From Limisphaerales bacterium (GTDB lineage: Bacteria; Verrucomicrobiota; Verrucomicrobiia; Limisphaerales; BOG-1460), in contig PLQC01000068.1 of assembly GCA_003159675.1 (NCBI GenBank), positions 9,317 to 43,421 on the forward strand: a stretch of DNA of 34,105 nt. The letters run 5' to 3'. The notes beneath the pieces were generated by a model, which saw only the letters and a program-made list of their open reading frames with translations, did no database searches and was not told the DNA's origin. The position numbers and the translations under genes are program-made. This document shows, piece by piece, positions 1 to 34,105 of this stretch (its first letter is position 1; every line of letters begins with the position of its first letter).

Positions 1-28
1 TGCGATTTGCGATTTGCGATTTACGATT
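1..28. repeat. Short tandem repeat, unit about 7 bp (TGCGATT), at the dinB 3' end
   Basis: Three near-perfect units of TGCGATT are followed by a diverged fourth (TACGATT). The array falls in the open dinB frame and is translated as a repetitive Asn-Arg-Lys-Ser-Gln-Ile-Ala tail. Similar degenerate 7-8 bp arrays occur at other gene borders in this window. The array probably continues beyond the window. Confidence 0.7.
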
Positions 29-1300
29 CTGATAAGCAAGCCTTGCGCCTGCGTTCGAAGTTCCGTCCTGCAAGAGCGAGGACGGCCCAGACGGATCAGA
101 GCCGGAATTCCAGGAGGCAGCGGGATCGCCGGGGGTTTCCCTGAGTCTAAAATCGTGTCCGCGCAGGACGACCGAGTTGCCGCGGGTGAGCCGCAGTTGG
201 TCCACCACGCGCGCGAGCCGCTCGCGAGATTCCCGCCGTTGCGCCCCGGTTTCGAGCGGCAGTTCAAATCCGAAAACCCCGGCATAAACGTTGGACAATT
301 TGAGCGACACCATCCGCAGGCTCACGCGGCGTTTCCAGGCGCGGCGCAGCATCAACCGGATCCGACCATAGACGTCCGTCTCCAGGTCCGTCGGCTCGAC
401 GAGACTCTCGCTGCATTGGTCTTCGGTCATGTCGTTATAGCGGACCTTCACCGCGAGCGTGCGGATGCTCTTCCGTTCCTCTCGGATTTTGGCGAACAAC
501 CGGTCGGCCATCCGGCGCAACACGGCTTCGAGGTATTCCTCATCGGCCAGGTCCCGGGCAAAGGTCTCCTGCTGGCTGAAGGATTTGGCCGGTTCGCGCG
601 CGGGAATCAGCGGACGTTCATCGATGCCGTTGGCGAATTGGCGGAGTTGCGGGGCCTGGCTGCCCAGCAATAATTCCAGCATCTCCAAAGGCGTCGCGGC
701 GACGTGCCGGATTTCTGCCAGGCCGGCGGCATTGAGCCGCGCCGAGGTTTTGGGGCCGACTCCCGGCAGCCAGTGGTTCGGGAGCGGGTGCAAAAACTTC
801 CTTTCCCCGCCCGCGGGCACCTGGCGGAAGGCGGCCGGCTTGTTCAACTTCGAGGCGATCTGGCTGACGAGTTTGTTCGCGCCGATGCCTTCGCTGACAG
901 AGATTTTGAGCGATTGCCGGATGGCCTGCCGGATGGTGAGGGCGATCTCCTGCGGCGCCTTGTTCCGGCTGGCGGTCAGGTCGAAATAACCCTCGTCGAT
1001 GGACGTCTGCTCGACTTCCGGGGTGAAATCGTAGCAGTAGCCGAACATCCAGTTGGAAAACTGTTCGTAACGCTCGAAATCGCCGGGCAGCACGATGAGT
1101 TTGGGGCAGAGCTTGCGCGCCCGGGCCGTCGGCATGGGCGTGTAAACGCCGAATTTGCGCGCTTCATACGAGGCGGACGCAATGATCCCGCGTTTCTCGC
1201 CGCCGACCGCCACCGGCTTGCCGCGCAGACACGCGTCAGCCGCCTGTTCCACCGAAGCGAAGAACGCGTCGGCGTCGAGATGGACAATGACGCGGGACAT
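1..1300 (-). CDS. dinB: DNA polymerase IV (Y-family translesion polymerase), 3' end outside window
   Basis: The reading frame is open from its ATG to the window edge, so the gene is partial. It opens with the Y-family motif LDADAFFASVE (residues 8-18). D9 and the pair D102/E103 in SIDEGYFD are the expected metal-binding acids, and F14 lies at the steric-gate position. A helix-hairpin-helix region (LPGVGPKTSARL) and a little-finger domain follow. The family synthesises DNA past lesions with low fidelity. Y-family polymerases of this class are about 350-420 residues. Here 433 codons are open, and the last ones run into a 7-bp tandem repeat, so the true C-terminus is probably a poorly conserved tail. 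It lies downstream of lexA on the same strand, about 315 bp away. I saw no copy of the lexA palindrome in front of it, so SOS control would have to come from readthrough or a different site. Confidence 0.93.
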   Translation of the reverse strand, partial: MSRVIVHLDADAFFASVEQAADACLRGKPVAVGGEKRGIIASASYEARKFGVYTPMPTARARKLCPKLIVLPGDFERYEQFSNWMFGYCYDFTPEVEQTSIDEGYFDLTASRNKAPQEIALTIRQAIRQSLKISVSEGIGANKLVSQIASKLNKPAAFRQVPAGGERKFLHPLPNHWLPGVGPKTSARLNAAGLAEIRHVAATPLEMLELLLGSQAPQLRQFANGIDERPLIPAREPAKSFSQQETFARDLADEEYLEAVLRRMADRLFAKIREERKSIRTLAVKVRYNDMTEDQCSESLVEPTDLETDVYGRIRLMLRRAWKRRVSLRMVSLKLSNVYAGVFGFELPLETGAQRRESRERLARVVDQLRLTRGNSVVLRGHDFRLRETPGDPAASWNSGSDPSGPSSLLQDGTSNAGARLAYQNRKSQIANR

Positions 1301-1342
1301 GGGAAGCCTCTAATCTCCAGAATGGGAGCGCATTGGGACCAG

Positions 1343-1417
1343 GAAACCCGTAGCCGCCAATGTGAATTGGCGGATCCGTTCCGCGGCGTGGATCTCCGAA
1401 GTTTCAAAACCCGCTCT
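1343..1417 (+). repeat. Dispersed ~75-80 bp repeat, copy A
   Basis: This stretch aligns along its length, with one small gap, to 11776-11854 on the same strand. Both contain GAAACC near the left end, then AGCCGCC, TGTGAATTGGCGGA, GATCTCCG and GTTTCA. A small hairpin (CCGCCAAT-GTGA-ATTGGCGG) sits near its left end. It abuts directly the GGGTAG start of the double-hairpin cassette. It lies between lexA and dinB and carries no reading frame that resembles a gene. Confidence 0.7.
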
Positions 1418-1465
1418 GGGTAGCACGGGCGACTCGCCCGTGCCGACCGGCCACTGGCCGGTCGG
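1418..1465 (+). repeat. 48-bp double-hairpin cassette, left copy (REP-like)
   Basis: GGGTAG is followed by two perfect hairpins: an 8-bp stem CACGGGCG with loop ACT, and a 10-bp stem CCGACCGGCC with loop ACT. A second cassette of exactly the same length and layout lies 58 bp away in inverted orientation. Short GC-rich palindromes with a fixed head sequence resemble bacterial REP elements, which are moved by RAYT-type transposases. No RAYT gene is visible in this window. Confidence 0.85.
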
Positions 1466-1523
1466 AAGAGCCAGGCGTAAGAATCGCCGGGCGCGCCTTG
1501 AATTTCCAGAGCGTTGCTTCCTT

Positions 1524-1571
1524 CCGTCCGGCGAGTCGCCGGACGGAACAGGCGGGTCGCCTGTTCTACCC
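1524..1571 (-). repeat. 48-bp double-hairpin cassette, right copy (inverted)
   Basis: Read on the minus strand this is GGGTAG, an 8-bp stem AACAGGCG with loop ACC, and a 10-bp stem CCGTCCGGCG with loop ACT. Compared with the left copy there are four base-pair exchanges, each compensated on the other arm, plus one loop substitution. No stem is broken. The inverted pair could also fold into one larger cruciform. It lies 44 bp downstream of the lexA stop codon and could act as its transcriptional end, although no T-run follows. Confidence 0.85.
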
Positions 1572-1615
1572 CTTTGCCTCTCCGATTCTTGGGAAGAATT
1601 CATTGAGCCGCGATT

Positions 1616-2239
1616 TCATTCCTTCGCCCTGCGGATCAGCGCCTTGAACACACCCTGGATCATCAACTCCTGGGCCGGCATCAGGTCGGGATACTTCGGG
1701 TTCTCGGCCTTCAGATACGGTTTGCCGCTTCTTTGGAGAAACGTTTTCAAGGTGCTCTCGCCATCGATCAATGCCGCCACGATATCCCCGTGGCGCGGTT
1801 CCGGCCCGTGTTCCAGGACCACGACGTCGCCGTCGAGGATGTGCCGGCCGATCATTGAATCGCCGGTCACACGCAGCGCAAACGTGTTCCGGGTCGGCCT
1901 GAAGCCGATGCTCTCGATATCCACTGAAACGCAGCCTTCGGCCTCCGGTTCGCGTTCCCGGGCGAAGCCGGCGGGGATCGAGCCGAAGAGGGGAATGTCG
2001 AGGATGCGGCTGCGGAGTTTTGCCAGCGGGGAGATGACACGGAGCGAACGCGCTTTGCCGGGTTCAGATTCGATAAGGCCTTTACGTTTGAGGGCTTCGA
2101 GGTGGCAGGCGGCGGCCCGGTGACTGCGAAACCCGAACTGCGCGGCGATTTCGCGCAGGGTCGGGATGGGTCTGCCGGCGTGAACTTCGGCCTGGATGAA
2201 ATCCAGGACGCGCTGCTGGGCCCGGGTGGGTTTGCTCAT
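1616..2239 (-). CDS. lexA: LexA repressor (SOS response; autoprotease)
   Basis: This is a 207-residue protein of typical LexA length. An N-terminal winged helix (about residues 1-68) carries the recognition segment GFRSHRAAACHLEALKRKG. The Ala90-Gly91 bond in SIPAGFA is the expected self-cleavage site. S128 in GDSM and K165 in STLKTF form the S24-family Ser/Lys dyad. The repressor binds SOS promoters and cleaves itself when stimulated by RecA-ssDNA filaments. The ATG start is supported by good agreement of the N-terminus with LexA proteins, and a strong palindrome sits just upstream. dinB lies downstream on the same strand; the GntR-ABC operon is divergent. Confidence 0.97.
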   Translation of the reverse strand: MSKPTRAQQRVLDFIQAEVHAGRPIPTLREIAAQFGFRSHRAAACHLEALKRKGLIESEPGKARSLRVISPLAKLRSRILDIPLFGSIPAGFAREREPEAEGCVSVDIESIGFRPTRNTFALRVTGDSMIGRHILDGDVVVLEHGPEPRHGDIVAALIDGESTLKTFLQRSGKPYLKAENPKYPDLMPAQELMIQGVFKALIRRAKE

Positions 2240-2244
2240 ACATT

Positions 2245-2262
2245 ACTATCCAAATGGATAGT
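2245..2262. promoter_or_regulatory. Candidate LexA operator (18-bp palindrome)
   Basis: ACTATCCAAATGGATAGT is a perfect 8-bp inverted repeat with a 2-bp spacer. It ends only a few bases before the lexA start codon and overlaps the predicted -10 hexamer. Autoregulation by LexA is the rule, so this is the best operator candidate here. It does not match the TGTTC-N4-GAACA consensus described for Verrucomicrobia LexA. No second copy was found in the window. Confidence 0.6.
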
Positions 2263-2283
2263 CTATTTCCCGGCCGATGTCAA
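2255..2283 (-). promoter_or_regulatory. Predicted lexA promoter
   Basis: Reading the minus strand, TTGACA (perfect -35) is separated by 17 bp from TATCCA (weak -10). The -10 lies inside the palindrome, as expected for a site where repressor blocks polymerase. Confidence 0.5.
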
Positions 2284-2315
2284 TTTGGGATCCATTCCCC
2301 CCCAAAAAAAAGATA

Positions 2316-2354
2316 TTGACACAGGAAGCCTAGTGTATTAGTTGTAGTAGTACA
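2316..2354 (+). promoter_or_regulatory. Predicted promoter and GntR/YtrA operator dyad of the ABC operon
   Basis: A perfect -35 TTGACA starts the region. About one promoter length downstream lies the imperfect dyad TGTATTA-N7-TAGTACA (2334-2354), which covers the place where the -10 must be. GntR-type regulators of the YtrA subfamily usually repress their own operon from a dyad near the start, so this is a reasonable operator. The -10 itself is poor (best candidate TAGTTG). Confidence 0.45.
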
Positions 2355-2361
2355 GTAGAAA

Positions 2362-2781
2362 TTGGAGCTTGTGAACTGGAACATCGCCATCTCGACCGGG
2401 TCGGACACGCCGATCTACAAGCAGATCACGGATCAGGTCCGGCTGGCGGCCGCCATCGGCAAACTGGCCATGGGCGATCAGCTTCCCAGCGTTCGCGCCT
2501 TGGCCGAGGAACTGGTGGTGAACCCCAACACGGTCGCACGGGCCTACACGGACCTCGCGCGCGAGGGACTCATCGAGTCCCGGGCCGGCCGCGGAGTGTT
2601 TCTGATTCGCAAACGCCGGGTCTTCACGCGCGAAGAAGGCTGGCGCCGGCTCGAGCCCCTGATCGACGGCGTCATCGGAGAGGCCATGGCCATGGATTTC
2701 ACGCGCGAGGGGTTGCAGGACGCTTTTGAGAAGAAGATCCGCCACTGGAAACCCGAGCCGGAACCCAAATCAAAGGCATGA
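2362..2781 (+). CDS. GntR-family transcriptional regulator, YtrA subfamily
   Basis: A short protein (about 137-139 residues) with one GntR winged helix. The motif PIYKQITDQVR is followed by GDQLPSVRALAEEL, the recognition segment VNPNTVARAYTDLAREGLIE and the wing RAGRGVFL. The C-terminal part is only a short helical tail, which is typical of YtrA regulators that lack a large effector domain. Start choice is uncertain: TTG at 2362, or GTG at 2371, which begins VNWNIAIS and has GGAG close in front. The stop codon overlaps the next start (ATGA), so it is the first gene of an operon with an ABC exporter. YtrA regulators typically repress such exporters until cell-envelope stress or an antibiotic is sensed. 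That role is inferred from family and context. Confidence 0.88.
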   Translation: MELVNWNIAISTGSDTPIYKQITDQVRLAAAIGKLAMGDQLPSVRALAEELVVNPNTVARAYTDLAREGLIESRAGRGVFLIRKRRVFTREEGWRRLEPLIDGVIGEAMAMDFTREGLQDAFEKKIRHWKPEPEPKSKA

Positions 2782-3707
2782 ACAAGGACATCGTCATCCG
2801 CACCCGGGGTTTGACGCGGTATTTCGGCGCCAAACCCGCCGTCTATGACTTAAACCTGGAGGTGCCGCGCGGTTGTGTGTTTGCCTACCTGGGCCGGAAT
2901 GGCTCCGGCAAAACCACCACCATCCGCATGTTGCTGGGCCTGCTCCAGCCGACACGGGGAGAAGGCGCGATCCTCGGCTATGACATCCGCGCGCTCCCGC
3001 CCGAAGCCCGGGCGCGCATTGGTTACCTGACCGAAGATCACCAGCTTTACGGCTGGATGACCGTGCGCGAGTGCGGCGCATTCCAGTCGCAGTTTTATCC
3101 GCAATGGAAGGAGAAACTTTTTCAGGGTATCCTCGGGCATTTCGGTTTGAAGCCCGAGGCTCGTGTGAAGGATCTCTCGCGGGGCGAGCGCGCGGGGCTC
3201 TGCCTGGCGCTGACCCTTGCGCCTGAACCGGAGTTGCTGATCCTCGACGATCCGGCCGTGGGATTGGATCCCGTGGCGCGCCGGTTGCTGATGGAATCGA
3301 TGGTGCAACTGACCCGGCGGTCAGACCGGACGATTTTCTTTTCCTCGCATCAACTGGCCGACGTGGAGCGGGTGGCGGATTACGTGGCGGTGCTCGATCA
3401 CAGCGTCTTGCGCGCGTGCTGTTCTCTGGAAACGTTCCGGAACGGCGTCCAACAGGTTCACGTGAGGTTCAAAGGGGCACCGCCGCCCCTGCCGAAGATC
3501 CCCGGCCTGCTGCAGGTCTTTCGCAAAGCGGACGAACTGCGGCTCATCTGCGTTCGCTACGACGGAGCCACCGAGCAGGCGCTCCGGGCCCTTTCGCCAA
3601 CTGAGATCGAACAGGCCCCGCTGTCGCTCGAGGACGCGTTCATCAGTTATTTGGGTGATCGGGGCGAGAAATCATTGATCTTTTCCGAGCCGGAGGCACA
3701 ACCATGA
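2778..3707 (+). CDS. ABC transporter ATP-binding protein (ABC-2 exporter type)
   Basis: A 309-residue ABC ATPase with all nucleotide-binding motifs: Walker A GRNGSGKTT (residues 39-47), signature LSRGERAGL, Walker B LLILDDPAVGLD and the switch histidine in SSHQ. The signature is unusual in having SRGER in place of SGGQ. This variant is common in ATPases paired with YtrA regulators. After about residue 225 a C-terminal accessory region follows. The gene overlaps both neighbours by 4 bp (ATGA), so regulator, ATPase and permease are translationally coupled. It powers the permease encoded next. The substrate is unknown. Confidence 0.93.
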   Translation: MNKDIVIRTRGLTRYFGAKPAVYDLNLEVPRGCVFAYLGRNGSGKTTTIRMLLGLLQPTRGEGAILGYDIRALPPEARARIGYLTEDHQLYGWMTVRECGAFQSQFYPQWKEKLFQGILGHFGLKPEARVKDLSRGERAGLCLALTLAPEPELLILDDPAVGLDPVARRLLMESMVQLTRRSDRTIFFSSHQLADVERVADYVAVLDHSVLRACCSLETFRNGVQQVHVRFKGAPPPLPKIPGLLQVFRKADELRLICVRYDGATEQALRALSPTEIEQAPLSLEDAFISYLGDRGEKSLIFSEPEAQP

Positions 3708-5728
3708 AAGCACTCATTCGAAAGGAAATGCGGGAGAATCTCAAAGTGACGCTGGTGGGCCTGGCGGTGTTGCTGCTCCTCATCCTGGTGACGTACCGGA
3801 ATTACGCCTGGACTCTCAAGAACCAGTTTTTCGCCCAGGACATGCAACCCCTGATGGGCAACGGAGTGGTCAGCATGCTCAGCTTCTTCTGCGCGATCTT
3901 CGGCGGCCTGCTCGGCTGGCTTCAGGTATGGAACGAGCGGCATCGGGATCTGTGGGCCTTCCTCATCCATCGGCCGCTAACCCGCACGCAGATCTTCTTC
4001 GGCAAAACCTTCGCCGGGTTGCTCCTCTATCTGCTGATGCCGGGACTTCCGCTGCTGGTGTGCATCCTCTGGGTGGCGATTCCAGGGCATGTGCCCGCGC
4101 CCTTCGAGTGGGCGATGGCGCTCCCCATTGCCGCCGCTTTCCTGGGCGGCATCGTCTATTATTTTGCCGGGATGTTGACCGGCCTGCGCCAGGCGCGCTG
4201 GTACGCGAGCCGTTGCCTCGGGCTGGTGATGGCGATATTGGTTTCGATCGGGGTGATGAATTCATTCGAATTCTGGCACGGCCTGATTTGCATCGCCGCA
4301 GGCATTGTAATCCTGGGCACGGCGGTGTGGGGTGCGTTCCGCAGCGATGGTTGCTACGAAGGACAACCGGTGTCGGGCAAGGCGGCGCTGACGACCGTGC
4401 TGGGCGCCGGTCTCGCCCCGATCGTCTTCATCGTGATGCTCCTGGCGATCGAGGTTGCTTTTCGAGGCATACGCGGGGACGAATGGTCGAGGTATGTCAT
4501 GACCAAAGGAGGCGCGATCTGGAATGTGACATCGAAAAGCGACGGCAGGTCGAACGTCAGGCGGCTTGTGGTGGATCTCGATCATCAACCCATTCCAGAA
4601 GGGAAAACCGGCGGTCTTGATCAATCGGAATGGCAGCGCGGGGAAGCCACCACCTCCTCCATCCATCTGCCCTCCCCGTACAGTTGGCGCGGCTCGGAGA
4701 GCTTCCTGCGCAGTTATCGGTTCTTCACGCTCTGGCGAGTCAGCTCGGGAACGATCTGGTATTATTGGCGATCGCAGGGTTGTCTGGTCGGGTACGATCT
4801 GACAACGCGTCGATTCGTCGGCAGCCTCGGACCGAACGGATTTTCCCAGACTCTCCCTTCTGCTGCGGACAATTCCCATCACTCGGTCGAACAGAGCTGG
4901 CTGTCGTCCGGTCACACACTCGCGACTTCGAATGCCGTTTACGAAGTGAATCTGGATCGCCGTGTCGCGCGGCGGATTTTCACCTCGGACAGTGAGCGCA
5001 TTCTCGCAGTGATGGACTTGGAGAAGAACGGTGCCGATTGGATTTACACGCTGATCGTTGGCGAACATTCCATCGTTCTGCTGGATCCGCAGGGCACGCT
5101 GGTGTGGAAACAGCCATTCCAGGCCCCCAGTGGATGGTTCGAGGATCGGTTGAAGCTCTCCTCTCTTGAACCGGCGGACCAGTATGCGATTTGGGCTTCG
5201 GAGATAGTTCGGACCAATTCACCGGCCGGGGCATCTCCTCCGGTTTTAGTCACCTGGTTCGGCAGCGGGCAGGGCGCTCCCCAGAGTGTGGAATTGCCTG
5301 CTTTGGCGCAATCGCACGAGTGGCCGACTCTCCAGAAGCTGCTGTCTGCTTCGGTGCCTCCCGTGTTTGTGGCGATGACCCCGCTCCTAGACGGCCATCC
5401 CTGGCCCTCCACGATCCCAAAGGAACTGCTGCGGATCAGCCTGATCGTCGCACTGGCGTGCGTGCCGGTCGTGTGGTGGCTGGGCAGACGATATCATTTC
5501 AGTTTTGTGGCCCAGGTGAGTTGGGTTGGATTCATCGTGTTGACCGGCATCCCCGGGCTGCTGGCCTTCCTGAGCGTTCAGGAATGGCCGGCCCGGGAAT
5601 CCTGTCCCCAATGCCGCAAGCCCCGGCTGGTGGATCGGGAACACTGCGAACACTGCGGCGCAGAATTCCCGCCCCCGGAAAAGACGGGGACCGAGATCTT
5701 CGAACCGGCCGGGACGGCGCAAGCTTGA
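3704..5728 (+). CDS. Large ABC-2 type permease with propeller-like insert and C-terminal zinc ribbon
   Basis: A 674-residue membrane protein. The N-terminal ~250 residues hold about six hydrophobic segments (for example LVGLAVLLLLILVTY, FLGGIVYYFAGML and LGAGLAPIVFIVMLLAIEV), as in an ABC-2 permease. About residues 270-560 are hydrophilic and contain repeated short strand motifs such as GCLVGYDLTTRRFVG, NAVYEVNLDRRVARRIF and HSIVLLDPQGTLVWKQ, which look like blades of a beta-propeller. Two more hydrophobic segments follow (LLRISLIVALACVPVVWWL and a second around GFIVLTGIPGLLAFL). The protein ends with a CPQC-x9-CEHCG zinc ribbon (about residues 637-655). It is much longer than ordinary ABC-2 permeases (about 250-400 residues). 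The substrate cannot be read from sequence. Confidence 0.82.
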   Translation: MKALIRKEMRENLKVTLVGLAVLLLLILVTYRNYAWTLKNQFFAQDMQPLMGNGVVSMLSFFCAIFGGLLGWLQVWNERHRDLWAFLIHRPLTRTQIFFGKTFAGLLLYLLMPGLPLLVCILWVAIPGHVPAPFEWAMALPIAAAFLGGIVYYFAGMLTGLRQARWYASRCLGLVMAILVSIGVMNSFEFWHGLICIAAGIVILGTAVWGAFRSDGCYEGQPVSGKAALTTVLGAGLAPIVFIVMLLAIEVAFRGIRGDEWSRYVMTKGGAIWNVTSKSDGRSNVRRLVVDLDHQPIPEGKTGGLDQSEWQRGEATTSSIHLPSPYSWRGSESFLRSYRFFTLWRVSSGTIWYYWRSQGCLVGYDLTTRRFVGSLGPNGFSQTLPSAADNSHHSVEQSWLSSGHTLATSNAVYEVNLDRRVARRIFTSDSERILAVMDLEKNGADWIYTLIVGEHSIVLLDPQGTLVWKQPFQAPSGWFEDRLKLSSLEPADQYAIWASEIVRTNSPAGASPPVLVTWFGSGQGAPQSVELPALAQSHEWPTLQKLLSASVPPVFVAMTPLLDGHPWPSTIPKELLRISLIVALACVPVVWWLGRRYHFSFVAQVSWVGFIVLTGIPGLLAFLSVQEWPARESCPQCRKPRLVDREHCEHCGAEFPPPEKTGTEIFEPAGTAQA

Positions 5729-5731
5729 ATG

Positions 5732-5761
5732 GGTAGGGACACGCTGCCGCGCGTTCCTACC
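5732..5761. repeat. 30-bp GGTAGG...CCTACC hairpin repeat
   Basis: GGTAGG and CCTACC bracket an imperfect stem (GAC-ACGC / GCGC-GTT, with wobble pairs) and a central TGCC. It starts four bases after the permease stop codon. The GGTAG head is the same as in the double-hairpin cassettes at 1418-1571, so it may belong to the same broad repeat group. It could act as a transcript-end hairpin for the ABC operon, although no T-run follows. Confidence 0.6.
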
Positions 5762-5884
5762 GGGTTCATGCCATTGTCAGCAGGTCCGAAAGGAACAAGA
5801 AACTCTCCATGAACCGTTGATATGGCCGCCAGGTTTTGGATAGGCCTGATTTGGGGGCGCTCTTGTCTGTCTTAACGATCCTGG
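5762..5884. other. Intergenic stretch with no recognisable gene
   Basis: Between the GGTAG hairpin and the minus-strand terminator I see no reading frame with family resemblance and no clear promoter. The flanking genes are convergent, so the stretch only separates two transcript ends. Confidence 0.5.
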
Positions 5885-5921
5885 CCAAAAAAATCAACCG
5901 ATGCGGCCGCATCGGTTGATT
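5885..5921 (-). terminator. Rho-independent terminator of the prepilin operon
   Basis: On the minus strand a perfect 30-bp palindrome (each arm AATCAACCGATGCGG or its complement) is followed directly by a run of T residues (TTTTTT, then GG). It starts about 54 bp after the stop codon of the prepilin-like gene. The stem is GC-rich in the middle and AT-rich at the base. Confidence 0.88.
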
Positions 5922-5974
5922 CCAAGGAGGAAAGGTTGGTTTGGAGGGCTCGCCTCGAAGCGCGCCCGCTGGCC

Positions 5975-6934
5975 TCAATCACCGGGAGTTATCGTCCACA
6001 TGCCTTGGGGAGAGGATAGGGTTCCCTTGGTGCCAATGGTTGCATTGGTCGAAAGGCTTTCAACATGGCCATCGTGGAAAAGATAATTGAATCTGTTGCC
6101 ATGAGCCTTGTACAGAAACTTGCCCATGCTCACTTGCGCACTTGTCCCCTCACTCGGCATCGACACGGAGGAAATAATCTGGGAGAGCATGCCGCCGTAA
6201 CTCATGTTTTCAACTCCTATACTGACACACGGCCATATATTGGCGGCAACGTTAAAGTTCATGCTCTCTTCCACGAGCAGCAGCGTGCCGCTGGGGTCTC
6301 TGATGATCGCGGTCTTGAAGCTCTTGGCGTCCCAGTCCGCAGGGCTCGGGTCCTGCCAGTAAACTCCGATATTGACAGAAGTTCCAAGCGACAAGTCATA
6401 GGGAATTCTGCTAGAATAATTAATGCTTTGTTGAAAATACTCCGGACACCAAGGCATCGCATAAGTTCTGCGTCCGAAGAGATCATCGCCCCCAATGGAG
6501 GCCCACGAAATAGTCTTATTGGGGTCCGCGGGGCAGAACAAGATCTTGGGAGACATATCCGGATCAAGAACACCCGATAAAAGCTGGCTGTTGGGTGCGC
6601 GGCCGCCGATGTAACGATTGATGTAGCTGTCCCAAGTCAGCGTAGTGTTGCCCAGCGATCCTTGTGGACCACCTGCGAATCCGGCGGGCGGGAACATTTC
6701 ATTATGGTCGGCGGTAAAGAGATTAATGCCAAGGTAGAGCTGCTTTTCGCCGTTGGCGCATTGTAACTTCTGAGCCTTGGATTTGGCCGAGGCCAGCGCC
6801 GGAAGCAGCAGAGCAGCCAGGATGGCGATGATCGCAATGACGACCAACAGCTCGATCAAAGTGAACGCGGCGCGAGGTGCAGCCACCGTTGCCCGCCGGG
6901 TTTTGTTGAGAGGAGATCTTAAATTGTGGTTCAT
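5975..6934 (-). CDS. Prepilin-like protein with N-terminal methylation motif and H-X9-DG tail
   Basis: A 319-residue protein. After a basic leader comes the type IV pilin/type II pseudopilin signal [25 protein letters not shown] (residues about 23-47, split here as [10 protein letters not shown] and [15 protein letters not shown]). It is cleaved before the Phe, and Glu5 of the mature protein is present. The C-terminal part has [16 protein letters not shown], the H-X9-DG signature of the abundant prepilin-type family in Verrucomicrobia and Planctomycetes. Such proteins are processed by prepilin peptidase and are probably displayed in the periplasm or cell surface; their exact role is unknown. 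It follows the lipoprotein gene by about 16 bp. The gene has a perfect terminator downstream. Confidence 0.9.
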
Positions 6935-6951
6935 AGTCTTTTGTGGTTCAT
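6931..6951 (-). CDS. Possible 6-codon leader ORF between lipoprotein and prepilin genes
   Basis: ATG-AAC-CAC-AAA-AGA-CTA-TGA (MNHKRL). Its ATG overlaps the lipoprotein stop as TAATG and its TGA overlaps the prepilin start as ATGA. The sequence ATGAACCACAA is repeated at the two starts, so it arose by, or resembles, a short duplication. It may be a coupling device or just a duplicated start region. Confidence 0.3.
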
Positions 6952-7352
6952 TATTGATTCACTAAAATCACATGGAATCTCCGATCCAAGGCATATTTCT
7001 TTCCAGGCGGTGCCGGTGGGACAGCGATGTGGCTATTGGCGACAAAATCCTCAAAGCTGGTTGGCTGGCGATGGTTGGCCACGATATAAGAGCGCACCGC
7101 CTGCGACAAATCACCCAAAGTTTTGGACATGTTTCCATTTTCCGGGGCGGAAATCACAACACTCGACGCGGAAGGCGCAGGCATTTCAACCGGCGCGACG
7201 GGTGCCGTCGGAGCGGCCGAAGAATTGTCCGCAGGGGCGTTGGTTGCCTGATCTGTGGGTTGCGGTTGAGCCGGAGGAGACTCCCCCGGTTTCTTGCTGC
7301 ACCCCGCCACCAGTGCCGACCCAAGCAACACCGCAAACAGTGCATGTTTCAT
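6951..7352 (-). CDS. Small Pro/Ala-rich lipoprotein
   Basis: A 133-residue protein with signal [18 protein letters not shown]; the lipobox LVAGC predicts lipidation on Cys18. A Pro/Ala/Gln linker follows, then a C-terminal region (about residues 75-133) containing [19 protein letters not shown] and a [12 protein letters not shown] segment. That region resembles the small domain often found next to prepilin-like proteins, so the two may work together. I chose ATG at 7352 over an upstream in-frame start because it begins the signal peptide directly. A promoter also ends just before it. The family function is unknown to me. Confidence 0.75.
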
Positions 7353-7358
7353 ACACTT

Positions 7359-7387
7359 AATAAATCCCGTAAACCCTAACCGGTCAA
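7359..7387 (-). promoter_or_regulatory. Predicted promoter of the lipoprotein-prepilin operon
   Basis: On the minus strand TTGACC is followed after 17 bp by TTTATT, and the ATG is six bases further. The transcript would start at or near the start codon, giving a leaderless or near-leaderless mRNA. Confidence 0.45.
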
Positions 7388-7431
7388 GTGAAACCACCCA
7401 TTCCTCTTGTCCTATGTTTACATGACAAGAC

Positions 7432-7735
7432 TCAGGGAAACAGTCCGCGAACGCGCTTGGATTGCTGCAGCCGTTTGATGCGGCCCAGACTCAGGGCTGC
7501 CAGGCACACGGGGATTCGCTGCCGGCGGCTCATGTTCAGGACCTGGGTCCAGGCGTTCTCAAGAATGCGAAACAGCCGGTCCACCACTTCGGTTTGATCC
7601 CAGAAAAAGCGCTGAAAATCCTGAACCCACTCGAAGCAGCTTACCACCACTCCGCCCGCGTTGCACAAGACGATCGGCGACCAGATCGAACTGCTGGCAG
7701 GCCATCCGGAACGTCGGGTGATCGTAAACTTGCAT
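7432..7735 (-). pseudogene. Glutamate dehydrogenase (Glu/Leu/Phe/Val family) with internal deletion and frame break
   Basis: The first ~23 codons (MQVYDHPTFRMACQQFDLVA, then DRL) match the start of verrucomicrobial Glu/Leu/Phe/Val dehydrogenases. They are followed, in a different frame, by the very end of the same family: VLCNAGGVVVSCFEWVQDFQ, an intervening helical stretch, and a terminal RVRGLFP. About 300 residues are missing, including the catalytic lysine region and most of the NAD-binding domain. The junction lies near 7670-7678. The enzyme would normally interconvert glutamate and 2-oxoglutarate; this copy cannot. It is either a real deletion remnant or an assembly collapse. Conserved residues on both sides suggest recent loss. 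Confidence 0.85.
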
Positions 7736-7740
7736 GGCGG

Positions 7741-7783
7741 AAAGGATTTTTTGATTTTTGAATTCTGGTTTTTGATCTGGCAT
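7741..7783. repeat. AT-rich degenerate tandem repeat (ATCAAAAA-type)
   Basis: On the minus strand the sequence reads like imperfect units of ATCAAAAA/TTCAAAAA, directly in front of the dehydrogenase remnant. It is one of several short degenerate arrays at gene borders in this window. It overlaps the predicted queE promoter on the other strand. Confidence 0.5.
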
Positions 7784-7786
7784 ACT
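7758..7786 (+). promoter_or_regulatory. Predicted queE promoter
   Basis: TTGAAT is separated by 17 bp from CATACT. Transcription would begin near 7793, upstream of the candidate start codons at 7826, 7847 and 7880. No preQ1 riboswitch-like structure was recognised in between. Confidence 0.45.
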
Positions 7787-7846
7787 CCGCGCGCTGATTG
7801 CCGGCGGGCATGCGGCGATGAGTCGATGAATTCGGGAAGTGATTCC

Positions 7847-8695
7847 ATGACGCAATTCCGGATGATACAAAGAACTAAAATGTCTGTGTCGAGCGTGATC
7901 AAACCCGCTGGCGGCCCGGTGGCGGGGCCCTCCAAACTCCAACATCCGCGCGTGTCGGAAACACTGGTCATCCATGAGATTTATTTGAGCCTGCAGGGCG
8001 AAAGCAGCTTCGCCGGCCTGCCGTGCGTCTTTGTCCGGCTGACCGGCTGCAACTTGCGGTGTTCCTATTGCGACACGGCGTATGCCTTTGCCGGAGGCGG
8101 GAAAATGACGGTGTCGAAAGTTCGCGACGAGGTGCATCGCCTTGCCGCGCCGTTCAAACGTCTCGCGTCCCGCCCTCCGCCCGGCGCGCTGCCGCTGGTG
8201 GAACTCACGGGCGGCGAACCGCTGCTTCAGGAGAACGTCCTGCCCTTGATGGCGGCCCTTTGTGATGACGGCCTGACCGTGTTGATCGAAACCAGCGGCG
8301 CGCTGGACATCTCGCGGGTGGACCCGCGCGTGCGGCGCATCATGGATTTGAAATGCCCCGGCAGCGGCGAGACGAACAGGAATCGATGGGAGAACCTGGC
8401 TCATCTCCGGCCCACCGACGAGATCAAATTCGTGATCGGCACGCGGGAGGATTACGAATGGTCCAGGGAGCAGATTGCGTCGCACGGTTTGGATTCGATC
8501 TGCCCCATCCTGTTCTCCTGGGTCCATCCGCTTTCGCCCGGGCAGCAGGATAAATCGCTGAAGCAATCGCCTGCGGGGCACACGCCGATTTCGCGCCGGG
8601 AGTTGGCTGAGCGAATCATCGCCGACGCGGTGCCGGCGCGTTTTCAGGTCCAGATGCACAAAGTCATCTGGCCCCCGGAGCAGCGGGGGGTTTGA
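7847..8695 (+). CDS. queE: 7-carboxy-7-deazaguanine synthase (radical SAM)
   Basis: A 282-residue radical SAM enzyme. VSETLVIHEIYLSLQGESSF leads into the cluster motif CNLRCSYC (C68, C72, C75), and the SAM-binding TGGEPLLQ follows. It converts 6-carboxytetrahydropterin to 7-carboxy-7-deazaguanine, the ring-contraction step toward queuosine and other 7-deazapurines. The C-terminal half (SPAGHTPISRRELAERI) agrees with verrucomicrobial QueE-like proteins. The frame is open further upstream. I chose the ATG at 7847 because GGGAAG lies about eight bases before it; ATG at 7880 is an alternative that also precedes the conserved region. No other queuosine genes are in view. Confidence 0.9.
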   Translation: MTQFRMIQRTKMSVSSVIKPAGGPVAGPSKLQHPRVSETLVIHEIYLSLQGESSFAGLPCVFVRLTGCNLRCSYCDTAYAFAGGGKMTVSKVRDEVHRLAAPFKRLASRPPPGALPLVELTGGEPLLQENVLPLMAALCDDGLTVLIETSGALDISRVDPRVRRIMDLKCPGSGETNRNRWENLAHLRPTDEIKFVIGTREDYEWSREQIASHGLDSICPILFSWVHPLSPGQQDKSLKQSPAGHTPISRRELAERIIADAVPARFQVQMHKVIWPPEQRGV

Positions 8696-8850
8696 CGGAT
8701 GCCATCCTCGATGAAACCAAACAGACATCCATCCGTTCAAAGGTTCATTCCTTGCATCCCTTCCTCGTTCCCGGCTTGTGCCATTGCAACGAGTCAACGA
8801 TCCGACGATGTGACGACCCCGGCTGGTTCAGTTTCCGCGGGGGAACAGCC
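8696..8850. repeat. Intergenic stretch with 8-bp tandem repeat (8787-8818)
   Basis: Four diverged 8-bp units (CAACGAGT, CAACGATC, CGACGATG, TGACGACC) lie in the spacer between queE and the aminotransferase. A frame is open through the spacer into the aminotransferase but shows no family resemblance. A good ribosome binding site (GGGGGAA) only appears just before 8851. Confidence 0.55.
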
Positions 8851-10254
8851 GTGACCGCGCGCCAGGTTCTCAATCTGTTGCGTCGATACGAATCGCGCAA
8901 TGTCACATTTGTCGAGCCGGACGGGTCGTGGCCGATCGTCTGGGATCGCGCCCGCGGCGTGCACGTCTGGGATGCGGAAGGCAAAAAATACCTGGATTTG
9001 ACGGCGGCTTTCGGGGTCGCGGCTGCCGGTCATGCGCACCCCGGGGTCATCTGGGCAGGGCAGCGTCAGATGGCCAGACTCCTGCACGCGATGGGGGACG
9101 TCCATCCCCACGAACTGAAGGCCCTGCTCGCCCGGGAATTGAGCCGAAGGACGTTCGAACGCTGGGCTGCGGCGTCGAAGGAGGATTCGCGGCCGGGTCG
9201 GAACGCTCATCCCAATGGCAGGCGATCCGCGTCGGCGGCCACAGGAAGAACGATTTTCTGCAATTCCGGGTTTGAAGCGGTCGAGGCGGCTCTGAAAACG
9301 GCGATGCTGGCGACCGGCAAACCGGGCGTGATCGTCTTCGAAGGCGCTTATCACGGCCTGGGCTACGGCGCGTTGAACGCGACGCACCGCGACCATTTTC
9401 GCGGGCCGTTTCGTTCCCAACTCCGCGAGTTTGGCCATTTCGTTCCTTTTCCGTCGGTCGCGATGGCACGCGGGACTTCCGATCCGGGGCGCCCGATGGC
9501 GGGGACGCCCGCGATCGAGGCCGCCGAGGACCGCATCGGCAGAATCCTGCGCCGCGGAAAGGTCGGCGCCGTGCTGGTCGAACCCGTTCAGGTGCGGGGT
9601 GGCATCAACATCCCGCCGCCGGAATTCCTGCCGATGCTCCGCCGGGTTTGCGACCGGCACCGCGCGTTGTTGATTCTGGACGAGATTTACACCGGTTTCG
9701 GCCGCACCGGAAAATGGTTTGCGTGTGAACATGCCGGCGTCACGCCGGACCTGATCTGTCTCGGCAAGGCGCTGACCGGCGGCTTTCCGCTTTCGGCCTG
9801 CGTCGGTCGCGCCGACCTTATGGATGCCGCATGGCCGGTGTCGCACGGGGAAGCGATCCATACCAGCACCTTCCTGGGTCATCCGGTCGGTTGTGCCATG
9901 GCTTTGGCGCAGATCGACGCCATCCGGCGGCTTGAACTTGTGGAGCGAAGCGCCGAAGTCGGCCGGTTCCTGCTGAACCTCCTTCAATCTCAACTTTCAA
10001 ATCTCAAATCTGGAATCGCTATGCGCGGCCTGGGCCTGCTGGCCGGGATCGAACTGCGCTCTCCCGATGGGTCGCCCGCCACGGAAGAAACCATGAATGT
10101 GATCAAGGCCATGTTGCGTCGCGGATTCATTCTCCTGCCTGAAGCCGCCCACGCAAACGTGATCGGTTTCACGCCGCCGCTGACGATCACCCGGGCGCAA
10201 CTGGCGGGCGCGGTCGCCGCACTGAAAGTGATTCTGGCCGGGGTGCGGTGTTGA
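8851..10254 (+). CDS. Class-III PLP-dependent aminotransferase
   Basis: A 467-residue fold-type I aminotransferase. GHAHPGV, TIFCNSGFEAVEAALKTA and FEGAYHGLGYGAL form the PLP phosphate and substrate region. LILDEIYTGFGRTGKW holds the PLP-nitrogen Asp (about D277), and CLGKALTGGFPLSACVG holds the Schiff-base lysine K306. The family covers ornithine, acetylornithine and 4-aminobutyrate aminotransferases; the substrate cannot be assigned. GTG at 8851 has GGGGGAA seven bases upstream and starts the conserved region. Two odd insertions are visible. One (about 9165-9240) is an Arg/Ala/Ser-rich stretch between RTFERW and TGRTIFCNSG. The other (about 9984-10018) is encoded by TCTCAAATCT-type repeats. 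It is 25 bp from rsmA, probably co-transcribed. Confidence 0.88.
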   Translation: MTARQVLNLLRRYESRNVTFVEPDGSWPIVWDRARGVHVWDAEGKKYLDLTAAFGVAAAGHAHPGVIWAGQRQMARLLHAMGDVHPHELKALLARELSRRTFERWAAASKEDSRPGRNAHPNGRRSASAATGRTIFCNSGFEAVEAALKTAMLATGKPGVIVFEGAYHGLGYGALNATHRDHFRGPFRSQLREFGHFVPFPSVAMARGTSDPGRPMAGTPAIEAAEDRIGRILRRGKVGAVLVEPVQVRGGINIPPPEFLPMLRRVCDRHRALLILDEIYTGFGRTGKWFACEHAGVTPDLICLGKALTGGFPLSACVGRADLMDAAWPVSHGEAIHTSTFLGHPVGCAMALAQIDAIRRLELVERSAEVGRFLLNLLQSQLSNLKSGIAMRGLGLLAGIELRSPDGSPATEETMNVIKAMLRRGFILLPEAAHANVIGFTPPLTITRAQLAGAVAALKVILAGVRC

Positions 10255-10279
10255 GCGCATCCTGGGTTTGTTTGGTGCC

Positions 10280-11209
10280 ATGAAATTGACCGAAATGCGC
10301 GAGTGCCTGGCGCGGGAAGGGATTCAATTGACCAAATCCCTCGGCCAGAATTTCCTGCACGATGCCAACCAGCTTCGGCGCATCGTGCAAGCGGCGGAAT
10401 TGACGGCTCAGGACAGGGTCCTGGAAATCGGCCCCGGCCTGGGGCCGCTGACGGAGCTGTTGCTGCCGCGGGCAGCCGAAGTCCTGGCCATCGAAAAAGA
10501 TGCCAGACTGGTGGCGGTGCTGCGGGAAAGATTTCATGCGGTGATCGCCGCCGACCCGTCCGACCCGGCCCTGTCCCATCCGATGGGAGCAGGCGGCCGC
10601 GGGCCGGGTGAGGGGCCGGTCGCCACTCCCAATCTGCGCCTCGTTCACGACGATGCGCTCGACTACCTGAAGCGCGAGCCTCGTGATTGGAGCGGCTGGA
10701 AGCTGGTGTCGAACCTGCCCTATTCGGTGGCGTCGCCGATCCTGGCGGAATTGGCGCAGGGCGCGCGCGCGCCGCAGCGGATGGTGGCCACCCTGCAGCT
10801 CGAAGTCGCCAGAAGACTCATGGCCAAGCCCGGCGAAAAGGATTACGGCGTGCTGACGCTGCTGGTGCAGCTCGATTTCGAGCCGCACGGCTGGTTCCGA
10901 ATTCCGGCAAGCTGCTTTTTCCCGAAGCCGGACGTCGATTCGGCGTGCGTTTGCCTGGTTCGCCGCCGGTCCCTGCTCGCGCCCGAGTCGCGGCGCGCGT
11001 TCGTCGGCATCGTGAAGCGCGCATTTTCCCAACGGCGGAAGATGATGGCGAAGCTGTTGAAGAACAATTGGCCTGCCGATACAGTGGACGGCGCGCTCAG
11101 GCGGCTGGAACTCTCCGCGACGGCCCGGGCGGAGGACGTGACGTTGTCGCAATTCGTGCACCTTTCCGAGATCCTATGCCGTGCCGTCCCGAACAACGGC
11201 GCACAGTAA
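10280..11209 (+). CDS. rsmA: 16S rRNA (adenine(1518)-N(6)/adenine(1519)-N(6))-dimethyltransferase
   Basis: A 309-residue KsgA/RsmA protein. Family motifs are KSLGQNFLHDANQLRRIV, the SAM-binding VLEIGPGLGPLTELLL with AIEKD, the catalytic NLPYSVASPIL, and the C-terminal FFPKPDVDSACV and FSQRRKMMAKLL. It dimethylates two adjacent adenines in helix 45 of 16S rRNA during 30S assembly. It is longer than the E. coli protein (273 residues). The extra length is largely an insertion between the SAM domain strands (HPMGAGGRGPGEGPVATP), encoded by a GC-rich hairpin-containing stretch at about 10549-10635. The ATG at 10280 begins the conserved MKLTEMRE. The next gene starts 2 bp after its stop. Confidence 0.95.
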   Translation: MKLTEMRECLAREGIQLTKSLGQNFLHDANQLRRIVQAAELTAQDRVLEIGPGLGPLTELLLPRAAEVLAIEKDARLVAVLRERFHAVIAADPSDPALSHPMGAGGRGPGEGPVATPNLRLVHDDALDYLKREPRDWSGWKLVSNLPYSVASPILAELAQGARAPQRMVATLQLEVARRLMAKPGEKDYGVLTLLVQLDFEPHGWFRIPASCFFPKPDVDSACVCLVRRRSLLAPESRRAFVGIVKRAFSQRRKMMAKLLKNNWPADTVDGALRRLELSATARAEDVTLSQFVHLSEILCRAVPNNGAQ

Positions 11210-11211
11210 TC

Positions 11212-11727
11212 ATGTCCGAAGAAATCTTTGATGTGGTCAACGATCGCGACGAGGTGGTCGGTCAATCACCGCGCGGCGAGGTGCACCGGCGCGGCCTGCT
11301 GCATCGCGCTGTCCACGTGCTGGTCTTCAATTCGCGCGGGCAGGTTTTCCTCCAGAAGCGGTCGATGAACAAGGACCGGCAGCCCGGGCTGTGGGATTCC
11401 TCGGCCTCCGGCCATGTTGACAGCGGAGAGGATTACGACGCGTGTTCGGTGCGCGAGTTGCGGGAAGAAATCGGCCTGCGACTCGAGGGGGGGCCGAAGC
11501 GGCTGTTCAAAATCGCCGCCGGCCCGGATACCGGCCAGGAATTTGTGTGGGTCTATCGCGGCGACGCCGAGGGGCCGTTTGAATTGAATCCCGACGAGAT
11601 CGAGCGCGGGGCATGGTTTGCGCCGGACGAAGTCACGCCCCGCATCGCCGGGCGGCCGCAGGAATTCGCGAGCGCGCTCCGTCTGATCTGGAAACGGCTG
11701 GCGGCCGCGGAAAGACGGGGCCTGTGA
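11212..11727 (+). CDS. Nudix hydrolase, IDI/YfcD-like
   Basis: A 171-residue Nudix protein. FDVVNDRDEVVGQSPRGEVH and HRAVHVLVFNSRGQVFLQKRS are typical of the isopentenyl-diphosphate isomerase-like branch. The Nudix box GHVDSGEDYDACSVRELREE (followed by IGL) fits G-x5-E-x7-REUxEExGU exactly. Members hydrolyse a nucleoside diphosphate linked to another group, or isomerise IPP. The conserved Cys of true IDI is not evident, so hydrolase is more likely. The ATG lies 2 bp after the rsmA stop, which implies co-translation. The substrate is unknown. Confidence 0.88.
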   Translation: MSEEIFDVVNDRDEVVGQSPRGEVHRRGLLHRAVHVLVFNSRGQVFLQKRSMNKDRQPGLWDSSASGHVDSGEDYDACSVRELREEIGLRLEGGPKRLFKIAAGPDTGQEFVWVYRGDAEGPFELNPDEIERGAWFAPDEVTPRIAGRPQEFASALRLIWKRLAAAERRGL

Positions 11728-11775
11728 CCCGCAGCACATTGGACACCCGGGCAACTTGAAACGCCTCGGGACCCC

Positions 11776-11854
11776 GAAACCTTGCAGCCGCCGCTGTGAA
11801 TTGGCGGACCTGTCTCGCGTTGGCGATCTCCGCCGTTTCACAACGCCGGCTACG
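11776..11854 (+). repeat. Dispersed ~75-80 bp repeat, copy B
   Basis: Second copy of the repeat at 1343-1417, in the same orientation. Here both ends are preserved: GCAGCCGCCG on the left and CGCCGGCTACG on the right, forming an imperfect inverted pair. The right end reaches into the VOC gene and supplies its stop codon (TAG within CGTAGCC on the minus strand). Confidence 0.7.
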
Positions 11855-12254
11855 AAGGCCCGGTTGCCGGGGAGTCGGCGGAGCGTTCGACGAGGTGCAG
11901 CAGATTGCCTTCGGCATCCTGGAAAAAGAGAATGCGGCCGCCGCCGCCCGCGGGTCTGACCTCCTCGGTGAATTTGACGCCGCGCGCTTCCAATTCCGCT
12001 TTTGCGGTTTCGAGGGAATCCACCCGCAGCGCGGCGTGCCGCCAGCCGTTCAATTTGTTGTTCCGTGTTTGTTCGAGGGCGAAGTCGCCGGCGTAGATTT
12101 CGATCATCACCCCGCCGGGAATCGAGAGAAGAAACATGGGTGGCGCGAGGCCGTTGTCGAAGACGAGCCTGGCGCCCAGCACTTTTACGTACCATTCCTT
12201 TAAAGTGGACGGATCGCGCGCCGATAACCCAATGTGTTCAAGCGAAAGGTTCAT
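11850..12254 (-). CDS. VOC-fold protein (glyoxalase/bleomycin resistance/dioxygenase superfamily)
   Basis: A 134-residue single VOC domain. LEHIGLSARDPSTLKEWY starts the first beta-alpha-beta unit. H in LEHIGL, E in VMIEIY, H in WRHAAL and E in LLHLVE are the usual four metal positions. The RVDSLETAKAELEARGVKF and DAEGNLL segments are standard. Such proteins act as lyases, dioxygenases or drug-binding proteins; the reaction is not inferable. I chose the ATG at 12254, where homology begins; a start at 12281 would add nine residues. The C-terminus ends at the border of the dispersed repeat, whose CTACG end provides the stop, so the original tail may have been altered by repeat insertion. Confidence 0.85.
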   Translation of the reverse strand: MNLSLEHIGLSARDPSTLKEWYVKVLGARLVFDNGLAPPMFLLSIPGGVMIEIYAGDFALEQTRNNKLNGWRHAALRVDSLETAKAELEARGVKFTEEVRPAGGGGRILFFQDAEGNLLHLVERSADSPATGPS

Positions 12255-12349
12255 GCGCAATTTGTAAGAGGATTCGTGCATCCGCGCACGGAGTTTTTGC
12301 GCGGAGCGCCTCCCGGCAGGGCGGCTCAGATGGAGTCGCCGCCACGCGC

Positions 12350-12378
12350 TTGACCTCCTCCGGCGCCTCCGTTACGTT
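12350..12378 (+). promoter_or_regulatory. Predicted clpP-clpX promoter
   Basis: TTGACC is followed after 17 bp by TACGTT, 23 bp before the clpP start. The hexamers are like those predicted for the glycoside hydrolase gene (TTGACG/TACGGT). No CIRCE element was seen. Confidence 0.5.
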
Positions 12379-12401
12379 GCGCATCAGAGACTCAATCGAA
12401 T

Positions 12402-13043
12402 ATGGAAAATTTTCTGGTCCCAATGGTGGTTGAACAAACCGGCCGCGGCGAGCGCGGCTACGACATTTATTCGCGTTTGCTCGTCGATCGGATCGTGTTC
12501 CTGGGAACGCCGGTGGATGACATGGTCGCAAACCTGATCATCGCGCAGTTGTTGTTTCTGCAGATGACAGACCCGAAGAAGGACATCCACCTCTACATCA
12601 ATTCGCCGGGCGGCAGCGTGACGGCCGGGCTGGCGGTTTACGACACGATGCAGTTCCTGACGTGCGACGTGAACACGTATTGCATCGGCCAGGCGGCGAG
12701 CATGGGGGCGGTGTTGTTGTGCGGCGGCACCAAGGGCAAACGGTATGCCCTGCCGAATGCGAACATCATGATTCACCAGGTGCTCGGCGGGGCCGAAGGA
12801 CCGGCCAGCGATGTCGAGATCCGCGTCCGTTACATGCTGAAATTGAAACAGCGGCTCAATGCGATCGTCGCGAAGCACACCGGCCGCACGATCGAGCAGG
12901 TCGAGAAGGACTGCGACCGCGACAATTTCATGTCGCCGGAAGAAGCCAGGGCATACGGGTTGGTGGATGAAGTGGTGCAGTCCCGGAAGGAAATCCCCGG
13001 CCTGGTCGAAAAGGCCACCAGCCTGGCCGATAAAAAGGAATAG
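12402..13043 (+). CDS. clpP: ATP-dependent Clp protease proteolytic subunit
   Basis: A 213-residue serine protease subunit. The catalytic triad is visible: S100 in [12 protein letters not shown]125 in [10 protein letters not shown] and D174 in [11 protein letters not shown]. The handle region and [19 protein letters not shown] are typical. ClpP forms a tetradecameric barrel and degrades proteins unfolded by ClpX or ClpA/C. The ATG is preceded by a weak ribosome binding site. The gene is followed after 4 bp by clpX, so the pair forms an operon, as in many bacteria. Confidence 0.97.
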
Positions 13044-13047
13044 CCGC

Positions 13048-14358
13048 GTGGCGCGCCCCACCAACATCACCCTCTGCAGCTTTTGCGGCAAATCCCACGC
13101 CGAAGTCAAGAAACTCATCGCCGGCCCCGGCGTGTACATCTGCGATAACTGCGTCGTCCTTTGCAAAAACGTCCTCGACAAGGAACTGGCGACCGCCACC
13201 CGAAAGCACCGGTCCCGCATCAATGTCCCCAAACCGGCCGAAATCAAGCGGCAGCTCGACGCATTCTGCGTCGGGCAGGACAATGCGAAGAAAACGCTGG
13301 CCGTCGCGGTGCACAACCATTACAAGCGCATCCTGCAGGAACCCTCCGTCCGGACCGAGGAAACGGAGTCGGACAAGGAAGCCGGCCTCGTGCTTCCCCA
13401 CGATCCACTCGCAGAGGTGGCAATCGAGAAGAGCAACATTCTCATGGTCGGCCCGACCGGTTCGGGCAAGACGCTGCTCGCCCGGACTCTGGCCCAGATA
13501 CTCGAGGTGCCGTTCGCCATCGCCGACGCCACGACGCTGACCGAGGCCGGGTACGTGGGTGAAGACGTTGAGAACATCATCCTCCGGCTGCTCCAGAACG
13601 CCGATTACGACGTCAAGCGGGCGCAGCGGGGCATTGTTTATATCGACGAGATCGACAAGATCGCGCGCAAAACCGAAAACGTGTCCATCACGCGGGATGT
13701 TTCCGGGGAAGGCGTGCAGCAGGCGCTGCTGAAAATCCTGGAAGGCACCCTCTGCAATGTCCCGCCGCAAGGCGGACGAAAGCATCCCCAGCAGGAGTAT
13801 ATCCGGGTAAACACATCGGACATTCTGTTCATTTGCGGCGGCGCCTTCGTGGGACTCGAACGCATCATCCAGCGGCGGCTCGGCAAGCATGTCATGGGCT
13901 TCCGCGCGGCCGAGGAAAGCTGCAAGACCGCCGCCATCGACCGGCAGGACATCCTGCAATACGTCGAGCCCGAGGACTTGCTGAGTTTCGGCTTCATCCC
14001 GGAATTCGTGGGACGTTTGCCGATGGTGACCGTGCTGGCGGAACTCACCGAGGAGCAGTTGGTTTCCATTCTCTCCGACACCAGGAACGCGCTCACCAAG
14101 CAATACTCCAAACTCATGGCCATGGAAGGCGTCGAACTCGAGTTTTCCACCGACGCCCTCGACGAACTGGCCGCGCAGGCAATCAAGAAGGGCACCGGCG
14201 CCCGCGCCCTCCGCAGTCTGCTGGAGAAACTGATGCTCGATGTGATGTTCGACGTTCCGAGCCGCGATGACATCCTGCAGATCAAGATCACGCGGCCCGT
14301 GGTGCTCGGTGACACCAAACCTTTGATCCGGCTCAAGGCGGACAAGGCGGCGGCGTGA
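13048..14358 (+). CDS. clpX: ATP-dependent Clp protease ATP-binding subunit ClpX
   Basis: A 436-residue AAA+ unfoldase. The N-terminal zinc finger is [15 protein letters not shown]...CDNCVVLC. Walker A is GPTGSGKT, and the first pore loop GYVG lies in [12 protein letters not shown]. Walker B is [11 protein letters not shown], the RKH loop is GGRKHPQQE and sensor 1 lies in [12 protein letters not shown]. ClpX unfolds tagged proteins and feeds them into ClpP. The start is GTG at 13048, with AGGA in the clpP end; an upstream open frame overlaps clpP and lacks homology. The gap to clpP is 4 bp. A deaminase remnant follows on the other strand. Confidence 0.96.
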
Positions 14359-14391
14359 TCCAATCACACCCCGATATCCTCGCTCCACGGT

Positions 14392-14556
14392 TCAATTCAT
14401 CTCGGCGTGGTAAATGACGCTGCCCTTCTGCACGCGTTGATTGTGACCGCGCCCGATGATCCTGCCGTCGCAGACCAGGATCGAGCCGATGGGAATGCCG
14501 CCCTCGCCGAGGCCTTTCCGGGCCTCCTGAATCGCCGCCTGCAGGAATGGATCCAT
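14392..14556 (-). pseudogene. Truncated cytidine/deoxycytidylate deaminase-family protein
   Basis: The reading frame begins MDPFLQAAIQEARKGLGEGG, followed by IPIGSILVCDGRIIGRGHNQ, the N-terminal half of a nucleobase deaminase (cytosine-deaminase/TadA-like zinc fold). It reaches the HAE zinc motif (HAEMN) and stops at TGA. Where the family usually has a Cys codon (TGC or TGT) after HAEMN, TGA is found. The second zinc motif PCxxC is absent because the frame then runs into clpX on the opposite strand. About two thirds of the protein is therefore missing. Original activity was probably deamination of cytosine or a related base. Confidence 0.75.
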
Positions 14557-14656
14557 GCCGGATTGAAGCAGGACCGGGAGTTCGTGACAAGATTCCAGCG
14601 GGTTGGCAACGTTCCACCCGGGAGCCTGTTCCGGGCGTGAAACGGCTCGACGCGCC

Positions 14657-14684
14657 GCGGCTGGTCCTCGGCGGACACAGCCGC
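14657..14684. repeat. Hairpin element GCGGCTG...CAGCCGC
   Basis: Outer arms GCGGCTG and CAGCCGC enclose an inner GTCC...GGAC stem with a short loop, a long GC-rich hairpin. It sits between the deaminase remnant and the SCO gene. It resembles the type of palindromic intergenic repeat seen elsewhere in the window but has no GGTAG head. Confidence 0.55.
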
Positions 14685-14780
14685 GCTCCACGCGGTCCGG
14701 TGTGCGTGTTGCCCCGTCACTTCCAATCGCACATACCCCCGGCTTGCCAAAACGATTCTGTCCGGCAACCCTGTGGGCCT

Positions 14781-15695
14781 GTGCGACGTGCGCTTTCAAT
14801 TCCGATTCTGCTGTTGCTTCTGGCGACCTCGGGCTGCAGAAAGTCATCCGACTCCGGCCTGCCGATTTACACCGGCACCCAACTGCAGACCAACAGCTCG
14901 CGGCAGATGTTCCAGGTCAAAGGCCTGGTCCTGGAAGTGAAGCCGCGAGAAAAATCGGTGACCATCAAGCACGAGGAGATTCCCGGGTACATGCCGGGCA
15001 TGACCATGCCGTTTGACGTGAGGGACACCAATGAGCTGGCCGGACTGGAAGCGGGCGATCCCGTTTCCTTCCGCCTGACCGTCACGGATACCGAGGGATG
15101 GATCGATCAAATCCGGAAGACCGGGGCCAAGACGAACCTGCTGCCGACGAGCGGGCCGTTCCGCCGGGTGCGGGATGTCGAGCCGTTGAACGAGGGGGAT
15201 CTGCTGCCGGAATATCATTTTACAAACCAGCTCGGCCACGCCTTCGCCACGACGGAATTCAAAGGACAGGCGCTTGCGATCGAATTCCTCTTTACCCGCT
15301 GTCCGCTGCCGAACTTCTGTCCGCGCATGGCGAACAACTTTGAGGCGGCGCAGAATTCCCTGCGGGCCATGACCAATGCCCCGGTCCGCTGGCATCTGCT
15401 CACTCTTTCCTTCGACCCCGAATTCGACACGCCGCCGGTGCTCAAGGCCTATGCGGAGAATCACCATTACGATCCCGCCCGCTGGACCTTTGCCACCGGC
15501 GACCTCATGGACATCACGGCCATCGGCGAACAGTTCGGCCTCACCTTCTGGCACGATGAAACCGGCAGTCTCAGCCACAATGTGCGCACGGTGGTGATCG
15601 ATGCCTCCGGCCGCGTCCAAAAAATCCTCATCGGCAACCAATGGACACCCGGGGAACTGGTGGTGGAGATGATGAAGGCGGCGACGGCGAAGTGA
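14781..15695 (+). CDS. SCO1/SenC-type copper lipoprotein with CusF-like domain
   Basis: A 304-residue lipoprotein. Signal VRRALSIPILLLLLATSGC ends in a lipobox (ATSGC). A CusF-like domain (about residues 45-115) contains VTIKHEEIPGYMPGMTMPF, with Met residues able to bind copper. The SCO/thioredoxin-like domain (about residues 135-300) has the cysteine pair in TRCPLPNFCPRM and the conserved His in LSHNVRT. SCO proteins deliver copper to cytochrome c oxidase or act as thiol-redox proteins. The cysteine pair is C-x5-C instead of the usual C-x3-C. GTG at 14781 is chosen because it begins the signal peptide; the upstream frame overlaps a repeat and a pseudogene. No oxidase genes are in the window. 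Confidence 0.85.
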   Translation: MRRALSIPILLLLLATSGCRKSSDSGLPIYTGTQLQTNSSRQMFQVKGLVLEVKPREKSVTIKHEEIPGYMPGMTMPFDVRDTNELAGLEAGDPVSFRLTVTDTEGWIDQIRKTGAKTNLLPTSGPFRRVRDVEPLNEGDLLPEYHFTNQLGHAFATTEFKGQALAIEFLFTRCPLPNFCPRMANNFEAAQNSLRAMTNAPVRWHLLTLSFDPEFDTPPVLKAYAENHHYDPARWTFATGDLMDITAIGEQFGLTFWHDETGSLSHNVRTVVIDASGRVQKILIGNQWTPGELVVEMMKAATAK

Positions 15696-15712
15696 CCGGC
15701 CGGTCCGAAGCC

Positions 15713-18040
15713 TCACGCCAGATCCACGGGATCGACGTCCACCGTCAGCGTCACGTCCTCGGGCAACGCCAGCGAGTGGATCATTTTCGCAAGCTGCCGG
15801 CTGAGCGCGCTCATGTGTTGCGTGCGCAGCATGATCTGGTGGCGATAGAACGTTTCCGCCCGCAGCAGCGGCGCGGGCGCAGGGCCGGCGAGAATCAAAT
15901 CCTTGAACGGGCCTGATGCCGTGCGGACGCCCGGCCCGCCTTGTGGCGGCAGCCCCAGGCTCTTTTCCAGCTCGCGCTTCAAATGGTCCGCCGAGAACCG
16001 CACCTTGTCCTCGTTGCGCCCCTTGAGCGTGAGCAGGGCGACGCGGCCGAAGGGCGGGTAGTTCAATTGCCTCCGAAATTCGAGTTCCTGTTCGTAAAAG
16101 CCGGCGAAATCATGCCGGCGCGCGTATTGAATCGCCGGATGAAACGGCGTGAAGGCCTGCACGAAGACTTCGCCTTCGATGTCGCCGCGCCCCGCGCGCC
16201 CGGCCACCTGCGTGAGCAGTTGAAACGTGCGTTCGGCCGCGCGGAAGTCCGGTTGATGGAGCGCCAGGTCGGCGTAGATGATGCCGACGAGGGTGACGTT
16301 TGGAAAATGGAGCCCTTTGGCGATCATCTGGGTGCCGACGAGAATGTCGATTTTTCCCGCCCGGAAATCACCCAGGATGCGACGGTAATCCTCCTTCCGC
16401 TTCAGCGCGTCGGAATCCATGCGCACGACGCGCGCATGGGGGAAGAGTTTTGCGAGGGTCTCCTCCACTTTCTGCGTGCCCAGGCCGGCGTAGCGGATCT
16501 GCGGATTCCGGCACTTCTGGTTCGGGCAGGCGGTCGGAACCGGCTCGGCATGGCCGCAAACATGGCATTGGAGTTTTTGTTCCTGGCGATGGTAGGTGAG
16601 CGCGACGCTGCAGTCGGGGCATTGCGCGACGAAACCGCAGAGGGGGCATTGGAGCGAGCTGGAATAGCCGCGCCGGTTCAGGAAGAGAATGGTTTGCTCG
16701 CCGCGTTCGAGCCGCTGCGTGATGGCTTCCTTGAGCTGGGGCGAGAAGATCGGAATGGCCCGGCCTTTGCGCATGGCCTGCCGCAGGTCGATGACCCGCA
16801 CGTGCGGCATTTTCTGGTTGTCCACGCGCTCGGGCAGTTCGAGCAGGGTGTACTTGCCGTTCCGGCAGTTGAAATAACTCTCGAGCGAAGGCGTGGCCGA
16901 ACCGAGCACGACGGGCGCGCCCTCCATGCGGCCGCGCATGATGGCGACGTCGCGCGCGTGGTAGCGGGGGGCTTCCTCCTGCTTGTAGGTGTGCTCATGT
17001 TCCTCGTCCACGATGATGAGGCCGAGGGGATCCACCGGCGCGAAGATTGCCGAGCGGGCGCCAATGGCGATGCGCGCGCGTCCCTGCCGGATTTTGTGCC
17101 ATTCGTCGTGGCGTTCGCCGGCGGAGAGATGGCTGTGCAACACGGCCACGAGGGTCTGCAGCGGGCCGGTGCTGAACCGCGCCTTGAATCGCTCCACGGT
17201 TTGCGGGGTGAGGGCAATCTCCGGCACGAGCACGATGGCGCCTTTGCCCCGCTCCAGCGCGTGGGCGATGGCCTGTAAATAAACTTCCGTCTTGCCGCTG
17301 CCAGTGACGCCGTGCAGCAGAAAGGCGGTTGGATGCAGCGAGCGGAGGGGGCCGGGAATTGCGCGCCGCGCCACTTCTGCATTCCTGGTTCCAGATTCTT
17401 CAAACGTTCCATCCGTCGCCGCGTTGATCTTCTCGAGGGCGGCAGCCTGCGCGGGGTTCAATGGCAGCGGTTGCGTTGGCAGGATCTGTTCGAGCGCATA
17501 CGGATCACGCTCCGAAATCTGCGGAGCGATGGTGACCAACCCCTTCTCCTCCAGCCGCCGGACTGTTGCCGTCGTGGTTCCCGCCAGTTCGAGGAGTTCC
17601 TGCAGCGGCACGTCGCGCCGCTCTTCGATGATTTTCCAGAGTTCGCGCTGGCGCCTCGGCAGCTTCGGCAGTTCCCCGCTGAAGGACAGTGCGCAGACGT
17701 GGAGCCGTTCGCGCCATCCGGCCTGTTCCCTGCGGACGACCTCCGGCAGAACACTTTTCAACGCGATCTCCGGGGCGCAGCAGTAGTAGTCGGCGATCCA
17801 TCGCGCCAGTTTCAGGACGCCGGGGGTGACCGGCGCCTGGGCGCCGATGACTTTGATGATGGACTTCAGTTTTGCGCGCGCCGACTCCTCCGCCAGCGCC
17901 GTCACGCAGCCGAGCACTTTGCGCACCCCGAACGGCACCTGCACCCGGCTGCCGACGTCGATGCGGCCCGTCAACTCGGGGGGAATCAGGTAATCGAACT
18001 CCTTTCGAAGCGCGAGTTCCAGTGTGACGCGGGCGATCAT
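15713..18040 (-). CDS. priA: Primosomal protein N' (replication restart helicase)
   Basis: A 775-residue superfamily-2 helicase. The N-terminal DNA-binding domain begins MIARVTLELALRKEFDYLIP. Walker A is GVTGSGKTE and the DEAH-like box is IIVDEEHEHTYKQ. The cysteine-rich zinc module is CPLCGFVAQCPDCSVALTYH followed by CHVCGH and CPNQKC. The helicase motifs GTQMIAKGLHFPNVTLVG and QVAGRAGRG follow. PriA reloads the replisome at stalled forks. The frame is open well upstream of the ATG at 18040, but the conserved N-terminus starts there. A non-conserved insertion (about residues 205-240, ESGTRNAEVARRAIPG) sits in front of Walker A. Its stop is 17 bp from the SCO gene (convergent); the lytic transglycosylase gene is divergent. 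Confidence 0.95.
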   Translation of the reverse strand: MIARVTLELALRKEFDYLIPPELTGRIDVGSRVQVPFGVRKVLGCVTALAEESARAKLKSIIKVIGAQAPVTPGVLKLARWIADYYCCAPEIALKSVLPEVVRREQAGWRERLHVCALSFSGELPKLPRRQRELWKIIEERRDVPLQELLELAGTTTATVRRLEEKGLVTIAPQISERDPYALEQILPTQPLPLNPAQAAALEKINAATDGTFEESGTRNAEVARRAIPGPLRSLHPTAFLLHGVTGSGKTEVYLQAIAHALERGKGAIVLVPEIALTPQTVERFKARFSTGPLQTLVAVLHSHLSAGERHDEWHKIRQGRARIAIGARSAIFAPVDPLGLIIVDEEHEHTYKQEEAPRYHARDVAIMRGRMEGAPVVLGSATPSLESYFNCRNGKYTLLELPERVDNQKMPHVRVIDLRQAMRKGRAIPIFSPQLKEAITQRLERGEQTILFLNRRGYSSSLQCPLCGFVAQCPDCSVALTYHRQEQKLQCHVCGHAEPVPTACPNQKCRNPQIRYAGLGTQKVEETLAKLFPHARVVRMDSDALKRKEDYRRILGDFRAGKIDILVGTQMIAKGLHFPNVTLVGIIYADLALHQPDFRAAERTFQLLTQVAGRAGRGDIEGEVFVQAFTPFHPAIQYARRHDFAGFYEQELEFRRQLNYPPFGRVALLTLKGRNEDKVRFSADHLKRELEKSLGLPPQGGPGVRTASGPFKDLILAGPAPAPLLRAETFYRHQIMLRTQHMSALSRQLAKMIHSLALPEDVTLTVDVDPVDLA

Positions 18041-18053
18041 TGCGGGTGGAAGG

Positions 18054-18074
18054 TTGAGCGTTGAGGGTTGGGTG
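18054..18074. repeat. 7-bp tandem repeat upstream of priA
   Basis: Three diverged units TTGAGCG, TTGAGGG and TTGGGTG lie 13 bp upstream of the priA start codon. It is another of the short degenerate arrays placed at gene borders. Confidence 0.5.
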
Positions 18075-18163
18075 TCAAGCGCGGCGGCCCGGTTGGCGCT
18101 GCGGCATGGACCGCAAGCTCGATTCTTTTCGACCTGCGCCGTTCGATCCATTAAGAGAAGGCC

Positions 18164-18769
18164 GTGACACGTCGTTGGATTCTGCTTTCGATCTTCATCC
18201 TCGTAGTGGGGGCGGCGTTGTATTTCTGGCGGGAAGGGAGGCTCGAAAAAAAATTCCTTCCCCAAATCGGCGCGGCGGCGCGGCGGTATGGTGTCGATCC
18301 GCTCCTCATCAGGGCGGTGGTGTGGCGGGAGAGCGGATTTCATCCGGAGGCGCGCGGAACCAGGGGGGAAATCGGCCTGATGCAGATTCAGGAGAACTCG
18401 GCCCGGGAGTGGGCGGATGCGGAGCACCTCCAGTCCTTCACGCACGAGCATTGTTTTGACCCGGGCACCAATGTGCTGGCAGGCACCTTCTACCTCGGCA
18501 GGCTTCTGCGACGTTATGGCGGCGCGGATGACGCGGTTCCCTATGCCCTGGCGGATTACAATGCCGGGCGGAGCAATGTGTTGAAGTGGAAGAGCGCCGG
18601 CGCGGCCACCAACAGCGCCGTGTTCCTGAAGCAAATCGGTTTTGCGGCCACGAGGAGCTACGTCAAATCCGTGATGCGGCGGTATGCCTTTTATCGCTTT
18701 CTTTCCCGGACGGGCTGGCAGGGCGCAGCGTGCCCGGCGTGCGAGCCCTGGGCGGAAGAGCGCCGGTGA
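18164..18769 (+). CDS. Lytic transglycosylase (SLT domain), membrane-anchored
   Basis: A 201-residue protein. An N-terminal membrane helix (WILLSIFILVVGAALYF) is followed by a Slt70-type domain: YGVDPLLIRAVVWRESGFHP with the catalytic Glu in WRESGF, then GEIGLMQIQENSA and YALADYNAGRSNVLKW. It cleaves the MurNAc-GlcNAc bond of peptidoglycan with formation of 1,6-anhydro-MurNAc. The start is GTG with AGAAGG about six bases upstream. The C-terminal Cys pair (CPAC) is near the end. The gene is divergent from priA. Confidence 0.9.
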   Translation: MTRRWILLSIFILVVGAALYFWREGRLEKKFLPQIGAAARRYGVDPLLIRAVVWRESGFHPEARGTRGEIGLMQIQENSAREWADAEHLQSFTHEHCFDPGTNVLAGTFYLGRLLRRYGGADDAVPYALADYNAGRSNVLKWKSAGAATNSAVFLKQIGFAATRSYVKSVMRRYAFYRFLSRTGWQGAACPACEPWAEERR

Positions 18770-18814
18770 ACCGGCCCCGGCCGGATCCCGGCGGCATCCG
18801 CGCCGCATGGCGGA

Positions 18815-19543
18815 TCAATCGCGCGAGATTTCGCGGAGCGCCTGTTCCAGCTCTTTTCGCAGCGCCTCGCGGTCGGCATCCGAGGCGTCGCGCGGGACAT
18901 GGATGGGTTTTCCAGCAAAAATATCGCACCGCGCAAACGGCAGCGGCACCTGGAAGCGGTCCCAGCTTTTCGCGCGGAGTTTCCGGTCCAGGAAATAAGA
19001 GACCGGCACGATGGCGAGTCCGGTGAGTTGCGCCGTGGAGATCACCCCGTCCTGCACCTGGTAGCCGGGGCCGCGCGGTCCGTCGGGCGTGATCGCCAGG
19101 TCGTAGCCGGCTTCGGCCAAGGAGACCATTTCGCGGAGCGCCTGCGGTCCGCGGCGGCTGGAGGAGCCGCGGACCGGCTGGACGTTGAAGAGCTCGAGGA
19201 CGCGCGTCAGCAGGCCGCCATCCCGGCTCGCGCTGACCATGGCCGCCAGCCGCCGTTCCGGGGCCCGACGCAGCACGTATCGGCGGTACATCATCAGGGA
19301 CAGCGCTAGCCGGTTGTGCCAGATCGCGAAAATGAACCGCTCGCGCGGCGCACCGGCGAAGAGGCCGGAGGCGTCGTTCAATCGGTATCGCAGGGTGCCG
19401 GCGACGCAGCGCACCAGTCCATAGATCAGCAGGGCCGCGACGCGTTGACGCCACCGGGGCCTGTGCGGGATGATCACACCGGAGGTGGACCTTTTCGGCG
19501 TGTTCGCAGGGTTCTCCGGCGCTGAACTGACTTCGGGCATCAT
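18815..19543 (-). CDS. Lysophospholipid acyltransferase family protein (DUF374)
   Basis: A 242-residue protein of the LPLAT superfamily. The N-terminal hydrophobic segment (VAALLIYGLVRCVAGTL) is followed by IFAIWHNRLALSLMMYRR. The catalytic His is within WHNR. SASRDGGLLTRVLELFN, RGSSSRRGPQALREM and DLAITPDGPRGP are the DUF374 blocks, and the last segment resembles an acyl-phosphate binding motif. DUF374 proteins are thought to acylate lipid A precursors or lysophospholipids; the exact substrate is not known here. The start overlaps the ruvA stop by 4 bp (ATGA), so it is the last gene of the ruvC-ruvA operon. Confidence 0.88.
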   Translation of the reverse strand: MMPEVSSAPENPANTPKRSTSGVIIPHRPRWRQRVAALLIYGLVRCVAGTLRYRLNDASGLFAGAPRERFIFAIWHNRLALSLMMYRRYVLRRAPERRLAAMVSASRDGGLLTRVLELFNVQPVRGSSSRRGPQALREMVSLAEAGYDLAITPDGPRGPGYQVQDGVISTAQLTGLAIVPVSYFLDRKLRAKSWDRFQVPLPFARCDIFAGKPIHVPRDASDADREALRKELEQALREISRD

Positions 19544-20145
19544 GTCCCCTTTTTCAAGCAGGCGCGGACGAGGTCTTCCACGGTGGCTTGGGGACCCAGC
19601 GCAGCCTGTGCCTGACGGATGGAATCCTGCGCTTCGATTTGTTTGAAGCCGAGCGCGAGCAATGCGAGGACGGCGTCGTTAAGCCGCTGTTCGTCCGGGG
19701 AAAGGCCGCGTCTGGCGCTGGCGGCTTCCCAGGCGCCGGCCATGCCGATTTTGTCCTTCAGCTCCACCACGATGCGTTCCGCCGTTTTCTTGCCGACCCC
19801 GGAAACTTGTGAGAGCACTTTGACGTCGCCGTTGGCGACCGCGCCGCGAAAGGCGGTGACGCTGATGCCGCTGAGGATATTCAGGGCGATTTTCGGCCCG
19901 ATGCCGCTGACGTTATTGACCAGCAGCCGGAACAGATCGCGCTCGTCGGACGTCATGAACCCGTAGAGCGTCTGCGCGTCTTCGCGCACGATCAACTGGG
20001 TCAGCAATTTCACCGGCTGCCCGGGCTGCGGCAATTTGGCATGGGAAGAAAGGGGAATGAGGGCTTCGTAACCGACTCCATTCACATCCACGACGACATG
20101 GGTGGGAAGCGCCTCGACAAGCCTGCCGTGAAGGAATGTGATCAT
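19540..20145 (-). CDS. ruvA: Holliday junction branch migration protein RuvA
   Basis: A 201-residue RuvA. MITFLHGRLVEALPTHVVVDV opens the OB domain. Tandem helix-hairpin-helix motifs follow: LVNNVSGIGPKIALNIL and LSQVSGVGKKTAERIVVELKDK. The C-terminal three-helix domain (DAVLALLALGFKQIEAQDSI) regulates RuvB. RuvA binds four-way junctions and recruits RuvB. The ATG at 20145 has GAGGTAAC eight bases upstream; longer upstream frames lack homology. The start overlaps a small upstream ORF as ATGA. No ruvB is in the window. Confidence 0.96.
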   Translation of the reverse strand: MITFLHGRLVEALPTHVVVDVNGVGYEALIPLSSHAKLPQPGQPVKLLTQLIVREDAQTLYGFMTSDERDLFRLLVNNVSGIGPKIALNILSGISVTAFRGAVANGDVKVLSQVSGVGKKTAERIVVELKDKIGMAGAWEAASARRGLSPDEQRLNDAVLALLALGFKQIEAQDSIRQAQAALGPQATVEDLVRACLKKGT

Positions 20146-20264
20146 GGGATCGTTACCTCGTTCAATCGTTGAATCGGGACGACGCGTGGGCGGCGGACCG
20201 ATGTCGTGTCGCAATCCTCCGACGCTTCAGCCGCCTCCGCCAGTTCCTGTGGGTCGGTGTTCAT
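20142..20264 (-). CDS. Candidate 40-residue protein between ruvC and ruvA
   Basis: The ORF starts MNTDPQELAEAAEASED and ends in a basic/hydrophobic tail. Its ATG has GAGG six bases upstream, eight bases after the ruvC stop. Its TGA overlaps the ruvA start (ATGA). The coupling and binding site argue for translation. Against it, the last third is encoded by sequence resembling the CAACGATTC-type tandem repeat and by the ruvA ribosome binding site. I recognise no family. Confidence 0.45.
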   Translation of the reverse strand: MNTDPQELAEAAEASEDCDTTSVRRPRVVPIQRLNEVTIP

Positions 20265-20272
20265 CCCACGCC

Positions 20273-20881
20273 TCAAATACGTTTGCGGGGCTCGAGGGTG
20301 TAACGCCCGCTTTCCTGCGCGTGCGCCAGAGCCAGCGCCAGGGCGTCCGCCGCGTCCGGCGCGGGCAGGGACGGCAGATGCAACATCCGCTGAACCATCC
20401 TGGCCACGGCGAACTTTTGCGCCGCGCCATAACCGACGATGGCCTGTTTGACTTTGCGCGGCGCGAGTTCGTAGATTTCCAGGCCCGCTTCCGCGATGAC
20501 GGCCAGGGCGGCGCCGCGCGCTTCTCCCATGACGATGGCGGTCTGGAGGTTTTGGGCGTAGAAAATGCCTTCCACGACGCACACCGTCGGCTGGTGCCGC
20601 ATCAGGACCTCGCGAAGTGTCTGGACAATTTTCACCAGGCAACGCGAGTGCGCCCAGGCCGACGGACAGGTAACGGTGCCATGCACAAGTGTTTGCGGAT
20701 GGGGTTTCGCGCATCGAATGACGCCGTACCCGCTGCCCCGAAGCGAGGGGTCCAGGCCAAGGATGACGGGAGAGGATGCAGGATTCGGGCGGAGAGTCGG
20801 CTCGATGGCGGGCGCCGGCGCACGTTGAACCCGGTTCAGGCGCTCTTCCATCCGCTTGAATTGCTGCGGCGTGATGCCCAT
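20273..20881 (-). CDS. ruvC: Crossover junction endodeoxyribonuclease RuvC
   Basis: A 202-residue resolvase. VILGLDPSLRGSGYGVI, VCVVEGIFYAQNLQTAIVMG and PAPDAADALALALAHA carry the four catalytic acids, here D44, E104, D176 and D179. The family cuts Holliday junctions symmetrically. There is an unusual N-terminal extension of about 38 residues (MGITPQQFKRMEERLNRVQR and a Pro/Ala-rich part) before the first catalytic strand. No ATG, GTG or TTG was found at the usual start, so the extension appears real. It is the first gene of the operon with ruvA and the acyltransferase. Confidence 0.92.
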   Translation of the reverse strand: MGITPQQFKRMEERLNRVQRAPAPAIEPTLRPNPASSPVILGLDPSLRGSGYGVIRCAKPHPQTLVHGTVTCPSAWAHSRCLVKIVQTLREVLMRHQPTVCVVEGIFYAQNLQTAIVMGEARGAALAVIAEAGLEIYELAPRKVKQAIVGYGAAQKFAVARMVQRMLHLPSLPAPDAADALALALAHAQESGRYTLEPRKRI

Positions 20882-20983
20882 GGGTAAAGTGTGCCAACGC
20901 GCGCCGTTTTACAAAAGGAGAAAAGGACCGGTCCTCCGTTCCAACCACCAGCGCCAGACATGGCACCGTCGTGCCGGAATGCG

Positions 20984-22924
20984 TCAGTGATTCTGACGGG
21001 TATTGGGATTTTGGGCGGAGCCTTGCGAGTGAGCGGGGGCGCTGTATCGGACTGCGGGAACCTGACGCGTTTCCACACGCGGGGCGGCAGGCATGCTGGC
21101 TTCGGGCATCGGGGTGGCCCGGCGTTCCAGTTCCCTGGATTCCGCCGAAGGAGTCCAGGCGGATGTGCGAATCGCGGGCGGCTGCTGCGCGGTGGCCGAG
21201 GGTTGGATGAATGTTTGTTGTTCCCTGTTCTGGAAGTGCGGGGTGTCCTGACGAAACACTCGCGCGTTTTGCTGCTGAATCTGATTCTGAACCGGTGCCG
21301 GAGATGTGGTGCGCGGAACGGGCCCCCAGTTTTGGCGCCCCGGGTCCTGAGGCGGCCGTGGATTGATTTGAGTTGAAGGCATCTGGCGCCCTCCAGTCAC
21401 AGGTTGCTGCAGTCGCGTGGGGTTCTGAACGGGGGCCGGTTGGTTCCTGAATACGGGGATCGTTCCTGCCTGATGCTCGCGCTCGGGGGAATTGACGATG
21501 CCGAACTGCTGCCGGCCGGCGTCATGAGTGTAGGCGGGGGTCCTGCCAGCCTGCGGGAGGCTGCCGCGGCGCGGCCCGGGGTTGATGCCTTGACCCACCA
21601 ACGCCGTCTGGTGCGTCGGGGTCGGCAGATTCGGACGAAAGACCGTCAGGCTGCGGCCATCCCGCTCGACCCGGTCAAAGCGGCCGGCCGTGGGTCCGGC
21701 GGCATCGCGGATTTGCAGCCGGTGGATTTGTGTATGGGTTGCGGCGGCAACACGACTCACCGGAACGCCGGCGTTGATGAACGCTCTGTTCTGGCCGAGA
21801 ACACCCCTGCCGACGACGCTGCGGTCGAAGAATCCATGCACGTCACGCTCGGCAACCAGGTGGCCGCGCAGATGATGATCGGAGACAAAATTCATCCCGA
21901 CGAAGGCGAAGTCAGCCATCGGCAGACCGAAGCTGAAGCTGAATCCGACGGGGGTACCGAAGTAAGTGAATCCGACTCCCGGTGTGAAGCAGGCCGTGGG
22001 TGGCAGCGGCGCCCAACCGCAGTAGGAAGGAGTATATCGCCAGCTCACCCAGGCGGGACCCCAAACGGTGTCCGGCGCCCAACACCAGCCCCAGCGCCGG
22101 TGATGAAACCAGCGGCCATAATGAAAGGGAGCCCAGCCCCAGGTGTAGTCGGAAACCCAATACCAGCCGCAATCCGAGTAGGCCCAGTAGCCTCTGTCGC
22201 AGTAGGGCCGCCAGGCCGGGTTCGCGGCGACAACCGTGGGCTGCCAGCACCTGCCGTAGCCGCCGATGTTCACCCAATTCCCGTAAGGCGCCAATGAATC
22301 ATAAAAATAGGCGGAAGCAACGTTGGCTTGTTCGGGCGGCTGACTGCCTTCCACAACCGCGACCGATGGTTCGGACCCGGTTGCTTCAGTCGCAGAATCC
22401 GGAGCCGGAGAGGAGGCAGACGTTCCGGTCGCAGGAGCCGATTGACCATTATAGACCGGCGGCGCCCATCCGGCGGCTGAACTGGCTTTCAGTGCCTGAT
22501 CGTGCTGAATCATCGCCGTGACAACCATCCCGGGCACGCCCGTGTCATTCAGGTAAACGATGGCGTCCGAGTCCAGGTTGAAAGTGCTCGGGGAATTCGT
22601 CACAAAGGACAGCATGACGCTTTCGTCCACGCCCGCCTGGGCGAGTTTCAGTACATCGGCGGATGGAGCCGTGAGGTTGACGTTTTGGGGAGGAACGGCT
22701 GCTGCGGAAACGATCTGTCCCGGGGCGTTCTCGAGCCGCTCCTCCGCCGCTTCCGGCGACGGCGCGTTTGTGTTCCCTGCCGGCTCAACCGCAGAGGAAG
22801 ATTGGTTCGTATCGGACGTGATGGCGGGTGCTGAATGTGCCGACTCCTGGTCGCATCCGCCCGCCAGCGGGAGCGCGGCCAGGGCCAGGCCCAAACTCCA
22901 TGTCCAGAGAATCTCTTGTTTCAT
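20984..22924 (-). CDS. Trp/Tyr-rich DUF6600-type lipoprotein
   Basis: A 646-residue secreted protein. MKQEILWTWSLGLALAALPL leads to lipobox AGGC. A Ser/Ala/Thr linker region contains one helical segment (SADVLKLAQAGVDESVMLSF). Residues about 210-330 are dense in Trp, Tyr and Gly: YGRCWQPTV, WRPYCDRGYWAYSDCGWYWV and WGWAPFHYGRWF, the hallmark of the DUF6600/YXWGXW proteins that abound in Verrucomicrobia. The remaining 300 residues are Pro/Gln/Asn-rich and probably unstructured. The ATG at 22924 has GGGAGTGG about nine bases upstream; the TTG 15 bp further is not used. Function is unknown, presumably at the cell envelope. Confidence 0.85.
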   Translation of the reverse strand: MKQEILWTWSLGLALAALPLAGGCDQESAHSAPAITSDTNQSSSAVEPAGNTNAPSPEAAEERLENAPGQIVSAAAVPPQNVNLTAPSADVLKLAQAGVDESVMLSFVTNSPSTFNLDSDAIVYLNDTGVPGMVVTAMIQHDQALKASSAAGWAPPVYNGQSAPATGTSASSPAPDSATEATGSEPSVAVVEGSQPPEQANVASAYFYDSLAPYGNWVNIGGYGRCWQPTVVAANPAWRPYCDRGYWAYSDCGWYWVSDYTWGWAPFHYGRWFHHRRWGWCWAPDTVWGPAWVSWRYTPSYCGWAPLPPTACFTPGVGFTYFGTPVGFSFSFGLPMADFAFVGMNFVSDHHLRGHLVAERDVHGFFDRSVVGRGVLGQNRAFINAGVPVSRVAAATHTQIHRLQIRDAAGPTAGRFDRVERDGRSLTVFRPNLPTPTHQTALVGQGINPGPRRGSLPQAGRTPAYTHDAGRQQFGIVNSPEREHQAGTIPVFRNQPAPVQNPTRLQQPVTGGRQMPSTQINPRPPQDPGRQNWGPVPRTTSPAPVQNQIQQQNARVFRQDTPHFQNREQQTFIQPSATAQQPPAIRTSAWTPSAESRELERRATPMPEASMPAAPRVETRQVPAVRYSAPAHSQGSAQNPNTRQNH

Positions 22925-23097
22925 AAGGTCCACTCCCAAGCCTACAGGTGTTTATGTGCGGATCACATTAGTTTGACTCGGTTAAAGCGGGGGCTATTCA
23001 AAGCGCGAAACTCCTGGTGCCTGACGGCTTACCGTGCCGATCGGAGAGTGTCCACCAAGCCCTATCCCCATCCAACCCAAATGAATGTGTTGCTGTC

Positions 23098-23125
23098 TTA
23101 ACGAAGACTTTCGTTCTTCTAATAA
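23098..23125 (+). promoter_or_regulatory. Predicted promoter of the receiver-YgbA pair
   Basis: TTAACG and TAATAA are separated by 16 bp. The leader to the ATG at 23236 would be about 105 bases. An ATG at 23140 (MAWGVAALFLL) with AAAGGG about eight bases upstream lies inside this leader. Confidence 0.35.
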
Positions 23126-23235
23126 AGGGTGCAAACCGGATGGCGTGGGGTGTCGCGGCACTTTTCCTGCTGACTGCGTTGCGGCTTTTAACCAAAATGA
23201 GGCAACCCGAGCGTTGCAGGCGAAGGCATCCGAAC

Positions 23236-23670
23236 ATGAGTGAAACAAGCATTCTGAAGAAAAGGAAGATTCTGATTGTGGAAGACGAGGCGGATTTTCT
23301 GGAGCTGCTCCATTTGCGGTTCAAGGAGGAGGGCTTCGCCATCGCCACGGCCACCAATGGTTTGGATGCCGTCAAAAAGGCCCGCACGCTGTTGCCCGAC
23401 ATGATCCTGCTGGACGTGATGCTGCCTGAGTTGGACGGATTTGCTGTTTGTGAGATTCTGCGCAACGACGCGGCGACGGCCTCGATCCCGATCGTGATGG
23501 TCACCGGATTATGCGGCCAGCTTACCCGGTGTGCGGGGATTGAATCGGGTGCGACGGATTTTGTCACAAAACCGACCACTCCGGACGAAATTGTCTCAAA
23601 AGCTAGGAATATGCTGGATCGGCGTTCAGCGGTGCCCGGGCCCATTCCCGTCAAAAGCGGCAGGAGCTAG
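23236..23670 (+). CDS. Stand-alone response-regulator receiver domain
   Basis: A 144-residue protein made of one CheY-like receiver. KILIVEDEADFLELLHLRF has the acidic pocket, MILLDVMLPELDG carries phospho-acceptor D60, VMVTG holds T90 and VTKPTTP holds K112. No output domain is present, so it acts by protein-protein contact. The start at 23236 gives a normal receiver. An in-frame ATG at 23140 would add a hydrophobic stretch (VAALFLLTALRLL) that could be a membrane anchor. The ygbA-like gene starts 9 bp after the stop. Confidence 0.88.
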   Translation: MSETSILKKRKILIVEDEADFLELLHLRFKEEGFAIATATNGLDAVKKARTLLPDMILLDVMLPELDGFAVCEILRNDAATASIPIVMVTGLCGQLTRCAGIESGATDFVTKPTTPDEIVSKARNMLDRRSAVPGPIPVKSGRS

Positions 23671-23679
23671 CCGGCAGAG

Positions 23680-23967
23680 GTGTTCGCAGTCAAGGTTTCC
23701 GGCCCACCCGGGCCTGCCAGGGTGGCGGACTTCTTCAGATCGATCACAGACCAACTTCTGGATTACTCCGGCGTGCGGTTGGAACGCTGCCGGTTCGGAG
23801 TGGAAAAGCCGACCTGCGCGAATTGCCCGGTCCATTGTTATCAACGCGCGTCCCGCGAGCAGGTCAAGGCGGTGATGCGCCACGCCGCGCCGCGCATGGT
23901 GTGGAACCATCCCATCATGAGCTTGGGTCATTGGCTGGACGGGTTCAGAAAAGCGCCGGAAATGTGA
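23680..23967 (+). CDS. YgbA-like protein (nitrous oxide-stimulated promoter family)
   Basis: A 95-residue protein. RLERCRFG, KPTCANCPVHCY and MRHAAPRMVWNHPIMSLGHW are the conserved blocks of the YgbA family. In E. coli ygbA is induced by nitric oxide under NsrR and is thought to help recovery from nitrosative stress. The family is usually about 110-120 residues with an extra Cys pair near the N-terminus. Here the N-terminus (DFFRSITDQLLDYSG) lacks that pair, so either the domain is shortened or that part is diverged. The start is GTG. It follows a lone receiver gene by 9 bp. Confidence 0.8.
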   Translation: MFAVKVSGPPGPARVADFFRSITDQLLDYSGVRLERCRFGVEKPTCANCPVHCYQRASREQVKAVMRHAAPRMVWNHPIMSLGHWLDGFRKAPEM

Positions 23968-24146
23968 TTCCCGGTCTGTCAGGACCGGCTTGAAAATCAA
24001 AGCGGCCTTTGGGGAGCGTGGGGCAGTTTACGAGGCAAGCACGGACTTGATAGACGTACGGCGGTAAAAGTCTTTGGCAGTGAAATCTCCGCGACGAAGA
24101 AGCTCTTGGTTTCCTGAAGCCGCTGACTACCATTTTGCTCTGTTTA
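23968..24146. other. Intergenic stretch, possible dispersed element
   Basis: The segment from about 24000 to 24120 has no protein with family resemblance on either strand. By memory its text (GACGTACGGCGGTAAAAG and the GAAGAAGCTCTTGG run) resembles an element seen repeatedly in Limisphaerales-type genomes. I could not verify this here. Confidence 0.3.
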
Positions 24147-24175
24147 TTGACGATTCTGCGAATCCGCCCTACGGT
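24147..24175 (+). promoter_or_regulatory. Predicted promoter of the glycoside hydrolase gene
   Basis: TTGACG is followed after 17 bp by TACGGT, only four bases before the ATG at 24180. This predicts a leaderless transcript, or use of the second ATG. Confidence 0.4.
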
Positions 24176-24179
24176 TAGC

Positions 24180-26627
24180 ATGATGTTTCGGAAAGCTTTG
24201 TTTTTTAGAGCGTCAGTTTGGTTTGTGTTATCGGTGTGCGGGTTTGCGCAAGCGATGCCGCAAATTGTCCAGCTAACGACTCCACAACTCTGGCAACGCG
24301 TTGAGTTCAGCATTACTAACGTCCCTGCGGCCACGAATCCATTTGATCCGGATATTATTCGTCTCGACGCCACGTTTACGTTTCCATCCGGACGGACAAT
24401 GGTCGTGCCGGCATTTTGGTATCAAGCCTATCAGCGTTCACTTTCGGGCGGTTACGAGTATGATACGCCGATCGGTTCAGCTGGATGGCGGCTCCGATTC
24501 ACCCCGCCGGAGGCTGGCGCTTATTCACTTTCACTCATTGTTCAGACCAATCGGCAGCCTTTCGGTGCGCCGGTTAATACAAGCTTCAATGTTCCCGCCA
24601 ACACCCCGCCCGCACGGTTTGGATACGTCGGGATTGCAGCCAGCCGCCAATATTTTCAAACCGGCGATGGCCAGGCATTGAGGCTGATCGGCGAGAATGT
24701 ATGTTGGCCGGATGGACCCGGCACCTACGATTATGATACTTGGTTCTCTGCCATGCAGAACGCCGGTGAAAATTATGCCCGGATCTGGATGTGCCCATGG
24801 GCGTTTGGCATCGAGGACACCTCAACTTCACTTGACAATTACTCCCAGCAACCCGCCTGGCAACTGGATTACGTCCTCCAACTCGCCGAACAGCGCGGCA
24901 TTTATCTGTTGCTCTGCCTGGATTACCACGGCATGTTCGCGACGCAGCCCGATTCCTGGGGCGGCAACAATTATTGGCCGCAGAACCCTTACAACGTCAC
25001 CAACGGCGGCTCCTGCATGGTGGCCAATGATTTTTTTACCAACACCACCGCAGAAATAATTTACCAAAAGCGTCTGCGCTACCTCGTCGCGCGCTATGGC
25101 TACAGCCAAAATCTGCTGGCGTGGGAATTCTTGAACGAGATTGACAACGATTATTCTTTCCTTAACCCCAACGATGTCGCCGCCTGGCATGGCGTGATGG
25201 GCGGATGGTTGCACACCAACGATGTGTTCGGCCATCTCGTCACGACCAGTCTCACCGGCGGCAGTGATCGCCCGGAGATTTGGTCATTGCCCCAACTCGA
25301 CTTCGCGGCCTATCACTCTTATGGCGAGCCCGGGCCGGCCACCCGTCTTGACGCTGTCGCGCAATCCTTTCTCCAAAATTATGGAAAGCCGATGATGGTC
25401 GGTGAATTCGGAACTTCCGCGGCAGATTGGAATCGAACCAATGATCCTTATCTGCGGGGATTCCGGCAGGGCGTCTGGGGCGGTGCGCTCAGCGGTTCCG
25501 TCGGCATTGCAATGTCTTGGTATTGGCAGAATATTAATAGCGAAAACGACTATCCGATTTATTCAGCGCTCGGCACAATCTTGAACCGCACTGGTTGGGG
25601 ACAGGGTTTCTGGACAAACATCGCTTTTCAAACGGCCGGAGCGCCACCTGTCACAGTTGGTAATCCTCTACCGGGCGGACAACCGGTCGATGTGCAACTT
25701 CCCCTCAACGATGGGTGGGGTGCCATGACTTCGGGGCAGATGGCGGTTCCTGGTCCGCAAGCAGCCTACTATTCGGCGTTCGCACTCGATAGCTTTGTCC
25801 AGGGCATCTGGCACGCCGACCTGAAGACTCCCTTCCAGTTAAGCGCCTGGTTTACCAACAACGCCAGCCTCGTGATGCATCTCAACTCGGTTTCCGACGG
25901 TTCGATTATGGTTGTGCTCGTTGATGGCACCCAACTCTTCAGCACCAACCTCCCGAACCTGGACGGAGGTTATTCCGTGGACGAAGAATACAACCTTGAC
26001 ATCCCCGTCGATTTGCCCGGCGGGCACCACCTTATTACGATCACCAATGCTGGCGACGATTGGTTTGATCTCGACTGGGTGCAGTTGAATCAAGTGTTGC
26101 CAGCAACGTATTCGGGAAATTGGCAGCCGTCTCCCGACGCCATTGGTTTGAGTGGTCCGCGCGAATCCCTGCTGTATGTGGTTGCGCCCGGCGTTTCGTT
26201 TCCGGCCAATGCCACCACCGCGACCCTGCCGGTTCAGCACGCCCAGACGGTTACTTTAACAAATTGGCCTGCAGGCAATTTTATTGCAGAATGGTATGAT
26301 CCGGCAACGGCTGCATCTCTCGGCCTTACCCAGGCCACCACTACAAACAACAGCTTGGTGCTTTCGATGCCCGACTTTACCGAAGACCTTGCTGCAATCG
26401 TTTATGCTCCGCCCACGCTCACGGCGCTGAACTTTTCTTCAAGCAATGGATTTCAATTTCGCCTGGATTCCGAACCCGGCGGCCAATACTTCATCCAAAA
26501 ATCCAGCGATCTCCTGTCTTGGATCTCTTTTCTTAATGTAACCAACACAAACGGCACAATCATTTTGAGGGATCCCTCCAGTGAAACCGATTCGCGGTCA
26601 TTCTTTCGGGCAAGGAAAGCCGATTAA
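24180..26627 (+). CDS. Secreted GH5-like glycoside hydrolase with DUF5060 domain
   Basis: An 815-residue secreted enzyme. Signal MMFRKALFFRASVWFVLSVC ends in FAQA. A DUF5060 beta-sandwich spans about residues 30-125 (VEFSITNVPA to VNTSFNV). The TIM barrel (about residues 140-470) has acid/base E320 in LLAWEFLNEID and nucleophile E409 in MMVGEFGTS. A carbohydrate-module-like beta domain (about residues 515-645, with FDLDWVQL) follows. The C-terminal module (FRLDSEPGGQYFIQKSSDL to SRSFFRA) resembles the tail common in verrucomicrobial secreted proteins. It presumably cuts plant or algal polysaccharide; substrate unknown. The gene is more AT-rich than the housekeeping genes. It is convergent with the kinase gene. 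Confidence 0.88.
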   Translation: MMFRKALFFRASVWFVLSVCGFAQAMPQIVQLTTPQLWQRVEFSITNVPAATNPFDPDIIRLDATFTFPSGRTMVVPAFWYQAYQRSLSGGYEYDTPIGSAGWRLRFTPPEAGAYSLSLIVQTNRQPFGAPVNTSFNVPANTPPARFGYVGIAASRQYFQTGDGQALRLIGENVCWPDGPGTYDYDTWFSAMQNAGENYARIWMCPWAFGIEDTSTSLDNYSQQPAWQLDYVLQLAEQRGIYLLLCLDYHGMFATQPDSWGGNNYWPQNPYNVTNGGSCMVANDFFTNTTAEIIYQKRLRYLVARYGYSQNLLAWEFLNEIDNDYSFLNPNDVAAWHGVMGGWLHTNDVFGHLVTTSLTGGSDRPEIWSLPQLDFAAYHSYGEPGPATRLDAVAQSFLQNYGKPMMVGEFGTSAADWNRTNDPYLRGFRQGVWGGALSGSVGIAMSWYWQNINSENDYPIYSALGTILNRTGWGQGFWTNIAFQTAGAPPVTVGNPLPGGQPVDVQLPLNDGWGAMTSGQMAVPGPQAAYYSAFALDSFVQGIWHADLKTPFQLSAWFTNNASLVMHLNSVSDGSIMVVLVDGTQLFSTNLPNLDGGYSVDEEYNLDIPVDLPGGHHLITITNAGDDWFDLDWVQLNQVLPATYSGNWQPSPDAIGLSGPRESLLYVVAPGVSFPANATTATLPVQHAQTVTLTNWPAGNFIAEWYDPATAASLGLTQATTTNNSLVLSMPDFTEDLAAIVYAPPTLTALNFSSSNGFQFRLDSEPGGQYFIQKSSDLLSWISFLNVTNTNGTIILRDPSSETDSRSFFRARKAD

Positions 26628-26665
26628 AGCGAGATTGAGTTTGGGCGACCTCCAGTTATCTGCGC

Positions 26666-28354
26666 TCAGGGGCGGCGGTCGTAGAAACGGCTCAAGGCCC
26701 GCACGCGATGAACCTGGTACGCCACGGCGCACCCCGTGAGCACCAGCAGTACCAGGAAAACGACGTGCCAGTTCATCTGGTCGAGCCGGCGGTGGCGAAA
26801 AAAGTCATCCATTACAAGAAAGCTGTAGCCCAGCATGGCCAGGATAGTGGTGAGGCCAACCAACGGCACTCGAAACCAGAGTCCCGACACGGCAACCAAG
26901 ACGGGGAAACTGGCAATGAGAGGGCCGGGCAAGGCTTCGTCGAACCATAGGGCGGCTGTCAGACACACGGCGTCCACCACCGCCCAGATGAAAGGCACAA
27001 GCTTGCTCCAGCGCTCCCGTTCCAATGCCCATTGGCAGATGACGGACAGCAAGGCCCAGATTCCAAGCGCGGACACGATCCGCGTGTGCTGGGCCAGCGG
27101 TACGGTCGGGTAATAGTGAAAAGTCCCCTGCGCAATGATCACACAGATTCCCAAGCCGAGCAGGCGTGACACCAGAGCAGGTTGACGTCGCATCCAATGG
27201 AGTAAGAACGGCTTGAATCCCGGTGGCCAAGCTTGCACCGGTTCATCCCGAACGAACCGTTCCAGATCTTCCGTCAGGGTGGCAGCCTCCGCATAGCGCC
27301 GCTCCGGCGACTTCTCCAGGCAACGCAAGCAGATTCGCTCCAGGTCACGGCCAACCCGGGGGTTGATTGTCCGCGGCACGATCACTTCGCCCTCCAGCAC
27401 CTGCACCAGCGTGTCCAAAGGCGACGCGGCCACGAACGGGGGCCGTCCGGTGAGCAGGAAGTAGAGGACGGCTCCCAAGCTGTAGATATCGGCAGCAGCG
27501 CTGAGTTCCTTGGTCTTGGCCGCCGCTTGCTCCGGCGCCATGAAGCTTGGGGTGCCCAGCACGGTTCCCTCCATCGTCAGGCTGCTGTCCGCACCGATCC
27601 GCCGGGCCAGGCCAAAATCCGAAACGTGCGGCTCGCCGTCGGCATCGAGGAGAATATTGGCCGGCTTGAGATCCCGGTGCAGGATGCCTCGATCGTGCGC
27701 GTACTGCACCGCGCGAGCAACTTTGGCGACCAACTGCGCCGCCTCCTTGCCTGCACCTGCTCGCCAGCGTCCATCGGCCTCCAGTTGGGCCAAGCTGCGG
27801 CCCTCGATATACTGCATGCTGAAGTAGTGTTGCCCTTCAGAGAGGCCGACTTCGTAGATCCCGACGATGTTGCGATGGTTCAGATTGGCGGCCGCCTCCG
27901 CTTCGGCGTGAAAGCGTTTGACCTCCGCTTCGCTGGCGAACTGGCCAGCGAGGATCATCTTCAGAGCCACCAGCCGATTGAGGCTGATCTGCCGGGCCTT
28001 GTAAACCACCCCCATGCCGCCGCGGGCGATTTCGCCGAGCAACTCATAATCGCCGAAACAGTGAACTTTGGTCCCGGCTATTGGCGGCGTTAATGCAGCG
28101 TCGGAAATCACTATTGTTTCTTCACCCTTCTCCTGACCCGCGCCGGCGCGCGCCGGCCTGGCGCCAAGCGGTGACAGTTGGGGCGTCCTCTGTAGAAAGT
28201 CTCCAGCTCGTTCGTGGGCGCGAAGAAGTGATTCCACTTGGGAACGCAGTTCCGGTTCGCCTTTGCAGGCTTCATCGAGGAATTGCCCGCGGCCGGCTGG
28301 CACTCTCTCCAGCGCCTGTGAGAACAACTCACGGATATGTTCTTCCCGTTTCAA
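26666..28354 (-). CDS. Membrane serine/threonine protein kinase
   Basis: A 562-residue PknB-type kinase. An N-terminal region of about 100 residues (REEHIRELFSQALERVPAG) is followed by the kinase domain. The glycine loop is GEIARGGMGVVYKA, ATP lysine K132 lies in VALKMI, catalytic D228 in HRDLKPANILL and D246 in SDFGLAR; GTPSFMAPEQ is the P+1 region. After about residue 375 come six hydrophobic segments (for example ALGIWALLSVICQWAL and VFLVLLVLTGCAVAYQV). No PASTA or other sensor domain is present, so the membrane part itself may sense. It lies 21 bp after the ECF sigma gene on the same strand; such pairs are common in Verrucomicrobia and Planctomycetes. Confidence 0.92.
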   Translation of the reverse strand: MKREEHIRELFSQALERVPAGRGQFLDEACKGEPELRSQVESLLRAHERAGDFLQRTPQLSPLGARPARAGAGQEKGEETIVISDAALTPPIAGTKVHCFGDYELLGEIARGGMGVVYKARQISLNRLVALKMILAGQFASEAEVKRFHAEAEAAANLNHRNIVGIYEVGLSEGQHYFSMQYIEGRSLAQLEADGRWRAGAGKEAAQLVAKVARAVQYAHDRGILHRDLKPANILLDADGEPHVSDFGLARRIGADSSLTMEGTVLGTPSFMAPEQAAAKTKELSAAADIYSLGAVLYFLLTGRPPFVAASPLDTLVQVLEGEVIVPRTINPRVGRDLERICLRCLEKSPERRYAEAATLTEDLERFVRDEPVQAWPPGFKPFLLHWMRRQPALVSRLLGLGICVIIAQGTFHYYPTVPLAQHTRIVSALGIWALLSVICQWALERERWSKLVPFIWAVVDAVCLTAALWFDEALPGPLIASFPVLVAVSGLWFRVPLVGLTTILAMLGYSFLVMDDFFRHRRLDQMNWHVVFLVLLVLTGCAVAYQVHRVRALSRFYDRRP

Positions 28355-28375
28355 AGAGGAGGCATGCCTTTCACC

Positions 28376-28993
28376 TTACATGCGCTGTTGGTTGGCAGTT
28401 CCCTTCACAGAACCCTCAGAAATCCGGTGCGGTGGACTACGGTTCTCCTCGATTTCCCGGAACAGCCACGCCCGGGCGAAAGTCCAAGTCCGCTCAATGG
28501 TGCTGAGAGATACGCCCAATTCTTTGGCCGCCTGCTCGTGCGTCAAGCCCACAAAGAAGCAGAGCTTTACCAGTTCGGCAGCGCGGGAATCGAACTTCTC
28601 CAACCGCGCCAACGCCTCATCCAACGCCACAAGATCGTCGTCAGGCATCGGCGAGGGAATATCCACCTCTTCCATGTCCACCCGCTCCCATTGGCCGCCG
28701 CGCTTGAGGCGGTTCCGGCGCCGTGCCCGCTCGACCAGGATGCGCCGCATGGCTTCGGCGGCGGCGCCAAAGAAGTGGGATCGATTCTGCCACTCCGGGT
28801 TCTGGGGACCTGCCAGCCGCAGCCAGGCTTCATGGACAAGTTCGGTGGGTTGCAGCGTGTGACCGGGCGCCTCGTGAGCCACCTTTTGGCCGGCCACTTT
28901 GCGCAGTTCTTCATAAACCAGCGGGAACAGTTCGGCAGCCGCCTTGGGGTCCCCTTGCTGAACGGCCTTGAGTATGAGCGTGATGTCGGCCAT
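28376..28993 (-). CDS. ECF-type RNA polymerase sigma factor
   Basis: A 205-residue sigma-70 family protein of the ECF group (TIGR02999-like, without anti-sigma). Region 2 covers FPLVYEELRKVAGQ and TLQPTELVHEAWLRL. Region 4 carries a helix-turn-helix: LTHEQAAKELGVSLSTIERTW. The acidic linker (about residues 95-125) is typical. The ATG at 28993 begins MADITLILKAVQQGD; a TTG 18 bp upstream is an alternative. The downstream kinase is close enough for co-transcription and may regulate this factor by phosphorylation. That is a pattern known in Planctomycetes and Verrucomicrobia, not shown here. Confidence 0.9.
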   Translation of the reverse strand: MADITLILKAVQQGDPKAAAELFPLVYEELRKVAGQKVAHEAPGHTLQPTELVHEAWLRLAGPQNPEWQNRSHFFGAAAEAMRRILVERARRRNRLKRGGQWERVDMEEVDIPSPMPDDDLVALDEALARLEKFDSRAAELVKLCFFVGLTHEQAAKELGVSLSTIERTWTFARAWLFREIEENRSPPHRISEGSVKGTANQQRM

Positions 28994-29061
28994 TCCAATA
29001 ATGACCCACAAAACAGCGCCAAAAGGAATAAGAAAATCGCGAAAATGAGCGGCGGGCGCCG

Positions 29062-29075
29062 GCCTTCATGAAGGC
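29062..29075. promoter_or_regulatory. Perfect 14-bp palindrome in divergent intergenic region
   Basis: GCCTTCATGAAGGC lies between the sigma factor and the TPR gene, which are transcribed away from each other. It could be an operator for either. TTTT follows on the plus strand, but no gene on that strand needs a terminator here. Confidence 0.3.
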
Positions 29076-29240
29076 TTTTGGGAACCGATGGCGCATGAGT
29101 AATTGAAGGGCCAATGAAACGTGAATTGCGAACACCAGAGTAATCGAGAAAATGAGCCTATGAAGACCAGAACAAAACCCATGGCTTGCCTGCAAAAGGC
29201 GTGGACCGACAGGTGGAGGAAAGCCCGGATCGTTGCCGGG

Positions 29241-30065
29241 ATGAAACGTAAACTATTGCTGATAACCGCGTGCGGCGCGCTGTTCGCCGTGGCTGCGTCA
29301 GGACAAGATGCATTGGAGACAAGTGCAAAGACCAATTCGGCCAATGCATATCTGGCCGAAGCGCAAAAGCTATTCGGCGCCAACAAACTTGATGAAGCGC
29401 TGAAAGCCTTTCAACAGGCTGCTCAACTCGACCCAGACAACGAACGGGCGGTCCTCGGACAATACATCAGTCTCGCCCAATTGCATCGGGTGAATGACGG
29501 AGCGAAAATCCTGGACGAATGGATTGCAGCCAAACCCGACAACCCGCGACGCTGGTTATGCAAGGCAATGGCCGAGGCTGAGACGGACCGGCCTGAGGAA
29601 GCATTGAAGTCTTTTGAGAAACTCATCGAGCTTCAGCCGGAGGAGGGCGCCAATTGGGTTGGCAAGGGAGAAATGTTGGAGGCACTAAAGCGGGATGAAG
29701 AAGCGTTGAAAGCATTCGACAAGGCAATCACGTTGAGTCCGAAACATGAAGCGGCGTGGAACAACCGCGGCGGCGTCCTGCTCAGATTCGGAAAATACGA
29801 CGAAGCGATCAAGTCGCTGGACAAGGCGATTGAACTTCGTCCGCAGTGGGCAGAATCGTGGTATGATCGCGCTTGTGCCTACTCGCTGAAAGGCGACAAG
29901 GCTAAAGCCATCGCCGATCTGAAAAAGACGCTTGAACTGAAACCGTTGCTCAAATCGCGCGCGTCAACGGACGACGATTTCAAAAGCCTGCGTAATGACC
30001 CGGATTTCAAGAAGTTGATGGAGTCGAAACCGGTTCCAAACACCACGAAAGAAAACGGATCATGA
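29241..30065 (+). CDS. TPR-repeat protein with signal peptide
   Basis: A 274-residue secreted/periplasmic protein. Signal MKRKLLLITACGALFAVAAS is followed by about six tetratricopeptide repeats with the usual Ala/Gly/Tyr/Pro spacing: LDEALKAFQQAAQLDPDN, PEEALKSFEKLIELQPE, DEEALKAFDKAITLSPKH, YDEAIKSLDKAIELRPQW and AKAIADLKKTLELKP. TPRs mediate protein-protein contacts; the partner is unknown. Start choice: ATG at 29241 begins the signal sequence directly. An in-frame ATG at 29160 would place a basic segment before it and cannot be excluded. The stop overlaps the ATG of a short downstream frame (ATGA). Confidence 0.85.
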   Translation: MKRKLLLITACGALFAVAASGQDALETSAKTNSANAYLAEAQKLFGANKLDEALKAFQQAAQLDPDNERAVLGQYISLAQLHRVNDGAKILDEWIAAKPDNPRRWLCKAMAEAETDRPEEALKSFEKLIELQPEEGANWVGKGEMLEALKRDEEALKAFDKAITLSPKHEAAWNNRGGVLLRFGKYDEAIKSLDKAIELRPQWAESWYDRACAYSLKGDKAKAIADLKKTLELKPLLKSRASTDDDFKSLRNDPDFKKLMESKPVPNTTKENGS

Positions 30066-30183
30066 ACACCAAAAGAACCATCGTTGCAGCCCTGTCTCGG
30101 TGGACGGCACGAGTCATCGGCGTGTGGCTTGTCATACCGGCAGGCAGCCGACCATTGCCGATCCCCAGATCAACGGCCAACCC
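30062..30183 (+). other. Coupled gene start, apparently disrupted
   Basis: The frame opens MNTKRTIVAALSRWTARVIG and VWLVIPAG, like a membrane or signal segment, with its ATG overlapping the TPR stop as ATGA. Downstream the frame reads low-complexity sequence antisense to nothing known, while the neighbouring frame becomes integrase-like. It may be the 5' end of an operon gene cut by insertion of mobile DNA. Confidence 0.3.
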
Positions 30184-30552
30184 GTGTTCAAATGGGTTGC
30201 CGAGTGTCTGTATCGGCGCTCGGGTTCCAGCAAGTATTTCGCCCTGGTCAAACGGCACGGGAAACAGTATCGAAAATCTTTGCGGACTGTCGACAGGCAA
30301 TTGGCAGAACGAAGGCTTTCTGTCTTCTGTCTCAAAATCGGTCGGAACGGAAATTCCAGCAGAGACCCCGGAAGCACGTTTTTGGAATTGTCACGGGACT
30401 GGTTTGCCGTGGCCGTGACCCGGTTGAAACCCAGTTCGGCCAGAGGGGTCGAAGGTAGCCTTCGGCAACTGAACAAGCACTTTGGACTCTTGGCAGTCCG
30501 GAACATTACCACTGCTCATTGCCACGACTGGGAGAAGATGCGTACGTTGTAA
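30184..30552 (+). pseudogene. Tyrosine recombinase/integrase, N-terminal fragment
   Basis: The frame contains FKWVAECLYRRSGSSKYFAL, followed by GKQYRKSLRTVDRQLAERRL, an arm-binding/SAM-like integrase N-terminus. Then come TFLELSRDWFAV and LKPSSARGVEGSLRQLNKHF followed by VRNITTAHCHDWEKMR, the core-binding domain. A stop comes right after this, so the catalytic domain (R-H-R-Y) is missing. It is a remnant, about 120-150 residues of a normal 350-400. The start is unclear; GTG at 30184 begins the recognisable part. Together with the tRNA at 32071 it suggests former site-specific integration. Confidence 0.7.
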
Positions 30553-31171
30553 ATCAGGGTCACATCTTAACATTTAACATTTGGCGGGCATTGAAGTGGC
30601 AGGGGCTGTGACCTGTTTATTGGCCCTTGAGCAGTTGGGCCGCCCTAACCAGATCGCGGGTTACCTTGATGTCGGCCAGGGATGGATCTGGATTGAACAA
30701 TGTTGCTAGATCATGGATGTGCCAGATGGTGAGTTCGACATGAAATCAGTTCACCAACAACCAGTTTATTTCCATCCGGCACTTCTACCCTTAGAGGTAA
30801 ATGGACCCGACAATCAGCAGATAGTATCAGATTGCGGTATCAAATCTTGGCCATTTTCCACTGCGTGGGCCACATGGTTGCGCGAGCGACCGATGGCGAT
30901 GGAACTTCTGCACGGCAACGCGGAAGAAAGCCGGTTGGTGGAGATGTTCAAGGAAGATGGCGACAAGAACCTTCGGAATATCTCGGCAAATGTGACACGC
31001 AGGAATTGGTGCCGGAAGCCGAGGCGGAGCTGGAAAGAATCCTGCGTGAGAAGAAGGAAAAGGAAATGCGGCAGGCAAAGGAAATGGCGATAGGAATGGG
31101 GATGTGATTGAACCAATATAAAAGTGAACGTTGTTGCGTGAATAAATTGCGCTTGAGAGCGTCCAATTTTC
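30553..31171. other. Degenerate intergenic region without a confident gene
   Basis: Two overlapping plus-strand frames at 30713-31107 give weak, Lys/Arg/Glu-rich C-termini (ELVPEAEAELERILREKKEK) that look like parts of one frameshifted small gene. On the minus strand around 30620-30720 a short frame ends in ATLFNPDPSLADIKVTRDLV and RAAQLLKGQ, like the C-terminus of a protein. I recognise neither. The stretch lies between the integrase remnant and the outer-membrane protein. Confidence 0.3.
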
Positions 31172-31903
31172 ATGAAAATGCGTTTTTTGAATTTGCGGAG
31201 AAATTGTTTAGCCGCTTGCGCGGCCATGGCGTGCCTAGCCATAAGCATGACGGCGGCGTCTTCCCAGGTGGTCATTCGGCCTTACCCAGCGGATGGGGTT
31301 GTCTATGCTCCCGCTTATTATTCGCCTTTGGCCTATTCCCACCCCGTCAACGGACTCGGCTTTTATGTGTCCGGCGATCTGGGCATCTCGGTCCTGCAGG
31401 ATTTCAACAGCTCAAGGTTCGGATTTCCAGGCAGATTCTCTGCCGACTCAGGCGTTCGCTTCGGCATCGAGCCGGGGTTTGATTTCCTTTCGACGAGCCG
31501 GTTGACGCTCGGGGCGGAATTCGAAACGGGGGTGATCTACAATTACCTATCTTCGATCAATGAGGCGGGAGCGCCAACCGGGTTGCGGGGCGACTATTAC
31601 CAGGTGCCCCTGCTTGGCAATCTGGTGCTCAAGCTGCATCCCGATCCGGTGGTGACTCCCTATATTGGCATCGGTGCCGGCGGGGTTTATTCCAGCGCGA
31701 CCATCCGTCCCAACTATAGATACGGGTTTTGGACCTCAAGTGACGAAACCGACCCAGCCGTGCAGGCGATGGTGGGCATTCACTTTCAACTCAACCCCTT
31801 CACCGAAGTGGGCTTGGGTTATAAGTACCTGGCAACCCTGTCTGGCGGAAACAGAGATGTTGCCACTCATACGGTGTTGGCGAGTTTAGGGATGGATTTC
31901 TGA
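31172..31903 (+). CDS. Outer-membrane beta-barrel protein (OmpA/Opa-like)
   Basis: A 243-residue protein with a signal peptide (NLRRNCLAACAAMACLAISM followed by TAASS). The mature part has alternating-residue strands: GFYVSGDLGISVL, RLTLGAEFETGVIY, YYQVPLLGNLVLKL, VTPYIGIGAGGVYSS, VQAMVGIHFQLNPFTEVGLGY and VLASLGMDF. The last residue is Phe, as expected for BAM recognition. This fits an eight-stranded barrel. The substrate or adhesin role is unknown. It sits inside the mobile region but is intact. Confidence 0.8.
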   Translation: MKMRFLNLRRNCLAACAAMACLAISMTAASSQVVIRPYPADGVVYAPAYYSPLAYSHPVNGLGFYVSGDLGISVLQDFNSSRFGFPGRFSADSGVRFGIEPGFDFLSTSRLTLGAEFETGVIYNYLSSINEAGAPTGLRGDYYQVPLLGNLVLKLHPDPVVTPYIGIGAGGVYSSATIRPNYRYGFWTSSDETDPAVQAMVGIHFQLNPFTEVGLGYKYLATLSGGNRDVATHTVLASLGMDF

Positions 31904-32011
31904 AATAGCTGCCGCATCGTGCTGCCGGGCGCGCTGTCTCGATCGCGTTCAGCACTGCATCATCCCGCGATTAGAAGCCCTTTAAGTCCCGCCCCCGGAG
32001 AATTTTTGGGA
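31904..32011. other. Intergenic stretch upstream of the tRNA
   Basis: No gene is recognised. The end of the barrel gene is followed by GC-rich sequence without an obvious terminator, and then by the tRNA promoter. Confidence 0.4.
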
Positions 32012-32040
32012 GTGACCATTTCCAATGGACGGGATATAGT
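32012..32040 (+). promoter_or_regulatory. Predicted tRNA-Arg promoter
   Basis: GTGACC and TATAGT are separated by 17 bp. The predicted start, about 32047, leaves a leader of about 24 bases before the mature tRNA. Confidence 0.55.
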
Positions 32041-32070
32041 CATTCTTGCAGGCGGCGCAAATCGCCGTAA

Positions 32071-32146
32071 GCCCCCATAGCTCAAATGGATAGAGCAGCG
32101 GTTTCCTAAACCGTTGATTCCCGTTCAATTCGGGATGGGGGTACCA
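32071..32146 (+). tRNA. tRNA-Arg (anticodon CCU)
   Basis: The 76-base sequence folds as a full cloverleaf. The acceptor GCCCCCA pairs with TGGGGGT. The D arm GCTC...GAGC has loop AAATGGATA. The anticodon stem GCGGT/ACCGT carries loop TTCCTAA, so the anticodon is CCT. The T arm TCCCG...CGGGA has loop TTCAATT. Discriminator A and an encoded CCA end the gene. tRNA-Arg genes are frequent integration sites, in line with the mobile fragments around it. Confidence 0.96.
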
Positions 32147-32674
32147 TACAATGTATTTTCGTATCAGTTCGATTGTTAATATGCCGCATCGCTTCGTTTT
32201 CAAACCTCGTCCATGGTACCGATATGGGTGGGTTTTTCCAAGAAATCGAAAATAGGGGATATTTGGTGTTTCTAAGTGCCGGGGTTCATGGCAGTTTCGC
32301 AACCGATGACCGTCTGGTCGGTTAAGGAGCCACCGCATCCAACGAAAGTCAAGCTCCGGCGGGGTCCTCTGGCGAACCCGGCATACCAACTGGCCCCGGC
32401 TATGGCGCGGCATCTGACCACGGTCGGTCGGCGCGAGCGCTGCCATCGGCGGTATTTGCAGCAATATAAGTTACTGACTCAAACCAGACCCGGCGCGGAT
32501 GGAGGTACCGCCAGCCCGCGCATGCACCTTTCGCGCCCAACCGCGTACTCGCCAGCGCCGGTATTCCAAGGGTGCTATACTGCACGGCAGCAGCGCGACT
32601 AACGTCCGAATTGAAGAAAACAGATGGCTCTGAAAAACTTAACGCCCGGTCCAGATTCCTAGCCCAAGGCGGCG
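32147..32674. other. Intergenic stretch of about 530 bp without a recognisable gene
   Basis: Frames on either strand show no family resemblance; the largest minus-strand frame merely continues through the tRNA. No second tRNA copy or duplicated tRNA 3' end (att-like) was found. It may hold eroded mobile DNA. Confidence 0.4.
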
Positions 32675-32992
32675 GTGCGGCTCAGGACCATTGGCGTCCT
32701 TATCCTGCTGCTTGGCCTTGGCGGTGCGGGCCTGGTTTATTGGACAGGTGCTCCTCCAGAGGATTTGTCCGATGACGTGGCCACCGCGAGGACTTCCAAG
32801 AAAGAGGCACGGGCTATTGAAATGAACGTTGGCAAAATGGGCCTATGGACGAACGATTTATTGGAGGACCTACAAGACCCTGGTACCCAGGCCGTCATGA
32901 TCGTGGTTGCGTCGATACTTGTGGCCTCCGGCTGTTTTTACTTCGCCCGATTGCAGGCCCGTGGGAACGATTCCGACGGCCCGGTCGGTTGA
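32675..32992 (+). CDS. Small two-helix membrane protein
   Basis: A 105-residue protein starting with GTG. The first hydrophobic segment IGVLILLLGLGGAGLVYW is followed by an acidic/polar loop (EDLSDDVATARTSKKEA), then VMIVVASILVASGCFYF, and a short polar tail. Two transmembrane helices are predicted. No family is recognised. A ribosome binding site is weak (AAGGCGG). The minus-strand receiver-like frame overlaps its 3' end. Confidence 0.5.
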   Translation: MRLRTIGVLILLLGLGGAGLVYWTGAPPEDLSDDVATARTSKKEARAIEMNVGKMGLWTNDLLEDLQDPGTQAVMIVVASILVASGCFYFARLQARGNDSDGPVG

Positions 32993-33059
32993 ATTATTGC
33001 CGCGAGCCGCGCCCGACACGGCGGTTGGTGCAAACGTGCCGCCAGGAATCCCCATTGTG

Positions 33060-33258
33060 TATTCGTCAGACCTGTCTGATCCGCCTTGGGCGGTGCGTAT
33101 TCCATCGGCCACTGCATTGAGAAGTTGTTCAACCGTGTAAGGTTTTTCTAAAGTGGTCAGATGTGTGGTATCAATGCATTGAAGTTGGTCTTTGTCGCGC
33201 CGAGCGCCGCTGGTGATGATAACCGGAATTTCCGGCTTCAATTTCCGGATGGCGCGAA
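33060..33258 (-). pseudogene. Response-regulator receiver, C-terminal fragment
   Basis: The frame reads AIRAIRKLKPEIPVIITSG, then HLTTLEKPYTVEQLLNAVAD, the last part of a CheY-like receiver: the S/T position in ITSG and the conserved Lys in LEKPYT. The N-terminal half, with the phospho-acceptor Asp, is missing because the frame stops matching near 33258, where transposase sequence begins on the other strand. The frame stays open to 32870 without further homology. It could come from a hybrid kinase or multi-domain regulator. Confidence 0.65.
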
Positions 33259-33699
33259 TTGCGCACCAACTGTCCGGAGCAAGACCCGGTCAAACTCTGG
33301 CGCTGGTACATGCAACTGACCCAGGCCGAAGACGCCTTTCGGATCAGCAAAAGCGATTTAAGTTTGCGCCCCGTTTTTCATCACAAGACCGAGCGAGTGG
33401 AAGCGCACATTCTGGTCTGCTTCCTGAGTCTGGCCCTGTGGCGCACGCTGGAAATGTGGATGAGCGGCAAGGGGCTGGGCAACTGTGCCCGTCAGTTGAT
33501 CAAAGAAGTGGTCACGGTGCGGAGCATGGACGTGGTGCTGCCGGTCAAAGAAACTCAGTCTCAAAATACGCGTGAGATCCGTTTGCGTGTTGTCGCGCGC
33601 CCCGACCGGCCCGTGGCTGAACTGCTGGTTCGCCTGGGATTAGACCTGCCCGCCGCCCCAAAAGCCATGCAAAATGTAGTGGAGAAAAACGGGGTGTGA
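33259..33699 (+). pseudogene. IS1634-like (IS4 group) transposase, C-terminal fragment
   Basis: The frame reads LRTNCPEQDPVKLWRWYMQL, TQAEDAFRISKSDLSLRPVF and HHKTERVEAHILVCFLSLAL, the C-terminal part of IS1634-like DDE transposases. The catalytic Glu is in QAEDAFR with the Lys seven residues later. The first two thirds, including the DD acids, are absent. The left junction lies within a receiver fragment and the right end abuts an HsdS fragment. It is a dead IS remnant of about 146 residues out of about 500. Confidence 0.75.
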
Positions 33700-34035
33700 C
33701 CTGCAAAAACCCCAGCAAATCCGCCTTTTAACTCGATTCACTGACGAACTTGGGCTAACCTGTCCGTTGGCATAGGTGACGAAGTCTTTCGCATTCAAAC
33801 GCAGTGCAAGAAACAAACTTTTTAGCCCGTCACATTTCGGGAATACAAGAAATTCTGCCGAACAAATTCCGTCGAACTCGGCAACCCACACTTTGTTAAG
33901 ATAGGGTCGCATCTTCCCGTAAAGCACATCACCACCCGAAAAACGCACGGAGGAACTCCGCACCTCGCTTGCCCGTCCCTGCCCAAGGAGTCGCATGGTG
34001 TTCGGTTCGATGTGCTCCAAACCGACATATCTCAT
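33640..34035 (-). pseudogene. Type I restriction-modification specificity subunit (HsdS) fragment
   Basis: The frame reads MRYVGLEHIEPNTMRLLGQG, SGGDVLYGKMRPYLNKVWVA and EFDGICSAEFLVFPK, followed by a KDFVTYANGQ stretch, typical of an HsdS target-recognition domain. It is open upstream to about 34083 (AYEVPK before the ATG), so the N-terminus may begin earlier. Resemblance ends near 33735, and the rest of the frame is antisense to the transposase end. Only about one target-recognition domain of a 400-residue protein is left. In a complete system it would direct HsdM/HsdR to a bipartite DNA site. No hsdM or hsdR is in the window. Confidence 0.7.
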
Positions 34036-34105
34036 CTTAGGAACTTCGTATGCGCCTGACCGAGCACGTCTGGTTTTGACTGTCTAGCCCCTCAACAAGC
34101 GTGAT

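Follow-up and report, generated by a model that had tools for sequence, protein, structure and literature searches.

A two-hairpin REPIN-type repeat of Limisphaerales and its likely mover, a RAYT clade found mostly in frame within essential genes

The double-hairpin element described here is very probably a non-autonomous mobile repeat of the REPIN type, and its likely mover, judged from comparative sequence analysis, is a clade of RAYT transposases that reside mostly in frame inside essential housekeeping genes. The element lies in a stretch of 34,105 nucleotides from a Limisphaerales bacterium, to which we refer as the window. In the following, we describe its layout, its relatives within and outside of its genome, the conservation of its hairpins, and the transposases that units of this kind flank.

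Results

The element and its setting

The element and the two genes next to it are as follows (positions of the window).

2..1300, minus strand: flanking gene for a Y-family DNA polymerase (IMS), which runs off the window (Pfam IMS, IMS_C)
1418..1571, no strand assigned: whole element, a REPIN-like inverted dimer of 154 bp, read from the sequence, with two double-hairpin units whose GGGTAG ends face outward
1418..1465, plus strand: left 48-bp unit with GGGTAG head, 8-bp hairpin (loop ACT) and 10-bp hairpin (loop ACT) (cmsearch 76.0 bits)
1466..1523, no strand assigned: spacer of 58 bp, conserved in part between copies
1524..1571, minus strand: right 48-bp unit with GGGTAG head, 8-bp hairpin (loop ACC) and 10-bp hairpin (loop ACT) (cmsearch 76.5 bits)
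1616..2239, minus strand: flanking gene for a LexA-like repressor (Pfam LexA_DNA_bind, Peptidase_S24)

An earlier note on this DNA had described two inverted 48-bp units of the same layout that differ by four compensated exchanges with no stem broken, and re-reading of the sequence bears out this description in full. The left unit (1418-1465, plus strand) reads GGGTAG CACGGGCG-ACT-CGCCCGTG CCGACCGGCC-ACT-GGCCGGTCGG, and the right unit (1524-1571, minus strand) reads GGGTAG AACAGGCG-ACC-CGCCTGTT CCGTCCGGCG-ACT-CGCCGGACGG. All 36 stem pairs of the two units are Watson-Crick pairs. The compensated exchanges affect pairs 1 and 4 of stem 1 and pairs 4 and 10 of stem 2, and a single loop base differs besides. 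Compared with shuffled sequences, the 154-nt element folds with a z value of -7.5 as DNA and of -7.6 as RNA. The spacer of the window copy contains no trace of a RAYT, and a search of the window against Rfam yielded a single tRNA and nothing else. The location between the genes for LexA and the Y-family polymerase, both on the same strand, and the z value of the RNA fold would each suit an element that serves mainly as an RNA device, either a transcription terminator or a stabiliser of 3'-ends, whose hairpins are selected on the transcript.

Two further repeats are present in the vicinity. A short tandem heptamer, TGCGATT, occupies positions 1-27 near the end of the polymerase gene, and a second GTAG repeat family is represented at 1350-1374 and 11784-11808 (plus strand) by GTAGCCGCCAATGTGAATTGGCGGA, with a stem-swapped partner, GTAGCCGCCGTTGTGAAACGGCGGA, in inverted orientation 45 bp further. 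This second family counts 62 units in the genome and none in a reversed control; its copy at 1350 abuts the start of the double-hairpin element, and the partner of this copy is degenerate.

Copies in the genome and in relatives

We named the repeat family of the window F1. Its core pattern, GGGTAGNNNNNGCGACNCGC, matches 23 times in the 4.11-Mb genome and not once when reversed as a control, and this recurrence is not chance. With a covariance model (R1) built from 23 copies, at least 116 F1 units were found in the genome (150 candidates scored), which disposes of the concern, raised in the earlier note, that no further copies might exist. Most units form inverted plus/minus pairs of 153-160 bp from end to end, and dozens of copies repeat the architecture and length of the element at 1418..1571. 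The heads before hairpin 1 read GGGTAG or GGGTGG; variants in which GTAG is changed to GTGG are known among GTAG REPs (PMC3733652). The spacer is conserved over much of its length, and conservation is highest in the units. F1 also occurs in 13 of 37 genomes that belong to the same order but to other families. The resemblance to REP elements that had been noticed before can now be put more precisely: the element is a REPIN-like dimer of two-hairpin units of the GTAG REP type.

Many F1 dimers (L061, L087, L095 and similar), the window copy not being among them, are nested in a larger palindrome with ends GACACTGCCCCCGA, and in six copies (G000:C49:6437-6506 and five more) this exact outer end lies at a fixed distance from the GGGTRG head. 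Such an arrangement could mean that the element belongs to a MITE that a DDE transposase mobilises via outer terminal repeats. This reading is hardly credible, given that the window copy and others have no outer arms, that conservation peaks in the units, and that the units flank Y1/HUH transposases in many genomes, as reported below; moreover, earlier work has described REP dimers inside other palindromes (PMC3733652). Target-site duplications were not evident by eye in the flanks of the genome copies. Several of the outer arms, with an A-run and a T-run, look like bidirectional terminators, which speaks for an RNA device, but the window copy has no terminator-like site; we rejected a terminator role for it, as no terminator match was obtained.

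Among the contigs C1, C10, C24, C48, C81 and C120 of the window's genome, several end within F1 dimers, and NN gaps interrupt some of the units; the repeat thus breaks the assembly. A sister family of double hairpins (L111-L114 and other loci of the same genome) is marked by GGGGAG heads and by TCT/TCC/CCT-type loops, and it likewise forms dimers with outer arms.

Conservation of the hairpins

In an alignment of 82 distinct units that was fitted to the covariance model and hence favours structure, both sides of a pair are changed in 166 cells. With partners slid by 1-3 columns this number drops to 5-12, shuffles give 61, and none of 500 shuffles reaches 166. A smaller alignment, whose right-hand copies were picked by a pairing threshold, shows the same picture, and both hairpins of the unit covary. 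The covariation proposed as a check of the element is thus clearly present. Across 67 distinct ungapped units, 1106 of 1206 cells are Watson-Crick pairs, 27 are G-T pairs and 73 are unpaired. Uncompensated stem changes, which the earlier note had regarded as damaging to its case, do exist, but they are a small minority and fall mostly on the basal pair of hairpin 1.

Pairing of the left with the right unit over a long distance was considered as the conserved structure and rejected. At variable positions, local hairpin pairing is maintained in 88%, as against 32% for long-range pairing, which makes the two local hairpins the conserved object.

How these compensated changes arise can be viewed in two ways. 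In a known process, hairpin-templated correction, one arm is corrected from the other while DNA is replicated or repaired; this would produce them by mutation, free of any selection on structure. The scarcity of intermediates, with 166 both-side changes as opposed to few one-side G-U states, fits such a process. It leaves unexplained, however, the constant layout of the units, their matched loops and their link to RAYTs (see below), and we regard it as an unlikely substitute for a REPIN-type mobile repeat, alongside which it may nonetheless act. The claim of the earlier note, that the folded structure is either selected or copied in a structure-dependent manner, holds in that the structure is kept, be it by selection or by hairpin-templated copying. 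The rarity of G-T pairs (27 versus 1106 Watson-Crick pairs) also bears on the RNA device, because selection on RNA is expected to pass through G-U. As the RNA device in addition leaves the units on both sides of in-gene RAYTs unexplained, we judge it to be quite improbable.

A RAYT clade flanked by double-hairpin units

The Y1 transposases detected by Pfam in the window's genome were discarded as candidate movers, none of them having an F1 unit within 1.5 kb. The relevant RAYTs are weakly matched or missed in Pfam. In a relative, a weak Y1 match with units on both sides lies within a frame of 824 amino acids that encodes threonyl-tRNA synthetase, and the window's own genome shows the same thrS arrangement; further weak Y1 matches reside inside alanyl-tRNA synthetase and PriA. 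A clade profile, constructed from seven in-frame RAYTs and searched in 245 genomes of the order, matched RAYTs in stop-free open frames of 555-1540 amino acids. The window's genome has two RAYTs of this clade, in thrS (C64) and in alaS (C120), the latter found only by the clade profile; both host genes are present there as single copies. The alaS RAYT (G000:C120:38025-38489) is located between F1 copies (C120:37853-38010 and 38531 onward), in a gene that is split between two contigs in this assembly. Its nearest relatives among RAYTs (65-73% identity) are found in other genomes, and most of the units beside them have the same ACY loops. The thrS RAYT of the same genome is adjoined by units of the kind of the GGGGAG-head sister family. 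The RAYT transposase that the earlier note proposed to look for is hence represented by a clade flanked by units of this kind, one own-genome member of which adjoins F1 copies. A comparison with PHROGs yielded no viral family.

A scan of GTDB genomes provided 78 loci, some of them from fragmentary metagenome assemblies; by title, nearly all belong to Verrucomicrobiota, with one from Lentisphaerae and one named only 'bacterium'. When 250 bp on each side of the RAYT were scanned for the unit layout, 51 of the 78 RAYTs had an inverted unit on both sides, 15 had one on one side, and 12 had no recognised unit nearby. At random positions of the same loci, units on both sides were never encountered (0/1107), and any unit in 13 of 1107 cases. 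The first two loop bases agree between hairpins 1 and 2 of a unit in 108 of 117 units (shuffled mean 36, maximum 51) and between the left and right unit in 48 of 51 pairs (shuffled mean 16, maximum 26). We infer that the loop may be a family-specific recognition tag. In Stenotrophomonas maltophilia, a base of the loop is under selection and influences cleavage (PMC8266576).

Residence within host genes

Among the 78 loci, the host is recG in 30, alaS in 29, metH in seven, thrS in five, and carB and priA (L280) in one each. The RAYT is in frame within the host gene at 73 loci and has its own short frame at five; because in-frame RAYTs served as seeds of the search, this proportion holds for this clade only. 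Host and RAYT have a common frame wherever both sides are readable, except at L262 (G002:C178), where the upstream part of alaS is out of frame with the RAYT and the downstream part, owing to either an assembly error or a broken gene. Each host has one or two fixed insertion points: residue 351/352 of the query in recG, about 300/308 or 420/421 in alaS, about 290/291 in thrS, and about 350 or 936 in metH. Pfam and NCBIfam confirm the identity of the hosts, whose equivalog cut-offs are passed despite the insert. A single alaS was present in each of 25 genomes examined and a single thrS in each of 11; the interrupted copy is therefore the sole copy there.

Genomes free of the insert have 16-23 residues at site B of alaS. 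The thrS genes of G002, G005 and G032 (L231-L233) contain 64-92 residues at the insertion point; we considered these segments as remnants of the repeat and rejected this idea, as their sequences look unrelated to it, and the thrS site is hence simply a permissive, naturally variable loop.

Many Y1 genes of these genomes are found in frames of ordinary size. More distant RAYTs (L192, L193, L194, L154) also lie within long frames with DnaE and helicase domains, and in-frame residence may thus extend beyond the clade.

The RAYT protein

The HUH motif is present in 75 of the 78 RAYTs, and in 48 sequences P-D-H-x-H is invariant and Tyr131 nearly so. NCBIfam NF047646 (REP_Tyr_transpos) gives near full-length matches of 66-85 bits, one of six exceeding the 80-bit cut-off. 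The RAYT domain was modelled with a pLDDT of 89.6; its best fold match in the PDB, which is also the best by sequence, is 4er8, a RAYT bound to a REP hairpin (E 6e-6, TM 0.64).

The stretch from the left unit to the RAYT domain lacks an in-frame ATG in 56 of 59 loci, and in 30 of the 59 it lacks ATG, GTG and TTG alike; mostly devoid of an ATG of its own, the RAYT would be translated as a section of the host protein. The hairpin units are read in the host frame without stops, as GGTGYQPVAAGNLPAA in alaS and in like manner elsewhere. The fold of the whole AlaRS-RAYT protein was predicted poorly (pLDDT 67, pTM 0.36); legible in it, with caution, are only a fair RAYT part and low-confidence linkers formed by the hairpin units, as one would expect if the domain is tethered. 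In the fusion proteins scanned, Pfam detected neither a Hint nor an intein family. In most usable pairs of RAYTs, dN/dS amounts to 0.035-0.13, several of the synonymous distances being near saturation. Together, these features suggest that the RAYT is produced fused to its host and that selection acts on it.

Mobility of the RAYT elements

On the RAYT tree, the host site must have changed at least 18 times, the least possible number being seven, and the well-supported branches alone force at least five changes for recG and at least six for site B of alaS. At fourfold sites, the RAYT is more diverged than the surrounding host in 24 of 28 disjoint same-site pairs, a difference to which host codon bias may contribute. 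A comparison of L289 with L301 is particularly clear: the two RecG parts are 95% and 98% identical, whereas the RAYTs at the same point share 57% identity and are flanked by units with different heads and loops. The simplest reading is that one RAYT was replaced by another or that the two reached this fixed site independently. Since near-identical recG genes can hold different RAYTs at the very same site, the elements appear to move.

Discussion

Our data lend themselves to a mechanism for the REPIN-type repeat and its candidate mover. Each end of the repeat would be a REP-like unit in which a GTAG-containing head is followed by two hairpins rather than one, and the mover would belong to the RAYT (TnpA-REP) family of HUH/Y1 transposases, process single strands and recognise the unit in its folded form. 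Produced within the host protein, the RAYT would bind folded single-stranded units, cut close to the head in the manner of TnpA-REP (PMC8266576), and move not only unit-RAYT-unit segments but, in trans, also RAYT-less dimers such as the window copy. Insertions into essential genes would survive only in phase and in tolerant loops, for which the stop-free reading of the units should be of help. On this basis, we infer that the fused RAYT may be active, that intergenic dimers may be moved by it in trans, and that the host enzymes presumably work with the insert in place.

A more far-reaching proposal, to which we give about even credence, is that these elements represent a class of transposon living mostly as in-frame domains of essential genes, namely those for tRNA synthetases, replication and repair helicases, and methionine synthase. 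It would reach fixed sites repeatedly, as inteins do, without splicing; its hairpins would double as stop-free linker codons; it would move hairpin-pair repeats in trans; and the host could not frameshift it away without losing an essential gene.

Such a class would be of interest because RAYTs have so far been treated as domesticated and non-mobile, and the reason for their persistence is an open question. The same few in-phase sites in different families, and different RAYTs per site in near-identical genes, constitute evidence that RAYTs themselves move. A frameshift or stop within the transposase would also break the essential gene, which suggests how RAYTs persist. Essential host genes thus seem, as far as can be judged from sequence, to carry a working parasite, and whether essential enzymes function with a transposase inserted becomes a testable question. 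Likewise, the two-hairpin unit with matched loops offers a recognition code that is amenable to oligonucleotide assays. RAYTs of Verrucomicrobiota are probably hidden under names like 'alanine--tRNA ligase'.

Viewed against known systems, F1 shares several features with GTAG REPs, REPINs and BIMEs (Di Nocera 2013, PMC3733652; Bertels and Rainey 2011, PMC3116915): a GTAG adjacent to a perfect hairpin of short length, numerous copies that are mostly intergenic, subfamilies with swapped stems, dimers arranged head to head across spacers of 20-100 bp, and nesting in other palindromes. F1 differs from them by two hairpins per unit, a constant 6+19+23 layout and matched loops, whereas the published families are described with one stem-loop. 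The REP of S. maltophilia, with GTAG, a perfect stem of 8 bp and a 3-nt loop (PMC8266576), closely resembles hairpin 1 of F1. With RAYT/TnpA-REP proteins (E. coli 4er8; the S. maltophilia REPtron, PMC8266576; the survey PMC6006769), the clade has in common the HUH and tyrosine motifs, the fold and the flanking inverted hairpin repeats; it is set apart in that its RAYTs lie in frame within essential genes and change their host gene, instead of standing alone (73/78). The survey of the RAYT superfamily saw no evidence that RAYT genes are mobile, and unusually long fusion proteins were discarded in it (PMC6006769).

TIRYTs and double palindromic TIRs (PMC3733652, Figures 8B and 9) likewise have a tyrosine transposase between inverted repeats, some of which are double palindromes, but they are described as separate genes, a contrast that we draw by description only (PMC3733652). 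In-frame palindromic repeats in essential and repair genes are known from the RPE of Rickettsia and from REPs in uvrA and other repair genes of O. terrae (PMC3733652); those inserts usually comprise 20-30 amino acids (clusters up to 82) and no transposase, whereas a complete transposase domain is inserted here. Our search of the open-access literature brought up no account of RAYTs or other transposases inserted in phase into tRNA synthetases or essential genes. Inteins with homing endonucleases offer a further parallel: a selfish enzyme in frame, conserved sites of essential genes, a patchy distribution and different alleles per site. In contrast to them, the fusions of the clade have no Pfam intein domain and give no sign of protein splicing, and the enzyme is an HUH transposase. 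The parts of the system are hence of known kinds: GTAG REPs, head-to-head dimers, RAYTs, double palindromes around tyrosine transposases, and short in-frame REPs. Two features are new, as far as the open-access literature shows: a unit of constant layout whose two hairpins have matched loops, and a complete transposase residing in frame at fixed sites of essential genes.
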